A DNA stretch of 64,000 nucleotides, taken from NCBI GenBank assembly GCA_030427385.1, contig JAUHWR010000001.1, positions 62,001 through 126,000 on the forward strand. Direction: 5' to 3'. Origin of the DNA: Alphaproteobacteria bacterium (GTDB lineage Bacteria > Pseudomonadota > Alphaproteobacteria > Micavibrionales > Micavibrionaceae). This document shows, piece after piece, positions 1-64,000 of this stretch (positions are counted from its first letter, which is position 1; the number at the start of each line of letters is the position of its first letter). A program made the position numbers and the translations under genes. The notes beneath the pieces are model-generated. The model did no database searches. It was not told the origin of the DNA and was given only the letters and a program-made list of their open reading frames with translations.

Positions 1-299
1 TCAATTGTGGCAGACGCAAAGTTAATAACGTCACCGCCTGCACGTCCCTGTATAAATTCCACATCAAAAACCATCTGTTCGCCGGTATCTCTGTCTTCAA
101 GAAAGATGGCATCTCCGTTTGAGCTGAGATTAATGCGGTCAAAACCGGCATAGCCGTAATATTTTGAGAAATTTACATTTTTTTCCTCATCAAGATCAAT
201 CATTTGCCCTGAATATGGATTTGAAAGTGTAACTGTTAAGTGTTGAAGTGAAGCTTGTAATTCGAACGTATCGTTTCCTGATGTGCCTATTTGGTCCAT
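1..299 (-). CDS. RTX-like (haemolysin-type Ca-binding) protein, N-terminal part only
   Basis: The reading frame starts at ATG 299 on the minus strand, with a GGGG ribosome binding site about 6 nt upstream, and runs off the left edge, so only about 99 residues are seen. The protein opens with MDQIGTSGNDTFELQ and later has GRAGGDVINFASA. The GTSGNDTF and GG-D-x-I-N patterns are typical of RTX calcium-binding nonapeptide repeats in secreted proteins. There is no N-terminal signal peptide, as expected for type I secretion substrates. Catalytic or adhesive domains would lie outside the window. That it is a secreted RTX protein is inferred from two motifs only. Confidence 0.55.
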   Translation of the reverse strand, partial: MDQIGTSGNDTFELQASLQHLTVTLSNPYSGQMIDLDEEKNVNFSKYYGYAGFDRINLSSNGDAIFLEDRDTGEQMVFDVEFIQGRAGGDVINFASATI

Positions 300-390
300 T
301 TATATCCCCGTTTTTTTGATTGTTTCCCTAATAAATTCAGTTTACATCTAATTTTATGTAAATTTAGTAAAGATTTTGCAATAAAAAATT

Positions 391-418
391 AACGGGTTAA
401 AAAATCTTTTAACCCGTT
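391..418 (-). terminator. Rho-independent terminator of ileS
   Basis: A perfect 12-bp stem (AACGGGTTAAAA with TTTTAACCCGTT) closes a 4-nt loop. On the minus strand it is followed by AATTTTTTATT, so it terminates transcription leaving ileS before the RTX-like gene. Confidence 0.85.
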
Positions 419-467
419 GAAATATATAAATTTATTTTGTATAAAAAATCGTTATAAGAAAAAAATC

Positions 468-3400
468 CTATGCGACTGCGGCTTTTTTTACGGAAAAACC
501 TATCCCAATGGCTATATTATTTAACATTTGCTCGGAGAAGAAATCATTTTCTTTTGAGGAGTTAAAAGATAAGGAGTGGGAGAGTGTTTCTGATTGCACG
601 AAATTCTTATGCGCCATTAAGGTTTTTTGAATGTCCTCCGGCGCGTTAATGACTAAATCAATACGGTCAGATACATTCAGATCGGCATCTTTACGTGCTT
701 GCTGGATCATCCGTACCAGATCACGGGCAAGACCTTCGGCTTCAAGATCAGGCGTGACATTGGTATCCAGAATAACCGCGCCCTGACCGGATAGCGGCTG
801 CGCGGTTGTACCGGCACCTGTGCTTAATTGCATACTATATTCATTATCTGCCAAAGATAGAATATGCCCAGCGATTGTAATTGTTTCATCGCCATTATCC
901 GACCAGTTTCCTTGTTTAGCGGCGGGCATTATGTCCTTTAACGCCCCTCCAAGGCGTTTACCAATGGCCGGATTTACCTTTAGCTCCAATGTACCGAATT
1001 TGCCAAGATCATTTGATAATGTAATATTTTTGACATTCAATTCATCTTTCATCAGATCCATGAAAGGTGACAAATTTTCTGCGTCTTGTGATGCTATCGT
1101 TAGATTTGCAAGTGGCAAGCGCACGCGCAGCCCCTCTTTCTCGCGGATACCGAGTGTTGCGGAGCAAACTTCGCGGACGCGATCCATTGCCGCAACCAAA
1201 TCGTTATTCGCGGCAAATTTATCGACTTGTGGCCAATCGGCAAGATGCACAGATTCTTCGCCGGTTAAATTTTGATAGATTTTTTCAGATAGCATCGGCA
1301 GGAAGGGCGCGCATACTTTGGTGAGTGTGATCAGAGCCGTATAAAGTGTATTATAGGCATCAATCTTATCTAGGGATTTTTCAGTGCCCCAGAAACGATC
1401 ACGAGAGCGACGGATGTACCAATTATTTAAGGCATCCAAATATTTCCAGATGGCATCACATGCATCGGGAATTTTATAAGCATCCATAGCGCGTTCCACG
1501 TTTTCAACCAATTGACGGGTTTTCGCGATGATATATTGATCCAAGACATTTGTGCCGGATTCAATCATTTTTCCGCGCACCTGATCGGCATTGGCATATA
1601 GCGCATAGAAGGAATAGGCATTCCAGATCGGGTTCATGATTTGGTTACGCACTTGCCCAATTGCGGCGCCGTCTTTAGGGATGGCGAGATCGCCGCCATT
1701 CATCAGGGGCGTAGAGACCATATACCAACGCAGTGCGTCCGCGCCGTACGTATCAAATACTTCCACGGGGTCAGGATAATTTTTCAGGCGTTTGGAGAGT
1801 TTTTGCTTATTTTCATCCAGCACCACGCCATGGCAAATACAATTCTGGAAGGGCGCACGATCAAATAAAGCGGTGGACATCACCATTAATGTATAGAACC
1901 AGCCGCGGGTCTGGGCGATATATTCGACGATGAAATCACCGGGGAAGTGGTTATCGAACCAATCTTTATTTTCAAATGGGTAATGCACTTGCGCAAAGGG
2001 CATGGAGCCACTTTCAAACCAGCAATCCAAAACGTCTTCGACGCGTACCATCATGGATTTACCGGATGGATCATCGGGATTGGGACGGGTTAGGTTATCA
2101 ATTGCCGGACGGTGGAGGTCGGTGACCTCTGTGCCAAAATCTTTTTGCAGTTCCTCAATCGAGCCATAGACATCCAGACGCGGGAAATCCGGGTTATCGG
2201 ATTTCCAAACCGGAATCGGGCTGCCCCAAAAGCGGTTACGGCCAATGTTCCAGTCGCGTGCATTTTCAAGCCATTTACCGAAAGAGCCATCCTTAATATG
2301 GTTTGGCACCCATTCAATGCCTTGGTTGAGTTCGACCATACGGTCTTTGATGGCTGAGACTTCCAGATACCATGAATTAATCGCCTTATAAATCAGCGGT
2401 GTATCGGTGCGCCAGCAATGCGGATAATTGTGGTCGATGGTTTCCTGACGAAACATTTTATGCTCGTCTTTTAACTTTTGCATGATCGGTTTATTCGCAT
2501 CCAGCCATAGCTGTCCTTCAAATTCCGGCACATCAGCGGTGAATTTTCCTGTTGAGTCAATCGGCACCACCACGGGAATTCCATGGGCGCGGCAATTGAT
2601 TAAATCTTCCTCACCAAAACCAGGGGCTTGGTGAACGATGCCCGTTCCATCCTCGGCAGAGACATAATCGGCGAGTAGGACTTTGAACGCACCTTCTTCT
2701 TTTAGATGGGAGAAGTAGGGGAGGAGGGGTTCGTAGGTAAGACCTTCTAGATCGGAGCCTTTTAATGTTTTAAGGGGCGCTGTTTCTCCAAATTCTTTCG
2801 CATATCTGGGAAGCGCTTCGATACCTATCAGATAATTTTCATGATCTTTTTCAATCACGGCATATTCAATGTTCGGCCCAACAGCGAGGGCAAGATTTGA
2901 TGGTAGAGTCCAAGGCGTGGTTGTCCATGCCAGCATATAAGTTGGCTTGCCATCAATATCTTTATCCAACTTAAATTTCACCGTCACCGCCGGATCTTGG
3001 CGCATGCGATAGGCATCATCCAGTTTGGTTTCAAAATTAGACAGCGGGGATTCAACGGCCCATGAGTAGGGGACAACGCGGTAATCTTCGTAGATAAGAC
3101 CCTTATCGTGCAGGGTTTTAAATGCCCACATCACGGATTCCATGAAAGATTGATCCATGGTTTTATAGCTGTTTTTGAAATCGACCCAGCGCGCCATGCG
3201 GTTAACGTAAAATTCCCAATCTTGGGTAAATTGCGTTACATTTTGGCGGCAGGCATCGTTAAATTTATCAATGCCATAGTCTAGAATCTCAATACGCCCC
3301 GAAACGCCGATTTCTTTTTCTGTTGCTAATTCTGCGGGCAGACCATGACAATCCCATCCGAAACGGCGCTCCACACGCTTACCTTTCATGGTTTGATAGC

Positions 3401-3635
3401 GCGGTACCATATCTTTGATGAAGCTAGTAACAATGTGCCCGTAATGCGGTAGACCGTTGGCAAAGGGCGGGCCATCATAAAAAACGAATTCATTTTCCGC
3501 GCTGCGATTATCAATCGATTTTTGAAAGATGTTATGCTCTTTCCAATAGGCTTGAATTTCTTCCTCTAATTTTGGGTAGGAAGGAAGCCCTTGGGAATGC
3601 GGGTATGGTTTGAAATCATCTGTATTTGTCATCAT
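468..3635 (-). CDS. ileS: Isoleucine--tRNA ligase (type 2, long form)
   Basis: Cytoplasmic class I aminoacyl-tRNA synthetase charging tRNA-Ile. The start is the first ATG (MMTNTDDF). An upstream TTG at 3659 gives an unlikely extension. No clear ribosome binding site is seen. The nucleotide-binding HIGH motif is HYGH (about residue 64) in the context PPFANGLPHYGHI. The KMSKS loop is KLSKRLKNYPDP (about 612), with Leu replacing the usual Met. The length of about 1055 residues, GLPHYGHI and KRLKNYPDP mark the type-2 IleRS clade shared by eukaryotes, Rickettsiales and Chlamydiae rather than the ~940-residue type 1. Editing-domain sequence (TTTPWTLPSNLA) is present. It is transcribed alone and followed by a strong terminator. 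Type-2 enzymes are generally tolerant of mupirocin, which is an inference here. Confidence 0.97.
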   Translation of the reverse strand: MMTNTDDFKPYPHSQGLPSYPKLEEEIQAYWKEHNIFQKSIDNRSAENEFVFYDGPPFANGLPHYGHIVTSFIKDMVPRYQTMKGKRVERRFGWDCHGLPAELATEKEIGVSGRIEILDYGIDKFNDACRQNVTQFTQDWEFYVNRMARWVDFKNSYKTMDQSFMESVMWAFKTLHDKGLIYEDYRVVPYSWAVESPLSNFETKLDDAYRMRQDPAVTVKFKLDKDIDGKPTYMLAWTTTPWTLPSNLALAVGPNIEYAVIEKDHENYLIGIEALPRYAKEFGETAPLKTLKGSDLEGLTYEPLLPYFSHLKEEGAFKVLLADYVSAEDGTGIVHQAPGFGEEDLINCRAHGIPVVVPIDSTGKFTADVPEFEGQLWLDANKPIMQKLKDEHKMFRQETIDHNYPHCWRTDTPLIYKAINSWYLEVSAIKDRMVELNQGIEWVPNHIKDGSFGKWLENARDWNIGRNRFWGSPIPVWKSDNPDFPRLDVYGSIEELQKDFGTEVTDLHRPAIDNLTRPNPDDPSGKSMMVRVEDVLDCWFESGSMPFAQVHYPFENKDWFDNHFPGDFIVEYIAQTRGWFYTLMVMSTALFDRAPFQNCICHGVVLDENKQKLSKRLKNYPDPVEVFDTYGADALRWYMVSTPLMNGGDLAIPKDGAAIGQVRNQIMNPIWNAYSFYALYANADQVRGKMIESGTNVLDQYIIAKTRQLVENVERAMDAYKIPDACDAIWKYLDALNNWYIRRSRDRFWGTEKSLDKIDAYNTLYTALITLTKVCAPFLPMLSEKIYQNLTGEESVHLADWPQVDKFAANNDLVAAMDRVREVCSATLGIREKEGLRVRLPLANLTIASQDAENLSPFMDLMKDELNVKNITLSNDLGKFGTLELKVNPAIGKRLGGALKDIMPAAKQGNWSDNGDETITIAGHILSLADNEYSMQLSTGAGTTAQPLSGQGAVILDTNVTPDLEAEGLARDLVRMIQQARKDADLNVSDRIDLVINAPEDIQKTLMAHKNFVQSETLSHSLSFNSSKENDFFSEQMLNNIAIGIGFSVKKAAVA

Positions 3636-3738
3636 AGATATATGGCAAGACAATCGCAAAAGTGCAAGGGGAAAGGCGATTCAGGGTAAATCGGTTTAAA
3701 ATTTTTATAATTTAGATGTCTTCTATATAGTGATTTTT

Positions 3739-4086
3739 ATGAAGATTTTTAAAATGATGACTTTATCTATATGCGTGTTTACCCTGCCGGTAAGCGCACA
3801 AAATGCCGGCCAATGGCATAGTTCTGGTGAACAAAACCAGATAGGGCAGACGTCTATCAATGGGCGCGCGCAACAAGATCATTCTTCTGTCTCAACCCGT
3901 TCAGGAAGTTGGAGCGCGGCGAGTGAAAAGGGTGATGGTGAACAAGACCAAGTAACACGCAATATTGTCGGCACGACAACGATTGACGATCCAGAGGATG
4001 AATTAAGCCGTATTGTTGGTGAATTAGTCGAAGAAACGCCCAAAAAGAAAATCCCAAATCGCGCGGGACGTATTTATAACGAGTAG
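3739..4086 (+). CDS. Small exported protein of unknown function
   Basis: About 115 residues. A hydrophobic signal peptide ends at VSAQ, giving a mature hydrophilic Gln/Ser/Gly-rich chain (GQWHSSGEQNQIGQTS) and a C-terminal basic stretch (PKKKIPNR). I chose ATG 3739; a GTG at 3730 would add three residues. No strong ribosome binding site is visible at either. No family is recognised. It stands alone, divergent from ileS and convergent with hisB (1-bp gap). The export signal is the only functional clue, so a periplasmic or secreted location is inferred. Confidence 0.55.
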   Translation: MKIFKMMTLSICVFTLPVSAQNAGQWHSSGEQNQIGQTSINGRAQQDHSSVSTRSGSWSAASEKGDGEQDQVTRNIVGTTTIDDPEDELSRIVGELVEETPKKKIPNRAGRIYNE

Positions 4087-4087
4087 C

Positions 4088-4681
4088 TTACAAAACGCCC
4101 TTCGTGCTTGGCAATTGATCCCCCGCACGGGCGTCTTTGGTGACCGCCATGCGCAGCGCCTTAGCTAAGGCTTTGAATAAGCTTTCGGCAATATGATGAT
4201 TATTTTCGCCATAGAGGTTTTCGGCATGTAAAGTGATCCCGCCGGCGGAGGCTACCGCTTGAAAAAACTCGCGGAACAGCTCGGTTTCCATGTCTTCTCC
4301 AATGCGATCCAATGTGAATTTTGCTTTAAAGACCAGATAAGGGCGCCCCGAAAAATCAAGGGCAACGCGGGAGAGAACTTCATCCATTGGCAAATAAGCA
4401 TGACCATAGCGGGTGATCCCCGTTTTATCGCCAAGCGCTTCTTTTAATGCTTGTCCCAATGCAATGCCGGTATCTTCGACGCTGTGATGCGCGTCAATGT
4501 GCAGATCTCCGTTAACGGTAATATCAAGGTCAATCAAGCTATGTTTACCAAGCTGTTCCAGCATATGATCAAAAAAGCCGATACCGGTGGAGATATTGGT
4601 TTTTCCCGTTCCATCCAGATCAAGACGAAGCGTAATATCAGTTTCTTTGGTTTTTCGTGTGATTGTAGCTGTGCGTGTCAT
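4088..4681 (-). CDS. hisB: Imidazoleglycerol-phosphate dehydratase
   Basis: Converts imidazole glycerol phosphate to imidazole acetol phosphate in histidine biosynthesis; a Mn-dependent cytosolic 24-mer. About 197 residues, the normal monofunctional length. Seen are the start [14 protein letters not shown], the metal-ligand pattern [11 protein letters not shown], and the C-terminal EN-HH-AES segment. I chose ATG 4681, where homology to the family starts, over ATG 4717, which adds 12 residues and would overlap the divergent gene's leader. It stands apart from other his genes; hisC lies 11 kb away. The gene is divergent from a DUF2007 gene with about 40 bp between starts, so the promoters must overlap. 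Confidence 0.95.
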
Positions 4682-4724
4682 GAAAACTGTTTTATCATTA
4701 AGCCATGAAAAGGTCATTAATTTA

Positions 4725-4988
4725 ATGAATGCAAAACTAATTCAACTTGCCATCTTTCCTCACGCGTCTATGGCGCACATCGCGCGAAGCTATCTGGAAG
4801 CGAGCGGCATGCGGTGTTTTATATTTAACGAGCATGTGGACGGTCTTGGTTGGAACTATGGCACAGCGCTCAGCGGTATTCGCCTCATGATTATAGAGGA
4901 AGATTACGAAGAGGGGCTAAGGTTATTGCGGGAATATCCAGAGATTGATCCATCTGAAATTTCGATCGAAAAAGGGGAGGGTAAATGA
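4725..4988 (+). CDS. DUF2007 domain protein
   Basis: 87 residues with the DUF2007 pattern: an [20 protein letters not shown] start (position, length and ligand-like fold of a small ferredoxin-like domain) and the ending [14 protein letters not shown]. The start at ATG 4725 follows AAAGG at a spacing of about 11 nt. Longer upstream starts would overlap hisB and are rejected. The stop overlaps the ATG of the following protease (ATGA), indicating translational coupling. DUF2007 proteins are annotated as putative signal-transducing proteins without proven function. Coupling to an exported protease hints at a shared envelope role, but that is inference. Confidence 0.8.
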
Positions 4989-6331
4989 AAATTTCTTGGT
5001 TTTCTGCCGTAACAATAGCCCTTTTCTTATCTGGTTGTGCGGGCACGCAAAGGGCAGATTACGAGCAGCCAATTCAGATTCCGTATGATGCGCATACACC
5101 GCCTCTCTTTTTTAGTGGGTTAAAAATTGATCTTCCAAAAGGTGAGGGGGTTGGCGTTTTAAGTCATACAAACCGGCTTTGCGGTTTTCCTTATCAACCG
5201 GTTGAGCAAAATATCCTGCGCGGCGAAGCCAGCAGCGCAGAGCTTAGGAATGTTTTTGAAAATGCATTAGAGCCGTTGGGTTATGATGTCGTAAGTGCGC
5301 CGGAGAGTTTCTTCTTTGAGGAAGAGGCAGATGACGAATTGCTCCGCACCGAATATAAAATCGGCGCAAAGCTGGTGGAATTGGATATGGTTGCCTGCGC
5401 GCAGGATAGCGCGTTCGGGTTTTTTGGATTTCAGCGGGCGGGCGTGAAGGGCGAATTATTCGCCACTTATGAATGGAGCATCTTTGATAATATTCGCAAA
5501 AGCACAGTCTATAAAACTTATAGTAGGGGTTATACCAAGCGGCGCGATATCCATGCAGAGGGATTATCTCTGATGATTAATGATAGCTTTGCGATGGCGG
5601 CATATAACTTGGCGGCTGATCCTGCATTTCATAATTTGATGGTACGCGGCAATTTGCCGCAGGCCCTGGATGGTTGGTCGGTTAAACATCATGAAAATCG
5701 CGCGCGTATTTTTGATATGGATGAGGAGGTTTACATTGCTCCTCAGGCGGTTTCTAAAACGTTAGATCTGGAACAGGCAAAAACCAATACTGTAATGGTG
5801 CAGGGCGGTGCGGGGCATGGGTCAGGATTCTTTATTTCCCAAAATGGACATATTTTAACCAATGCACATGTGGTCGGCAAGGCGCAGCGCGTGCGGATTG
5901 TTACATCCGGAAAAGCAGAAAAGCTGGCGGCGGAGGTTTTACGGATTAATAAAGAACGTGATGTAGCGTTATTACGTATAGAGAGCGTGCCGCATCATTT
6001 AAAAATTAATCCCCTGCCAGTACAAGATCAATGGCCAAATATCGGGTCGGATGTTTATGTGATTGGTGCGCCATTAAGCACGCGCCTTCAAGACACAGTG
6101 ACAAAAGGCATAATTAGCGCGCATCGTAAAAACTTTAAACTTTTTGGTCAAAGCATTGATTTATTGCAGGCCGATGTCGCTATTCAGGCTGGTAATTCCG
6201 GTGGCCCATTGATCGATTCCAGAGGAAATATAGTGGGATTATCAGTGGCAGGGACAGGTTTAACCAATGAATCATTAAATTACTTTATTCCCATAAATGA
6301 CGCATTTACCTCATTAAATATCACAAAATAA
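4985..6331 (+). CDS. Trypsin-like serine protease, predicted lipoprotein
   Basis: A 448-residue exported protease. The signal peptide ends in the lipobox LSGC (Cys18), predicting a lipid-anchored envelope protein. Residues ~20-255 form an N-terminal region I do not recognise. Residues ~270-448 are a DegP/HtrA-type trypsin fold with the complete triad: His295 in TNAHVV, Asp326 in RDVALL, Ser405 in GNSGGP. There is no PDZ domain after the protease domain, unlike DegP/DegS. It is coupled to the upstream DUF2007 gene by an ATGA overlap. It is probably a periplasmic quality-control or processing protease with the unique N-terminal part recruiting substrates; that is inference. Confidence 0.85.
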   Translation: MKISWFSAVTIALFLSGCAGTQRADYEQPIQIPYDAHTPPLFFSGLKIDLPKGEGVGVLSHTNRLCGFPYQPVEQNILRGEASSAELRNVFENALEPLGYDVVSAPESFFFEEEADDELLRTEYKIGAKLVELDMVACAQDSAFGFFGFQRAGVKGELFATYEWSIFDNIRKSTVYKTYSRGYTKRRDIHAEGLSLMINDSFAMAAYNLAADPAFHNLMVRGNLPQALDGWSVKHHENRARIFDMDEEVYIAPQAVSKTLDLEQAKTNTVMVQGGAGHGSGFFISQNGHILTNAHVVGKAQRVRIVTSGKAEKLAAEVLRINKERDVALLRIESVPHHLKINPLPVQDQWPNIGSDVYVIGAPLSTRLQDTVTKGIISAHRKNFKLFGQSIDLLQADVAIQAGNSGGPLIDSRGNIVGLSVAGTGLTNESLNYFIPINDAFTSLNITK

Positions 6332-6415
6332 GTAACGCATTGCAAAAAAATAAATAAAAGTTACGTTTTAGGTAATTTAATTGTTGTAATCGTTTTTCTT
6401 TTTTGTTATGTCTTT

Positions 6416-6574
6416 GAGTGAGTTTTCTATGAAGAGGAGAACTCATTCGATTAGTTCGGACAACGGGTAATCGGGTGTGAGTGAAACAGGGACGTTTCAC
6501 ACCAAAAAATAGCAAGAAAATCTTGCAAAGAAGCGCTCTGCTTTCGTTCCCCATTGAAAACAGGGCGTTTTTTT
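6416..6574 (+). ncRNA. Candidate structured small RNA with Rho-independent terminator
   Basis: The 336-bp gap between the protease and hslV contains successive hairpins on the plus strand. Positions 6416-6448 form a 13-bp stem including G-U pairs. Positions 6449-6472 form a 5-bp stem (GATTA/TAATC). Positions 6474-6503 pair GGTGTGA..AAAC with GTTTCACACC, with a 3-nt bulge. Positions 6512-6526 pair GCAAGA with TCTTGC. A terminator follows: CGCTCTG (6534-6540) pairs with CAGGGCG (6561-6567), then seven T. No reading frame of note is present. GGA triplets sit in two loops, loosely like CsrA-sponge RNAs, but I do not recognise a family. It lacks the closing stem expected of 6S RNA. Confidence 0.5.
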
Positions 6575-6667
6575 CGCGCTGAATCTGGAAATAAAAACTA
6601 GCCTTATGATATTCTCAAGTTTCAAACTTTTCTTGACGTTTCGTAATATTCAACGCATATCATCCCT

Positions 6668-7249
6668 ATGACATATTCTCAATTTACGCCCGTACAGTTT
6701 AACCCGTATGATTCCCATCAATGGCACGCCACGACGATCCTTTCTGTTCGTAAAGGTGATGATGTTGTAATCGCAGGGGACGGACAGGTTTCAATGGGGC
6801 CCACAGTATTAAAAGCCAATGCGAAAAAAGTTAGACGTTTGGGCAAGGACAATAAAATTGTCGCCGGTTTTGCAGGCGCAACAGCGGATGCATTTACCTT
6901 ATTCGAGCGATTGGAAGCCAAGTTGGAAGCACATCCGGGGCAATTAACCCGTGCCTGTGTTGAATTGGCGAAAGATTGGCGGACGGATAAATATTTGCGT
7001 CGTCTGGAAGCGTTAATGGCGGTATGCGATAAGGATACATCCTTGATATTAACGGGGACAGGTGACGTGGTGGAACCGCAGGATGGTATTATCGGTATCG
7101 GATCGGGCGGCAATTATGCCCTAGCGGCGGCGCGGGCGCTGATTGATCGCGATGACTTGAGCGCGGAAGAAATTGCCCGTAAAGCCATGAAAGTGGCGGC
7201 GGATATTTGCGTTTATACCAATGAAAATGTGGTGTTGGAGAAATTATAA
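6668..7249 (+). CDS. hslV: ATP-dependent protease HslUV, peptidase subunit
   Basis: Threonine peptidase forming the HslV dodecamer that degrades proteins unfolded by HslU in the cytoplasm. 193 residues, with an N-terminal extension before [13 protein letters not shown]. By alignment with E. coli (M-TTIVSVRR) the catalytic N-terminal Thr is Thr22, so about 21 residues must be removed as a propeptide, as in other alphaproteobacterial HslV. GDGQVSMG and the [14 protein letters not shown] segment are typical. It is the first gene of an operon that reaches hslU only after two intervening genes; the next start is 2 bp downstream. Confidence 0.97.
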
Positions 7250-7251
7250 GG

Positions 7252-7833
7252 ATGTTTGAATGGACAGCATTTGAATGGATTGAAAATATTCTGTTCTATG
7301 CAGCGTTGTATGTTCTGCTGTGGAATGCCTGGTTTTTAACAGTCAGTAAGGGCATCCCGAATATTCGCACCGCGCCAGCAATCCGCAAAAAAATGGCTGA
7401 CTTTGTGCGGGAAGACATTGCCCAGAAAAAGAAAGATAAATACACAATTATCGATATGGGGGCAGGGAATGGTGATCTGTCGCGTTATATGGCGCGCACA
7501 TTTCCGGAGGCACATGTTATTGGCGTTGAGATCGATAAGATTGCCTATTGGAAATGCTGTTTTTATAAAAAATTGTTGGGATATAAAAATCTAACCTATC
7601 GTAATGAGAGCTTTCACTATACGAGCCTGAAAGAGGCCGATGCGATTGTGATGTTCTTATCATGGTTATTGATGAATGACATTCGGGCGACGTTGGAGAA
7701 AAAGCTGTCTAAAAATACGCTGATTACATCCAATAAATTTCCGATCGGGGGGGATTGGGTGCCGGAGCATAAGTTGGATGTGAAAACGCTCTATTTTCAT
7801 CAAAAAAGTTTATATGTGTATCATTCAAAATAA
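7252..7833 (+). CDS. Class I SAM-dependent methyltransferase-like protein with N-terminal membrane segment
   Basis: 193 residues. An N-terminal hydrophobic helix (about residues 9-30, NILFYAALYVLLWNAWFL) probably anchors it in the inner membrane. A Rossmann-type methyltransferase core follows, with motif I IIDMGAGNGDLS (~63-74), motif II HVIGVEID, and a post-core segment DAIVMFLSWLL. The substrate cannot be told. It starts 2 bp after the hslV stop (aaggATG), so it is translated from the hslV operon. It resembles small alphaproteobacterial membrane-associated methyltransferases of unknown target. The function as a methyltransferase is inferred from motif I. Confidence 0.75.
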   Translation: MFEWTAFEWIENILFYAALYVLLWNAWFLTVSKGIPNIRTAPAIRKKMADFVREDIAQKKKDKYTIIDMGAGNGDLSRYMARTFPEAHVIGVEIDKIAYWKCCFYKKLLGYKNLTYRNESFHYTSLKEADAIVMFLSWLLMNDIRATLEKKLSKNTLITSNKFPIGGDWVPEHKLDVKTLYFHQKSLYVYHSK

Positions 7834-7871
7834 TAAGTTTGGGTGTTTTTTTAAAGAGGGGACTTAATCTT

Positions 7872-9119
7872 ATGGCGTTAAATTACTTAAATAAAGTGGG
7901 CGCGAAAACGCGGCTATTGCAGGAAGATAAGCGCATTGCAGCGCGAAAAACGTATGCGCTGAAAAGATCATTTTTAGATCGCTTTCGCGTAAATAAGATA
8001 TATGAGATCGCCGAGATTTGTTTCAAAAATGGATATTTATGGCCAGAAACACCAGAGGAAACGGTCGTAATTGATAAGTTAATTGAGCATATTCGCGGTG
8101 GTAATCATGCGATTATCCCGCGTGATATTGCGTTGATTGCGTGCTACCGTCCCCTATATAAAACAGATATCGCCGATGTCATCTTGCAAGCAGCATCTCA
8201 GGTAAATAATCCTGAATTTCAAAACTTGGTCACCTATGCCATTAAAGAGCCGCGTGAGGAGAAGGCGTTGGTATCTGACATTGTAACTTTGGGGGATATT
8301 TCAAAAGATCAGACAGATGATATGCCTTATCCGCGCTGGACATATAAAGGCAAAAATATGCATCAGGCAGAGGCGGTGTCTGAAAACCCTCTGAATATTT
8401 TGATTGTTAATTCCGTTATGTCTGCGTTTTATGCCGCTCTAGAGCAGCCAACTAGCCAGATTTATGCATTGGATTCTAATATAGCTAATTTGGCGTATGG
8501 TATGCGTATCGGTAAAGAGCAGAACGTTAATAACATTAAATATATTCATGGTGATTTCATGAATATCCAACAGTTGAATATAGAATTTGAATACATACAT
8601 GCTGCGGGTGTCCTTTCGCATTTGGAGGAACCGTTAGCGGGGTGGAACGTCCTTAATAGCGTTTTATGTGATGGTGGGTTAATGCATATTGGTCTGTATA
8701 GTAAAAGAGCGCGTAAGGCCGTTAATGCCGCTAGAAGCTATTTATCTGACTCCGGTATGTCCTATTCTTTGGATAATTTACGCGCCTTTCGTGCGCATGT
8801 AAAAACATTGAAAAGTGATGATGCGATGATGCCGATTGCGCTTATGCCACAATTTTATTCCCTATGGGAATGTCGGGATTTGATATTCCCACCTGTGGAG
8901 CATCAATTTGATATATTGGAAATAAAAGAAGCTTTGAAAACGCTTAATCTGAATTTTGTCAATTTTGTAAAAAATGATAAACGGATGGATTTATTTTATG
9001 AGGCATTTCCTTCCGAGGAAGAGCGTGCCGATTTGAATTTATGGCATGAGTTTGAGCAAAGGAATCCTGAGACTTTTATAGGCATGTATCATTTCATGTG
9101 TCAAAAACCCGCGACATAA
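7872..9119 (+). CDS. Methyltransferase-family protein with degenerate SAM motif I
   Basis: 415 residues from ATG 7872, preceded by GAGGGG at about 10 nt; a TTG at 7839 would add 11 residues and is less likely. The N-terminal ~150 residues are helical. The middle has the MPYPRW linker, and the C-terminal half matches a class I methyltransferase family with GVLSHLEEPLAGW (~248-260) and GGLMHIGLYSKRAR (~271). Where the family has a glycine-rich VAGCGTG-type motif I, this protein has ILIVNSVMSAFYA, so SAM binding is doubtful. It sits between hslV and hslU. It could be a non-enzymatic paralogue or bind another ligand. Confidence 0.7.
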   Translation: MALNYLNKVGAKTRLLQEDKRIAARKTYALKRSFLDRFRVNKIYEIAEICFKNGYLWPETPEETVVIDKLIEHIRGGNHAIIPRDIALIACYRPLYKTDIADVILQAASQVNNPEFQNLVTYAIKEPREEKALVSDIVTLGDISKDQTDDMPYPRWTYKGKNMHQAEAVSENPLNILIVNSVMSAFYAALEQPTSQIYALDSNIANLAYGMRIGKEQNVNNIKYIHGDFMNIQQLNIEFEYIHAAGVLSHLEEPLAGWNVLNSVLCDGGLMHIGLYSKRARKAVNAARSYLSDSGMSYSLDNLRAFRAHVKTLKSDDAMMPIALMPQFYSLWECRDLIFPPVEHQFDILEIKEALKTLNLNFVNFVKNDKRMDLFYEAFPSEEERADLNLWHEFEQRNPETFIGMYHFMCQKPAT

Positions 9120-9171
9120 AAAAGCGATATTGAATTGACCTTATGCCCCTTAAACTCTATATCTTCATGCT

Positions 9172-10548
9172 ATGACTGATACGCAACACAAAGAAATGCC
9201 GCCCACTTATGCAGGCACTAAACAAGAATTTAAGCTAGATGTGCCTAATTTCACACCTAAAGAAATTGTCTCTGAGCTTGACCGCCATATTATTGGGCAA
9301 TCATCTGCCAAAAAAGCGGTGGCGATTGCGCTTCGAAATCGTTGGCGCAGGCAGCAATTAAGCAAGGATCTGCAGGAAGAAATTTATCCGAAAAATATTT
9401 TAATGATCGGGCCGACAGGGTGCGGTAAAACCGAAATTGCTCGCCGTCTGGCAAAATTGGCACAAGCACCTTTTATCAAAGTTGAAGCCACAAAATTTAC
9501 CGAAGTGGGATATGTAGGTAAGGATGTTGAATCCATTATCCGTGATTTGGTTGAAGTGGCGATCCATATGACTCAGGAAAAAATGCGTAAATCCGTTAAG
9601 GCACAAGCAGAGGTATATGCCGAGGAGCGTGTATTGGATGCATTAGTAGGCGGCGCAGCAACACAAGGAACACGCGATAATTTCCGGAAAAAACTTCGTG
9701 AAGGCGAGATGAATGACCGCGAAATTGAAATAGAGGTTAATGATACGTCAAACCCGATGCCATCTTTTGATATTCCCGGTATGCCCGGCGCATCAATGAG
9801 TATGATTAACATGAATGATATTTTGGGCAAAGCCATGGGGCCACGCACCAAGAAGAAGAAAATGAGCGTTGCCGATAGTTACGATATTCTGGTTGCCGAG
9901 GAAGCCGATAAATTATTGGATGAAGAAAAAGTCGTTGCCGCAGCAATTGAATCGGTGGAGCAGAACGGGATTGTCTTTCTGGATGAGATTGATAAAGTTG
10001 CCGCACGTGCCGAGGCCCGCGGCGGTGATGTTTCCCGCGAAGGAGTTCAGCGTGATTTACTGCCCTTGATTGAAGGGACGAATGTAACAACCAAGCATGG
10101 CACCGTTAAGACCGACCATATTTTATTCATTGCCTCAGGCGCGTTTCATTATGCCAAACCATCCGATTTATTGGCGGAATTACAAGGGCGCTTACCTATT
10201 CGCGTTGAGTTGCGCCCATTAACACAGGAAGATTTTAAACGTATTTTGCTGGAAACCGATGCGTGTCTGATTAAGCAATATGAAGCCTTAATGGGTACGG
10301 AAGAATTAACTTTGACATTTACGGATGGCGCCGTCGACGAGATCGCACGTTTAGCATTTGAGGTCAATGACAAGGTGGAGAATATCGGCGCAAGACGATT
10401 GCACACCGTCATGGAAAAATTATTAGAAGATGTCAGTTTTGAAGCAACCAGTAAGAGCGGTGAGGCATTGGAAATAACAGAAGAATTCGTTTCTGATCAG
10501 CTATCTGAACTTGCGCGGAATACGGATTTATCAAAGTTTATTTTATAA
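9172..10548 (+). CDS. hslU: ATP-dependent protease HslUV, ATPase subunit
   Basis: AAA+ unfoldase (ClpY) that feeds substrates into HslV. 458 residues, standard for the family. Walker A GPTGCGKT is at 80-87, Walker B FLDEIDK at about 269-275, with the intervening I domain (residues ~110-245) and sensor-2 region [15 protein letters not shown] near the C-terminus. The C-terminal tail FIL can insert into HslV to activate it. It is the fourth gene of the hslV operon, 52 bp after the methyltransferase-like gene and 16 bp before mgtC. Confidence 0.97.
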
Positions 10549-10564
10549 CATTGAACTGTAGATT

Positions 10565-11062
10565 ATGAATGAATTACTTGAATTTAACTATATATCTTGG
10601 CCTGAGCTAGTCTTACGTTTAGCGTTGGCTTTGGTATTTGGTATGATTCTTGGGTTGGACCGTGATCGTAAAAATAAGCCGGTTGATTTTCGTGCCTATA
10701 TGATTGTGGCGACGACCACATGTTCCATTGCTTTAATGGCGCAAGAACTTCATTTCTTATTTGAGAATAATGCCGCAGAGCCCGCGGTCGATTTGGGCAA
10801 AATCGTTTCCGGTGTTTTGACCGGCATTGGGTTTTTAGGCGCGGGCGCGATTATAAAATTAGAGAATAACAGAGTTGTTGGCACCGCAACGGGAGCCAGT
10901 ATCTGGGCGGCGGGTGGAATTGGCCTGACGCTTGGGTTTGGGTTATATGGATTGGCATTAATTTCTTTTGCATTTACCGCGATCATACTGATAATCGGCG
11001 GGCTTTGTATGGAAAAGATAAATGGTGTATCAGATAAAGAGCAAGATATATCAAGAGATTAA
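10565..11062 (+). CDS. MgtC/SapB family membrane protein
   Basis: 165 residues with four to five predicted membrane helices. The family signature is clear: ALVFGMILGLDRDRKNKPVDFRAY near the N-terminus, GVLTGIGFLGAGAII in the middle, and TGASIWAAGGIGLTLG. MgtC-like proteins act at the inner membrane in magnesium limitation and acid/virulence adaptation in other bacteria. The C-terminal soluble domain of Salmonella MgtC is absent, giving the shorter form common in free-living bacteria. It lies 16 bp after hslU and is probably co-transcribed. Its role here is inferred from family membership only. Confidence 0.9.
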   Translation: MNELLEFNYISWPELVLRLALALVFGMILGLDRDRKNKPVDFRAYMIVATTTCSIALMAQELHFLFENNAAEPAVDLGKIVSGVLTGIGFLGAGAIIKLENNRVVGTATGASIWAAGGIGLTLGFGLYGLALISFAFTAIILIIGGLCMEKINGVSDKEQDISRD

Positions 11063-11072
11063 AAGGCATTTA

Positions 11073-11579
11073 TTATGCCGCTTTAAACACCATAGCCACA
11101 CCGTTCATGCAATAACGCAATCCTGTTGGCTTTGGGCCATCGGGGAAAACATGTCCCAAATGCCCGCCGCAATTCGCGCAGTGCACTTCAGTTCTGGTTG
11201 CAAATAAAGTGTTATCCTCTGAGGTGCCAATCGCATTATCATTGATGGGCTGGAAAAAACTAGGCCAACCTGTGCCGCTATCATATTTGGCATCCGCACT
11301 ATAAAGGGGATGATCGCAGCCTTTACAGTGAAAAACACCTTTTTCTTTGATATCATTTAACGGTGATGTGCCTGCACGTTCGGTGCCATGATCACGCAAT
11401 ACATAGAAGGCGTCTTTATCAAGCTTGGCTTTCCATTCTTCACGTGAAAGTTGGTAAGGGAAAACGCCTATATCTTTTTGCTTATCTGTGCCAAACCAGC
11501 CCATGCTATATCCTTTCGCAGAAAAGGCAATGATCGCCCCGCTTGTTAATAATAGTGTGATAAAGCGTCTTCTATTCAT
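11073..11579 (-). CDS. msrB: Peptide-methionine (R)-S-oxide reductase, Tat-exported
   Basis: Reduces methionine-R-sulfoxide in proteins. 168 residues. The N-terminus MNRRRFITLLLTSGAII is a twin-arginine-type signal, predicting periplasmic or membrane-anchored action, unlike the usual cytosolic MsrB. The MsrB domain (residues ~45-165) has two zinc-binding CxxC pairs (CKGC, CANC), the GTGWPSF motif, and the catalytic Cys157 in RYCMNG. It converges with mgtC (10-bp gap; a weak GGCAT/ATGCC hairpin at 11065-11079 spans the junction). Export through Tat fits a protein folded with zinc before translocation. Reducing partners are not nearby. Confidence 0.92.
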   Translation of the reverse strand: MNRRRFITLLLTSGAIIAFSAKGYSMGWFGTDKQKDIGVFPYQLSREEWKAKLDKDAFYVLRDHGTERAGTSPLNDIKEKGVFHCKGCDHPLYSADAKYDSGTGWPSFFQPINDNAIGTSEDNTLFATRTEVHCANCGGHLGHVFPDGPKPTGLRYCMNGVAMVFKAA

Positions 11580-11666
11580 ATAAGTTTATTCGCATAAAAA
11601 GCGAAAAAGTTTCATAATCCGTATTTTTTTATGTATGCAAAGAGATTTTTCCTATAAATATCAGCC

Positions 11667-12389
11667 ATGATTACGGTTAATAATATTTCAATATTTATCA
11701 TATTATGTGCAGGTATTTATTTCGTGTCCACCTTTGGGATCTCAGGAGAGACAGATTGTACATCAGTTTTTGAAACGAAACCTGTTATTGAATTTATAGA
11801 CACTGAAAATGAGCTTACTTACAACCTTCAAGTAAGTAAGCGGCATTTGAAAGATGTAAAACTCAGGCATCAACAACAACTTTCCCATTTAATGGTGAAG
11901 GGGGATACACTAGGCCTGACCTATGGATCATACGGATATAATATACTTGTCTCGATGGGGTTTAAAAAAACAGGGGCATGGGGGAAGGCGTATTGCCCTT
12001 ATATTCGCAGCGTTAATCTTAAACTAAATTACCAGTCGGAAATATATGTCGCTAAGGAATATACCTCGAATAAATGTGCTTTTGATGTGATTTTAAAACA
12101 TGAGTTGGATCATCATCATGTGAATACGAGCAATAAACGAAAATATTTCCAATGGCTTAAAGATGATTTCCCGGCAGTTTTACAAGAAGTTTCAAAGTCT
12201 TATGAGCCCGTTTCAAAAAATGAGTTAGGACCAAAGAGTAAGAAAATACAACAGGATGTAGAAAATATAGTCACTATTTACGTGGATAATATGAATAGCC
12301 GTATGGAGGTTGAAAATCAAAAATTAGACACAAGGGCAGAATATAAACGCCTAAATAAAGAAATCAGACAATGTTATGCGCGTAAATAA
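11667..12389 (+). CDS. Putative secreted zinc metallopeptidase-like protein (HELDH motif)
   Basis: 240 residues with an N-terminal hydrophobic signal/anchor (IFIILCAGIYFVSTFG). No family is recognised with certainty. At 145-149 the sequence HELDH fits the HExxH zinc-peptidase consensus, in the helix context FDVILKHELDHHHVNT, which resembles DUF922-type putative peptidases. Paired cysteines (CTSV, YCPY, NKCAF, RQCYA) suggest an oxidising compartment. The C-terminal third is charged and helical. It is divergent from msrB with about 87 bp between the genes. Peptidase activity is inferred from the single motif; a third zinc ligand is not identified. Confidence 0.6.
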   Translation: MITVNNISIFIILCAGIYFVSTFGISGETDCTSVFETKPVIEFIDTENELTYNLQVSKRHLKDVKLRHQQQLSHLMVKGDTLGLTYGSYGYNILVSMGFKKTGAWGKAYCPYIRSVNLKLNYQSEIYVAKEYTSNKCAFDVILKHELDHHHVNTSNKRKYFQWLKDDFPAVLQEVSKSYEPVSKNELGPKSKKIQQDVENIVTIYVDNMNSRMEVENQKLDTRAEYKRLNKEIRQCYARK

Positions 12390-12419
12390 TATAATGACAC
12401 GGTGATAAACCCGATCAAT

Positions 12420-13892
12420 TTAACGCTTTAACCCGCCCAGAATGCCGCGGACCAATTGGTTCATAATTTGGCGTCCCAAGGACGAGCTAGCGGCGCGGAC
12501 AGCTGATTTTATTGCGGCCTCGGCAATGCTTTGACGGCCGGATGACTTTTTAGCGGGTTTCATTGTTTCCAGCTTTTCGGCTTGTTTAGCTTTTTCCTCG
12601 GCGCGGGATTTCAGGATTTCATAGGCAGATTCGCGGTCGATGCATTCTTCATATTTTTTATCCATACCACTGGCTTTGCGCGCCATGTCTTTGGCACTAT
12701 CTGAAGACTCGCCAAGCCGTGATGCCGGCGGGCGGATCAAGACGCGCTGGACAATTGATGGTGTTCCTTTGGCTTCCAATGTGGAGACCAGTGCCTCCCC
12801 GACGCCTAATTCTGTGATGACATCGGCGACATCAAATTCAGGATTTTCGCGATAAGTTTGCGCCGCCACTTTAATAAACTTTTGCTGTTTAGGGGTAAAC
12901 GCACGTAAGGCGTGTTGAATACGATTGCCAAGCTGTCCCAAAACAGTTTCGGGAATATCCTGCGGATTTTGTGTCACAAAATAGATGCCAACCCCTTTGG
13001 AGCGGATTAGGCGCACGACTTGCTCAATCTTTTCAGTCAAATGCTTGGGCGCGTCCTTAAAGAGCAAATGCGCCTCATCAAAGAAAAAGACAAGCTTTGG
13101 TTTATCGGAATCTCCCGCCTCCGGTAATTCTTCGAATAGCTCGGAGAGCAGCCATAACAGGAAGACAGCGTAAAGACGCGGGGAGTTCATTAACTGCACA
13201 GCATTGAGAATATTAATATAACCCTGTCCGTCCATATCTGTGCGAATGAAATCTGTTAATTCAAGGGCGGTCTCCCCCAAAAATTTATCCGCGCCCTGAT
13301 CTTCCAATCGAAGTAATCCGCGCTGGATTGCGCCTAGGGAAGATGTAGAGACGTTGCCATATTCCTTTGAAATTTCGGATGCGCGCTCACCCATTGAAAC
13401 CAATAAGGCGCGTAAATCTTTTAGATCGAGTAGTAACAGGCCTTCTTCATCGGCAATACGAAAGGCGATGTTTAAAATGCCTTCTTGGGTATCGTTTAAT
13501 TCCAACATATGCGCGAGCAGGACAGGGCCAATTTCGGAAACAGTGGTACGGACGGGTGTTCCCTCTTTTCCGAAGACATCCCAAAATGCGCAAGGAAATG
13601 CTTTGGCTTTGTACTCATCGCCCAATCCAATGATATTGGCGCGTTTCACCAGAAAATCTTCCATTTCCGATGGTTGGCATATCCCGGAAAGGTCACCCTT
13701 CACATCCGCCATAAAAACAGGGACGCCCGCGGCAGAAAAGCCTTCGGATAGGATTTGTAGGGTAACCGTTTTTCCCGTACCCGTGGCGCCCGCGATTAAG
13801 CCATGGCGGTTTGCCCACTTCAATGCGAAATTTTGTTTATTTTCAGGCGCGCCAGTATAAGAGCCGATATATATATTTTCTGGATCTATCAT
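12420..13892 (-). CDS. HerA-like/DUF853 P-loop ATPase (YjgR family)
   Basis: 490-residue cytosolic ATPase of the HerA/FtsK superfamily, DUF853 subfamily. Walker A is GATGTGKT (35-42), followed by a PVFMADVKGDLSG segment typical of the subfamily. Walker B is KLVFFFDEAHLLF (~267). The arginine-rich VRLIRSKGVGIYFVTQNPQDIP segment matches HerA-type sensor regions. A charged, Ala/Lys-rich C-terminal tail (AEEKAKQAEKLETMKPAKK) follows. No NurA-type nuclease is nearby, so a role in end resection is not supported. The function of YjgR is unknown. Confidence 0.9.
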   Translation of the reverse strand: MIDPENIYIGSYTGAPENKQNFALKWANRHGLIAGATGTGKTVTLQILSEGFSAAGVPVFMADVKGDLSGICQPSEMEDFLVKRANIIGLGDEYKAKAFPCAFWDVFGKEGTPVRTTVSEIGPVLLAHMLELNDTQEGILNIAFRIADEEGLLLLDLKDLRALLVSMGERASEISKEYGNVSTSSLGAIQRGLLRLEDQGADKFLGETALELTDFIRTDMDGQGYINILNAVQLMNSPRLYAVFLLWLLSELFEELPEAGDSDKPKLVFFFDEAHLLFKDAPKHLTEKIEQVVRLIRSKGVGIYFVTQNPQDIPETVLGQLGNRIQHALRAFTPKQQKFIKVAAQTYRENPEFDVADVITELGVGEALVSTLEAKGTPSIVQRVLIRPPASRLGESSDSAKDMARKASGMDKKYEECIDRESAYEILKSRAEEKAKQAEKLETMKPAKKSSGRQSIAEAAIKSAVRAASSSLGRQIMNQLVRGILGGLKR

Positions 13893-13920
13893 AGGGCAGA
13901 TTATGGCGATTTATATAGAA

Positions 13921-14114
13921 GGGGGCAATAATTTATTATACACACGCCTGGCTTGACATCACAGGATGAAAACCAAGCCAGTATTGTCCCTCTATTTTAA
14001 ACCGCTTTATACAAGGAAGCTGCAAAAGACCTTCTTAAGGACAGTCGCGTTTAGTTTTTATTGAAGATTAATCTTTTATAGATTATTAATATTTAAAAAT
14101 AATAAAGAGGGACA
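13921..14114 (+). promoter_or_regulatory. Structured leader with alternative pairings; ribosome binding site can be sequestered
   Basis: In the leader of the following gene, GGGGGCAATA (13921-13930) can pair with TATTGTCCCT (13982-13991, two G-U pairs), enclosing CTGGCTTG (13948-13955) paired with CAAGCCAG (13974-13981). Alternatively TGTCCCTCT (13985-13993) is perfectly complementary to AGAGGGACA (14106-14114), which contains the Shine-Dalgarno sequence. The two pairings exclude each other. This is visible complementarity; regulation is inference. Confidence 0.4.
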
Positions 14115-14117
14115 CAG

Positions 14118-14537
14118 ATGGTTACACTTCACGAAAATCCAACGGTGATTTCACCCAAGGAATTATTATATTTGTTAAATGATGCATCTATCAAGGCATG
14201 CGATGATAAAGTAGCAAAAAGTAATGATAAATCTCCAAGTGATGCGTTACCTTCAAATAAATCGGATGAAATTATAGCCCTGGTCAGAGATGAAGAGCGC
14301 AGATTGTTCTGTGCAGAGTGGGATTCTGGTTACGATTTAGACGGATCACCTGCAGCAGATTGCAATAATGAAGATCAAATTTTAACGCATCTTTGTCATT
14401 TTATTGATGATAAAATTCGTGAGGCGAGACAGGCTGCGCCATATATACCAAGTAAAGAAAAACTTGAATCTTTTCGTAAGATAAGTGCGGTTGTACCTGA
14501 AAATCTCATTGAATTTTATGGACCACAACCAGTTTAA
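14118..14537 (+). CDS. Hypothetical protein
   Basis: 139 residues, hydrophilic and acidic, with no signal peptide or membrane helix. The start at ATG 14118 is supported by AGAGGG 6 nt upstream. The first half has a low-complexity Asp/Ser/Lys stretch (KVAKSNDKSPSDALPSNKSDE). The second half has helices around EERRLFCAEWDSGYDLDG and LTHLCHFIDDKIREARQAAP. No family is recognised. It converges with asd (5-bp gap). Its long leader carries alternative RNA pairings that can hide the ribosome binding site, suggesting regulated translation. Confidence 0.6.
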   Translation: MVTLHENPTVISPKELLYLLNDASIKACDDKVAKSNDKSPSDALPSNKSDEIIALVRDEERRLFCAEWDSGYDLDGSPAADCNNEDQILTHLCHFIDDKIREARQAAPYIPSKEKLESFRKISAVVPENLIEFYGPQPV

Positions 14538-14542
14538 ATCAG

Positions 14543-15556
14543 TTACTTTAAATAATCTTTGATCAAAACTTCCGCGATTTGCACTGTGTTTAAGGCTGCG
14601 CCCTTACGTAGATTGTCGGCGACGCACCAAAAGTTTAGACCGTGCTCAACAGAGCTATCTTCACGCATGCGGCTGATGAAGACATCATCTTCGCCTTGAA
14701 TCTCGGCGGGGGTGATGTATTCCATATCACTGTCAAGATCAATGACTGTAATGCCCTTAAAGTCGCGCATGGCTTTCATGGCTTGGCGTGCAGTGATCTC
14801 GCTTTCAAATTCCACATTAACCATTTCGGAATGTCCGATAAAGACCGGAACGCGCACGCAATTCGCGCAAATTTTGATTTTCGGGTCGAGAATTTTTTTG
14901 GTTTCCGCCACCATTTTCCATTCCTCTTTGGTGGAATGGTCATCCATAAATTTATCAATCTGAGGAATAACGTTAAAGGCGATTTCCTTGGCGAATACGT
15001 CTTTTTCCAATGCGTCATTAACAAAGACTTTTCGTGTCTGGTTGAATAGCTCATCCATGCCGGCTTTACCTGCGCCGGAAACAGATTGATAGGTGGATAC
15101 AACAACGCGTTTGATTTTCGCAATATCGTGAAGCGGTTTCAGTGCGACAACCATTTGTATGGTGGAGCAATTCGGGTTGGCTATAATGCCCTTTTTTTTG
15201 TAATCCGCAATCGCTTGTGGGTTAACCTCCGGCACAACAAGAGGGATATCCGGATCCATACGGAAATGGGACGTATTATCAATAACAACCGCGCCAGCCT
15301 TTGCCGCAATAGGTGCAAATTCAGATGAGACTTTTGCGCCGGGCGAGGATAAAACAATATCGGTACCCGTAAAATCATATTTCGCCAAATCCTGTACTTT
15401 TAGGGTTTGATCACCAAAAGAAATCTCTTTGCCGACCGAGCGACTAGAGGCAAGCGCAACCACTTCGGATACGGGGAAATTCCGCTCATGCAGAATATTT
15501 AATAATTCACGGCCAACATTACCAGTTGCGCCCATAACAGCAATTTTATAAGTCAT
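14543..15556 (-). CDS. asd: Aspartate-semialdehyde dehydrogenase
   Basis: NADPH-dependent reduction of aspartyl phosphate to aspartate semialdehyde, the branch point to lysine/diaminopimelate, threonine and methionine. 337 residues from ATG 15556; a GTG at 15571 would add five. Seen are the N-terminal Rossmann motif GATGNVGREL, ASSRSVGK, the catalytic Cys130 in NPNCSTIQM, the SGAGKAGMDEL segment and the His in RVPVFIGHSE. Length and motifs fit the Gram-negative/Gram-positive short (337-aa) class. It is transcribed on the same strand as hisC, 70 bp downstream of it, separated by a long palindrome. Confidence 0.96.
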   Translation of the reverse strand: MTYKIAVMGATGNVGRELLNILHERNFPVSEVVALASSRSVGKEISFGDQTLKVQDLAKYDFTGTDIVLSSPGAKVSSEFAPIAAKAGAVVIDNTSHFRMDPDIPLVVPEVNPQAIADYKKKGIIANPNCSTIQMVVALKPLHDIAKIKRVVVSTYQSVSGAGKAGMDELFNQTRKVFVNDALEKDVFAKEIAFNVIPQIDKFMDDHSTKEEWKMVAETKKILDPKIKICANCVRVPVFIGHSEMVNVEFESEITARQAMKAMRDFKGITVIDLDSDMEYITPAEIQGEDDVFISRMREDSSVEHGLNFWCVADNLRKGAALNTVQIAEVLIKDYLK

Positions 15557-15584
15557 AGTTTTTCTTACCACGAAGCGTTATCTT

Positions 15585-15619
15585 GGGACAGTCACTTTTT
15601 TTAAAAAACTGACCGTCCC
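15585..15619. repeat. 35-nt near-perfect palindrome between hisC and asd
   Basis: GGGACAGTCA (15585-15594) pairs with TGACCGTCCC (15610-15619) with one A-C mismatch, around a TTTTTTTAAAAAA core that can itself pair. It has no clean T-tract on either strand, so it is not a standard terminator; it looks like a REP/MITE-like palindrome or an mRNA-stabilising hairpin. A partial GGACAGTC also occurs near 14039. Confidence 0.5.
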
Positions 15620-15625
15620 TAGTCG

Positions 15626-16729
15626 CTATAGCCCTTTTATTAAAGATATAAGTTTGTCGGTATCTGCTTCATTGCCAACGGAAATCCGCAGACAGTTTTC
15701 TGTATCTGGCTTAGCGGAAATATCGCGAAGTATAATTTGCGCGGCAAGTGCCGTTTTTAAAAAACTTTGTGCGGCATCATAAGATATAAATTCCACCAAT
15801 AAAAAATTTGTCTCGGAAGGGAATACATTGCGAACTATGTCAGCTTTTTCAAAGGCGGATACAAGTTTTTGGCGCTCAATTATAATTCGGTTAATCATGC
15901 TCTCTTGTTTATCTTCCGCTTGGCGCAAGGCTTCAATGGCGTTGGCGGAAACGGATTTTGGAATCGGATAGGGCGCAAGACAGCCGCGCATGAATGCCAT
16001 GAAGGCCGCATCTCCGCCAATGGTGGCGCCAACCCGCTCCCCCGCCAGTGCATGCACCTTGGATAACGTACGCAAGATTAATAAATTGGGATGGTCGCTG
16101 AGAATATTAATGAAGCTGTCTTGCGCGCTGAAGTCAATATAGGCTTCGTCTAAAATGACAGCGCAATGTCCATTCAGCGCAGATATGATTTCAGTTATGG
16201 CGGAAGGCGCAAATACGTTCCCTGTCGGGCTGTTCGGACAGCATAGAAAAACGAGCTTAACGTTATTATCAGGATTTTTTGCGGTGGCTATGATCTTATT
16301 AGCGTCCAAAGAAAATGAATTATCTTTAGCGATAAGAGGAACTTGAATATGTTTTGCTCCTTGCAGATTGCCATAGACGCCATACATGCCAAAAGTTGGC
16401 GGGCAGCTCAGGATTGCATCTTTGCCGCTTTCACAAAACATGCGAATCAATAAATCTATACTTTCATCCGATCCGCGTGTTGCGATGATTTGATCAGGGC
16501 GCGCCCCATAAGCTTTTGCCATTGTCGCCAATAATGCCGGAGGTTGCTGGACATCATAGCGATCTAACCCTTCTAAGTTGCTGAAAGGATAGGGGTTTTC
16601 ATTGGCGTTGAGATATATGGCATCGTCTTTTTTACCCATCTCGCTGGCGGCGGAGGAATAAGGCGTAAAGTTCGTGCGGAGATCATGCCGGATGAGGGGA
16701 AGTAAAGCGGATTTTTCTTGGTTTTTCAT
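15626..16729 (-). CDS. hisC: Histidinol-phosphate aminotransferase family
   Basis: PLP-dependent class I/II aminotransferase converting imidazole acetol phosphate to histidinol phosphate. About 367 residues from ATG 16729, with GGGAG 12 nt upstream; ATG 16750 would add seven. Motifs: LNANENPYP near the N-terminus, the TRGSDESIDLL PLP phosphate region, CPNSPTGN, DEAYIDF, and the PLP lysine in LSKVHALAGERVG (about Lys224). The last motif departs from the usual SKAFGLAGLRVG, so substrate range (aromatic or other) is open. It is upstream of asd on the same strand. hisB is unlinked. Confidence 0.88.
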   Translation of the reverse strand: MKNQEKSALLPLIRHDLRTNFTPYSSAASEMGKKDDAIYLNANENPYPFSNLEGLDRYDVQQPPALLATMAKAYGARPDQIIATRGSDESIDLLIRMFCESGKDAILSCPPTFGMYGVYGNLQGAKHIQVPLIAKDNSFSLDANKIIATAKNPDNNVKLVFLCCPNSPTGNVFAPSAITEIISALNGHCAVILDEAYIDFSAQDSFINILSDHPNLLILRTLSKVHALAGERVGATIGGDAAFMAFMRGCLAPYPIPKSVSANAIEALRQAEDKQESMINRIIIERQKLVSAFEKADIVRNVFPSETNFLLVEFISYDAAQSFLKTALAAQIILRDISAKPDTENCLRISVGNEADTDKLISLIKGL

Positions 16730-16790
16730 TATGTTTTTGTACTCCCGCATGCTATAAAAATCAATTAATCATAATGATCAAATTCAATAG

Positions 16791-19253
<2,463 letters not shown>

Positions 19254-19331
19254 TATCGATTGATATCAATAATAAGATAAGAGGGACTCCATATTCATAT
19301 TTCCTAAATCATTTGGGATTATAAGTGTTAT

Positions 19332-20852
19332 ATGAATTCGGAAAGTCCCGCCCAAAAGATTTTGCTGATTGAAGATAATAAGACAGATTATCTTCTGACT
19401 TTAAAAATTATTGCAGCACTCCAAAAAACCATCCAGGTTGATCTTGATTGGTGCCAAAATTACGATGAAGGCATTCATGCAATCGAACAGAATAATCACG
19501 ATCTGTATTTAATTGATTATAGTTTAGGGACTAAAAATGGTTTGGACTTGGTTCAAGAAAGCTATGAAAAAAATGGAAATGCCGGTCCGTTTGTTTTGCT
19601 GACTGATTTTGATGCATCAGAGTTATTTGATCGCTCTGCAGATTTAGGTATTTTTGATCATATAAAAAAGTCAGAATTATCGCCATCTATAATTGATCGC
19701 ACTATGCGTTATGCGATGAGAAGGTTTCAAAGTGATCAGGCTTTACGTCAAGAAAAGGAGTTTAATGCATTTATTTTGGCAGAAATTCCTTATTTAATTA
19801 TAAGTGTAGATAAATATGGTTTGATATCTTCGGTGAATCCGGCGGCTACCACATTATTTAAACGTGATAGTGCGGATTTTTTAAAACAACAATGGAAAGA
19901 TTTATTACATCCTGATGATCGCCAAGACATTAAATATATCGTTAGCGATGATGGCGAGGTGTCTTTTGAGGCGCGCATTTTGACAAATGATAATAAAGAA
20001 CGTGTGATTAATTGGAATATATTAAATAAGGGCGTTTCTAAGGATCGATCAGAATTGACGGCCTTTATTTTGTCCGGGAAAGATATAACCGAGCAGATCA
20101 GGGCCGAGGAAACGGAGCGTCGCCGCCAAAAAATGGAGGCTTTAGGACAGCTTGCGGGCGGCGTGGCGCATGAAATAAATAACTTACTACAACCTATTTT
20201 GATGTCATCGCAAATGGTCACCTCGAAAGTTGAAGGCGGCGTTAATGGTGAAGATGCCGAGTATTTTATAAAAAATATGGAGCGGATTGAAAGGAATACA
20301 AAAAGCGCTGCTAAAATTGTTGATGATATCTTGTTATTTTCACGTGGGGAGCAAAAGGAAACAGAAAAAGTCAATTTATATCAAACATTGGAAGAGGCGA
20401 TTTTATTCGTGAAGGAAATGCTTCCCGCAACTATTTCTGTCAAACTTAGCCTTGAAAAAGGGGAGACGAAACAAATTGCAGATATTAATAAAAATGAGTT
20501 AACGCAAATTGTAACTAACATGCTGATTAATGCCTCACATGCTATGGGCGGGCAAGGTGATGTCTTTGTAACGGCTAAACATATCATGTTATCGCGTAAA
20601 GAAGCCTATGTATTAAATCTAAAAGCCGGGGATTATGCGGAAATTAATATAACTGATACCGGTTATGGTATTTCAGAAGAAGATCAGGCCAATATTTTCA
20701 ATCCTTTTTTCACCACCAAAGATGTGGGAGAGGGGACAGGTCTAGGGCTTTCTATCGTTTATAATATTATTGAAAAATGGCATGGTACGATTAAGGTCAA
20801 AAGCCAAGTCGGCAAAGGCACAACATTTTCGATTTATATCCCGGTAAAATAA
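19332..20852 (+). CDS. Sensor histidine kinase with N-terminal receiver and PAS domains
   Basis: 506 residues, no membrane segment, so cytosolic. Domains in order: receiver (~9-125; acidic pocket ED near residue 15, phosphoacceptor Asp in YLIDYSLG ~62), PAS (~150-260; ISVDKYGLISSVNPAA, HPDDR), HisKA with H-box GGVAHEINNLLQPI (~276-289, His about 279), and HATPase_c with N-box NMLINASHAMGG, G1 DTGYGIS, F-box FFTTK and G2 GTGLGLSIV. The order REC-PAS-kinase implies that it is controlled by an upstream kinase through its receiver. A lone response regulator is encoded convergently 24 bp away and is a likely partner. Confidence 0.92.
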   Translation: MNSESPAQKILLIEDNKTDYLLTLKIIAALQKTIQVDLDWCQNYDEGIHAIEQNNHDLYLIDYSLGTKNGLDLVQESYEKNGNAGPFVLLTDFDASELFDRSADLGIFDHIKKSELSPSIIDRTMRYAMRRFQSDQALRQEKEFNAFILAEIPYLIISVDKYGLISSVNPAATTLFKRDSADFLKQQWKDLLHPDDRQDIKYIVSDDGEVSFEARILTNDNKERVINWNILNKGVSKDRSELTAFILSGKDITEQIRAEETERRRQKMEALGQLAGGVAHEINNLLQPILMSSQMVTSKVEGGVNGEDAEYFIKNMERIERNTKSAAKIVDDILLFSRGEQKETEKVNLYQTLEEAILFVKEMLPATISVKLSLEKGETKQIADINKNELTQIVTNMLINASHAMGGQGDVFVTAKHIMLSRKEAYVLNLKAGDYAEINITDTGYGISEEDQANIFNPFFTTKDVGEGTGLGLSIVYNIIEKWHGTIKVKSQVGKGTTFSIYIPVK

Positions 20853-20876
20853 TCATCATGACGTTTTTAAAAAAGG

Positions 20877-21239
20877 TTATTTTAAAAGTCTTTTAACCGT
20901 AGCTTCCAGCTCATTTTTTGAAAATGGTTTTTTTAGTATGATATAGCCAGCATCTTTTAAAGTTTGGATTTTTTCGGCATATTTTTCAAAATTGCTACCG
21001 CCGGTCATAACCAATACCGGTGTGTGCAAGCGCCCGTTAGTATTGGCAATGAAGGAAAATCCATCACCTTTAGGCATCATGAGATCCGTAATAATTAAAG
21101 AGAATTTCTTATTTTTTACCTTTTGCGCAGCCTGTATTCCATTAGAGCAGGCCTCAACCAAATAGCCGCTATTTCTTAAAAAATCTGCGAGAATTTCCTG
21201 TATATCTATTTGATCGTCTATTACAAGAATACTTTTCAT
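20877..21239 (-). CDS. Single-domain response regulator
   Basis: 120 residues from ATG 21239 (a TTG lies three codons upstream); a receiver domain only. Acidic pocket DDQ at the N-terminus, phosphoacceptor Asp in IITDLMMPKGDGF (~52), Thr in VLVMTGGS, and Lys in ILKKPFSKNEL are all present, so it is phosphorylatable. There is no DNA-binding output domain, as in CheY/DivK-like proteins. It is convergent with the REC-PAS kinase and probably works in the same phosphorelay; the output target is unknown. Confidence 0.9.
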   Translation of the reverse strand: MKSILVIDDQIDIQEILADFLRNSGYLVEACSNGIQAAQKVKNKKFSLIITDLMMPKGDGFSFIANTNGRLHTPVLVMTGGSNFEKYAEKIQTLKDAGYIILKKPFSKNELEATVKRLLK

Positions 21240-21349
21240 GGATTTCAATTATAGCGACGCTTTTTATATCATGGTAGCTCTTTTTGCGGCATTAATGAAA
21301 AAAAACCAATATCTTGCGAAATGCCTTAAAACCTGTTTTAAATCAGACT

Positions 21350-22363
21350 ATGTTAATAGATGTGAAAACACCGCCTCAGAAAAATTTATCTCCTTTGGAG
21401 GTGCTCTCAAATGATCTTTCAAAAGATATGGCATGCGTAAATCGGGAGATTTTGACCCGCATGACATCTGATGTGCCTTTGATTAATAAAATTGCACGTC
21501 ATTTAATACAGGCAGGCGGTAAACGCTTGCGGCCGCTTTTGACCTTGTCTATCTCCAATGCTTTGGGCGGAAATATGAGCCGCGCTCATGGTTTGGCGGC
21601 AACGGTTGAATTTATTCATACGGCCACACTGTTACATGATGATGTTGTTGATGAAAGTCATGAACGCCGCGGTAAAGCGGCAGCAAATGACGTGTATGGT
21701 AATCAGGCAAGTGTATTGGTTGGTGATTTTTTGTTTTCACGTTCTTTCCAGCTTATGGTGGCCGATGGATCACTTGAAACTTTAAAAATTCTCTCTGATG
21801 CGTCTGCGATTATTGCAGAAGGTGAAGTGATGCAATTACAAATGCAGCGTAATTTGGAAACAGGATGGGATGATTACATTCAAATGATCGGTGCAAAAAC
21901 CGCAGCATTATTTGCCGCAGCATGTGAGGTTGGTGCCGTTGTTTCCCAAGGTGAGTCCGAAATACAAAATGCGGCGCGTGATTTTGGATATTATCTGGGA
22001 TTGGCATTTCAAATTGCGGATGATGTGCTGGATTATAGCGCAGAACAAGGTCAGCTTGGCAAAGCGATTGGCGATGATTTCCGTGAGGGAAAAATTTCTG
22101 CGCCGGTTTTGTTAGCGTATGTAGCATCTTCGGATGATGAAAAAGATTTTTGGGTGCGTACAATCACAGATGGGCAGCAATCGGAAACTGATTTTGCAAC
22201 GGCGCAAAACATTTTAAAGACATATCATATATCGGAACAAGGTTTAGATATGGCACGTACCTATGCGGACAAAGCCTTGGCGGCACTAGACACATTGCCT
22301 GATTCGCGTACTAAACACACATTGGCGCAGATTTGTGAATATGTAGTTACGCGGAATTTTTAG
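21350..22363 (+). CDS. ispB: Polyprenyl (octaprenyl/decaprenyl) diphosphate synthase
   Basis: Trans-prenyltransferase making the isoprenoid side chain of ubiquinone from FPP and IPP. 337 residues from ATG 21350; a TTG at 21314 would add 12. Both aspartate-rich motifs are present: first, LLHDDVVDESHERRG (FARM), second, AFQIADDVLDY (SARM), plus GGKRLRPLL for IPP binding and KTAALFAAACE. Small residues before the first motif fit a long-chain product, but the chain length cannot be fixed by eye. It is divergent from the response regulator. Confidence 0.93.
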   Translation: MLIDVKTPPQKNLSPLEVLSNDLSKDMACVNREILTRMTSDVPLINKIARHLIQAGGKRLRPLLTLSISNALGGNMSRAHGLAATVEFIHTATLLHDDVVDESHERRGKAAANDVYGNQASVLVGDFLFSRSFQLMVADGSLETLKILSDASAIIAEGEVMQLQMQRNLETGWDDYIQMIGAKTAALFAAACEVGAVVSQGESEIQNAARDFGYYLGLAFQIADDVLDYSAEQGQLGKAIGDDFREGKISAPVLLAYVASSDDEKDFWVRTITDGQQSETDFATAQNILKTYHISEQGLDMARTYADKALAALDTLPDSRTKHTLAQICEYVVTRNF

Positions 22364-22390
22364 CTTTTAATGACATTCGAGTGAAAAAAT

Positions 22391-22579
22391 ATGTTTATTA
22401 CAGCAGGAACCGTGAATGATACAAAAGATTTGACGTGGAAAGCCCATATCTTTAAGGATCAAAAGCCTGACTATTATGATATAAATGACCCGTCGCCAAA
22501 ATATAATGGAAATGTTTGGGATGACCCGAGCCATGAACCAACAAAAGAAGAAATAGAAAAGTCGAGAATAAAAGAATGA
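22391..22579 (+). CDS. Small hypothetical protein coupled to gltX
   Basis: 62 residues, hydrophilic and acidic (DDPSHEPTKEEIEKSRIKE), with a Trp/Tyr-containing middle (DLTWKAHIFKDQKPDYYDI). No signal peptide or known family. Its TGA overlaps the gltX ATG (ATGA), which supports real translation and coupling. The upstream ribosome binding site is weak. It may be a small regulator or a conserved leader protein; nothing further can be said. Confidence 0.5.
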   Translation: MFITAGTVNDTKDLTWKAHIFKDQKPDYYDINDPSPKYNGNVWDDPSHEPTKEEIEKSRIKE

Positions 22580-23937
22580 CACCACAAAAACCTAAAATCC
22601 GTTTTGCCCCTTCACCGACTGGAAAGCTCCATGTTGGGAATGTTCGTACGGCAGTTATCGTCTGGCTTGCGGTTAAAAAGTTAGGCGGGACATTTTTGTT
22701 ACGTTTGGATGACACCGATGTCGAGCGCAGTAAAGAAGAATATGCAGAGGCAATTCAGCGCGATTTAACATGGCTTGGCTTGGAATGGGATGAATTTGCC
22801 CGTCAGCGTGATCGCCAGGATCGTTATGATGCTTGTATACAAAAATTAAAGGATGACGGGCGTTTATATGCTTGTTATGAGACACCTGAAGAGCTGGCTC
22901 TGAAGCGTAAATCTTTATTGTCACGAGGATTACCGCCGATTTATGATCGCGCCGCATTGGAATTATCCGATGAGCAAAAGGCCAAATATGAAGCTGAAGG
23001 CAGATCGCCGCATTGGCGTTTCCTATTAAACTATGATCCGATCGAATGGGATGATTTAATCCGCGGCCCTGTGAAATTTGAAGGTAAGGATCTTGCCGAT
23101 CCGGTGTTAATCCGTGAAGACGGCACGCCGCTTTATCATTTATGTTCGGTGATTGATGATATTGATTTTGATATCACACATATCATCCGCGGTGAGGATC
23201 ACGTCACCAATACCGCAACCCACATTCAAATGTTTGAGGCATTGGGGGCAAAGCCGCCGCTTTGTGCGCATTTATCTTTGATTAGTGATGCGGCGGGCGG
23301 CAAGCTGTCAAAGCGGATTGGCTCGCTGGGGATTGAGACTTTGCGTGAGGAAAAAAAGTTAAACCCGATGGCTATCTTAAGTTATCTGGCACTTTTGGGA
23401 ACCTCAATGCCGATCGAAGCGGTGAGAGATCGTCAGAAGTTGATTGATACATTTGATTTTTCAAATTTTTCACGCTCTACGCCAAAATTTGATGAGGAAG
23501 AGCTATATCGTTTGAATACAAAATTATTACAGGAAACGGCTTTTGAAGAGATTAAGCCGCACTTACAGCAGGCGAATTTGGAACAAGTTGATGAGGCTTT
23601 TTGGCTCGCGGTGCGTTCAAATATTGAAAATCTGGAAGATGTTCGGGAATGGTGGCGTGTGGCGCACGGCCCCGTGACACCGGAAATTGAAGATGCCGAT
23701 TTTGCAAAAGCCGCGGCCGCTTTATTACCATCCGGTGATTGGGATGAGAATACTTGGAATGTCTGGATTAATGATGTGAAGGAACAGACGGGTCGTAAAG
23801 GTAAGCAATTATTTATGCCGATTCGTAAGGCCCTGACCGGCATGGAACACGGCCCGGAGTTACCTGTTTTATTGTCCCTAATTGGCCGCGCCGAGGCTGA
23901 ATCCCGTTTAAAAGGTCAAACTAAAAACGCGGCATGA
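22576..23937 (+). CDS. gltX: Glutamate--tRNA ligase
   Basis: Class I synthetase charging tRNA-Glu, and in many alphaproteobacteria also tRNA-Gln for later transamidation. 453 residues. The catalytic start RFAPSPTGKLHVGNVRTA carries HVGN as the HIGH motif; the KMSKS loop is KLSKRIGSLGI. RLDDTDVERS and LLGLEWDE-type segments are typical. The shorter anticodon-binding domain and HVGN/KLSKR fit the second alphaproteobacterial GluRS type. Its start and stop overlap the flanking genes (ATGA at both ends), so it lies in a tight operon with a 62-residue protein and a GDSL hydrolase. No other gltX is in the window. Confidence 0.95.
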   Translation: MTPQKPKIRFAPSPTGKLHVGNVRTAVIVWLAVKKLGGTFLLRLDDTDVERSKEEYAEAIQRDLTWLGLEWDEFARQRDRQDRYDACIQKLKDDGRLYACYETPEELALKRKSLLSRGLPPIYDRAALELSDEQKAKYEAEGRSPHWRFLLNYDPIEWDDLIRGPVKFEGKDLADPVLIREDGTPLYHLCSVIDDIDFDITHIIRGEDHVTNTATHIQMFEALGAKPPLCAHLSLISDAAGGKLSKRIGSLGIETLREEKKLNPMAILSYLALLGTSMPIEAVRDRQKLIDTFDFSNFSRSTPKFDEEELYRLNTKLLQETAFEEIKPHLQQANLEQVDEAFWLAVRSNIENLEDVREWWRVAHGPVTPEIEDADFAKAAAALLPSGDWDENTWNVWINDVKEQTGRKGKQLFMPIRKALTGMEHGPELPVLLSLIGRAEAESRLKGQTKNAA

Positions 23938-24608
23938 GTAAGTTATTTTTTATTGGGGATAGCATTACAACTGGTGCATGGGATGAAAAAGGTGGCTGGG
24001 CAAATCGTTTAATTGCTGCAATCATGACTAAAACGATTTCAGCCAAATTTGAGGAGGGGGCTTTTTACTGTTGTCCGTATAATTTAGGTGTTTCAGGTGA
24101 TACAGTTGCAGGAATTTTATTACGTTTGGAAAAAGAAGTTTCTTTAAGAATATTTCCCGAAGATCCAAGGGAGGCCTTGGAGTTTGTTTTTGCGATTGGT
24201 GTTAATGATTCCGTCTATATGGTGGAAGAAGAAAGACCACGTTTCACGGACATAGAATTTCAAAATAATTTGCACACCCTCATTAAATTAGCTCAAAAAT
24301 TTACGCAAAGAATTCACTTTGTGGGGTTATGTCCAGTAAATGATAATTTACTAAATCCTATTCCGTGGGCACCGGACAAGGCATATGCGAATAAGCATGT
24401 CAAAAATCATGAAGATATGATCGCGGAAGTATGTTCGAAAAACAATATTTCTTTTTTACCACTTTTTGATAAATGGATGAGTATGCCAAATTGGCAGGAA
24501 TATTTGATTGACGGTGTTCACCCTAATTCAAAAGGGCATAAATTATTGGCAGAACAGATCGGAGAATTTTTATTCACCGATCAATTTTATTCTTTTCATT
24601 TAAATTAA
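23934..24608 (+). CDS. SGNH/GDSL-family hydrolase
   Basis: 224 residues, cytosolic (no signal peptide). All four SGNH blocks are seen: block I FIGDSITTGAWDE (nucleophile Ser about residue 10), block II Gly in NLGVSGDT, block III GVNDS, and block V DGVHPNSKGH with the catalytic Asp/His pair. It is an esterase/lipase-type enzyme of unknown substrate. Its ATG overlaps the gltX stop (ATGA). It converges directly with sodC (0-bp gap). Confidence 0.88.
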   Translation: MSKLFFIGDSITTGAWDEKGGWANRLIAAIMTKTISAKFEEGAFYCCPYNLGVSGDTVAGILLRLEKEVSLRIFPEDPREALEFVFAIGVNDSVYMVEEERPRFTDIEFQNNLHTLIKLAQKFTQRIHFVGLCPVNDNLLNPIPWAPDKAYANKHVKNHEDMIAEVCSKNNISFLPLFDKWMSMPNWQEYLIDGVHPNSKGHKLLAEQIGEFLFTDQFYSFHLN

Positions 24609-25184
24609 TTACTTAATTTCCGCGCAGGCAATGCGCGCCCCGCCGCCGCCTGTGGGTTGCGACAGGTAATCATCCGGGTTTTGGTGGATCATGATAGAGC
24701 TGCCATCTTCATCCATTAAATTGATGCGCCCCTTTGCGCCTGTCAATGTCACACGGCTATTGAAAGCTTCTGCGACGACGTGCCCTTCTGCGTTTACTTG
24801 GATATTCGGCAGATCGCCTGCATGGGGCCCGCCTTCCGCAAGAAAGCCATGTTGGCGATTATCCGGGTTTAGGTGACCGCCTGCGGTTTTAAATTCTTCG
24901 GATGGTGTGCAAGCCGCGGTTTCATGAATGTGAAAGGAATGGCTGCCTTCGGGCATATTCATACTGGTGAGTTGAAATAAAACGCCTGTTGGGCTTTCTG
25001 TTAAAGTTACTGTCCCAATTTCTGTTGAGTTGGTATCAATTAAGGACACTTCCTTTATAAAAGCGGTGGGTTTTTCGTCTGTCGCGGCGCTATCAGATGT
25101 GGCATGTGCGCTATAATTGGTGATGCCTAATGCCATCACTGCCGCGCTCATAAGAATTTTTTGCTTTAATTTCAGTTGTATCAT
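24609..25184 (-). CDS. sodC: Cu/Zn superoxide dismutase, periplasmic
   Basis: Dismutates superoxide in the periplasm. 191 residues from ATG 25184, which has GGAG 7 nt upstream; an ATG at 25217 lacks this and is rejected. The signal peptide (MSAAVMALGITNYSAHA) is followed by the SodC domain: copper ligands in SFHIHE, the disulfide Cys in AACTP, zinc-region GGHLNPDNRQHG and GPHAGDLPNI, the copper ligand His in SIMIHQNPDD, and the second disulfide Cys in GGARIACAEIK. It is divergent from trmJ with about 50 bp between the starts. Confidence 0.96.
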   Translation of the reverse strand: MIQLKLKQKILMSAAVMALGITNYSAHATSDSAATDEKPTAFIKEVSLIDTNSTEIGTVTLTESPTGVLFQLTSMNMPEGSHSFHIHETAACTPSEEFKTAGGHLNPDNRQHGFLAEGGPHAGDLPNIQVNAEGHVVAEAFNSRVTLTGAKGRINLMDEDGSSIMIHQNPDDYLSQPTGGGGARIACAEIK

Positions 25185-25237
25185 CTTATAGTCTCCATCA
25201 TATGGTTTATCATTCACCCTTTAATTTAGTTTTTTAA

Positions 25238-25999
25238 ATGCCAAATACAATGACAAATTCCCCGGCAATCATCCTAATGGTTCCGCAGATGGGAGAGAAT
25301 ATCGGCGCAGCGGCGCGGGCTATGGGGAATTTCGGCTTAACAGATTTGCGTCTGGTTGCGCCGCGTGATGGATGGCCCAATGAAAAAGCAATTGCAATGG
25401 CAGCGGGCGCATTGCCGGATATTGTGAGTGTTTCCGTATTTGAAACATTAGATGAAGCGATCGCCGATATTCAATTTCTGCTGGCAACCACGGCGCGTCG
25501 GCGCGATATGGTCAAGCCAGTTTTCTCATCATCCGGTGCCGCAGCAGAGCTACAGAAAAAAACTTTACAGGAGAATAAAACAGCCATCCTGTTCGGGCGG
25601 GAGCGTAATGGACTTGAAAATGAAGAGGTTGCCAAAGCGCAAGGTATTATTCAAATTGCGACGAATCCTAATTTTGCATCTCTTAATCTGGGACAATCTG
25701 TTTTATTGATGGCCTATGAATTATTTCAAAAAAATGGCGATCAATTACATTCACAAAATACGTCTTATGAGGAGGGAGCGTCTCTGGCGGTGCAAAAGGA
25801 TGTGCAAACATTTTTGCAGCGGTTAAATGGCGAATTGGAATATGGCGAGTTTTTTAGATCAGAAGGGTTGCGCCCGACCATGGAACGCAACATCACCAAT
25901 ATCTTCACGCGAATGGATCTTACCGAGCAGGAAGTGAAAACGTTACAAGGCATCCTTTCCGCTTTGTTAAAATCCGGACATAAAAAAACGGACCCATAA
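25238..25999 (+). CDS. trmJ: tRNA (cytidine/uridine-2'-O-)-methyltransferase TrmJ family
   Basis: SPOUT-class methyltransferase modifying position 32 of tRNAs. 253 residues. The SpoU core is clear: VPQMGENIGAAARAMGNFG near the N-terminus, the knot-forming motifs LFGRERNGLENEEV and NPNFASLNLGQSVLLMAYE. The C-terminal extension (~170-253) ends in LTEQEVKTLQGILSALL, as in TrmJ. An in-frame ATG four codons on (MTNSPAI) is an alternative start. A bidirectional terminator overlaps its stop. Confidence 0.93.
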   Translation: MPNTMTNSPAIILMVPQMGENIGAAARAMGNFGLTDLRLVAPRDGWPNEKAIAMAAGALPDIVSVSVFETLDEAIADIQFLLATTARRRDMVKPVFSSSGAAAELQKKTLQENKTAILFGRERNGLENEEVAKAQGIIQIATNPNFASLNLGQSVLLMAYELFQKNGDQLHSQNTSYEEGASLAVQKDVQTFLQRLNGELEYGEFFRSEGLRPTMERNITNIFTRMDLTEQEVKTLQGILSALLKSGHKKTDP

Positions 26000-26010
26000 G
26001 CCCGTTTTTT
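25983..26010. terminator. Bidirectional terminator between trmJ and rpsD
   Basis: AAAAAACGG (25983-25991) pairs with CCGTTTTTT (26002-26010), a 9-bp stem with a 10-nt loop and T-tracts on both strands. It covers the trmJ stop and serves the convergent rpsD. Confidence 0.88.
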
Positions 26011-26031
26011 GAATTCATATGATTTAAAATC

Positions 26032-26643
26032 TTAACGTGAATAAAATTCGACGACCAGATTTGGTTCCATTTGCACAGGATAAGGAACATCTTCCAGACG
26101 TGGTGTGCGAAGGTATGTTGCTTTAAATCCTTCGACGTTAACATATTCAGCTAGATCACGCTCTGGTGAATCAACAGCCTGTAGAACGGCAGGAATAGTT
26201 TTCGCTGTGTCGCGAAGCTCAATAACGTCGCCTTCTTGAACCATATATGATGGAATGTTAACTTTTTTGCCGTTAACCAAAACATGTTTGTGGCTGACCA
26301 ATTGACGTGCAGCAAACACTGTTGGTGCAAATTTAGCGCGATAGATAATGGCATCCAGACGGCTTTCCAACAAACCAATTAAGTTTTGACCTGTATCACC
26401 ACGCAGACGAACTGCCTCCACATAATATTTATGAAATGCTTTTTCGCCAACATTCCCATAGTAGGATTTCAGCTTTTGCTTCGCCATGAACTGGATACCG
26501 TAATCGGTTTGTTTACCGCGCGCGGCACCATGCATACCGGGACGTGTTTGACGAATATTAAAAGGGGATTTACCGCGACCCCAAAGGTTACAACCGAAAC
26601 GACGGTCAACTTTGTGTTTGGCCTGTGGACGTTTTTCACTCAT
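26032..26643 (-). CDS. rpsD: 30S ribosomal protein S4
   Basis: Primary 16S rRNA-binding protein that nucleates 30S assembly. 203 residues, standard. Seen are the N-terminal region [23 protein letters not shown], the S4 RNA-binding domain ([38 protein letters not shown]), and the C-terminal tail NLVVEFYSR. It stands alone rather than in the alpha operon, which is usual for alphaproteobacteria. Its 5' leader shares a 188-bp region with the divergent ogt gene. Confidence 0.98.
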
Positions 26644-26691
26644 AGATTTACTCCGTTTTTTTCATTTATTGTCCCGATATTCAAATATGTA

Positions 26692-26707
26692 TTGAACATA
26701 AGTTCAA
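26692..26707. promoter_or_regulatory. Inverted repeat GAAC-N4-GTTC between rpsD and ogt
   Basis: TTGAACATAAGTTCAA is a perfect 6-bp inverted repeat with a 4-nt spacer. GAAC-N4-GTTC is the Gram-positive-type LexA box; the usual alphaproteobacterial box is GTTC-N7-GTTC. It lies 125 bp upstream of a DNA-repair gene. Function is inference. Confidence 0.3.
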
Positions 26708-26812
26708 CGGGGCACCTTGCCCTCTTTTCAGGAATAGATGGATTTATAAGCATTTTCAGATGTTTGTCAAACAATTTCCCCGTTTTTTTAGGTAGATTGC
26801 TATTTTTCTAAA

Positions 26813-26831
26813 AAAGATTAAATTAATCTTT
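26813..26831. promoter_or_regulatory. Perfect 19-nt palindrome abutting the ogt start codon
   Basis: AAAGATTAA (26813-26821), one central A, then TTAATCTTT (26823-26831), directly before ATG 26832. It occupies the place of the ribosome binding site, so it could be an operator or a translational hairpin. No Shine-Dalgarno sequence is otherwise seen. Confidence 0.4.
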
Positions 26832-27377
26832 ATGCAAACACATAATTCAGCACTCAACGTTCCGGAAACGGCGACAAAGACTTTAAGCAGAAGTAACATA
26901 GAAACGCCCCTCGGTTCAATGGTTGCTATGGCGGATGAAAAGGCTCTGTATCTATTGGAATTCACAGATCGTACAGGCCTTTCTCTGGAAATTGATCGTT
27001 TAAAAAAACGAGAAAATGCGCTGATAACAGAAGGCAACACAGAGATCACTATTCAAATTCAACAAGAATTGGGCTCCTATTTTAATGGAGGATCTTTTGT
27101 ATTTGAAACGCCAATAAGGTTATCAGGCTCTGCATTTCAAAAGAAAGTTTGGCATAATCTGATGCAGATTCCCGCGGGTCAAACCGGCTCCTATAAGGAC
27201 TTAGCAATTGCCATTGACCAGCCCAAGGGCGTGCGGGCGGTTGCAAATGCGGTCGGACGTAATCAGCTTGCCATTATCATCCCCTGCCACCGCATAATTG
27301 GCCATAACGGTAACTTAACTGGCTATGCTGGGGGGCTAAAAAGGAAAGATTGGCTATTAAAACATGAGGCATTATAA
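26832..27377 (+). CDS. ogt: Methylated-DNA--protein-cysteine methyltransferase
   Basis: Suicide enzyme that transfers methyl groups from O6-methylguanine to itself. 181 residues. The N-terminal domain is followed by the active-site domain with FQKKVWHNLMQIPAGQTGSY, the helix-turn-helix RAVANAVGRN, and the acceptor Cys152 in IIPCHRIIG, then GYAGGLKRKDWLL. There is no Ada regulatory domain with its extra cysteines, so it is an Ogt/AGT-type enzyme. A palindrome touches its start codon and a LexA-like inverted repeat lies upstream. Confidence 0.94.
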   Translation: MQTHNSALNVPETATKTLSRSNIETPLGSMVAMADEKALYLLEFTDRTGLSLEIDRLKKRENALITEGNTEITIQIQQELGSYFNGGSFVFETPIRLSGSAFQKKVWHNLMQIPAGQTGSYKDLAIAIDQPKGVRAVANAVGRNQLAIIIPCHRIIGHNGNLTGYAGGLKRKDWLLKHEAL

Positions 27378-27462
27378 GGCGTTATATCACATTTATAATA
27401 CGTGCAGCATGGTATGCTCATCTGTTTAAAATTAATTTATACACATTCTTGTAAATAAACGC

Positions 27463-27492
27463 TTGATTAATCCCTGACTTTTCGCTTATAAC
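27463..27492 (+). promoter_or_regulatory. Probable promoter of tRNA-Glu
   Basis: TTGATT (27463-27468) and TATAAC (27487-27492) are separated by 18 bp, ending 27 bp before the tRNA 5' end. Both hexamers match the sigma-70 consensus in four or more positions. Confidence 0.5.
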
Positions 27493-27519
27493 ACATTGTC
27501 TCTTGTTTGACACTTCTGT

Positions 27520-27595
27520 GTCCCGTTCGTCTAGAGGCCTAGGACACTGCCCTTTCACGGCGGCAACACGGGTTCGAATCCCGTACGGGATGCCA
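27520..27595 (+). tRNA. tRNA-Glu (anticodon UUC)
   Basis: A 76-nt cloverleaf including an encoded CCA end. The acceptor stem GTCCCGT/ACGGGAT has a G-U first pair. The anticodon loop is CTTTCAC (anticodon TTC), the T-arm ACGGGTTCGAATCCCGT and the discriminator base G, as in bacterial tRNA-Glu. The gene is intact, and its 3' end is the integration site of the island that follows. Confidence 0.95.
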
Positions 27596-27599
27596 ATTA
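27581..27599 (+). other. attL core (3' end of tRNA-Glu)
   Basis: CCGTACGGGATGCCAATTA covers the T-arm/acceptor end of tRNA-Glu and 4 nt beyond. A 16-nt version lacking the ATG recurs at 38824. Confidence 0.55.
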
Positions 27600-27709
27600 T
27601 ACTCTCCACTGAATTTCATTAAGCTCCAGAAACCCTTGAATTCACAGGACTTTCGGGCCATACTTACCTCCATTAACACTCGCTAAAAATCCCTAACATC
27701 CATGCATTT

Positions 27710-27729
27710 GGGGGTATAAAGTGGGGGTA
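27710..27729 (+). repeat. Paired GGGGGTA repeats, left end of island (probable integrase arm sites)
   Basis: GGGGGTA occurs at 27710-27716 and 27723-27729, 13 bp apart. ATTTGGGGGTATA around the first copy is repeated exactly at the right end of the island. Position between att core and int fits arm-type sites. Confidence 0.55.
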
Positions 27730-27759
27730 CAGGAAAAAGTATAACCGGGAGATACCCCA

Positions 27760-28956
27760 ATGGGAAAACTCTTTGAAAAGACATGCAAGGCGGCAACGCG
27801 AGACAAAGACGGCGGTAAGCTGTTTGACGGACGCGGCCTATTCCTAGAGCTTCATAAGAATGGGGGTAAATACTGGCGCTACAAATACCGCTCCCCCGCC
27901 ACTAAGAAGGAAAAGCTCTTGTCTTTGGGGGTATATCCTGAAATTGGCCTTGGCGAAGCCAGAGAATTGCACTCTATCGCTCATAAGCAAGTCTCGCAGG
28001 GCATTGACCCTATGGATTATAAAAGAGAGCTTGAGCAACAAAGAGCGCAGGAAGCCCGGAATACGTTTCGCGTCATGGCGCTTGAGTGGTATGAGCACAA
28101 ATTGCCTGAATGGTCTGATACCAACGCCAAGACGATCAAGAGCCGCCTAGAGCGCGACATCTTCCCTATTATCGGTAACACCCCCATTAAAGACATCACG
28201 CACCCCATGCTTTTGGATATGGTCAATGACATCCGCAAGCGCGGGGCGAATGAGCTTGCCAAGCGTGTTATTCAGATGTGTAAGCACATTCTCCAATACG
28301 CTGTTATTACCGGACACATAGAAAGAAACGTAGCCGCCGATCTATCAGGTATTATCAAAGCCAAGCCCAAAGGCCATTATGCGGCCATTGATACGAAAGA
28401 GCTTCCTGAATTCATTAAGGTTTTCCGCTCAAATCAAGCACGGCTTCATAGGCAAACATATCTTGCTGTTGAATTTATGATGCTGACATTCGTAAGAACC
28501 GGAGAAATGATTGCGGCGGAATGGAAGGAATTCGATTTTGAAGAGAAGATGTGGATTGTCCCCGCACCGCGTATGAAGATGAAGAAAGAGCATATGGTGC
28601 CGCTTTCCAAACAAGCGATTGCCGTATTGAAAGAACTCAAAGAATTGCACTCGCACCCTACTTATGTTTTTCCAAGCCGAACAAACCGTGACAATCATAT
28701 GAGCAATAACACGATCCTCATGGCATTGCGGCGCATGGGTTACGGCGGACAAATGACAGGCCACGGCTTTAGATCGTTGGCGCTTAGCACGATCAAGGAA
28801 CGCCTTGGCTATCGTCATGAAGTGCCGGATGTGCAGCTTGCACATGCCAAGCGCGGAGACGTAAACCGTGCGTATGGCCGAGCAGATTTTTTAAAAGATC
28901 GCATTAAGATGATGCAGGAATGGGCGGACTATCTGGATAAGGTAGAAAAGGGATAA
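27760..28956 (+). CDS. int: Tyrosine-type site-specific integrase (P4-like)
   Basis: Catalyses integration and excision of the island at tRNA-Glu. 398 residues, with GGGAG 7 nt before ATG 27760. An N-terminal DUF4102-like domain (GGKLFDGRGLFLELHKNGGKYW, ~18-39) is followed by a core-binding domain (~100-200) and the catalytic domain with Arg246 (FVRTGEM), His335 and Arg338 (GHGFR), His362 (LAHAKRG) and Tyr372 (NRAYGRADF). All key residues are present, so the enzyme may be active. It reads away from the tRNA, as is typical. Confidence 0.96.
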   Translation: MGKLFEKTCKAATRDKDGGKLFDGRGLFLELHKNGGKYWRYKYRSPATKKEKLLSLGVYPEIGLGEARELHSIAHKQVSQGIDPMDYKRELEQQRAQEARNTFRVMALEWYEHKLPEWSDTNAKTIKSRLERDIFPIIGNTPIKDITHPMLLDMVNDIRKRGANELAKRVIQMCKHILQYAVITGHIERNVAADLSGIIKAKPKGHYAAIDTKELPEFIKVFRSNQARLHRQTYLAVEFMMLTFVRTGEMIAAEWKEFDFEEKMWIVPAPRMKMKKEHMVPLSKQAIAVLKELKELHSHPTYVFPSRTNRDNHMSNNTILMALRRMGYGGQMTGHGFRSLALSTIKERLGYRHEVPDVQLAHAKRGDVNRAYGRADFLKDRIKMMQEWADYLDKVEKG

Positions 28957-28960
28957 GCGG

Positions 28961-29650
28961 ATGCAGAAACAGAAGAGCACCGTTATTGATTATGAAGCTC
29001 CGATTGCCTTAGCGGAGCATGAGTATTTTTACACAGAGTATAAAGATGGCCTCTCTCTCGTGGAAGCTATCGCAGTTTGTCACCTAAATGACTGGCAATA
29101 CCCGGCATGGATAAGAAATGCTCTTGGCGCAGCAATGACAAAGCTTTATGAGAGCACCTTTCCAGATACAGAAACGAAGGATCATAAGTCGGAGATTAAA
29201 ACACTCCAGAATGACTTTAATTATGAAGATAAAGAGTATGCTTTTGACCGATATAAAAAGGCACAAAAGAGCTTTCTAAAGAATTTGCGCCTAAGTTTAG
29301 ATCGGGACAATTTAATAGAAGCACATAAACGCACAAAGAGAGATCAAGAGCTTGCGGATTTAATAGCTGGTTACGCGCAGTATTCGCACACGCCCAAGCC
29401 TTCGTTTAGTGGGGTATATGCTGTCATAGATGCATTAACGGAGGCCTTAAACACTGACTATGAAACATGGGAAATGCTGTGCACGACGAATGAAAATCTA
29501 TCTAAAAACATTCTTGGCAGAGAATTAAAAGCAAAAGACATTTTTCCTGAATGCCTTAATACCTCACGCGACATTCTAATCAATATATGGAAGCGTCACG
29601 AAAATCGTCTACTCGAAGAATACGCTCAAGCACGAGAGCTAGAAGGCTAG
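28961..29650 (+). CDS. Hypothetical protein downstream of integrase
   Basis: 229 residues, no signal or membrane helix. Starts 4 bp after the integrase stop, so it is co-transcribed. Highly helical, with charged stretches (DYEDKEYAFDRYKKAQKSFL-like region around 85-105) and a C-terminal ILINIWKRHENRLLEEYAQA. No family is recognised. The position right after int suggests an island maintenance or excision role, but this is only context. Confidence 0.65.
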   Translation: MQKQKSTVIDYEAPIALAEHEYFYTEYKDGLSLVEAIAVCHLNDWQYPAWIRNALGAAMTKLYESTFPDTETKDHKSEIKTLQNDFNYEDKEYAFDRYKKAQKSFLKNLRLSLDRDNLIEAHKRTKRDQELADLIAGYAQYSHTPKPSFSGVYAVIDALTEALNTDYETWEMLCTTNENLSKNILGRELKAKDIFPECLNTSRDILINIWKRHENRLLEEYAQARELEG

Positions 29651-29772
29651 CATCGCTCTACACCTTGGCTTTTCTATTGGTCTACTGAACACCTCACTAC
29701 ACATATTTCATTCCATCTACGTGCATTAAACTTTGGGAACATTTAATTCATTCCAAAGAAAGAGAGGCGTAA

Positions 29773-29970
29773 ATGTCTAGAAAATTCCTAAGAATGTCCG
29801 AGGTTGAAGACAAAATCGGATATAAGAAAAGCTGGATATATAAGGCGGTTAAAGACGGCCAATTTCCAGAACCTGTAAAGCTAGGGCAAAGAGCGATTGC
29901 TTTCATCGAAGATGAAATTGATGAATGGATGCTTGCTCGTATTGAAAAAAGTAGAAACGTAACGGTATAA
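29773..29970 (+). CDS. alpA: AlpA-family transcriptional regulator
   Basis: 65-residue winged helix-turn-helix protein of the MerR-like/AlpA superfamily. Motifs: FLRMSEVEDKIGYKKSWIYKAVKDGQFPEPVKLG, RAIAFIEDEIDEWM. AlpA proteins activate excision of P4-like islands in E. coli. The start follows AGAGAGG at about 5 nt. Its place after int and before the replication-like gene fits a control role for this island. Confidence 0.9.
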   Translation: MSRKFLRMSEVEDKIGYKKSWIYKAVKDGQFPEPVKLGQRAIAFIEDEIDEWMLARIEKSRNVTV

Positions 29971-29974
29971 AAAA

Positions 29975-29998
29975 ACCCGCCTCAAATTATGGGCGGGT
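29975..29998 (-). terminator. Minus-strand terminator after a mini-gene
   Basis: ACCCGCC (29975-29981) pairs with GGCGGGT (29992-29998). On the minus strand the stem is followed by seven T; on the plus strand no T-tract follows. It therefore terminates leftward transcription arriving from about 30.1 kb. Confidence 0.65.
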
Positions 29999-30007
29999 GA
30001 AGAATTG

Positions 30008-30085
30008 CTATACTCCTTTATACCAAAAATTTTCTTCTTCGTCATGTTCATAGTTTTTTGGCATGAGGACCAAAGGTGCAAACAT
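30008..30085 (-). CDS. Candidate 25-residue small protein
   Basis: ATG 30085 opens a frame of 25 residues (MFAPLVLMPKNYEHDEEENF then WYKGV), ending 10 nt before a minus-strand terminator. An internal ATG gives 18 residues (from MPKNY). No Shine-Dalgarno sequence is evident. The terminator orientation is the main support for a leftward transcript here. Confidence 0.25.
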   Translation of the reverse strand: MFAPLVLMPKNYEHDEEENFWYKGV

Positions 30086-30146
30086 AGATCTATGTATTTT
30101 GATAATTATACAAATTATTTAATTGCAATTGATTAGTAAATTTTGC

Positions 30147-30184
30147 AAGTCCTGAAAACGGGACTTTTCCTTCCTTAAAAGTCC
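30147..30184. promoter_or_regulatory. Triple AAGTCC motif upstream of the RepL-like gene
   Basis: AAGTCCTGAAAA at 30147 and AAGTCCTCAAAA at 30179 are direct repeats with one difference. GGACTTTT at 30161 is the inverted copy, pairing with the first (6-bp stem). This is an operator-like arrangement 50-90 bp before the start codon. Confidence 0.4.
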
Positions 30185-30235
30185 TCAAAATTGGAGCGTT
30201 GAAAGCACATATGTTTTCAGCGCAAGGAAGAATTG

Positions 30236-30655
30236 ATGAACGCAGACGATTGTTTTGATCACGAATTCATTAATGCACATGTTTTGCTTAAATCCCAAGG
30301 AAAGCGTGCTCAACATTATCCGAAAGGCTGGTTAACAGCTTGGCCGGAATTGCTGCTTTACCTTTTTAACGATCTTACAAAAAGGGAAGTTCTTGTTTTT
30401 ATGTCTATTGCAGCGCAAACGAAATATCTGAACAGAACAAGTGTGACCCGAAAAAGCTTATCGACGAATTTAGGCATTCAAAAAAATCACATAGACACAA
30501 TTGTCAAAAAGCTGATCAAAAGAAATGCGGTTCATGAGCAAGCAGACAAAACATTGCAAATAGACCCTCGCTATGGCTGGTTTGGCAATGTCGATCAATA
30601 TCACGAAGCGTGTGACGCTTTGGACAAAAAAACTAGAAATTCAGCTTTAAGGTAA
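30236..30655 (+). CDS. Winged-helix protein resembling RepL replication/maintenance proteins
   Basis: 139 residues from ATG 30236, preceded by AAGGAAG; TTG 30233 is the alternative. The region ELLLYLFNDLTKREVLVFMSI through TSVTRKSLSTNLGIQKNHID and IVKKLIKRNAV is a winged helix-turn-helix, and the segment IDPRYGWFGN resembles the closing strand of RepL-type proteins. It may initiate replication of the excised island or act as a regulator; the two cannot be separated by eye. Repeats upstream suggest autoregulation. Confidence 0.55.
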   Translation: MNADDCFDHEFINAHVLLKSQGKRAQHYPKGWLTAWPELLLYLFNDLTKREVLVFMSIAAQTKYLNRTSVTRKSLSTNLGIQKNHIDTIVKKLIKRNAVHEQADKTLQIDPRYGWFGNVDQYHEACDALDKKTRNSALR

Positions 30656-30720
30656 AGAACAAGTGACTAAATTGAGTTAATGGTTTAAAAACAAAATGAA
30701 ATATATGAAGGAACAAGACG

Positions 30721-32223
30721 ATGAATAGTGGACAAATGGGGCAGCTAAATACCGAGTTAAAAGGTATTGGTCAATTAATTAAAGACAAGCATTCAGTCCC
30801 TAAAAACCAGCGTGAATACGCTTGGGAAGGAAAGCACGTAGAAGACTTCATTAATGACATTACCGAAGCGCAGAGTGAAAATAAGCCAGAATACTTTTTG
30901 GGCACCATTGTTTTGACCTCGACAAGCTCTAGACCCGAAGTTGTTGATGGGCAGCAAAGAATGGCTACTGCTTGCATTGTTATTGCGGCTGCTAGAGACT
31001 ATTTAATACGAACAAAAGATGCTGACAACGTTAAGAGCGGAACATTATTAAGCAACAAATTTTTATTGTTTCAAGACCCCAAAGATTTGGAAACTTATCC
31101 TTTTTTTGAATTAAATGAGATAGACAATCTTTATTTTAGAAACTTTATAATTGAGGAGCCGGAAAATAAAAACAGCTCTTATTTTAGAAAGGAAGTGCCG
31201 TCTCACGACAGATTGAAAAAGGCTTACGACATCGCATATACGGCAATTACCAAAATAGCCGAAGCGCCGCCGAATAAAGCGCGACACCAACTTAATGACT
31301 TTATTAGCTATCTAGAGAATAATGTGAAGATCATCTCTCTGAAGGCACCTGATGAAGCAAGCGCCTTTACTCTTTTTGAGACACTAAATGACCGAGGCTT
31401 GGATTTAGCAATTTCTGATCTTTTGAAAAATTTCTTGCTTGGTAAGTCTGGTGATAAAATTGAAGACGTAAAAAATCGATGGATGGCGATGAAAACCACG
31501 TTAGAAAGCTCTGATGCTGGAGATAGCATTGTCATGTATATTCGTCATTTGTGGTGCTCCGAATACGGTTTAGTAAGGGAAAAAGAACTTTATAATGTCA
31601 TAAAAAAATCGATTACCAACTCCTCAAAAGCGCTTTCTTTCGCAGAAAAGCTCTCGTCTAATGCAAAACAATATGTAGCATTACTTCAACCTGACCAAGA
31701 GTATTGGAAAGAGTATGATTTTAATGCTCATAAATATATTAGATCATTAAATTTGCTTAATTTTACGCAGCCGCGATCTCTTCTTTTGGCGGTTATGAAC
31801 AAATTCAAGCCTAAAGAAGCCGCTAAAGCGGTAAAATTAGTAGAAGCTTGGTCATTTAGATTTTCTGTAGTTAAAGGCCTTGGCGGCGCCGCTATGGAAG
31901 GTTTTTACGCAGACTTGGCAAAGCAAGTTACAGACGAGAAAATCAAGAACGCAGCGCAACTATCCAACGCTGCAAAGGCTGTTGTGCCTACAGATAAAGA
32001 TTTTATTGATGCGATGAGCCGATATAGGGTCACTAAAGCCGTTTTAGCCCGATACATCCTACTAGAAATTGAGAAAACACATGCAGGAGTGGAGAAGCTA
32101 GACTACGTACCCAATGATAATCCATCGGATGTAAATCTAGAGCATGTCCTGCCCAAAACGCATGATAAAAAAAATGGAATAATTTTAGTGAAGAAGATCA
32201 TAAGGCCTATTTCTCCAAGTTAG
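30721..32223 (+). CDS. DUF262 (GmrS-like) nuclease protein, frameshifted before its C-terminus
   Basis: 500 residues. The N-terminal DUF262 domain has QREYAWEGKHVEDFINDI and the nucleotide-binding/nicking motif DGQQR (76-80). The C-terminal DUF1524 HNH domain starts at LEHVLPK (Glu474-His475) and is then lost: at the A8 run 32167-32174 the frame shifts and ends after 16 unrelated residues. One additional A would restore KKWNNFSEEDHKAYF and join the 32238-32420 frame, giving 566 residues. Family members are GmrSD-type IV restriction enzymes that cut modified phage DNA. As it stands the nuclease domain is incomplete. Confidence 0.85.
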   Translation: MNSGQMGQLNTELKGIGQLIKDKHSVPKNQREYAWEGKHVEDFINDITEAQSENKPEYFLGTIVLTSTSSRPEVVDGQQRMATACIVIAAARDYLIRTKDADNVKSGTLLSNKFLLFQDPKDLETYPFFELNEIDNLYFRNFIIEEPENKNSSYFRKEVPSHDRLKKAYDIAYTAITKIAEAPPNKARHQLNDFISYLENNVKIISLKAPDEASAFTLFETLNDRGLDLAISDLLKNFLLGKSGDKIEDVKNRWMAMKTTLESSDAGDSIVMYIRHLWCSEYGLVREKELYNVIKKSITNSSKALSFAEKLSSNAKQYVALLQPDQEYWKEYDFNAHKYIRSLNLLNFTQPRSLLLAVMNKFKPKEAAKAVKLVEAWSFRFSVVKGLGGAAMEGFYADLAKQVTDEKIKNAAQLSNAAKAVVPTDKDFIDAMSRYRVTKAVLARYILLEIEKTHAGVEKLDYVPNDNPSDVNLEHVLPKTHDKKNGIILVKKIIRPISPS

Positions 32224-32237
32224 GTAATTTAACCATT

Positions 32238-32420
32238 ATGAATAGCGATGATAACAGCATTGCTGATCAGGATAATTTTTCTTCAAAGAAAAAGATTTAC
32301 GCTAAATCAAAGATACAAATTACCCAAACGCTCTCTAATGAAAGCAAATGGGATGCGGAAGATATAGATAACAGGCAACAAGAACTTGCCAAGTTAGCCG
32401 CAAAAAGATGGGCGATTTAA
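32238..32420 (+). pseudogene. C-terminal DUF1524 fragment of the DUF262 gene
   Basis: This frame encodes the missing end of the DUF1524 nuclease domain: a lysine-rich FSSKKKIYAKSKIQITQTL, then W-DAEDIDNRQQELAKLAAKRW, the usual ending of the family. The same frame extends upstream to the A8 run and reads KLGNLTIMNSDDN, so it is not an independent gene despite its ATG at 32238. See the DUF262 entry for the lesion. Confidence 0.8.
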
Positions 32421-32421
32421 T

Positions 32422-32679
32422 TTAGGATAGCTTTTTATGCTTGCGATATAATTCAAACGCTCTTTTTAATTGAGAGCGCACCGACACACTTAAGCTAGAA
32501 TATTCGGCTTTTCTTTTGAGTTTGAGCAAAATTTCATCGGATGATTTGGTATCTTGCACATCCACCATCCCCGCAACTCTACGCAGTCTAGAGGCATTAT
32601 CTTTTATAGCTCTCGCTTGCATATCAGTATTCTTGGAAAGCCATAGTTTGAAGGCTTCAACATCTTCACTTGAGATCAT
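32422..32679 (-). CDS. Small protein encoded after the cytosine methyltransferase
   Basis: 85 residues, basic and helical, with no cysteine and no membrane segment. The start ATG overlaps the methyltransferase stop (TAATG), so it is translationally coupled to it. The sequence (SSEDVEAFKLWLSKN, SRLRRVAGM, VRSQLKRAFELYRKHKK) resembles the N-terminal SAM-like helical domain of tyrosine recombinases or small DNA-binding subunits. No named family is recognised. Its strict coupling suggests a subunit or modulator of the restriction-modification system. Confidence 0.6.
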   Translation of the reverse strand: MISSEDVEAFKLWLSKNTDMQARAIKDNASRLRRVAGMVDVQDTKSSDEILLKLKRKAEYSSLSVSVRSQLKRAFELYRKHKKLS

Positions 32680-33596
32680 TAGGCCGCCTCACTTAGAATG
32701 ATTTTATTTTGCGCCAAGAACTCCTGTATGCAAGTGCCTATAAATTTTCCTAAATTTACAGGCACAGCGTTACCAATCATTTGTTCCATAGCTGTTTTTG
32801 ATCCAAGCCATTTATAAGTTTCGGGGAAAGTTTGAATTAAAGCTCTTTCCAAGGTCGTAAGAGGCCGCACATTTTTGCCAAGTTTGGCCGTATCATTATG
32901 GTGTCCTGTATAGCCTTCTGGAATGGGACGATTAACACCACGTATTGTCGCAGCAGGTTCATCAACAGAAAAAACGCCCCGCCTATTGTAGTTTCTCGGA
33001 TGACGATAGTAATGTTCAACATCAATGCTATTGCCCAAATAGTCTCTAACCGTCATTCTTTTTGTAGATAAGTTTTTATTGATAATCTCATCAAGGAAGC
33101 CGTCTTCCTCGTCTAAAAAACCAATGCAGAAAAATCTTTTTCTTAATTGAGGAACGCCGCACTTACTGGCATCAAGCACAACTTCTGTTAAGCCATAACC
33201 TGCTTTTTTAAATAATTTTCGTGCATTCTTATACACTGAACTATTTCTTGTCCGGGCAACATTTTCCATGACAAATAGCCTAGGCTTATGCGTTTCGATA
33301 ATTTTTGCATACGCGAATGTTAAATCCGCTCTCGTTCCCTCTTTCCTATGTCCGGCAGAAGAAAAATCCTGACATGGAGGGCCACCTACGATTACGTCAC
33401 ATTTATGCTGCTTAATCTTTTCAACAACTAATTCAACATCGGAAATGTCTATTTTTTCCGCTGGATGATCAAAGTTATTGGAGTATGTTTCAAGAGCTAA
33501 ATCCCAATTATCGCAAGCCCAAGCCACGTCAAAACCAGCCTGTTCAAAACCAAGCGATAAGCCGCCACAACCACAAAATAAATCAGCTATTTTCAT
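32679..33596 (-). CDS. DNA (cytosine-5-)-methyltransferase of a type II system
   Basis: 305 residues from ATG 33596 with AAGGGG 6 nt upstream. The m5C motifs are in order: I FCGCGGLSLGFEQAG (~7-21), IV GGPPCQDFSSAGH with catalytic Cys75, VI MENVARTRN, VIII near KCGVPQLRKRFFCIG (QxRxR-type), IX and X (RALIQTFPETYKW, QMIGNAVPVNLG). The variable region between VIII and IX is short. Its gene partner is the divergent HindVP-like nuclease, suggesting GRCGYC specificity; that is inferred. A strong promoter with two GACGTC sites lies before it. Confidence 0.94.
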   Translation of the reverse strand: MKIADLFCGCGGLSLGFEQAGFDVAWACDNWDLALETYSNNFDHPAEKIDISDVELVVEKIKQHKCDVIVGGPPCQDFSSAGHRKEGTRADLTFAYAKIIETHKPRLFVMENVARTRNSSVYKNARKLFKKAGYGLTEVVLDASKCGVPQLRKRFFCIGFLDEEDGFLDEIINKNLSTKRMTVRDYLGNSIDVEHYYRHPRNYNRRGVFSVDEPAATIRGVNRPIPEGYTGHHNDTAKLGKNVRPLTTLERALIQTFPETYKWLGSKTAMEQMIGNAVPVNLGKFIGTCIQEFLAQNKIILSEAA

Positions 33597-33609
33597 GAAA
33601 AACCCCTTT

Positions 33610-33645
33610 GACGTCAATTATTTGACGTCTTGATGCAATTGTCAA
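33610..33645 (-). promoter_or_regulatory. Methyltransferase promoter with two GACGTC palindromes flanking the -10 box
   Basis: On the minus strand TTGACA (33645-33640) and AATAAT (33622-33617) are separated by 17 bp. GACGTC lies at 33624-33629, just upstream of the -10 box, and again at 33610-33615, around the expected transcription start. The two form a larger inverted repeat, GACGTCAA-TTAT-TTGACGTC. GACGTC fits the HindV recognition GRCGYC. Confidence 0.7.
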
Positions 33646-33697
33646 GCCTGAAAGATGGTGGCATAAAAGATTATTAAGAAAAAGAAAAGGCGTACAC

Positions 33698-34777
33698 ATG
33701 GCTGAAGAACGGACTGGAAAATTATACGGTATTGAGCATTCCAATAGGGAAGGGGAGAATTTATGGGGTAAAAATCAATTTAACAGTACATTTCCGTTAG
33801 CCTTGGCTTGCTATATGAGGGACAAAGGTATTCCCGTAATATATCTAACTTTAGATAAAAATTTGAACGTCGTTCCTGTGGAGCTCTCTGTAGATGACTT
33901 GTTCGGAACAAAAAAATCTTCCGATGATTTATATTTTTCATTTGAGACAAGGTTCGATCCCTATGCGAAGCTAACTTATGATCCTGTTGAGCGTGTGGAT
34001 TTAGTTATAGCTGAAAAAGCCATTAGTAAAGGCAAGGTTGTTGCTGGAAAACATATAAAACCGTTAGAGGTTAAGCTAACGGTTGTTCCAGATCAGACAA
34101 CTCATAAAAAGAAAGAAAATGCCTGGTCACCGGAGCTGGTGATAAGACCAGCAACTACCATGTACTGCGCTTTAGGTACTGCATTATCATGTGCCGATAA
34201 ATTGGAAGATATAAAAGCTATATTTGAACCGATATGTCACAGTGTAATGCACTGGAATAATGAAACAGAGGTTTCAAAATTATTACCCGATGCAATAAAT
34301 GGACTTGACGAGTTTCAACAAGATTTTTTTAAATTTCAACAACCTACCATTTTGCAGCCAATTTGGAGAACGGAAGGTAAAAAGCCCGTTCTTGCTCAAA
34401 ACGCTTTCGATATATTTGTCTGGAGTGACTTTGCTTTGGCACGAGTTTATATAGAGTTGGCGCGTCGAGGAAAAACTCAAAGTGTTTCCCGTCATGCAAG
34501 AAGCGCATTGAGGCTAACACGTTTTCTTTTTGATTACTCTCGCTCCGGTAAAGTGCATCTCCACAATATTTATGCCGATATGACGTACTCTTATCAATCG
34601 GACAAAGAGTTTTCTATTAGTGGACAAGTAACCCACCCTTATATGAAGCATGAAAGGCTTGAGAAGCCCGTCTTGTCTCGTGATGTCGTCAAAGAAATTA
34701 TTCTGGATGGCGGAGAGAAGAATTTATCTCCCGAAAGACGCTTTGATCAAACTATATACTTCTCGTCTCAAACATAA
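33698..34777 (+). CDS. HindVP-family type II restriction endonuclease (probable)
   Basis: 359 residues. The N-terminal segment NREGENLWGKNQFNSTFPLALACYM matches what I know of the RE_HindVP family, whose members cut GRCGYC. A PD-(D/E)xK-like core may be formed by DLVIAEKAI and LEVKLTVVPD (E-x-K at about 129-131). The gene is divergent from the cytosine methyltransferase with about 100 bp between starts, and vsr follows 2 bp after its stop. Both the family and the specificity are from memory of the motif and are not verified. Confidence 0.75.
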   Translation: MAEERTGKLYGIEHSNREGENLWGKNQFNSTFPLALACYMRDKGIPVIYLTLDKNLNVVPVELSVDDLFGTKKSSDDLYFSFETRFDPYAKLTYDPVERVDLVIAEKAISKGKVVAGKHIKPLEVKLTVVPDQTTHKKKENAWSPELVIRPATTMYCALGTALSCADKLEDIKAIFEPICHSVMHWNNETEVSKLLPDAINGLDEFQQDFFKFQQPTILQPIWRTEGKKPVLAQNAFDIFVWSDFALARVYIELARRGKTQSVSRHARSALRLTRFLFDYSRSGKVHLHNIYADMTYSYQSDKEFSISGQVTHPYMKHERLEKPVLSRDVVKEIILDGGEKNLSPERRFDQTIYFSSQT

Positions 34778-34779
34778 AT

Positions 34780-35214
34780 ATGGACACATTTTCTGAAAAG
34801 AAGCGTTCAGAAATAATGAGGAAAGTAAAATCGCAAAACACTTCCCCTGAAGTGAGGTTGCGTTCCTTGCTTCATGCAAGAGGTTATCGCTATAGGCTTC
34901 ATCGCAAAGATTTGCCCGGCTCTCCTGACATTGTCTTTCCCGGCAAGAAAGTTGCGATCTTTGTTAATGGCTGTTTCTGGCATGGGCATGGCTGTAAAAG
35001 AGGACAAAATATGCCGAAAGCAAACGCTCAATACTGGAAGGATAAAATAGATAGAAACACCACACGGGACGCAAAAAACTACAAGTCGTTACAGTCTTTT
35101 GGTTGGCGCTGTCTTATTGTTTGAGAGTGCTCTATCAAGAAAAGAATTATGGAGAACGTAGCGAAAAGTATTGATAGTTTTCTGAACGGCGCCAAAAAAT
35201 TCCACGAAATTTGA
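34780..35214 (+). pseudogene. vsr: Very short patch repair endonuclease, interrupted by UGA
   Basis: Vsr nicks at T-G mismatches arising from 5-methylcytosine deamination and accompanies m5C methyltransferases. The frame has the catalytic Asp50 (GSPDIVFPGKK), His68 and zinc ligands in NGCFWHGHGC. After GWRCLIV the codon at 35122-35124 is TGA, where the family has Trp in V-W-E-C; the frame continues as ECSIKKRIMENVAKS to TGA at 35212. Read through, it would be 145 codons, the normal length. As written, the protein ends at 114 residues without the C-terminal helix. Confidence 0.85.
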
Positions 35215-35229
35215 ATTGGTTAAGCTTTA

Positions 35230-36021
35230 TTAGAAGAGATTTTCAAGCATTCTTTCATTGCGCCATGTCAAAAGAGTTAAAATCCTGCCATCATGTATTC
35301 TTATGGTTTCTTCATAAATGAAATATCTCGATAAGTCATTATCGTTAGAAAACCAAGCATCCGCAGGAATGCTATTTGGGCGGCTGCTATTTTGTTTCTT
35401 CATCAAAACATCATAAGCAATAGTGTCTCTGTCCAATCGTTCATGAGGAAAGAGTTTGCTTGGAACATCACTGTTTGGCTTAAACCATTTACGGTTTCCA
35501 TTGTGGTCGTAACAAACAAGAATACATGGCTCTGGACTAAATTCGACAAACCTTAATGCGGTAGCAGTAATGCTTGTATTAAAGCGTTTTTTGAATTCAA
35601 GAATTGCATCAAAACACGCATGTTCACACTTTCTTACAAGTGGCGAAAACATATATTCCGGCATCAAGAGATTTGAAGCAAAGTCATCTGCAATCCGTTC
35701 GGGGTGTATCGCAGAAAATCTTACATCAAAGTTACCAATTTCATCGGCTCGACATATCGCTGGTTGCCCTCTGTGATGATGCCAATGCCCCAATTCATGG
35801 CCGATGGAAAACCTTTTGCGTTCATAACTGCTTTTTGAATTTACGATAATGAAAGCCTTGTCCTTATGGCCTATGATTTGGGCTTCGCATCCATCGAGGT
35901 GCTCTTCTCTGACATCCTGTATACCACAGCAAAAAGCTAGTGTTTCCAGATCAATGTCTTCTGGCCTTTCTATTCCGTATGATTGCAAGAGTTCTTCTGC
36001 ATGGCTTAGTCGTCGTCGCAC
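35230..36021 (-). CDS. ImmA/IrrE-family metallopeptidase
   Basis: 263 residues. The zinc peptidase motif is HELGHW (His75-Glu76-His79) after a strand FIIVNSKSSYERKRFSIG, with a downstream acidic helix ERIADDFASNLLMPEY providing the third ligand. The C-terminal half (~140-263) is an unrecognised sensor-like part. Start GTG 36021 has AGAAGGAA 8 nt upstream. It overlaps the preceding gene by 16 bp and is the last gene of a leftward operon with a sigma-like factor. ImmA proteins usually cleave a repressor; here the operon partner is a sigma factor instead of an Xre repressor. Confidence 0.88.
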   Translation of the reverse strand: MRRRLSHAEELLQSYGIERPEDIDLETLAFCCGIQDVREEHLDGCEAQIIGHKDKAFIIVNSKSSYERKRFSIGHELGHWHHHRGQPAICRADEIGNFDVRFSAIHPERIADDFASNLLMPEYMFSPLVRKCEHACFDAILEFKKRFNTSITATALRFVEFSPEPCILVCYDHNGNRKWFKPNSDVPSKLFPHERLDRDTIAYDVLMKKQNSSRPNSIPADAWFSNDNDLSRYFIYEETIRIHDGRILTLLTWRNERMLENLF

Positions 36022-36446
36022 AGGATGTTTCCTTCTTCATCTATTACGCCTAGCTCTATCAAGTGTTTCAGGTATACATCCAAATCACCTTCGGAAAGCT
36101 CATTTTCATTTCGAGCGGCCATAGTAATCTTTTGAGTAAGATTATCATTAGCGTTTAATGATTTTATGATTTTCTTCTTTCTATCAAGGGATACCACTTT
36201 CATTTCTTTTTGAAGCTGTGGTTTTTGAGATAAACGCGCCTGTTTAGCAGCCTCAAACTTAACTTTGTTATGCTTAAAGACGCTATCTTTAACAAGGTCA
36301 CGCATATGCTCCATCTCTTTTTCAACATCGCAAACCTCTTCTGCAAACTCAGTGAGAATTTGGTCATCACTGGTTTCAAGAATGTCTTCAATGATCATGT
36401 CTTCTATACGTTCAAGTTGTGTTTTGTTCTTCATGTCCTGTGTCAT
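36006..36446 (-). CDS. Hypothetical protein between sigma factor and ImmA-like peptidase
   Basis: 146 residues, acidic N-terminal half (IEDMIIEDILETSDDQILTEF), lysine-rich middle (SLDRKKKIIKSLN), acidic C-terminus ending CDDD. Mostly helical, no membrane segment. Its ATG overlaps the stop of the sigma gene (ATGA) and its end overlaps the peptidase gene, so the three are one transcription unit. No family is recognised. By position it could be an anti-sigma factor or the substrate of the peptidase; that is inference. Confidence 0.65.
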   Translation of the reverse strand: MTQDMKNKTQLERIEDMIIEDILETSDDQILTEFAEEVCDVEKEMEHMRDLVKDSVFKHNKVKFEAAKQARLSQKPQLQKEMKVVSLDRKKKIIKSLNANDNLTQKITMAARNENELSEGDLDVYLKHLIELGVIDEEGNILCDDD

Positions 36447-36787
36447 CGTATTAATCCCTTTGGGTAATGCTGTTTAACCTTACGGCGAATTCTTGTCCTA
36501 ACGCTTTCGTAGCGCGTTCGGTCAATTTGCATTTCCGCGCAAATTTCATTCACCGATAAGCCGTCGGCTCTCCCAATTAGCAAAAGCCCTGCCTCTTCAT
36601 CGTTATCAAAGAGAGAAAATGCTTCTTGTAAGGTTTCGTTTAAAATCAATTCTTGCTCTTGCGATAAAGGCTCTGTTGAAGACACCTCTGACAAAAACTC
36701 GTCAATGTTGGTGTCTGCACCTGCATGGACGGCCTTGGCTTCGTAAGAGTTCTTTTTTGTCCGTATATTGCTTGCGGTGCTTTTCAT
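36443..36787 (-). CDS. Sigma-70-like factor, C-terminal part (region 4)
   Basis: 114 residues from ATG 36787, but the open frame continues upstream to 36868 without a start, encoding ERYEDQKEIGKRKC and FVVFLAGAMKSTA, which fits the region after sigma-2. The C-terminal half (DEEAGLLLIGRADGLSVNEI, EMQIDRTRYESVRTRIRRKVK) is a sigma-4 helix-turn-helix. It is probably the second half of one gene whose first half is at 36858-37040; a single extra G at 36868-36869 separates the frames. It is coupled to the next gene by ATGA. Confidence 0.65.
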   Translation of the reverse strand: MKSTASNIRTKKNSYEAKAVHAGADTNIDEFLSEVSSTEPLSQEQELILNETLQEAFSLFDNDEEAGLLLIGRADGLSVNEICAEMQIDRTRYESVRTRIRRKVKQHYPKGLIR

Positions 36788-36857
36788 TGCACCGGCTAGA
36801 AAGACGACAAAGCTCTCATTCTTTTTGCATTTGCGCTTACCGATTTCTTTTTGATCT

Positions 36858-37040
36858 TCATAGCGCTCCTAGCGCAGCCAGTATCGCGTCTTGAAATAGG
36901 TCATCCGCATTTACGGAACCGCCGGACAACCTATTTGCGATCATTTTTAGTTTTGCCAAATCTGCTTTGGTCAATTGCCCCAAAGCGTCTTTGACCTCGG
37001 CTTCACTTAAATGATCCTCATCTGTTATGGTTTTAAGCAA
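36858..37040 (-). CDS. Sigma-70-like factor, N-terminal part (region 2), frameshifted
   Basis: 60 residues. LSEAEVKDALGQLTKADLAKL and the segment NADDLFQDAILAAL match sigma region 2 (the DLxQE-type core-binding helix). After AALGAL it stops at TGA. Removing one G at 36868-36869 gives AALERYEDQKEIGKR and continues into the 36443-36787 frame, giving a factor of about 199 residues. Frameshift by mutation, assembly error or programmed shift cannot be told apart by eye. Confidence 0.65.
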   Translation of the reverse strand: MLKTITDEDHLSEAEVKDALGQLTKADLAKLKMIANRLSGGSVNADDLFQDAILAALGAL

Positions 37041-37103
37041 ATTCGCCCCTCCACGTTCTAATTAAAAGCTTCTAAGCATATGGGCTGAAAAGGTGTCGGG
37101 TAC

Positions 37104-37126
37104 CGGACATATATTTTTTATGTCCG
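37104..37126. promoter_or_regulatory. Operator-like inverted repeat between divergent island genes
   Basis: CGGACATA (37104-37111) and TATGTCCG (37119-37126) form a perfect 8-bp inverted repeat with a 7-nt T-rich spacer, extended outward by GTAC on both sides with one extra C. It lies 63 bp upstream of the sigma gene and 65 bp upstream of the small plus-strand gene, fitting a shared operator. Confidence 0.5.
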
Positions 37127-37190
37127 TACGATCAGGAAATTCAGCCTGTATGGGTGTAGGCAATTTCAACCGTAATGAAAGGATCATAAA

Positions 37191-37337
37191 ATGTCTAGAA
37201 AACGTAACAATGAAGTCACAAGTAAACGCGCCGCATCCGCTGCCTCTAAGGTCTTACGCGACCCTAGATCAAGCAAGGCGGCAAAAACCGCTGCCGCCTC
37301 CGCATTGACACAAAGACCTAACAGAAAGAAGAGGTAG
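37191..37337 (+). CDS. 48-residue basic conserved-type small protein
   Basis: Starts at ATG 37191 with AAAGGA 6 nt upstream. The sequence is rich in Lys, Ala and Ser: TSKRAASAASKVLRDP followed by SSKAAKTAAASALTQ. I recall very similar short proteins (TSKKAAS-KVLRDGRT...SKSAAGSALSQ) in many plasmids and integrative elements, always of unknown function. It may bind nucleic acid. It is followed after 8 bp by the 80-residue gene and is probably co-transcribed. Confidence 0.6.
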   Translation: MSRKRNNEVTSKRAASAASKVLRDPRSSKAAKTAAASALTQRPNRKKR

Positions 37338-37345
37338 CAAGAGCC

Positions 37346-37588
37346 ATGATTACATTTGAAGTAAAAGGTCGAAAAGTCAGCCAAAAGCAGTTCTTTAAAT
37401 CTATTGAGAAGAATGTCCACGATGCCGTTAAAGAACATCTTGTTAAGGAAGTTAGCAAAGTTCGTGATCCTGAAACAGGTGAAAAACCGTCTGTGAAAGT
37501 GTCCGGGAATTCTCTTGATAATTTATGTGTAAAGGTTTCTGGATCAGAAAGTCTCATTAAGCAAGTCAAGGATAAGCTAAGCGATTAG
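37346..37588 (+). CDS. 80-residue hypothetical protein
   Basis: Starts 8 bp after the small basic protein gene. The pattern is MITFEVKGRKVSQKQFF, then KVRDPETGEKPSVKVSG and SLDNLCVKVSGSESLIKQV: two short beta-alpha units with no cysteine pair or signal. The pairing with the preceding TSKRAAS-type protein seems to recur in mobile elements, from memory. No function is known. A 7-bp hairpin (AAGCTAA/TTAGCTT) spans its stop codon. Confidence 0.6.
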   Translation: MITFEVKGRKVSQKQFFKSIEKNVHDAVKEHLVKEVSKVRDPETGEKPSVKVSGNSLDNLCVKVSGSESLIKQVKDKLSD

Positions 37589-37872
37589 CTTGACAGTTTC
37601 GGCTTCATGTCACATGCTTGTCGATGCATGACACATGTCATGTCGGGGCTTAGTAACCCCCAAATCCCAAACGGTTGGCATCAACCGTTATTGGTGCGTT
37701 TCCTGAAGATAACGCACCAACGATGTCGCACTCGGTCTTATGGCCGGGAGCGGCGGTTATGTCCAAGGCTTCGGCCCAAAAGCCGTTGGCCGTTTCCCTT
37801 TGGGATTTGCGGTTACTAACTCCCGGCTGCCAGAGCGATCTGGCAGTCGTTTGCTTTCAAGACAGGAGTTAG
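37575..37872 (+). ncRNA. Candidate structured RNA / translational leader with long-range helix
   Basis: A non-coding segment dense in complementarity. Long-range helix: GTCGGGG (37642-48) with CTCCCGGC-side bases 37821-27, TTAGTAACC (37650-58) with GGTTACTAA (37811-19), CAAATCCCAAA (37661-71) with TTTGGGATTTG (37799-809): 27 pairs with one mismatch and one small internal loop. Inside lie hairpins 37670-37689 (8 bp), 37691-37720 (perfect 10 bp) and 37763-37789 (9 bp, one bulge). Downstream: 37825-37848 (10 bp). CTAACTCC (37816-23) can instead pair with GGAGTTAG (37865-72), hiding the ribosome binding site of the next gene. It could also be a MITE with 30-bp terminal inverted repeats. Confidence 0.6.
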
Positions 37873-37876
37873 AGAT

Positions 37877-38260
37877 ATGCCCCGTAAATTTAGCCCGGCG
37901 TTTATGAGTGCCTTCATGGGAATGTCCCTCATTACCCATGCTTATGCTGATCCATCCAAAATCACACAGGAGGAGATTGAGCGCCTGTATATCGATGAGG
38001 TAAAGTTGTCGGGAAAGACATTGCAATGTTTTCAGGCTGGGCAAGAGATCATCCATGAAGTGGGATTGCAGGAGTTCGAAGAAAGCGAGAAGCGCATTAA
38101 GGCGCAGCGCCTAGACGGATCAATCTTTGAAGTACTGTCAGATGATAAGGAAATGGTATGCACGGTGATTACGCGCAAACCCGCCGAATTGACGTTAATC
38201 GATGCTATCGGAAAATGGATTTATTTTTGTACAGTTTTTGCTGAAAATCACTTGTTTTGA
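37877..38260 (+). CDS. Small exported protein of unknown function, last island gene
   Basis: 127 residues. The N-terminus PAFMSAFMGMSLITHAYADP is a signal peptide with likely cleavage after HAYA. The mature part is charged and helical with three cysteines (LQCFQ, MVCTV, YFCTV). No family is recognised. Start ATG 37877 has AGGAG 9 nt upstream; this Shine-Dalgarno sequence can pair with CTAACTCC in the structured leader before it, so translation may be regulated. It is the last gene before the right end of the island. Confidence 0.6.
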   Translation: MPRKFSPAFMSAFMGMSLITHAYADPSKITQEEIERLYIDEVKLSGKTLQCFQAGQEIIHEVGLQEFEESEKRIKAQRLDGSIFEVLSDDKEMVCTVITRKPAELTLIDAIGKWIYFCTVFAENHLF

Positions 38261-38741
38261 GGGGTATTTGGGATGCATGCGCATCACGTAATAATAAATT
38301 GAAATTCGCCTCAATGCTGCTGATTTTCTGGGTTTGTGTTGTTTAATTACGTGATGTGAGGTCAAAAAAATGCTGCGTTTTGTTTCCATTATCCCCCATG
38401 CTTTGAATAATTGCGTGATCTGGAACAGCGCATACGGTGGCGAAAATCATAAAAACGGATACTAATGGATGATGTAAAGAACACCTTGTCGCCGCATCTT
38501 GTGTGGCACGTAAATTACACGGTATACAAAAAATGGTTCAATGTTGTGGCGGCTGATATCACTATAGGAACGGAGAGCCAGACATCCCCATATTTTTGAA
38601 ATATCGGGGGGAATACGGGGGCTAGGGATAGGAGATAAAAGAAATGCTATCCATATGGCTCTTGAAATTAATGGATGTTATGCTACACTATTGGAATAGA
38701 AGAAGAATTCGAACCCGTGCTATTTTGTACCGCAGAAGGTA

Positions 38742-38760
38742 AGGGGTATATTTGGGGGTA
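38742..38760 (+). repeat. Paired GGGGTA repeats, right end of island
   Basis: AGGGGTA at 38742-38748 and GGGGGTA at 38754-38760, 12 bp apart, in the same orientation and with the same flank (ATTTGGGGGTATA) as the left-end pair. Probable integrase arm sites. Confidence 0.5.
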
Positions 38761-38823
38761 TACACATTCTTCACCTTAAAATTTCTTATTTAATATCAAT
38801 ATGTTCTCGGATTAATTAGAAGT

Positions 38824-38839
38824 CCGTACGGGCCAATTA
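38824..38839 (+). other. Probable attR
   Basis: CCGTACGGGCCAATTA matches the tRNA-Glu 3' end CCGTACGGG(ATG)CCAATTA except for a 3-nt gap. It is the only such copy noticed downstream. The gap makes it imperfect. Confidence 0.45.
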
Positions 38840-38947
38840 CATAATTTTTACACTCAAATGCAATCCGAATAAGCTAGACAAATCAAGGGTTTTAGAAGAT
38901 AATAAGTCCTTGGTCGTCCGATGCTATCCGACTTAATCTATAAAAAG

Positions 38948-38966
38948 TGGTGGCTTTATTGGTGGC
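38948..38966 (+). repeat. Paired TGGTGGC repeats outside the island
   Basis: TGGTGGC at 38948-38954 and 38960-38966, 12 bp apart, 109 bp beyond attR. Spacing and layout mimic the GGGGGTA pairs but with a different motif, suggesting the leftover att region of a second, lost element. Confidence 0.35.
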
Positions 38967-39169
38967 CTTTATTTGGAAGTGACCCTAAAGGGGCGTGCTT
39001 GCAAATTTGGTGTTCTGTAATTGTTATATGATTTTAAGTTTTCTGCCTTCTTATCGTGTTTGGTGGTGAGTATGAGGCCTTATATTTACATATATTTTGG
39101 GGTGAAAAAATTTTCTAAAACCGTTTAAATTTATAGGTTTTTAAATAAGTTTTGATACCATTAGAGGCA

Positions 39170-42100
39170 ATGTTTAAAAAATATAGATATATTTTAAGTG
39201 CCTCTGTTGCCGCTTTTTCTTTGATCAACGTCAATTCTGCGTTTGCCGGGCCTGAAGGCGGGGTGGTTGTTGGCGGCGCGGTAGAAATAATTCAAAGTAC
39301 AAATAAGACGGATATTCATCAAAATACCGACAAAGCAATCCTGGATTGGCGGAGTTTTGATATTGGGGGGGATGAACATACACAGTTTCATCAACCTTCG
39401 GCGAGTTCAATTATCCTTAACCGTATTAATGATACGAAAGCATCACAAATTGATGGAAAATTGACTGCCAATGGGCATGTCATGCTTATTAATCCTAATG
39501 GCGTAGTTTTCGGGCAGGGCGCGCAGATAGATGCAGGATCTTTGACTGCGAGTACCGCAGATATTGATAATAATGATTTTATGGCCGGGCGAATGGATTT
39601 CAGCCATGCGGGTCGCAGTAACGGGGAGATTATAAATAATGGACGGATTACCATTTCAGAGGCGGGGCTTGTTAATTTTGTAGCGCCTCATGTTGAAAAT
39701 CACGGTGTTATCACAGCTAAACTGGGTAAAGTTCAACTTGCCGCCGCCGATACATTTACGTTGGACTTGGCCGGTGACGGAATGATGAAAATTGCGGTTT
39801 CCGATGAAGATGCTAAAAAGCTTGTTCTTAATACGGGGCAGATCAGCGCAGAAGACGGTCATATCGTTTTATCTGCCACAAGAGCCAGAAACATAGTTGA
39901 TAGTTTGGTTGAAAATACGGGTATTATCGAAGCATCATCAATGACGAATGTTGGTGGTAAAATTATATTAACGTCCGATCAGGGTATCACCCATACTTCA
40001 GGAATCTTAAAAGCAAATGGATTATTAGGGGGCGGGGAGATTTTAATTGGCGGGGATTATCAGGGACAAGGAGATATCTCAATCTCTAAAAATACTTATG
40101 TTGCAAATAAAGCTTTAATTGAAGCAAATGCTACGGAGGCGGGTGATGGCGGTAAGGTGATTGTTTGGGCCGATCAAAACACGCAGTTTGCCGGTAAGAT
40201 CAACGCGCATGGCGGCATGATGGGCGGGGATGGCGGATTTGTTGAGACGTCCGGTAAAATAAATTTAGATATTGCGTATGGCGCTTCTGTTGATGCATCA
40301 GCGCAGCATAATAGCGGTGCGGCGGGATCATGGCTTCTTGACCCATCCAATGTGACAATTACAAGTGGGGGTGCCAATAACATTCCTGGCGGTGGGGGCA
40401 CGTTCGATCCGCTGACGGATAATTATTCAATAGATGCAGCCAGTATTGAAACAGCGTTAAATGCCGGGAATAATGTCACCATTACCACGACTGCCAATGG
40501 GGGGGCGGACGCTGAAAGCGGTGATATTCTGGTAACAAATGCGACAATTCAAAAAAATGTCAATAATAATGATGTGACATTCACTTTGCAGGCGCATCGT
40601 AACATTACCATTCAAGATTCCACGATTACGTCTTCTGAGAATGCGCTCAACGTTATTCTTAATGCTGATCGTGATGCCAATATGGATGGAGCGATTTATG
40701 TTAGTAATTCGACATTTACAACCTTAGACGGCAATTTCGTGGCAGGAGGCGGATCCGGAGCTTTGGGCGGTGCAAATGGTATTCTAGGCGATGGGGATGG
40801 GACGGGCGCGGATGATACCTATGCCTATGGGAATGCCAGTTCAATATATGGCGTAAGATTTAATAATAATGCGTCGGTTAACACCGGCGGCGGATCAATA
40901 TTTATAAATGGAAATGCCCATTCCATCAATAATGCAGCCGGTGTCATTATTGATGGTAATACCAGCCTGACCACAACCAGCGGACATATCAATCTTAATG
41001 GGGAGGCCAATGAGAGCGTAGATAACATTGATGGTATTTTAATACAGAATGGTCATTTGGAAACAGATTCCGGTGACATCCGTATTACCGGAAATAACCG
41101 GAAAACAAGTGGGGTTACGAATGAAGGTATTCTTATTCAGACGAACTCAACCATTAAAGCCAATACCACAGGGAATATATTTTTAACCGGCAGCGCCGCA
41201 AGCTCGGTAAATACGTCACGCGGGATTAATTTGGCGAAGGCATTAATTAATTATAATCAAGGCAATGTCACCCTTTCAGGACAGGGTAATGCCGGACAAG
41301 GTTTATTGATCTTAAATGGTAGTTCCATTGAAGCGACCGGCGCAGGAACAGGAGAGATCACAATCGATGCAGCATCCACCAGTGGCACGGCATTGGATCA
41401 TTACACGCATGCCAATAAAGCTGTTCTTGGGGGCGCTTTGGCCAATGGTGATATTAACATCATCGCTGATTTCGTTAGCTTTGATAGTAATTTTGAAGCA
41501 CGAACAGCACAAAATATTTATGTCACTCCTAAAACTAATTCCAGAAGTATTGGTTTAGGCGGCGGGGCAGGGGATTTGAATTTAACGGATGCTGAGCTAT
41601 CCTATTTTAATGCTGGTGAAAAATTTGTTATTGGTAACAGTGCGGCGGGAACAGGGGATGTGATAATCACGAGTTGGGATTTATCATCTAAAACGCATGA
41701 TGTTGAAGTCTATGGAAATGATTTTAATATAGCGGGTGTGACGTTAGGTAGCGGCGATTTCCTAGCCCATGCGCGGGATAATGGCGTTGATTACGGTGAT
41801 TTGGTGATCACAAATAACATTACCAAAGCGGTGAATGGTATTTCTAACTTAAATTTAAGGGCGGATCGTAATATCTCCAATACGGGGGGCGCGGATATTA
41901 TTGCATCAGATGCCAATAGTGATGCAGATGGTAATCCCACAACTGATGCGGACAGCTTAAACATAGTTCTGAATGCGGATCGTAATGCAGATCAAAATGG
42001 GGCAATTTCCATTTCAGATGCAAATATCACAACTCTTGGTGGTTATTTGGTTCTTGGCGGTGGGTCGGGAACATTATGGGGAGCGGATGGTATCAAGGGG

Positions 42101-43906
42101 ACGGCAGATGATGCGGCTTCGACAGGCGCAGATCGCGCTTATGCCTATAGTAATAGCGCTCTTACATCAGGTATTAATATTATTACAAATACATCCATTA
42201 ATACAGGAATTGGCGATGTTATCATGAACGGATATGCGCAGGGCGTGGGATCGGAAAATGGTGTTTATATTGGTGGGGGTTCTAATATTACCACTAGTAG
42301 TGGCAATGTTACCATGCGGGGGATTTCTAATTCTGATACTGGTAATAGACGGGGCATAGAATTTTCAAATGGTCATGCGACAACTGAAAATGGGAATATA
42401 ACCATAAGTGGAATTAATTTACGTACCATAGGCGGCAATGTCGAAGGAATGCGGCTGGGTAATAATAGTTCGATTACATCGAGTAATGTTGGAGTTATTT
42501 CTATAACAGGGCAAAGTTCAGGAACGAGCGGCACTAGTCAAGGCTTAAATATAGCGACGGGCATTGATATTAATTATAAAGACGGTGACGTAACTATATC
42601 AGGAATCACGGCATCAACAGGAACTTCGGCATTAATTCTACAAGGTGGTGCAGATATTACCGGATCAGGGGAAGGAGATTTAATCTTAAATGCGCAATCC
42701 GGAGATGGTAACCATGGCTTTGCAATTAATGACAACGGAGATGGCACAATTATTGGGGGTAACGGAGCCACGGGTAATATCATATTGAATGTGGATAATA
42801 TAAACCTCGGAACAAACACATTAATTAAAACAGCAGGGGACATCAAGATTGCGCCGCGTAGTAATGGTGTATCAATTGGACTTGGTTCGGATGCCGGAAA
42901 TTTAAGTTTGAATGATGTGGAACTCGGTTATTTTGATGCGGGTAATAAGCTGAGTATCGGCAGTAACGCGACGAGCAACAATCTTGCATTTATTAATACA
43001 TGGGACTTATTTGGTAAATCTTATGATGTTGACGTTATCGCTAATGATATCCAAATTAACGGCCTAACGCTGGGCGCGGGAAATGTAAGCTTGATAGCCG
43101 ATAATAATGTCACAATAAACACAGCTATCGGCAATAATGCACAGGGCGGGGATACATATATTTCTGCCGGTAATAATTTTATCAATACGGCCGGGGCAAA
43201 TGCGATCGATGTCGGTACGGCGCGTTATTTAATTTACAGCCAAGCGCCGTCAAATGTGACAAAAGATGGTCTTGTTGCGGGCAATTATTATAATCAAGCT
43301 TATAACAGCGCTGCGCCTGCGGCAATTGACACGGCTTTAGGCAGTCGCTTTGTATACGAATATCAACCGACATTAAATATCGTCGCGGATGATATAACAT
43401 TAGACACGTTCCTAACTGATTATGATGATTTTACTTATGATGTGACAGGCGTTGAAGGCGGAGATAACTTAGTGGACGTATTGTCGGGAGCACCTGGCTT
43501 TACGAAAACAAGGCTTTCCCCGTCTAAATATTCGATTATTCCTGGTATGGGAACGTTGAGCAGTTTAATCGGATATAATCTTAATTTTGTGAATGGCACA
43601 CTGAGCTTACCTGCAGCGACACAGCAAATAAATGATTCTGTCTTGCAACAAATTCAAACTCCGAGCATTTTGACGCAAAGCGGCGGAAGGCAAACAGCAA
43701 ATATATTCAGAGCTTTAAATAAAGATAGGGATAATTCTACGGCTTTTAAGCAAACGGAGTTAGAACGTCAAAGTAGATTAATTCATATAAGTTCACCGGC
43801 CTCAAATCCCATTATTGGTTTGATCAATGATCATTTCTTAAGTATCGAAAAACCCATAATTGATTATTATGACTTATGCTCATTTAATATTGAGTACTGC
43901 CAATAA
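39170..43906 (+). CDS. Filamentous haemagglutinin-like exoprotein (TpsA, two-partner secretion)
   Basis: About 1578 residues from ATG 39170 (AGAGG just upstream; a TTG at 39152 is less likely). Signal peptide ends SAFAG. The TPS domain (~25-270) has the carbohydrate-dependent haemagglutination motif with FDIGGDEHTQFHQPSASSIILNRI and GHVMLINPNGVVFGQGA, required for passage through a TpsB pore. A beta-helical repeat region follows, with a ~430-residue tandem duplication (units start near residues 493 and 930, marked LNADRDAN / LNADRNAD). An MBG-like domain is near the C-terminus. No TpsB gene is adjacent, and no exosortase signal is present. It is probably a surface adhesin. Confidence 0.88.
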   Translation: MFKKYRYILSASVAAFSLINVNSAFAGPEGGVVVGGAVEIIQSTNKTDIHQNTDKAILDWRSFDIGGDEHTQFHQPSASSIILNRINDTKASQIDGKLTANGHVMLINPNGVVFGQGAQIDAGSLTASTADIDNNDFMAGRMDFSHAGRSNGEIINNGRITISEAGLVNFVAPHVENHGVITAKLGKVQLAAADTFTLDLAGDGMMKIAVSDEDAKKLVLNTGQISAEDGHIVLSATRARNIVDSLVENTGIIEASSMTNVGGKIILTSDQGITHTSGILKANGLLGGGEILIGGDYQGQGDISISKNTYVANKALIEANATEAGDGGKVIVWADQNTQFAGKINAHGGMMGGDGGFVETSGKINLDIAYGASVDASAQHNSGAAGSWLLDPSNVTITSGGANNIPGGGGTFDPLTDNYSIDAASIETALNAGNNVTITTTANGGADAESGDILVTNATIQKNVNNNDVTFTLQAHRNITIQDSTITSSENALNVILNADRDANMDGAIYVSNSTFTTLDGNFVAGGGSGALGGANGILGDGDGTGADDTYAYGNASSIYGVRFNNNASVNTGGGSIFINGNAHSINNAAGVIIDGNTSLTTTSGHINLNGEANESVDNIDGILIQNGHLETDSGDIRITGNNRKTSGVTNEGILIQTNSTIKANTTGNIFLTGSAASSVNTSRGINLAKALINYNQGNVTLSGQGNAGQGLLILNGSSIEATGAGTGEITIDAASTSGTALDHYTHANKAVLGGALANGDINIIADFVSFDSNFEARTAQNIYVTPKTNSRSIGLGGGAGDLNLTDAELSYFNAGEKFVIGNSAAGTGDVIITSWDLSSKTHDVEVYGNDFNIAGVTLGSGDFLAHARDNGVDYGDLVITNNITKAVNGISNLNLRADRNISNTGGADIIASDANSDADGNPTTDADSLNIVLNADRNADQNGAISISDANITTLGGYLVLGGGSGTLWGADGIKGTADDAASTGADRAYAYSNSALTSGINIITNTSINTGIGDVIMNGYAQGVGSENGVYIGGGSNITTSSGNVTMRGISNSDTGNRRGIEFSNGHATTENGNITISGINLRTIGGNVEGMRLGNNSSITSSNVGVISITGQSSGTSGTSQGLNIATGIDINYKDGDVTISGITASTGTSALILQGGADITGSGEGDLILNAQSGDGNHGFAINDNGDGTIIGGNGATGNIILNVDNINLGTNTLIKTAGDIKIAPRSNGVSIGLGSDAGNLSLNDVELGYFDAGNKLSIGSNATSNNLAFINTWDLFGKSYDVDVIANDIQINGLTLGAGNVSLIADNNVTINTAIGNNAQGGDTYISAGNNFINTAGANAIDVGTARYLIYSQAPSNVTKDGLVAGNYYNQAYNSAAPAAIDTALGSRFVYEYQPTLNIVADDITLDTFLTDYDDFTYDVTGVEGGDNLVDVLSGAPGFTKTRLSPSKYSIIPGMGTLSSLIGYNLNFVNGTLSLPAATQQINDSVLQQIQTPSILTQSGGRQTANIFRALNKDRDNSTAFKQTELERQSRLIHISSPASNPIIGLINDHFLSIEKPIIDYYDLCSFNIEYCQ

Positions 43907-43933
43907 TAGCAAATGGCTTTATTTCAGCATTGC

Positions 43934-45352
43934 TTATAATTCTATATTAAAGTCGCAGGCTGATAACGTGGTTTTTAAATTGTTTTTAACCGCTTCAAGG
44001 TCTTCTACGCTATCCGCTTCAGCTCTGGCAATCAAACAAGCCTGAGTGTTTGAAGCGCGCACGAGCCACCATCCCTGATCCAGTGTGACGCGCGCGCCGT
44101 CTGTTTCATCCAACATTTTGACATCCGGCAATGTGTCTTTAAGATGGGTTAAAACTCTGGTGACAATTTTGAATTTCTCTGATTCTTCAACATCCAGACG
44201 AATTTCCGGTGTATTGATCGGGCGAGGCATATCAGCCATTAGATCGGTCAATTTAATCATTTTATCTGCATTGCATAGCTGGTCTAGCAAACGAACAGAG
44301 CAATAAAGACCATCATCAAAGCCATAATATTTGTCAGCAAAGAAGATATGCCCACTTAATTCACCCGCCAGAGGGGAGTTTACCTCGGCCATTTTGGATT
44401 TAATCAGAGAGTGACCTGTTTTCCACATGATTGGCTCTCCGCCCATATCTTTAATTGCGCTAAATAGGCTGTTGCTACATTTAACATCGGCAATAATGGG
44501 CGCACCTGGGTTATTTTTCAGAACATCTTGGGCATAAACCGCCAATAGCATATCGCAGCGAATGATTTGACCGCTATTATCAATCACACCAATACGATCG
44601 CCATCACCGTCAAAGGCAATACCTAAATCACAATTTTGTTCAATTACGGCGCGTTTTAAATCTTCAACATTTTCATCTACGGTTGGGTCGGGATGGTGGT
44701 TTGGGAAATCACCATCAATGTCAGCATAAAGTAGAATATGTTCACCGGGGAGCTTTGTAACCAATTTTTGTAGGATCTCGCCTGCTGCGCCATTTCCGGC
44801 ATCCCATGCGACTTTCATATCCTTATCAATATTGACGTCTTTTAACAGACGCGCAATGTAGGTATCAATGATATCCATTTCTTCGATCGTGCCATTGCCC
44901 TCTTCAAAATCACCATTTGCCGCAATACTTGCCAATTCTTTAATTGCAGTTCCGTAGAACGGCCCGCTGAGAAGTGTCATTTTAAATCCGTTCATGTCTG
45001 AAGGATTATGAGATCCTGTGATCATAATGCCACCATCTGCCTTGTGATCTTTTACGGCAAAGTATAGTAAAGGCGTTGGGCCAAGACCAATGCGTTGGAC
45101 GTTTACGCCGGTTTCAGATAAACCTTGGACAAGCTTTTTTTCAAAAGCAGGGGAGCTATGACGTCCGTCATACCCGACACAAACAGTTTTTCCACCATCA
45201 CGAATGATTTGAGTGCCAAATGCTTTGCCGATGTAATAGGCATCATTTTCATTCAGATTGACATCAACTGTTCCGCGAATGTCATATTCACGAATGATAT
45301 CCTGATTAAATAAATGTCCAGTTGTATTTGGTTGTGGTTTTAAATTGGTCAT
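43934..45352 (-). CDS. Phosphomannomutase/phosphoglucomutase (AlgC/PgmG type)
   Basis: Interconverts sugar 1- and 6-phosphates, supplying precursors for the neighbouring polysaccharide genes. About 472 residues from ATG 45352; a TTG nine codons upstream is rejected. The four phosphohexomutase segments are seen: FNQDIIREYDIRGTVD at the N-terminus, the phosphoserine loop MITGSHNPSDMNGFK, the metal site FDGDGDRIGVID, and the sugar-binding GELSGHIFF. The C-terminal phosphate-binding segment is RASNTQACLIARAEA. Mannose versus glucose preference cannot be told. Confidence 0.93.
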   Translation of the reverse strand: MTNLKPQPNTTGHLFNQDIIREYDIRGTVDVNLNENDAYYIGKAFGTQIIRDGGKTVCVGYDGRHSSPAFEKKLVQGLSETGVNVQRIGLGPTPLLYFAVKDHKADGGIMITGSHNPSDMNGFKMTLLSGPFYGTAIKELASIAANGDFEEGNGTIEEMDIIDTYIARLLKDVNIDKDMKVAWDAGNGAAGEILQKLVTKLPGEHILLYADIDGDFPNHHPDPTVDENVEDLKRAVIEQNCDLGIAFDGDGDRIGVIDNSGQIIRCDMLLAVYAQDVLKNNPGAPIIADVKCSNSLFSAIKDMGGEPIMWKTGHSLIKSKMAEVNSPLAGELSGHIFFADKYYGFDDGLYCSVRLLDQLCNADKMIKLTDLMADMPRPINTPEIRLDVEESEKFKIVTRVLTHLKDTLPDVKMLDETDGARVTLDQGWWLVRASNTQACLIARAEADSVEDLEAVKNNLKTTLSACDFNIEL

Positions 45353-45528
45353 GATGTTTATTATTTCTGCTTGGTTCAAATTTATTATCTAAATGTTAGG
45401 TTGGAATGCCATAAATCCTACTTGGATGCAAGCTCTATATGAGAAGCCAATTAAGGAAACCATGGATTAGCTATAGAATATAAGAGAGTCATAGACAAAA
45501 AAGCTTAATTTACGTATATACTGGAGAG

Positions 45529-47082
45529 ATGTTGACTTGTTTCGAGAAAAATAAAAGATTTATACCTTTCATATGGGTGTGTCTTTTGGTTATTTGGGGC
45601 GGGTTTTTATATTCAACATCGCTACCAGACCTTTGGACGCAATGGCAAACGCAAGAATATGGTCATGGATTGTTATTGCCCTTCATCAGCGCTGTATGGG
45701 CGATTTATCTTTTACAAAAAACACCTATCATATCTAAACCCTCTTATTTAGGTATCGTATTTATTTCAGGAGCCTTAATTTTAAATTCTATTGGTATGGT
45801 GATTAGTAATCATTGGATATCACATATATCTATGATTATATTCCTAACTGGCATATTGATGGCTTTTTTGGGAGTACCTGCCGTAAAGCGTATCTATCCC
45901 GCCATATTATTGTTGTTTTTTACTATCCCTTTGCCCGTAACTATATTGCCGGCTCTCACGGCTGACTTGCAGTTATTATCATCAACTTTGGGTGTTGAAA
46001 TGTTGCATATGATGGGCATATCCGCATATCAGGAAGGCAATATTATTGATTTGGGGGATCATAAACTGGATGTAGCGATTGCTTGCAGCGGATTGCAATA
46101 TTTATTCCCTCTATTAAGTTTAAGTTATTTAATTGCCTTTTTTTCGTTTGAAATATGGTGGAAACGCCTTTTCTTATTTTTGTCTGCCATTCCGATTACA
46201 TTGGGTATGAATGCCTCTCGGATTGCGTTCAGCGGAATTTTATATGATCTATATGGAAGTGGTGCGATCGAGGGATTTCTACATTCCATAGAAGGCTATA
46301 TGGTATTTGCATTGTGTTTGGTGATGTTATTAATTGTTCGCATCGCCCTTAATTGTTTGCCGCCATTTAATGTAAATAAAGAGGAATCTTTAACATCTTT
46401 CTCTTGGAATAAATTGATGTCTAATCAATTTCAACGACCACGTATTATGCTGATGGTGATGATAATTGCTGTACTTTCTGTCTTTACAGCTCTCTCGGTA
46501 TTTATTGCCAATCGCCATGATGCGCATATAGAACTGACTCGTAAGCAGTTTTATGATTTTCCTTTGAATATAGGCCATTGGACAGGGACACGATCAAGTT
46601 TAACAGCAACAGAGCTTCGCACGTTAAATCTTACTGATTATTTTGTGGGTAATTATACGTATGAGGGAAAATCATTCAGTCCCATTAACCTCTATATTGC
46701 TTATTATGATAAACAAACGCAGGAAAATTCTATCCATTCCCCGCAAATTTGCTTGCCCGGATCCGGTTGGACCATTTTGTCCCATGACATTTATAATGTT
46801 GGCGCCATTAACGTTAATATGGAGGTGATGCAAAAAGGTACTCAAAAGCTTTTGGTTTATTATTGGTTTAGGGAAGCGGGCTATGATGCCGCAACAAATT
46901 TCGAAATCAAAAAGCTATTACTTATTAATTCTTTCCGAAATGGTCGCACAGATGGCAGCCTTATTCGTTTGACAACGCCATTAGAGGAGGGCGATCAGCT
47001 TCGCGATGTGCAAGACCAGATGGATGATTTTTTGAAAAACACTCTTCCTTATTTACCGGAATATATTCCTCCACCTCTATAA
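45529..47082 (+). CDS. xrtD: Exosortase D (VPLPA-CTERM-specific) with fused EpsI domain
   Basis: Inner-membrane transpeptidase that cleaves VPLPA/PEP-CTERM sorting signals. 517 residues: eight or so membrane helices (to ~275), catalytic Cys186 in ACSGLQYLFPLLSL, Arg231 in MNASRIAFSG, His252 in FLHSIEGYMVF, then a periplasmic EpsI/DUF3485 domain (~330-510) with HSPQICLPGSGW. Fusion to EpsI and presence of a VPLPA substrate point to XrtD. ATG 45529 follows GGAGAG closely. Its 3' end overlaps the convergent acyltransferase by 34 bp. It heads the polysaccharide region. Confidence 0.92.
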   Translation: MLTCFEKNKRFIPFIWVCLLVIWGGFLYSTSLPDLWTQWQTQEYGHGLLLPFISAVWAIYLLQKTPIISKPSYLGIVFISGALILNSIGMVISNHWISHISMIIFLTGILMAFLGVPAVKRIYPAILLLFFTIPLPVTILPALTADLQLLSSTLGVEMLHMMGISAYQEGNIIDLGDHKLDVAIACSGLQYLFPLLSLSYLIAFFSFEIWWKRLFLFLSAIPITLGMNASRIAFSGILYDLYGSGAIEGFLHSIEGYMVFALCLVMLLIVRIALNCLPPFNVNKEESLTSFSWNKLMSNQFQRPRIMLMVMIIAVLSVFTALSVFIANRHDAHIELTRKQFYDFPLNIGHWTGTRSSLTATELRTLNLTDYFVGNYTYEGKSFSPINLYIAYYDKQTQENSIHSPQICLPGSGWTILSHDIYNVGAINVNMEVMQKGTQKLLVYYWFREAGYDAATNFEIKKLLLINSFRNGRTDGSLIRLTTPLEEGDQLRDVQDQMDDFLKNTLPYLPEYIPPPL

Positions 47083-48104
47083 AAGTTCAGCTTGAGTAGA
47101 GCGTTTTTAACTTTGCTATGAAGCGGTTTTTCAGCGAATTTGTAAAAAAGGATCGGGAAAAGGAGGGAAATAGTCAACAAAAATAGCGTTTCCCAGATCG
47201 TGGTAATATCGCCTAACCATTCTTCTTTAACAACATAAATTAATTGGTAATGCAGTAAATATATTGAAAAACTTGCGGCCCCTATTAATCGCATGACTTT
47301 ATGGGCAAAAATCTTTGTAAACCACGAAGTCGAACTTAAGCTCAAAATAGCTAATGAGATTATGACAGCTAGAGGGACATCTTTCAGGCTGTTTTCCACA
47401 CCATAAAAAAGGTATATTGCAAAAATTATGGTTATCATAATTTGAAAAAACACATGATAAACAATCTTGGTCAATGCGGGAATATTGCTCAAATAAGCCA
47501 CTAATACGCCAAGAACGAAAACATGCATTAGATTAGGAAGAAGAATTCCAGGCCACTCATTCCTTGTGAGAAAACAACCAATGATAGTCAAAGTTACCAC
47601 AATCAAAGGAATGTAGTTTCTCCTTGTTTTTAAAATGTAAAAAGCTGCCCAAATAAATACAAAGAAACCATAAAATTGAATTTCGGGAGGGATGCTCCAA
47701 AAAACACCTGCCGATCCTAGAAATGCAAAAGATCTTAAGGTCATTATAAGGGTCATTTGAAACGGCAAGTCGGGATAAAATTGAAATAGTAAAACGGAGA
47801 AAATAATGGCTAGATAATATGCAGGTAGAATTCTTGAAATACGAGAAATAGAATAGTTAAACACATTGCTTTTACTTAGTTCGGCGCCGAGATAAAGTTT
47901 TCCCATTAAAAAGCCACTTAAAGAGAAAAATATAATGACCCCCAAAGAGCCTAATCCAAAATCAATATTATTTTTAATTAAATTATATTCAATGTGAGAG
48001 AACACAACTAAAATACAGGCAAAACCTCTGATGCCATCTAACGTTGGCATGTATTTATTGTCTTTTGAGACTTCTAATTTTTGTAATTTATTATTTTCGT
48101 CCAT
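47049..48104 (-). CDS. Acyltransferase family 3 membrane protein
   Basis: 351 residues with about ten membrane helices. The family motif is at the N-terminus: YMPTLDGIRGFACILVVFSH, with the conserved His (about residue 37). Such proteins O-acylate (commonly O-acetylate) extracellular polysaccharides or lipids. It starts 3 bp upstream-side of the GH5 gene stop, in a leftward operon polymerase-GH5-acyltransferase. It likely decorates the polysaccharide made by this locus. Confidence 0.9.
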   Translation of the reverse strand: MDENNKLQKLEVSKDNKYMPTLDGIRGFACILVVFSHIEYNLIKNNIDFGLGSLGVIIFFSLSGFLMGKLYLGAELSKSNVFNYSISRISRILPAYYLAIIFSVLLFQFYPDLPFQMTLIMTLRSFAFLGSAGVFWSIPPEIQFYGFFVFIWAAFYILKTRRNYIPLIVVTLTIIGCFLTRNEWPGILLPNLMHVFVLGVLVAYLSNIPALTKIVYHVFFQIMITIIFAIYLFYGVENSLKDVPLAVIISLAILSLSSTSWFTKIFAHKVMRLIGAASFSIYLLHYQLIYVVKEEWLGDITTIWETLFLLTISLLFPILFYKFAEKPLHSKVKNALLKLNFYRGGGIYSGK

Positions 48105-48107
48105 AAC

Positions 48108-49151
48108 TCAATTACCTATATATTTTTTTAAAATTTTAGCTTGTGGGTAGGTGTTTATATCTGGCGGGTATACATTATACATATAATCCCCAAACCATGG
48201 GCTTGCCGCCCAATAAGCCCATCCATACCAGGCGTTTTTATGATCATCCATAAAAGCTAGAGTTTTATCTAAAGTACTTAGGCATACTTTATTTTTACTT
48301 GCACCAAATTCACCCAAAAAAGCCTGATATTGATTTACATTCAGCCATTGTGTGATTTCTTCAAGACGATTTATGCCGATTGTGTCACCTTTATCACAAG
48401 TATTATGGGTGCCAGATGAGTCATGATCGAAATATGTATGTACCTCAAAGACAAAATTGTTCATGGGATCATTAATTTGGCTGAGCATTTCAGCATTTGA
48501 ATAGTCTCCGTCTTTAAGTAAAAACCTATGGGCATTGGACCAAAAAGTTGAGGGAATGAATATCGTTTGTGATGCTTTTGTTTCTCTGATCTTCGTAACC
48601 GCGGCTTGCGCAATCGGAAACCATTCTGCGGCATCGTGTTTATTTGGTTCATTCATCAAACCAAAAATCACGTTTTTATGGTTTTTAAAATGTGTTGCTA
48701 ATCGAAACCATAAATCTTCAAAGGATGATGTCGGCACATTTGATGACCCAATTTTTTCTTTTCGGTACATACCATAGTTATGCACATCCAGAACAACGAC
48801 AACGCCGTATTTATTAGCTTCAGATACGACGTCTTCAATATAACCTAAATAGTTCTTTTCAAATGCATTATTCAACTTAGGTTGTAATCTTTCCCATTTG
48901 AATGGCAAACGAATAAGTTGGAATCCAAAGTCGGCATAAGCCTTAATATCTTGTTTACTGGGAAAAATATAATCTTTAAATAAAGCGCCAGGCAATTTAT
49001 TACTACCAAACTCCCCGCCCGCAAGATTAATACCCCGCAAGGGAAGATCGGCGGCTTTTGCAATTTTTACAAAGCTAGGCACCGTCAATAAGAAAATTAA
49101 CAGCATTACACCAAGTTGATGCAATAGGATTTTATTCACAATAATATTCAT
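48108..49151 (-). CDS. Glycoside hydrolase family 5 (cellulase-type) enzyme, exported
   Basis: 347 residues with an N-terminal signal peptide (LLIFLLTVPSFVKIAKAA). The GH5 barrel has RLPFKWERLQ, VVVVLDVHNYG, the acid/base Glu168 in FGLMNEPNKHD, the His-Tyr segment FEVHTYFD, and the nucleophile Glu281 in FLGEFGAS. The usual length for a single-domain endoglucanase. Its ATG overlaps the stop of the membrane polymerase gene (ATGA). An endoglycanase in a polysaccharide operon may trim or release the polymer in the periplasm. Confidence 0.92.
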   Translation of the reverse strand: MNIIVNKILLHQLGVMLLIFLLTVPSFVKIAKAADLPLRGINLAGGEFGSNKLPGALFKDYIFPSKQDIKAYADFGFQLIRLPFKWERLQPKLNNAFEKNYLGYIEDVVSEANKYGVVVVLDVHNYGMYRKEKIGSSNVPTSSFEDLWFRLATHFKNHKNVIFGLMNEPNKHDAAEWFPIAQAAVTKIRETKASQTIFIPSTFWSNAHRFLLKDGDYSNAEMLSQINDPMNNFVFEVHTYFDHDSSGTHNTCDKGDTIGINRLEEITQWLNVNQYQAFLGEFGASKNKVCLSTLDKTLAFMDDHKNAWYGWAYWAASPWFGDYMYNVYPPDINTYPQAKILKKYIGN

Positions 49152-50419
49152 TTCATGATACTTTTCGAGGTGCTTTCAGTATTTTGCTCTATGAGTGATT
49201 GTCGATATAAATATCCCGCAATAATCCATAGAGGAGCCACAACTTTAATTGTAAATATGGCGGCGCTTGTTAATAAGTTGATACTAATGAAAAGGCTGAC
49301 GCCCCAAGCAAAGCGTTTTGCAATATCTGTGTGATTTAGATTTAAAATATATGATGTATATATCCAATAGGAAAATAATCCGCAAAGGCTAAGTGCGTAA
49401 ATTAAATATACATATCCGCTATCAGCCACTGTGTGAATGTCTGCTCCCAGTTTACCAAAGAGGATCGTTGCCAAATCGATATCAGTTAACTTAAATGCTG
49501 TGAGACCTAATCGACCTTTTAAGTCATCTTGCCAATTGGTATTATTAATCAACGGGTCATAAAATATCATCACACATAGACATAGGATAACTGGCATTAC
49601 CAAAAAATGTGAATATTTGAGAAACTTGGGGAATGCGAAATATCCTATAAAAAGTAATACCGCCAAAAGTGACCCGGTTCGGGAGTCATTCGTTAAAAGG
49701 AAAAAAAGGATTGCTCCTATAAAAAGTAAAATTTCTTTCCTAGTTAGATCCTTCCAAAACGTGATGGAAAATATGGTTAAAATGGTGGCAAAATTAGCAA
49801 GCGAAACTTGTTCGAGAAAAATTGAAGAGGTTCTATATTCAGCGAAAAAGTTAAATGAGAAGCGAGAATCTGATGTGATTGTATTCCTAAAAAAACCACT
49901 ATCTCCCAGAGGTTCTATGCCTCTTGTATTTAGATAATATGAGGCCGGATTTAATAAAGAAATATAAATATCGCTGGCGAAAACTTCTATGGATATGAAT
50001 AATAATGTAACGATCGTTAGAATTTTAAACGTCTTAATAATAGACTTTTTATCCATTAATGTGCCGATCAGCACGAATATGATCATGATTAACATATCCC
50101 TGACGATTTTAATGAATATCTCTTGATTAACTACCATAACAACGGAAGCAAACAGCAAAGTGATTGCTAAGAAAATAAGGTGCGGCAGTAAATTAGGTAC
50201 ATTTTTAATATTTAAAAATAAGTATGATATTCCAAGAAAAACGATCAGGATTTCAGTTACCGCGGCATGTGCCATATTAACGGACGTAATATTGGCATTG
50301 ATGAAAGCTAATAATGCATTATATAAAACAGCAGCAATTACTAAAAAACCGGGGATACTGACGCCCTTATCATGGATCGGGGAGGGGAGACTTTCTTTTT
50401 CTACAACTCCGTTTAGCAT
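49148..50419 (-). CDS. O-antigen ligase/polymerase-like membrane protein (Wzy/WaaL family)
   Basis: 423 residues with ten to twelve membrane helices. A large periplasmic loop lies around residues 160-215. The characteristic segment after it is FLLTNDSRTGSLLAVLLF (NDSRTG as in Wzy_C domains). Such proteins polymerise lipid-linked repeat units or ligate glycans. In this locus a Wzy-type polymerase is the missing step, so that role is favoured. First gene of the leftward operon with GH5 and acyltransferase. Confidence 0.8.
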   Translation of the reverse strand: MLNGVVEKESLPSPIHDKGVSIPGFLVIAAVLYNALLAFINANITSVNMAHAAVTEILIVFLGISYLFLNIKNVPNLLPHLIFLAITLLFASVVMVVNQEIFIKIVRDMLIMIIFVLIGTLMDKKSIIKTFKILTIVTLLFISIEVFASDIYISLLNPASYYLNTRGIEPLGDSGFFRNTITSDSRFSFNFFAEYRTSSIFLEQVSLANFATILTIFSITFWKDLTRKEILLFIGAILFFLLTNDSRTGSLLAVLLFIGYFAFPKFLKYSHFLVMPVILCLCVMIFYDPLINNTNWQDDLKGRLGLTAFKLTDIDLATILFGKLGADIHTVADSGYVYLIYALSLCGLFSYWIYTSYILNLNHTDIAKRFAWGVSLFISINLLTSAAIFTIKVVAPLWIIAGYLYRQSLIEQNTESTSKSIMK

Positions 50420-50529
50420 TCTGTTCTTCCCAGCACGTTATAAATAATAATTTCTCAAATGTTTATATTATTAGAATGAGTTAAATGATAGAAAAAATAT
50501 CAATATAGCTTTTAAAGGGGCAATAAAAT

Positions 50530-51288
50530 ATGAATCAAGACAATGCTGTTTTAGATTTGATCAATAAAATGAAAATTATTGATGATGAAGATGACGTTGA
50601 AAAGTTTTTGGATAACTTGTCAGCACTGGAGACCTCGAAAGCTGTCACCATAGCTTTTTTAAACGCGCATGCTCTTAATTTATGCTATAAAAACCCTGCC
50701 TTCTTAGAGCATTTAACGCTTTGTGATTATGTATTCCGTGATGGAATCGGTGTAAAAATATTGTTCAAATTATTGGGGCGCGAACCTGGATTAAATTTAA
50801 ATGGTACTGATCTTATTCCCCGTATTTTGAAAAAATTTCATTCCAAAACTGTATCTTTATATGGGACTGAACAAAAATATCTTGATATCTCTACGCAGAA
50901 AATTCAAGACATGGGCGTGAACGTACTCCAAACAATTGATGGGTTTCAGACAGATGAGATTTATAATCAAAGCGCCGTACAAAATACTCCAAATCTAATT
51001 ATTTTAGCCATGGGGATGCCAAAGCAAGAAAGAGTGGCGGTCCAAATTGCGAGGGAAATTAACGCGCCAACCGTAATCATTTGTGGCGGAGCCATCTTAG
51101 ATTTTATCGGCGGTAAAGTAAAAAGAGCACCTGAGTTTTTCTGTAAGTATGGAATTGAATGGCTTTATCGTTTATTACAAGAACCCAGACGATTATTTAA
51201 AAGATATGTGATTGGAAATTTTGTAATGCTTTATCATGCGGTAAAATTAGCAATCATTGTAAAAAATCAAAAAGGTAGAATAGTATGA
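50530..51288 (+). CDS. WecG/TagA/CpsF-family glycosyltransferase
   Basis: 252 residues, GT26 family, soluble but membrane-associated. Start ATG 50530 with AAAGGGG about 10 nt upstream. Motifs: FLNAHALNLCYKNP, RDGIGVKILFKLLG, LNGTDLIPRIL, VSLYGTEQKYL, and LAMGMPKQERVAVQI with GGAILDFIGGKVKRAPEFF. These enzymes add the second sugar (ManNAc/ManNAcA-type) onto a lipid-linked first sugar. Its stop overlaps the start of the next glycosyltransferase (ATGA). Confidence 0.92.
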   Translation: MNQDNAVLDLINKMKIIDDEDDVEKFLDNLSALETSKAVTIAFLNAHALNLCYKNPAFLEHLTLCDYVFRDGIGVKILFKLLGREPGLNLNGTDLIPRILKKFHSKTVSLYGTEQKYLDISTQKIQDMGVNVLQTIDGFQTDEIYNQSAVQNTPNLIILAMGMPKQERVAVQIAREINAPTVIICGGAILDFIGGKVKRAPEFFCKYGIEWLYRLLQEPRRLFKRYVIGNFVMLYHAVKLAIIVKNQKGRIV

Positions 51289-52367
51289 AAGTATTACATG
51301 TGGTTAGGCAGTTTGATCCGGCCGTAGGCGGTATGGAAGTCTATGTCAAAGATATGATTTTAAATCAGAAAAATTTGGGCATGGACTGCGAAGTATTAAC
51401 GTTGAACAAGGTTTTCCAAACGGATGACGGCACGCTTCCTAAAGAAGAGGTTTTAAACGGTATAAAAATTCATCGTGTTGCATATCGCGGAAAACGGACA
51501 TATTTCATTCCCTTCATTGCGCCGACATTCTTTAAAAAATTTGATATTGTCCATGTTCACAACACAGACGTATTTTTTGATTATGTTGGCTTGGCGTGCC
51601 GAATTTTAGGGATACCGGCATTTGCAACGACACATGGCGGCTTTTTTCACACGAAAAATTTCGCAGGCATCAAAAAAATATATTTCAACACAATCACGCG
51701 ATTTTCGTGTTCTCATTACAAAGCGATATTTGCCTCAAGTACTAATGATTTTGAGCTGTTTAAAAATAAGAGCAAACATCTTTTGCTAACACCGAATGCC
51801 ATTACTCCACTGGGAGATTTTACATCAAATGGAAAAGATTTTATCTATATCGGGCGTCTTGCAGAACATAAAAATGTAAGCCATTTAATTGAAACGTTTT
51901 CAATTTTACAAAAAAACCATAATATCGCCGGTAATTTACACATTGTGGGCCCGGAATGGGATGTTAAGCGTAGCACATTGGTAAATCAGGCAGAGAAGCT
52001 AGGTATCGCAGATAGAGTTAAAATTCACGGATTTATAGATCAAAAAGAGATGCAGTCTCTATTAAACCAATGTGGTTTCTTTGTATCTGCATCTTCTTTT
52101 GAAGGTTTCGGGATGTCAATGTTAGAAGGGATGTCCGTAGGACTTATTCCTTTAGTGCAGCCTAATGGTTCTTTTAAAGATCTGATTCAACAGGGACAAG
52201 TGGGAACATGCATTGATTATTCTAACCCGGTAGAGGCGGCACAACAAATTGTGCAACAGACGCTTAGCGTTACGGATCAACAACGTGAGAAGGCACGTAA
52301 ATTTGCCAATGAATTTTCATGGAAGGAGCTTGCGGCAAAGACAGTTGCCGCTTATCGGGAATATTAA
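51285..52367 (+). CDS. GT4-family glycosyltransferase
   Basis: 360 residues, GT-B fold. N-terminal domain: HVVRQFDPAVGGMEVYVKDM, then DIVHVHNTDVF and TTHGGFFH. C-terminal GT1-type donor domain: FIYIGRLAEHKNVSHLI, LHIVGPEWDV, and the E-x7-E-like motif ASSFEGFGMSMLEGMSVG. Transfers a sugar from a nucleotide donor to a growing lipid-linked oligosaccharide; donor unknown. Coupled to the WecG-like gene and convergent with the Wzz/kinase gene across a strong hairpin. Confidence 0.92.
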   Translation: MKVLHVVRQFDPAVGGMEVYVKDMILNQKNLGMDCEVLTLNKVFQTDDGTLPKEEVLNGIKIHRVAYRGKRTYFIPFIAPTFFKKFDIVHVHNTDVFFDYVGLACRILGIPAFATTHGGFFHTKNFAGIKKIYFNTITRFSCSHYKAIFASSTNDFELFKNKSKHLLLTPNAITPLGDFTSNGKDFIYIGRLAEHKNVSHLIETFSILQKNHNIAGNLHIVGPEWDVKRSTLVNQAEKLGIADRVKIHGFIDQKEMQSLLNQCGFFVSASSFEGFGMSMLEGMSVGLIPLVQPNGSFKDLIQQGQVGTCIDYSNPVEAAQQIVQQTLSVTDQQREKARKFANEFSWKELAAKTVAAYREY

Positions 52368-52389
52368 TCTAACGCCAAAGGTAGGATTG

Positions 52390-52415
52390 ATAGGGGAGGA
52401 TTTTATTCCTCCCTA
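52390..52415. terminator. Strong hairpin between convergent genes (probable terminator)
   Basis: ATAGGGGAGGA (52390-52400) pairs with TCCTCCCTAT (52407-52416) with one bulged G and a 6-nt loop. There is no clear T-tract on either strand, so it may act as a bidirectional terminator or mRNA 3' end stabiliser. Confidence 0.45.
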
Positions 52416-54524
52416 TTAGCCTTCATTGAGTACAATTCCTAATACATTTGCGGATTCAAGGATTTCCAAACTACGTTTGATTTCATCGGTTGTGGTTTTG
52501 CCTTCTCTGACAACAAGTATAAACGCATCCACATGGGGTAAGAACACAAGTGGGTCATCCTGCTGTAATAATGGCGGTAAATCATAGATGATTAAGCGGT
52601 CGTTATAACGCTCCTTTAATTCTTCAGCTAATTTTTTCATTTCAGGTGACCCTAAGGTTTCTGAAGACTGGTCGATAGGCGCACCGGCAGGAAATAAACT
52701 GATACGTTCAAACGGTGGGCGAACTAAACAATCTTTAACACTTGCCGTTTCGGAAATATATTCAGTCAGACCGGGATGGGCTCCCAATCCGAAGAAATCT
52801 GTTATAGAGGGGTTTCGTAAATCCAAATCCACGATGAGTGCTGTTTGCTTTAAATCCTGAGCAATACTTACGGCCAAGTTTGTTGCTATCGTAGTTTTGC
52901 CATCCGAATAGCGCGGACTGCTGATGGCTAATGTTCTACAATTTTCCTTCTCCATTTTCTGGAGGATTTGGGTACGTAAAAAACGAAAAGCATCGGCTTC
53001 TTTGCTACGAGTCTGATGCGCAATGACAAGATGTTTATCCAATGTTTTTTCGAATTCATTCAGACCGGATTTGTTGGTTTTCTTTAGATGGGGCACTCTG
53101 ACAAACGGTGCGACATGTACGAGAGATTGTAAGTGATGCGGCCCTATGACACTTTGTGACAAGATTTGGAGTGCAATAACACTCGATAATGCTGAAACAA
53201 ATGCAAAAATAAGTCCACCTGCAAAAAGCATTTTACGCGGTGGATTGGTTGATAGCGGGATTTTGGCAGGATCAATCACAGCCAGCCTGCGCCCTACGTG
53301 CCCTTCTTCGATATTTTGGTTAATATCCGAGGAAAGTTTTTTTGCTTTTAGATCACGGTAAAGCATCATCATGTTATCATAGTCACGAGACAAGCTCGCC
53401 ATAGTCTTCTCAGCTTCGGGATTATCTGCAATTGCTTTTTGAAATTCTTCTTGTTGAATTTGTAACAATTCCTTTTGCTTGATCAAAGCTTGCTGCTGTT
53501 TTTTTGCAGATTGAATTTGCGTAAGAAGCTGTAAATATGCCGGATTATCGGCTTTATTTCTATAGCTGCCTTTATTGCTACTTCTTAATGCCTCAAGCTC
53601 CCTTTTGGTTTTGATAACGTCGGGGTGGTCCGGACCATATTTGGCTGTTAAGGAGGCGTATTGCGTTTCTAGAATACGATATTGTGATGCGGGTGTGTTG
53701 ATGATATCTCCATCATCCCCGACAACTTGCAAATGAGGGTCAGTTTGAATCAATTGCGCTTCTAATGCCCCAATCCTTCCGATATTTGATGTGATTTCTG
53801 TATCTATATTCATCAATCTGGAGGCCGTGTTAATAGATCCTTGCTGATTGAAATTCAAGGAATCTGATTGCGTAAAACCGTTTTTTGATCGGAATTCGGC
53901 GATTTTACTTTCTTGCTCTTCCAAAGATTTGCTCAAAGAATCGATTTGTCCTTGTAAAAATAAGGACGTTTTTTCGGCTGTTTCGCGGCGTTCTTTAATG
54001 TCTTCATTTAAAAAACGGGATACAAGTTCATTAACCGTTTTTTGTGCCAGAACAGGATCGGAATATTTAAAGCTGATGACAAATGCAATCGCAGATAATT
54101 GCTGAGCAGAAGCTTTATTGGCAGATGCCGAATTTGCTAAAGTTGTGCTGACAAGGTTTAACGAAATATTATTCCGCATATTATCCGCAATGTAGGTAAT
54201 GGGGGTGCTTTTGCGTGCATCCGCATAAAGATCTAAATGTGCGATAATTTCAGCTAGAGAGTTGGTAGAAAGAACTTTTTGTCTTAACCTTCCAATTTGT
54301 AAATCGGCGATTGCTTCTCCGGTTGCGATAATGCTATCGCCGGCATTAAGGGTGTTGATCTCAATCTCTGGCATCGCCACTTCAACGGTTGCAGAGGAGG
54401 TGTAAGCCGACCAATTCTTTGCATATATAGCGGCGGATATCGCCAAAACTGTGAATACAGCAATAAACACCCACTTTCGGCGCCTTAGAACAGAAAAATA
54501 TTCAAGAGGATAAAATGCGCTCAT
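52416..54524 (-). CDS. Polysaccharide chain-length determinant fused to BY-kinase-like ATPase (Wzz/GumC/XrtA-associated)
   Basis: 702 residues. A Wzz domain (first membrane helix ~17-33, long periplasmic coiled coil ~180-400, second helix ~435-455) precedes a cytoplasmic P-loop kinase-like domain: Walker A SPRYSDGKTTIATNLA (the first Gly of GxxxxGKT is replaced), Walker A' LIVDLDLRNPS, Walker B LIIYDLPPLL. The C-terminus ends at LGIVLNEG without the tyrosine cluster of Wzc/EpsB-type autokinases. It controls polymer length and export together with the Wza-like lipoprotein. Confidence 0.9.
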   Translation of the reverse strand: MSAFYPLEYFSVLRRRKWVFIAVFTVLAISAAIYAKNWSAYTSSATVEVAMPEIEINTLNAGDSIIATGEAIADLQIGRLRQKVLSTNSLAEIIAHLDLYADARKSTPITYIADNMRNNISLNLVSTTLANSASANKASAQQLSAIAFVISFKYSDPVLAQKTVNELVSRFLNEDIKERRETAEKTSLFLQGQIDSLSKSLEEQESKIAEFRSKNGFTQSDSLNFNQQGSINTASRLMNIDTEITSNIGRIGALEAQLIQTDPHLQVVGDDGDIINTPASQYRILETQYASLTAKYGPDHPDVIKTKRELEALRSSNKGSYRNKADNPAYLQLLTQIQSAKKQQQALIKQKELLQIQQEEFQKAIADNPEAEKTMASLSRDYDNMMMLYRDLKAKKLSSDINQNIEEGHVGRRLAVIDPAKIPLSTNPPRKMLFAGGLIFAFVSALSSVIALQILSQSVIGPHHLQSLVHVAPFVRVPHLKKTNKSGLNEFEKTLDKHLVIAHQTRSKEADAFRFLRTQILQKMEKENCRTLAISSPRYSDGKTTIATNLAVSIAQDLKQTALIVDLDLRNPSITDFFGLGAHPGLTEYISETASVKDCLVRPPFERISLFPAGAPIDQSSETLGSPEMKKLAEELKERYNDRLIIYDLPPLLQQDDPLVFLPHVDAFILVVREGKTTTDEIKRSLEILESANVLGIVLNEG

Positions 54525-54536
54525 TTTTATTACTTT

Positions 54537-55721
54537 CTAGTATTTTGTTTTTTTGTCGCCAAATTTATACGTTAAATTTAATTTTACGACTGCTCGCTCC
54601 TCTTGATCCCCGCTTTGTAATTCTTCTATTTTGTATTGCTGGGAAAGCGAAACAACCCAATTCGTTGAAAGATTATAGTTTAAGGACATATATTCTTCGG
54701 CGGAATTTTCTAAATCATTTAAAGTCACGTTACTTTGCTTAATATCTGTATAGGATAATTTGGTAGTTAAAGACCATATCGGATTAATTGTAAACAAATT
54801 CTGTGCTTGGATCTTTGTCTGATCATATTCTGTTCCATTTATAGAGGCTTCCCGTGATCTTGTTACCCCAACCGAAAAATTGTTTTTTTCACCATCATAA
54901 TTTACTTTTGCCGAATAGGTAGGGTTCACTTGCCATTCATCATCGGCGGGGGCGTAGCCTTTAAATTTAGACGCCAATGCGCCGGCAAATAGATTTAGCG
55001 TATATTTCGGGCGAAATTTATAGCTCCACCCAAGGTAAGGCCCAATACTATTAACTTCGCGCTCGGCATTCTCCAATGCTTTATAATGTCTAATTTGTAT
55101 GGACGCAAATAATGTATGTAAAGGGTGGAGATTGTATGTCGCTGTAGGTGTAAGGGAAACTACAGTGTAATCAGTTAAATTATTATCATCGTAATAGATA
55201 GACTGCCATAAACCCGCTAGTGAAAGTTTAGTGAGGGATGACACTTGGTAACCAATATGGGGCGTTGCTTTTAATGTTAATCTGTTATCAGAACGGGTTA
55301 TGATTCCGGAATTAGTTATATCTTCATCACGCGTAGTATCATAGCGAACCATGGCGCCGATACCATAGTCCCACCTCAATAAGTTCTTTTCATAGTTTGT
55401 ATTAAGTAAAAAATCAGTAGAGTTAAAGCTGGAATCATTAAATTGATTACGTGTAACCGCAAACTCGGATTTAAATTTTGATGTTTCAGTCTCGTTGTCT
55501 AAACCAAGAAATAATTTCGTCGCAAAACCCTTGATGCTCTCTTTATTTGCTGAAAACATATTAGGGTTCGTATCGTAAATGAAGGTTTCTGAAATTCCGA
55601 TAATTGGTGTGCTGTTTGCCAAGCTGTCCATAGGGAATAGCGGCACGAAAGATAGAATGCTTGCCAAGGCGAGCTTGTTTTTTAATTTTAAGACGTAATT
55701 ATTTTTTTTTTGTGGGTACAT
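54537..55721 (-). CDS. Outer-membrane beta-barrel protein (exosortase-locus type, EpsL-like)
   Basis: About 394 residues from ATG 55721. A signal peptide (NKLALASILSFVPLFPMDSLA) precedes a chain of alternating strands with many aromatic girdle residues (e.g. LNLFAGALASKFKG, LSYTDIKQSN, LNLTYKFGD), ending in a strand KFGDKKTKY. This fits a ~16-18-strand barrel of the type found in PEP-CTERM/exosortase polysaccharide loci. An A10 run occurs in codons 5-8. Directly follows the Wza-like gene and precedes the Wzz/kinase gene. Confidence 0.75.
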   Translation of the reverse strand: MYPQKKNNYVLKLKNKLALASILSFVPLFPMDSLANSTPIIGISETFIYDTNPNMFSANKESIKGFATKLFLGLDNETETSKFKSEFAVTRNQFNDSSFNSTDFLLNTNYEKNLLRWDYGIGAMVRYDTTRDEDITNSGIITRSDNRLTLKATPHIGYQVSSLTKLSLAGLWQSIYYDDNNLTDYTVVSLTPTATYNLHPLHTLFASIQIRHYKALENAEREVNSIGPYLGWSYKFRPKYTLNLFAGALASKFKGYAPADDEWQVNPTYSAKVNYDGEKNNFSVGVTRSREASINGTEYDQTKIQAQNLFTINPIWSLTTKLSYTDIKQSNVTLNDLENSAEEYMSLNYNLSTNWVVSLSQQYKIEELQSGDQEERAVVKLNLTYKFGDKKTKY

Positions 55722-55724
55722 CAC

Positions 55725-56357
55725 TTAAAATAAACCTGCCGTTGGGATGACCACGACGTCACCGGGCTTTAGGTCAAAATCTTTATCAAGATTTTTTCCT
55801 TTAGCGATATCCTTATAAGGAAAATCGAGCTTTTCTTTCTCACCATTCATATTTCGGCGGATAATAATGATATCACTTTCATCCGCATAGGGCGTTAAAC
55901 CGCCAACTTGGCTCAAGGCTTCCATCACACTCATTTGATTATAGATTATAACCTCGCCGGGCTCTAAAACCTGACCAATTATGCTTACTTTATGTCCCGC
56001 AGGATCTTTAACGTTGACCGTCACAGACGCATCCGGAATTTTAGATGAGAGATCGGTTATAATTTTTTGCTGTAGATCAGACGGGCTTAGGCCGTTTGTT
56101 TGAATTGTACCCAATAAAGGAAAAGTAATCGTTCCATCAGGCAATACCAGAACTTCTTGATCCATGCCTTCTTCCTTCCAGACTGTAATTTGTAAGACAT
56201 CTCCCGGAAGAATATTATATGAATTTGAGACTACTTTCTCAGTTTCATCGTCCATATCAAAAATAGACAGAGCATCGTTATTAGATGTAGAGCATGAGGA
56301 AAGGATTAATAAGCAGCCTATACCTAAAAAAAGAGAGGAAATGTGAAATTTTTTCAT
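55725..56357 (-). CDS. Polysaccharide export outer-membrane lipoprotein (Wza/EpsA-like)
   Basis: 210 residues. Lipobox LSSC (Cys22) after a short signal peptide. Poly_export domain (~45-125): YNILPGDVLQITVWKEEGMDQEV, VLPDGTITFPLLGTI. One SLBB domain (~130-200): KVSIIGQVLEPGEVIIYNQMSV, then LKPGDVVVIPTAGLF. Shorter than E. coli Wza (no C-terminal amphipathic helix), so another barrel, probably the adjacent one, must form the outer-membrane pore. First gene of the operon with the barrel and Wzz/kinase. Confidence 0.92.
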   Translation of the reverse strand: MKKFHISSLFLGIGCLLILSSCSTSNNDALSIFDMDDETEKVVSNSYNILPGDVLQITVWKEEGMDQEVLVLPDGTITFPLLGTIQTNGLSPSDLQQKIITDLSSKIPDASVTVNVKDPAGHKVSIIGQVLEPGEVIIYNQMSVMEALSQVGGLTPYADESDIIIIRRNMNGEKEKLDFPYKDIAKGKNLDKDFDLKPGDVVVIPTAGLF

Positions 56358-56393
56358 ATGATGCCGCTACGTCCTATTAATAATAAGTTATAA

Positions 56394-56423
56394 AAAAACC
56401 CCACAAGTCATAGCGGGGTTTTT
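56394..56423. terminator. Bidirectional Rho-independent terminator
   Basis: AAAAACCCC (56394-56402) pairs with GGGGTTTTT (56415-56423) across a 12-nt loop, with T-tracts on both strands. On the minus strand it ends the VPLPA-CTERM gene transcript. Confidence 0.88.
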
Positions 56424-56444
56424 AGAAATTAACAAGCCCCCCTT

Positions 56445-57071
56445 TTAAGCGGCGCGAGCTCTCTTTCTTCTCCAGGCGCCAAATCCTAATGCGCTAAGTC
56501 CTAGGCCAAATAGTGGCAAAGCGGCAGGTAGAGGAACAGCGGATACTGAATACGTAATTGTCAAGTTGTTAGCGCCGGCAATTAAGCCAGTGAAGATACT
56601 TGCGAATGTTGCTAATCCAGCAGAATTATTTGTGATTGAAGTCATTCCTGTATCGGTTGTGGCATCAATTTGTGCGCTGGCAACAACCAAAGATGTCGAT
56701 GGATTGCCATTGATCGTACCAAAGCTGTAGTAGGTATTGCTAGGCGCTTGGTTTAATGCACCACCATTATAATTATCACCTGCAAGAAGATAATCATAGG
56801 AAGATCCGGAATTTAAAGATCCTGAAAGTAAATCACCTCCAAAGTTATAGGTGAAAGTAATCATGCTGTTGCTAGGAAGTGATCCTTGAATATCATTGAC
56901 CAATAAACCGCCACTATTCGCTGAGCTTAATGTTCCAGTCTGACCAATTGAAACGGTATTCATATCATTGATGTTGCCAACGTAATTAACAATGGCAGCA
57001 TAAGCCGCACCAGCGTTAAGAATTAGGCCTGTTGCCAAAATTGTAATTAGTGCGGAGCTCTTAGTCTTCAT
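56445..57071 (-). CDS. VPLPA-CTERM sorting-domain exported protein
   Basis: 208 residues. A signal peptide (ALITILATGLILNAGAAYAA) is followed by a beta-rich Gly/Ser/Asn body. The C-terminus is a classical tripartite sorting signal: SAVPLPAALPLFGLGLSALGF, then AWRRKRARAA. The VPLPA motif matches the exosortase D substrate signal. The body resembles small extracellular-matrix proteins of PEP-CTERM systems with no enzyme motif. AGGAAAA precedes ATG 57071. It has its own terminator and lies between the export operon and PrsT, 10 kb from xrtD. Confidence 0.92.
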   Translation of the reverse strand: MKTKSSALITILATGLILNAGAAYAAIVNYVGNINDMNTVSIGQTGTLSSANSGGLLVNDIQGSLPSNSMITFTYNFGGDLLSGSLNSGSSYDYLLAGDNYNGGALNQAPSNTYYSFGTINGNPSTSLVVASAQIDATTDTGMTSITNNSAGLATFASIFTGLIAGANNLTITYSVSAVPLPAALPLFGLGLSALGFGAWRRKRARAA

Positions 57072-57222
57072 CTTTTTTTCCTATCAAAAATAATTATTTT
57101 CAATCTATCTCATTAATATATAAATACAAGTCCTATTTCATAATTACTGTATTCTACTTATAAGCTTTATTGTGTTAAGAAGGGTATTAGCATAGTCATT
57201 TTAAAAAGAAAAGAATAATTTT

Positions 57223-59538
57223 ATGGAATGTTGCCGCTTAATATTAATACTCGCATTTTCTGTACTTTTAAGTGCATGCGACTCGCCGGAAGATAAATAT
57301 GCCAATTTTATACAAAGCGGACATCAGTATTATGATAACCAAGATTTTAATAAGGCCAGATTGGAGTATAAAAATGCGGCAAAAATCATGCCGTCTGATC
57401 ATAAGGTGATTTATTATCTGGGATTAGTTGAAGAGGCGGACGGGCATTTACAAAAAGCGTTATCAGCTTATCTTACGGCGGAACAACAAGCCCCTGATTT
57501 TATACCGGTTATATTAAAGTTAGCGGAGTTTTATTTAACGGCTAATATGCATGATGAAGTTCTTCCAAGGCTAGAGCGGGTTTTAAATGCCGAGCCGAAC
57601 AATGCAATGGCACATGCGCTCAAAGCCTCAATTTTTTTGAAGCAAAAGAATTATTCTAAATCACAGAGTGAGATAGATAAAGCTCTAGCTATAGATGGCA
57701 AAAATATTGTTGCTTATTCTGTTCAGACAGGCCTCTATTTATCTAAGAGCCAGCCTTTTTTAGCGCTAGAAACCATTCAAAAAGCAATTGCGTTTTCCCC
57801 GGATAATGTATCTTTATACTTATTAGCCGCAGCGGTTTACACACATCAACGCGATTGGAACGGGGTCATTGAGGCATATGAAGCCATTTTTAAGATAAAC
57901 CCGGATCGTTTAGAGCTGCGCTTCAATTTGGCAAATATTTTACTTGAGAATGATGAGTTAAACGAAGCTGAAGCCGTTTATAGAGATGCAATACGTGATT
58001 TCCCAGAATCCTTAAATGCCAAATCGTATTTAATTATTTTTCTTGAAAAAGAAAGAGGATTTGATATTGCCGAGACGCAAATTAAACAATTCATTGAAAC
58101 ATATCCGCAACAGGAAGTTTTTAAGCTGTGGCTTTCAGATCTCTATATTAATAATGATTTTAACGAAAAAGCAGTTCAAACGCTTAAAAGCGTCATTACC
58201 AATAATCCAGAGAGTGAGGTTAGTTTAAATGCAAGTGCAGATCTTGCCAGAATTCAACTGGGACAAGGCGATTTGCTATTGGCTGAAAAGTTAGTCAATA
58301 AAATTTTGGATTCAGATGCTTCTAGCCATGATGCTTTATTATTGCGCGCAAATTTGGCTTTTAAAAAAGGTGATTACCAAAATGCGGTTTCTGATTTAAG
58401 GTCGGTGTTACAAGATGGGTCTAATAGTTTAAAGGCTTATAGGATTTTGGCCGAGGTACTTGTTAAGCAAGACCGACTTGATCTTGCCGTAGATACTTTG
58501 ATTCAGGCAACGGGGTATTTTCCGGAGGATATTTCGACTCTTGTTCGTTTATCCCAGCTCTATGCTCTTAGAAATAATGCGGCGAAAGCCAATGAAATAT
58601 TGGATGCTATTTATATTTCTGATCCTGCCAACCCTTTAATTCATGAAACAATTGCTAGATTAGCCATTGAAAGAGATGATTTAGATAGAGCAAAGTTATC
58701 TGTTAATCAACTAGTCAATATTAAAGGGCAAGAGTTAACGGCGATATATCTGCAAGGGCGAATTTTACAAAAATCCGGAGATAGATATGCCGCAATTAAA
58801 TTATTTGAGGATATTATTCGCTCTGATATCTCTTCGCCTATTGCCGCCTATGCACTTTCATCTTTGGTTGAAGGTGCAGATAGTCACGATAATTTAAAAT
58901 CAATTAAAGACTTTCTTTTGGGGCTGCCTCAAAAATCAGCATCGCTCTATACGATCGTTGGTGAAATTGAGCGGAGTTTGGGGCAGCAAGAGAAGGCAGA
59001 TGAGGCTTTTAAAAAATCAATCTCTCATCATCCCCATTCTCAGGCGCCTTTTATTGCTTTGGCTAAAAGTTTCTATGAACAGCAAGATAGTGACGGTGCA
59101 TTGGAGCTTTTGAAGCAAGCCAATGATTTGGTCCCATCGGATATAACGGCCTCCATGATGCAAGCGCAAATTTTGACTGAACAGGGGCAGGTCAAAGACG
59201 CGCTCGATATATATGAGTTATTATTAAATAGAGAAAATGAAAGTGATGTAGTTGCTAATAATTATGCACAAACCTTGGCTGATTACGCTGATGATGACGA
59301 AGAATTATTGAACAAGGCGCGCATTCTTGCGGAAAGGTTTATTAATTCAAATAACCCGTATTACCTTGATACATTAGGATGGGTATATTATAAGCAAGGC
59401 TTACTTGCTCAGGCCGAGACAATATTAGAGCGCGCTATTGCATTGCTGGACCATAATAACAGCGATATTCGTGAGCATTATAGAGTTGTTTTAATGGCAC
59501 TTGATAAGCCGGAGGAAGCAAAAAAATATTTAGAGTAA
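57223..59538 (+). CDS. prsT: TPR-repeat lipoprotein of exosortase systems (PrsT-like)
   Basis: 771 residues. Lipobox LSAC (Cys19). From about residue 25 to the end the chain consists of some twenty tetratricopeptide repeats; clear ones include YLGLVEEADGHLQKALSAYL, AKSFYEQQDSDGALELLKQA and LGWVYYKQGLLAQAETILER. The length, lipobox and first repeats fit the PEP-CTERM/exosortase-associated TPR lipoprotein PrsT. It probably scaffolds the synthesis/export machinery in the periplasm. No ribosome binding site is clear. Divergent from the VPLPA-CTERM gene. Confidence 0.85.
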   Translation: MECCRLILILAFSVLLSACDSPEDKYANFIQSGHQYYDNQDFNKARLEYKNAAKIMPSDHKVIYYLGLVEEADGHLQKALSAYLTAEQQAPDFIPVILKLAEFYLTANMHDEVLPRLERVLNAEPNNAMAHALKASIFLKQKNYSKSQSEIDKALAIDGKNIVAYSVQTGLYLSKSQPFLALETIQKAIAFSPDNVSLYLLAAAVYTHQRDWNGVIEAYEAIFKINPDRLELRFNLANILLENDELNEAEAVYRDAIRDFPESLNAKSYLIIFLEKERGFDIAETQIKQFIETYPQQEVFKLWLSDLYINNDFNEKAVQTLKSVITNNPESEVSLNASADLARIQLGQGDLLLAEKLVNKILDSDASSHDALLLRANLAFKKGDYQNAVSDLRSVLQDGSNSLKAYRILAEVLVKQDRLDLAVDTLIQATGYFPEDISTLVRLSQLYALRNNAAKANEILDAIYISDPANPLIHETIARLAIERDDLDRAKLSVNQLVNIKGQELTAIYLQGRILQKSGDRYAAIKLFEDIIRSDISSPIAAYALSSLVEGADSHDNLKSIKDFLLGLPQKSASLYTIVGEIERSLGQQEKADEAFKKSISHHPHSQAPFIALAKSFYEQQDSDGALELLKQANDLVPSDITASMMQAQILTEQGQVKDALDIYELLLNRENESDVVANNYAQTLADYADDDEELLNKARILAERFINSNNPYYLDTLGWVYYKQGLLAQAETILERAIALLDHNNSDIREHYRVVLMALDKPEEAKKYLE

Positions 59539-59612
59539 GAATAAAAAAGTTGTTTACATTGTGATCGCTCATATTACAAAAAGTAATGATTTAGATAACA
59601 ACCATATTGCGA

Positions 59613-60428
59613 ATGAAAGTAAATGGCGTGAAAAAGAAACTAATTAATCACATTCCCCTACCAATTTCACTTTGTTTACTGCTCGTGGATCTTTTGGTTT
59701 GTCCGGTTGTTATTGTGACGTCTTATTATGTTCTTGAATTTTTTAACCTCGTTTTTAACAACATCGAGCTTTTCCTAAATAAGGAAATAATCAATCACTA
59801 CATATATATGTATGTTTTTTGCATATTATTATTTGTATATAAAAAGCATTATACATCTAGGATTCCCTATTGGCAGAAAATACAAAGCACATTGAAGATA
59901 TTCTTTCTGACAATTTGTTTCAGTATTGTCTTCTATAGATCATTGAATATTACACCGTCACTGGAAATTTTAGCAACGTTATGGCTCAGTACATTTGTAT
60001 ATATTATAATTTTCAGAAAATTATCCCTGCAACTCATCAGATGTTTTAAATCATGGGAAGTGCCGGTGGTCATTATCGGCGATATGCACATGATTGTTGA
60101 TTGTATTTATGCTCTTGATGCCGATGGCTATACCGGGTACGCGATTAAAAAAATTATTTTAAAAGATAAAGAGCGCCCTGATTTTAATCTTGACTTCACC
60201 CCTTTAAATCGCCCGATCGAGATGATCGATTATGATATTGATCATTTGGAATTTATAAGAAATAACCCAAATTCATATTACTTGATTGGCTTGGATAGCT
60301 TTAGATCTAAGGCAAGATATGAATTGGCGAATACTCTTGAGAAAGAGGGAATTGAGTATGCGGTCTCCCCCCCCTGCCAAAAGGTTAACATTATACGGCA
60401 CAAAACCGGTTTTCTTCTTCGGGAATGA
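59613..60428 (+). CDS. WbaP-type undecaprenyl-phosphate sugar-1-phosphate transferase, N-terminal part (frameshifted)
   Basis: About 271 residues from ATG 59613 (TTG 59607 alternative). Four to five membrane helices (~12-130) and a cytoplasmic nucleotide-binding-like domain (VPVVIIGDMHMIVDCIYAL, ~150 on) as in WbaP/WcaJ. At the C8 run 60367-60374 the frame diverges from the family: it reads SPPCQKVNII and stops at 60428. With C7 it would read SPPAKRLTLYGTKP and join the catalytic domain, giving about 490 residues, the normal WbaP size. Confidence 0.85.
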   Translation: MKVNGVKKKLINHIPLPISLCLLLVDLLVCPVVIVTSYYVLEFFNLVFNNIELFLNKEIINHYIYMYVFCILLFVYKKHYTSRIPYWQKIQSTLKIFFLTICFSIVFYRSLNITPSLEILATLWLSTFVYIIIFRKLSLQLIRCFKSWEVPVVIIGDMHMIVDCIYALDADGYTGYAIKKIILKDKERPDFNLDFTPLNRPIEMIDYDIDHLEFIRNNPNSYYLIGLDSFRSKARYELANTLEKEGIEYAVSPPCQKVNIIRHKTGFLLRE

Positions 60429-61086
60429 TTTTATGCTGCTTCAGAAAACTGAGCATGATAGCAAATTTTTCTCCAAGTTAATTAAGAGGAGTTTTGATAT
60501 TTTTGCCTCCAGCTTTGGTATAGTTGTGTTGGGACTGCTCATTGCATTTGTCTATATCTCAAAGAAATTACGGGGTTCGGACACGCCGCTTTTTTATACT
60601 GGCGAAAGAATAGGCGTCGGCGGCAAGCGGTTCCATTGTTTGAAATTTACTACGATGCATAATGATGGTGACAAAATTCTGGCAGAATTATTGGCAAAGG
60701 ACGAAAAAGCCAAGGAAGAATGGGATAATTTTCACAAGCTTAAAAATGATCCGCGGATTGACGGTGTTCTCTCGCAAATATTAAGAAAAACGAGTTTGGA
60801 TGAAATACCACAAATCTGGAACATATTTGTTGGAGATATGAGCCTTATCGGCCCCCGCCCGATTATCCCCGAGCAAATTAAAGATTATGGCGAGTTTTTT
60901 CCTTACTATACTTCCATCAGGCCCGGACTGACAGGATTGTGGCAGGTAAGCGGACGTAATGAGACAAGCTTTAAGCAGCGGATTTACTGGGATACTTGGT
61001 ATATCAAGAATTGGTCTTTATGGACGGATGTCGTCATTCTTTTCAAAACGGTCATGGTGGTTTTAACGCGGCGCGGTGCATTTTAA
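60286..61086 (+). CDS. WbaP-type sugar-1-phosphate transferase, catalytic C-terminal part
   Basis: The homologous portion begins at about 60374 (AKRLTLYGTKPVFFFGNDFM). The ATG at 60286 lies in a region better read in the other frame; ATG 60433 (MLLQKTEH) is a possible internal start. The bacterial sugar transferase domain is complete: a re-entrant membrane helix (FGIVVLGLLIAFVY), FTTMHNDGDKIL, the Asp-Arg catalytic region LRKTSLDEIPQIWNI, GDMSLIGPRPIIPEQ, and RPGLTGLWQVSGRNE. It initiates the lipid-linked repeat unit on undecaprenyl phosphate. Whether the separate domain is made depends on frame restoration or internal initiation. Confidence 0.85.
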   Translation: MAWIALDLRQDMNWRILLRKRELSMRSPPPAKRLTLYGTKPVFFFGNDFMLLQKTEHDSKFFSKLIKRSFDIFASSFGIVVLGLLIAFVYISKKLRGSDTPLFYTGERIGVGGKRFHCLKFTTMHNDGDKILAELLAKDEKAKEEWDNFHKLKNDPRIDGVLSQILRKTSLDEIPQIWNIFVGDMSLIGPRPIIPEQIKDYGEFFPYYTSIRPGLTGLWQVSGRNETSFKQRIYWDTWYIKNWSLWTDVVILFKTVMVVLTRRGAF

Positions 61087-61112
61087 TTTTCATTTGCTTT
61101 TGAGAGGCAATA

Positions 61113-61181
61113 ATGTTTTTTAAAAAACCATTACATTTAGGTGTAAGAAAAATTCATATTAAAACAAGCAGCGACGATTAA
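61113..61181 (+). CDS. Candidate 22-residue small protein
   Basis: ATG 61113 with AGAGG 6 nt upstream opens a 22-residue basic frame (MFFKKPLHLGVRKIHIKTSS then DD), in the gap between the sugar transferase and the next glycosyltransferase. A TTTTTTAAAAAA palindrome overlaps its start. It could be a leader peptide; support is only the ribosome binding site. Confidence 0.25.
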   Translation: MFFKKPLHLGVRKIHIKTSSDD

Positions 61182-61210
61182 AGGTTTCGCAAAAAGCCAA
61201 GGAAGCTCAA

Positions 61211-62236
61211 ATGAATATTTATCAAATTGTCACGTATTGTGAAAATAAATTTTGTGGTGTGGTCGATTATACGGAATGTTTAGTTGATGGTTTGAAGGCT
61301 CATAAAAGCCAAGTGACATTAATAAAGCTGAAAGCGTGGTCGTTTAAAAATTTATGGTCATTATGTCGCCAAATTAAAGGTACGTCCGGCGATGTTATCC
61401 ATGTGCAATATCCAAGTTTAGGTATGGGTAATTCGCCGATTATTGCAGCTCTGCCCTTAATTTTTTTGAAATATAAAGTTTTAATCACATTACATGAATT
61501 TTCGATATTTAATATCATTCGAAAATTTTACATGTTGCCTTATAGCGTTTTTGCGACATCAATTATTTTCACCAATGAACATGAAGCATCTATCTTTAGA
61601 AAATTTTTTCCGTGGTCAACAAATAAAATACGGATTGTTCCCATAGGTACAAATATTGCACCCTTAGAAGAAAATAATCATGACAGAAGCGGAATTCTTT
61701 ATTTTGGACAGATTTCGGAAGGAAAGGGCATTGAGCATTATCTTGAGACGGTAAAAATTCTTAGGAATAAAAAAAGTAAAATTCGTTGTGCAATTGTTGG
61801 GGCAATCATTGACGAAAACCTGCCTATCGTAAAACAAATAAAGCGGGACGCAGAGGCATATCATATTGAATTGCTTTTTAATTTAAGCAATGAGGAAGTT
61901 GCAAAAGCGCTAAGTTCGTATCAAGTTGCGTTGTTACCATTTCCGGGCGGGGTTACAGATAAACGCGGCTCCGCTTTGGCATGTCTGGCAAATGGCGCGC
62001 AATTAATAACGACACATGGCGAGACAACCCCCGAATGGTGGCGGAAGGTAACTTATGAATACATAGGTGCCGAAAAAGCTGCAGAAGATATTCTTACGAT
62101 ACAAAGTATAAGCAGCATGGACAAAGAGCGGGAATTCATCTTAAATGCGGCCTTATCAGAGAGGCAATGGCCAAATATAGCCTTAAAGCATTTGGAAATT
62201 TTTGATTACCCATCTCAAAACAGTAACGAGAGTTAA
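61211..62236 (+). CDS. Glycosyltransferase (GT-B, GT4-like)
   Basis: 341 residues. ATG 61211 has AAGGAAG 6 nt upstream. N-terminal domain: YCENKFCGVVDYTECLVDGL and GDVIHVQYPSLGMG. C-terminal domain: RSGILYFGQISEGKGIEHYLE, and the donor-site region VALLPFPGGVTDKRGSALACLANGAQLITT, which has the layout of GT4 enzymes although the usual E-x7-E glutamates are not obvious. Transfers a sugar to the lipid-linked oligosaccharide; donor and acceptor unknown. Followed after 4 bp by the pyruvyltransferase gene. Confidence 0.82.
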   Translation: MNIYQIVTYCENKFCGVVDYTECLVDGLKAHKSQVTLIKLKAWSFKNLWSLCRQIKGTSGDVIHVQYPSLGMGNSPIIAALPLIFLKYKVLITLHEFSIFNIIRKFYMLPYSVFATSIIFTNEHEASIFRKFFPWSTNKIRIVPIGTNIAPLEENNHDRSGILYFGQISEGKGIEHYLETVKILRNKKSKIRCAIVGAIIDENLPIVKQIKRDAEAYHIELLFNLSNEEVAKALSSYQVALLPFPGGVTDKRGSALACLANGAQLITTHGETTPEWWRKVTYEYIGAEKAAEDILTIQSISSMDKEREFILNAALSERQWPNIALKHLEIFDYPSQNSNES

Positions 62237-62240
62237 ATAT

Positions 62241-63425
62241 ATGAACATAGTTATATTCAATGATAAATTTAGTGACAATCTAGGTGATGGCATCTTGTCA
62301 GAATGCCTCGAAAAACTTATGAGCGATGCTCTGCCGGATTGCAATGTTGTGACATTGGATATCGATGGTAAAGAAGACTTCAGAGAAGATCATTCCTGTA
62401 GTAATCATGCGAGCATAACGGGTCATTTAAAACAGATCATTAAACAGAATTTACCCAGAATTGTTAAAGATAAACTAATTTTTTTATCGAAAACGAAGTC
62501 TATTTTGGGAAAGTTAAAAAATCTGGATAAAGACAAAACGGTTTTCATGATTGGCGGCGGACATTTAATTTCCGGGACATCGTCATATTTCCCCATTCGC
62601 ATTCACGCGATTTGCTCGGTGGCTAAAAAATTTAATATACCGGTTTTTATTCAATCGGTTGGTGTTTCACCAGTGGACACCTGGACGGAGCAGGGGAAGC
62701 AGCATTTAATGAAGGCCCTTAATATGGGAGTTATTGTAAATGTCGCTGTTAGGGATGAAGAGTCTTTATCAATGTGGAATGATATTAATAGCTCTGCACC
62801 TAAGGCTTCTCTGTCTTATGATCCGGCAATTTTAGCGAGTTACGTTTACCAGAGTTCATTGCAGCCTAATTCCGGACCAAAGAGAATCGGACTTAATGTC
62901 ATGAATAAAAATATTGTTCAGGAGATAGGGCAAAATAAAGCAATCGAGAGTGAAAATATTTATGTGTCATTGGTTGAAAAAATGCTGGATCAAAATTATG
63001 ACGTTGTGTTTTTTACCAATGGCGATTTTAAAGACCAGATATTGTTAAATAAAATCAAGGGGATGATGGCGCATAATACAAAATGCGTGTTTTTAGACAG
63101 GCCTGCAACACCGACGGAGCTGGTTACGATTATATCGCAATTTGATGCGATGCTCGGTTTTCGGATGCATTCATGTATCACCGCATATTCTCTTAAAATT
63201 CCCCATATTGGTGTGCAATGGGATATTAAGTTAAAAAGCTTTTTTGACATTGTGAAACGGTCTGATGACCTAATCGCCTATAGCCAGCTAAGCGATCAAA
63301 TTCTTTTAGAAAAAATGGCGGGTATTATGGATGGAAAAATTGATGATGCTCATCATGGTATTTTACAAAAATCTGTATTAGCAAGCATTCAGGAAACAGC
63401 CGAAAAAATTAAAGCTTATGCGTAA
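62241..63425 (+). CDS. Polysaccharide pyruvyl transferase family protein
   Basis: 394 residues from ATG 62241, 4 bp after the preceding stop; an ATG at 62202 would overlap that gene by 35 bp and is less likely. Family features: NDKFSDNLGDGILSECL at the N-terminus, the glycine-rich VFMIGGGHLISGTSSY, FIQSVGVSPVD, VAVRDEESL, and the C-terminal FDAMLGFRMHSCITAYSLKIPHIGV. Such enzymes add pyruvate ketals from phosphoenolpyruvate to sugars, giving the polymer negative charge. Confidence 0.9.
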   Translation: MNIVIFNDKFSDNLGDGILSECLEKLMSDALPDCNVVTLDIDGKEDFREDHSCSNHASITGHLKQIIKQNLPRIVKDKLIFLSKTKSILGKLKNLDKDKTVFMIGGGHLISGTSSYFPIRIHAICSVAKKFNIPVFIQSVGVSPVDTWTEQGKQHLMKALNMGVIVNVAVRDEESLSMWNDINSSAPKASLSYDPAILASYVYQSSLQPNSGPKRIGLNVMNKNIVQEIGQNKAIESENIYVSLVEKMLDQNYDVVFFTNGDFKDQILLNKIKGMMAHNTKCVFLDRPATPTELVTIISQFDAMLGFRMHSCITAYSLKIPHIGVQWDIKLKSFFDIVKRSDDLIAYSQLSDQILLEKMAGIMDGKIDDAHHGILQKSVLASIQETAEKIKAYA

Positions 63426-63437
63426 TAAGGTTTATTC

Positions 63438-64000
63438 ATGACAATATATAATAAAATGGCGACGGGCGCATTATGGGCCGTCTTGGAAAAAGGTGGTCAG
63501 CAGATTATTTCCTTTATCCTGTTTTTGATGATCGCCCGATTGGTGGGGCCTGCCGAATATGGGCTGGCAATGCTTTGTTTTGTTTATCTTGCTTTGGCTA
63601 ATTTATTATTGGTTGGTCTTGCAGATGGCATCATCACGCTGCAAATCAAAGCGCGCGCCCAGCTTTCAACATTATTTTGGGTGATTTTTGCGCTGGGATC
63701 TTTCTTAAGTGTTCTGTGTTACTTAGGCAGTAATCTTGTCTCTGGTTTTTATGAAGAGCCGGATTTGGGAACATTATTACAATGGTTCGCAGCGGTTCCT
63801 ATTTTACTTGCGCTGCAAACAGTTCCCCAATTGATTATTATGAAGGATATGAATTTTCGTATTTATGCGATCCGTTCATTGATCAGCACAATAGGCAGCG
63901 GTATTGTTGGTATTGGTATGGCACTATACGGTTATGGGGCTTTGGCATTAGTCTTCCAACAGATAGTGCTTTATATCCTGTCAAATGTTATATTATGGTT
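63438..64000 (+). CDS. Polysaccharide flippase (Wzx/lipopolysaccharide biosynthesis family), N-terminal part
   Basis: The frame opens at ATG 63438, 12 bp after the pyruvyltransferase stop, and runs off the right edge (187 residues seen). The start MTIYNKMATGALWAVLEKGG, then IISFILFLMIARLVGPAEYG, is the typical first helix pair of Wzx/MurJ-superfamily flippases. About six membrane helices are seen. It would flip the undecaprenyl-linked repeat unit to the periplasm for the polymerase encoded at 49-50 kb. Confidence 0.85.
   Translation, partial: MTIYNKMATGALWAVLEKGGQQIISFILFLMIARLVGPAEYGLAMLCFVYLALANLLLVGLADGIITLQIKARAQLSTLFWVIFALGSFLSVLCYLGSNLVSGFYEEPDLGTLLQWFAAVPILLALQTVPQLIIMKDMNFRIYAIRSLISTIGSGIVGIGMALYGYGALALVFQQIVLYILSNVILW

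Follow-up and report, generated by a model that had tools for sequence, protein, structure and literature searches.

The segment at positions 37575-37890 of the window, that is, of the whole 64,000-nt stretch of DNA that was analysed, is best explained as a leader of the C4 / sRNA-Xcc1 class that silences itself through an antisense RNA and that belongs to an alphaproteobacterial variant equipped with a terminator, with a probability that we put at roughly 0.72. A single strand, the forward one, carries a two-word target followed by a core with the C4 fold, the two single-stranded parts of which are complementary to this target; next come a terminator-like hairpin and, some 50 nt past the core, a Shine-Dalgarno sequence with its gene. 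Covariation supported the presence, ahead of the next gene, of a structured RNA leader able to adopt either of two folds. Since the segment scored below the thresholds of the Rfam models RF02221 and RF01695, shares descent with sRNA-Xcc1 and is constructed like C4 and P4 CI, it was placed as a variant of the C4 / P4-CI class.

Folding of the segment returned -139.7 kcal/mol against -97.0 kcal/mol (sd 5.5) for shuffled sequences (z -7.8), and none of 100 shuffles matched this stability, thus bearing out the original prediction of a highly structured stretch of about 300 nt. The long-range helix, previously put at 27 bp, proved real, 26 pairs in four blocks (-34.1 kcal/mol) joining GGGGCTTAGTAACCCCCAAATCCCAAACGG (37645-37674) to TTCCCTTTGGGATTTGCGGTTACTAACTCC (37794-37823, taken with one further base at each end in this calculation); in the comparison of copies described below, the own duplex of the target was put at -33.2 kcal/mol. 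A perfect 10-bp stem (TTGGTGCGTT, 37691-37700, with AACGCACCAA, 37711-37720) and an 8-bp competing stem (CTAACTCC, 37816-37823, with GGAGTTAG, 37865-37872), both of which had been predicted, were exact when read from the sequence. The presumed promoter region of the leader (37589-37626), picked by eye, contains TTGACA at 37591-37596 and lacks a good -10, and a consensus promoter scan found nothing promoter-like there. A small 5' hairpin (37626-37643), present in the minimum-energy fold and judged by eye to recur at this place in many copies, precedes the upstream target, seqA (37645-37674), in which word b'' lies in CTTAGTAACC and word a'' in CAAATCCCAAA, and whose GGGG/CCCC would also allow local pairing. 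Two hairpins visible in sequence and fold (37672-37720), CGGTTGGCATCAACCG and the perfect 10-bp stem, lie between target and core and are reduced or missing in other copies.

The core itself (37743-37827) was delimited by a covariance model match and by covariation. The cores of 25 elements were aligned (A2), and RNAalifold returned a P1 helix enclosing P2 and P3. Within A2, 97.8% of the cells were paired and 80 cells showed changes on both sides against 22.4 in shuffled alignments (0 of 500), the tested structure having been derived from the same sequences. A covariance model, R1, built on the core alone with the upstream target excluded, scored 86.9 bits at 37731-37827, the window copy being among its 25 training rows. 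Its 102 matches in 100 loci were paired in 99.2% of the cells, with 475 both-side changes against 119.6 in shuffles (0 of 500), in an alignment made to the model and so biased towards it, 16 of the 102 lying at places of training rows. In the window, P1 is formed by 37743-37750 and 37820-37827, P2 by 37751-37757 and 37782-37788, and P3 by 37789-37793 and 37809-37813; the a' loop spans 37794-37808 and the b' linker 37814-37819. Just ahead of the core, element X (CTCGGTC, 37731-37737) could pair with Y in place of Z, though covariation for this is weak: 469 of 520 cells were paired, and shuffles gave a mean of 459 and reached 467 at most.

The long helix covaried as well, compensatory changes being found on its two sides. 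Over 25 homologues, seqA and seqB were paired in 200 of 224 cells, 34 of them changed on both sides; 0 of 500 partner swaps paired equally well, and the own partner was the best of 25 in 21 of the 25. This helix is mutually exclusive with P1 and P3 of the C4-type fold, and both folds covary. In equilibrium folding P1 had a probability of 0.97 in the trimmed RNA. In the full leader its probability was about 0, and the long helix was dominant in 85 of 87 copies; when the target alone was blocked, P1 was still poor and exceeded 0.5 in just 5 of the 87. The motif [AG]CCA stands exactly one base after P1 in 87 of 104 copies (the 102 model matches, the window copy and a second copy from its own genome), against a background of 43 in 5200. 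In the window it is GCCA (37829-37832), which resembles the RCCA end after an acceptor stem and is presumed to be an RNase P signal; this sequence feature is a hint of RNase P trimming, and an arm of the terminator could also conserve it.

The 3' arm of the long helix consists of the parts that are single-stranded in the C4 fold, the P3 loop and the P3-P1 linker (a' and b'), and its 5' arm was therefore taken as the target. The best upstream fit of the 104 copies to their own antisense was -27.0 (sd 3.7), while the fit to the antisense of other copies was -18.0 (sd 3.6; 832 pairs); duplexes of -22 or better were reached by 93/104 own and 105/832 swapped pairs. Judged from these sequences, the long helix unites, in each of the 104 copies, an upstream target with the antisense of the same copy, the latter made up of P3 loop and linker, and the pairing is private to that copy.

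This private pairing bears directly on the view of the element as a stand-alone trans-acting sRNA for other mRNAs, the downstream gene being incidental. Such is the usual description of sRNA-Xcc1, which is treated as a trans-acting RNA with many predicted targets or a virulence role (PMC2996969, PMC12444791, PMC12189769): a product of about 100 nt is reported on Northern blot (PMC2996969), 212 targets are predicted in Xylella (PMC12189769), and the terminator would end an RNA of this kind. However, the antisense fits the copy's own upstream sequence, exact matches to the window's two-word pattern were limited in the genome to the element itself (the target, and the complement in its own antisense), and the gene starts at a fixed distance, so that we regard this explanation as improbable.

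A riboswitch or protein-binding leader, in which the P2 internal loop (TATGTCCAA / TAAA) would bind a ligand and toggle the two folds, appears equally improbable. The two exclusive conserved folds agree with it, as does the loop itself (TATGTCCAA, 37758-37766, at the same place in the 102 matches), which is far more conserved than the flanking helices. Against it, each copy has pairing words of its own, which change even where the cargo is retained, the downstream genes have no common pathway, and the P2 loop differs in canonical sRNA-Xcc1.

Downstream of the core, a terminator-like hairpin occurs in 87 of 104 copies, compared with 111 of 520 random places; that of the window (37824-37849) has a poor T run (1 found against 0.5 expected). 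An ATG with a Shine-Dalgarno sequence 38-75 nt past the core is found in 83 of 104 copies and at 2.5% of random places, and 18 of the 104 show no such start within 320 nt. In the window the Shine-Dalgarno sequence GGAGTTAG (37865-37872) is the complement of CTAACTCC (37816-37823), from which the original prediction derived a switchable ribosome binding site. The 8-bp stem stands in the window copy, but across the family a fit specific to the own copy was slight with the short antisense (-10.16 own against -8.86 swapped, 86 copies) and absent with the full one (-13.5 against -13.2, 83 copies). A leader acting only in cis, by hiding the Shine-Dalgarno sequence within this stem and with no trans-acting RNA, would account for the exact stem and the slight own excess; given that own and swapped sequences behave alike with the full antisense and that CTCC fits any Shine-Dalgarno sequence, we consider it less likely still than the two preceding explanations.

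The gene behind the window leader (37877-38260) encodes 127 aa with a signal-peptide-like start. The protein gave no Pfam, PADLOC or PHROG match and, in particular, no match to an antirepressor, kil or replication gene. Besides itself, one relative was found in 99 family genomes (38% over 65 aa), and it also sits behind a copy of the leader RNA, with another key. Cargo proteins are mostly unlike one another: a Pfam scan of 81 of 86 matched 40 families, the commonest in 3 members, and some matched phage regulators or the PADLOC models named PDC-S11, RmrA, PtuB or REase_II. Export-like starts (lipoprotein or signal/TM) were assigned by a crude in-house rule to 38 of 64 cargo proteins of at least 100 aa and to 38 of 381 controls, i.e., other non-overlapping ORFs of at least 100 aa at the same loci; with cargo of all lengths the count was 44 of 86. 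Among the upstream neighbours (89 of 101 scanned) were 4-5 integrases, terminase subunits and methylases, and household genes too.

Homologous cargo was then compared with the keys in front of it. Protein comparison at E <= 1e-6 returned 25 cargo pairs, six being paralogues within one genome. In 24 of the 25, cross energies ranged from -9.8 to -18.8 and were weaker than the own ones, one direction being counted; for one pair (L113/L182) the difference was 3 kcal only. The other pair (L135/L176) would cross-react (-29.4 against -30.0). At a locus common to two genomes (G099 and G100), the leader has 86% identity over 248 nt, the far flank has 94% identity over 280 nt, and the genes between them differ. 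Both address words have altered there jointly with their partners, in compensation: the first word and its partner read TTAATAA/TTATTAA in one genome and TTTTCAT/ATGAAAA in the other, the second TGTCTAAA/TTTAGACA and TGTTGGAA/TTCTGACA, two G-U pairs occurring in the last of these. In another genus the leader alone is common to the loci (84% over 213 nt). Cross-talk within a genome was not below that between genomes (-14.1 against -13.8), with 11.1% of pairs within 5 kcal of own in the former and 6.9% in the latter; selection for independence of the copies is therefore unsupported. Three short paralogous proteins of 40-46 aa in one genome (L125, L129 and L143, all G036) each stand behind a differently keyed leader, and in another (L126 and L128, both G053) near-identical keys precede different genes, each near a contig end. 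The original prediction also raised a MITE and a single-strand DNA hairpin. A reading of the segment as a MITE, or as a hairpin for recombination of single-strand DNA, would suit the dispersal of the copies, some with exchanged neighbours, but is very unlikely, and the MITE was rejected, as the inverted arms are not shared between copies but vary from one to the next and fit only within a copy, and the spacing to the gene start is fixed.

For the self-silencing antisense leader, the following course of events is proposed. The leader would be transcribed from just upstream, and many transcripts would end at the terminator. RNase P, by analogy with C4 and P4 CI as described, may trim the 5' side at P1, at about 37742/37743, and this trimming would release the C4 fold, otherwise masked by the long helix. 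Once mature, the RNA would act in trans: by binding the target on new transcripts that carry the same address, it would keep the gene off, as outlined for P4 CI. A copy entering a cell that lacks the matching RNA would express its gene until the RNA accumulates, and fast divergence of the address words would make each copy silence mainly itself and copies with the same key. Equilibrium folding showed no switch between long helix and terminator: with and without a free target, the terminator probability was 0.93 and 0.91 for the upper stem, 0.73 and 0.85 for the base. As these calculations do not explain how target pairing would alter termination, the sign of the control is drawn by analogy. 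A broader proposal, which we find conceivable though rather unlikely, is that of a mobile, re-keyable RNA gate that moves among unrelated accessory genes, silent in established carriers and expressed on entry only to cells without the matching RNA, whose key keeps changing so that copies stay independent, alphaproteobacteria having swapped a translational block for transcription termination.

The original prediction knew no RNA family with this layout, a statement that was not supported. The core topology, P1 enclosing P2 and P3, is that of C4 (RF01695) and sRNA-Xcc1 (RF02221), although the window copy lies below both Rfam thresholds: a relaxed search returned 18 bits for C4 (threshold 45; best match 37736-37834) and 20.6 bits for sRNA-Xcc1 (threshold 53; best match 37742-37836). 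At gathering threshold Rfam yielded a tRNA only in the window and nothing at the segment. The upstream-target arrangement is that outlined for phage P4 CI, which has targets seqA upstream and seqC downstream (PMC4825925). With C4 of phages P1/P7, for which loops a' and b' and RNase P processing are described (PMC5320573), and with P4 CI, the segment shares the topology and the single-stranded a'/b' complementary to an upstream cis target, the target lying upstream of the RNA in P4 too. In contrast, P2 is long and conserved in the window variant and short in those RNAs, the cargo is diverse, and there is no clear downstream target, the ribosome binding site having an 8-nt match in the window copy and, over the family, a slight own fit or none; the window cargo gave no match to an antirepressor, kil or replication gene, control of which is a trait of C4 and P4 CI.

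Phage P4 was run through the same calculations. It matched C4 at 74.9 bits and, upstream, c4-a1b1 (RF03163) at 44.1 bits, just under the threshold of 46.7, while R1 did not find the P4 RNA (6.1 bits, E 4.8). Shuffling separated the downstream target of P4 (-48.5 own; minimum -41.3) but not the upstream one (-33.8 own; shuffled mean -31.8, minimum -39.9), which therefore rests on the Rfam match and on the account in PMC4825925. P4 also matched at 60.8 bits the model of IsrK of Gifsy-1 (RF01394), a prophage leader RNA that is compared with the P4 system (PMC4825925); unlike P4, the window segment has no RF01394 match. The Group 1 sRNAs of Acinetobacter baumannii, 21 C4-like RNAs in one genome with RNase P-type 5' ends in RNA-seq (PMC5320573), resemble the present family in their number per chromosome and in a variable a' loop, and differ, when compared by the description given there, in that it includes no cis target or cargo gene.

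Common descent with sRNA-Xcc1 was indicated by R1, which found 37 of 53 sRNA-Xcc1 loci (E below 0.1), the RF02221 model and R1 matching the same places. RF02221 scores of other copies reached 38.7 bits, and up to 57.9 bits within the order; in a sample of 398 genomes from the phylum, 39 had sRNA-Xcc1 above the Rfam threshold. Both RNAs have the P1-P2-P3 core, a two-word upstream target and a position just ahead of a gene. At 30 canonical sRNA-Xcc1 loci the upstream target scored -32.0 with its own antisense and -23.1 when swapped; 28 reached -22 or better, but so did 58% of the swapped pairs. In canonical sRNA-Xcc1 the Shine-Dalgarno region of the gene serves as a second target, which is not clear in the window variant: in the 25 loci with a near start this region fitted its own antisense at -20.8 against -14.8 for swaps, and 12 of the 25 were in the best 5% of swaps (e.g., CCGAAAA-GGAG-CAAACAG). 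A terminator-like hairpin was found in 1 of the 30 canonical loci and in 17 of 20 sRNA-Xcc1-like copies from Micavibrionales, and 17 of these Micavibrionales copies, those with a near gene, showed no downstream fit (-15.2 against -14.7).

In named phages, sRNA-Xcc1 was located before the annotated ant gene of Haemophilus phage Aaphi23 (86.1 bits, with the ATG 46 nt after P1 and a product carrying Bro-N and P22_AR_C), before a KilA-N gene in Vibrio phage VPBES (61.4 bits), and, in Stenotrophomonas phage Smp131 (73.5 bits), within a CDS that carries the annotation anti-repressor. R1 missed two of these three. The Smp131 CDS (L255, 1115-1687) covers the sRNA-Xcc1 match (1299-1386), so that its true start probably lies farther downstream than annotated. 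Own duplexes, with shuffled mean and minimum in brackets, were -25.5 upstream (-17.9; -29.0) and -17.7 downstream (-11.2; -18.9) for Aaphi23, -34.1 (-24.2; -36.3) and -21.7 (-18.5; -28.6) for Smp131, and -24.4 (-16.7; -25.7) and -22.0 (-10.3; -17.8) for VPBES, so that five of the six did not go beyond all 100 shuffles, the VPBES downstream duplex being the exception. In Xanthomonas, sRNA-Xcc1 is described upstream of symE in integron cassettes (PMC12444791); E. coli genomes searched with one canonical copy gave no match.

Most of the copies examined carry their own target, and canonical sRNA-Xcc1 also matches the Shine-Dalgarno region of the next gene, ant or KilA-N in the named phages. Pairing with an own target would make sRNA-Xcc1 an immunity-type self-silencer with a concrete and easily tested target, and in the Micavibrionales variant nature would have provided a set of many antisense switches that share one scaffold and differ in their keys. 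Such a set might be used to study how pairing specificity shifts without loss of function and as a source of parts for non-cross-reacting regulators; it would also predict a behaviour for unannotated accessory genes, normally off and on at entry.

A search of the genome of origin returned three related copies, the window copy included. The second (75% identity over query 145-274) lies ahead of a lipoprotein-like gene whose product gave sub-threshold RcsF and YbjQ matches, and the third, found through the sRNA-Xcc1 model (43.4 bits), precedes another lipoprotein-like gene. Relatives of the segment were detected by blastn in 30 of 95 genomes, its own counted. R1 copies were present in 90 of 142 genomes of the order Micavibrionales (up to 8 per genome, E <= 1e-5) and in 51 of 385 genomes sampled from the class (up to 10 per genome, E <= 1e-4). 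Blastn of the segment against plasmids and phages gave zero matches, exact 17-mers of it were absent from viral contigs, and a literature search found no report on antisense small RNAs of Micavibrio. In named contigs the core pattern occurred in 18 stretches, 10 labelled Alphaproteobacteria bacterium, 5 Micavibrio, and one each Rhodospirillales, Legionellales and Proteobacteria. One locus (L119, 3988-4357, G024; the same place in Micavibrio aeruginosavorus CP066681.1, L074) carries tandem leaders separated by 278 bp; small ORFs lie both between the two leaders and downstream of them.

Finally, the surroundings were inspected. The window leader is located in the region of a tRNA-Glu island, of which no right att repeat was found among direct repeats of at least 17 nt in 27480-48000. 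The island-like block (27520-36787) comprises the tRNA-Glu, a tyrosine integrase, a GmrSD-type protein, a cytosine methylase, a HindVP-type endonuclease, Vsr, an IrrE-type protein, as well as two small proteins, one of them matching ECF-sigma below threshold. Farther downstream lies an ORF of 1584 aa (39152-43906), which from its sequence we take to be a secreted protein of the filamentous-haemagglutinin type, and the next gene after it is phosphomannomutase-like.
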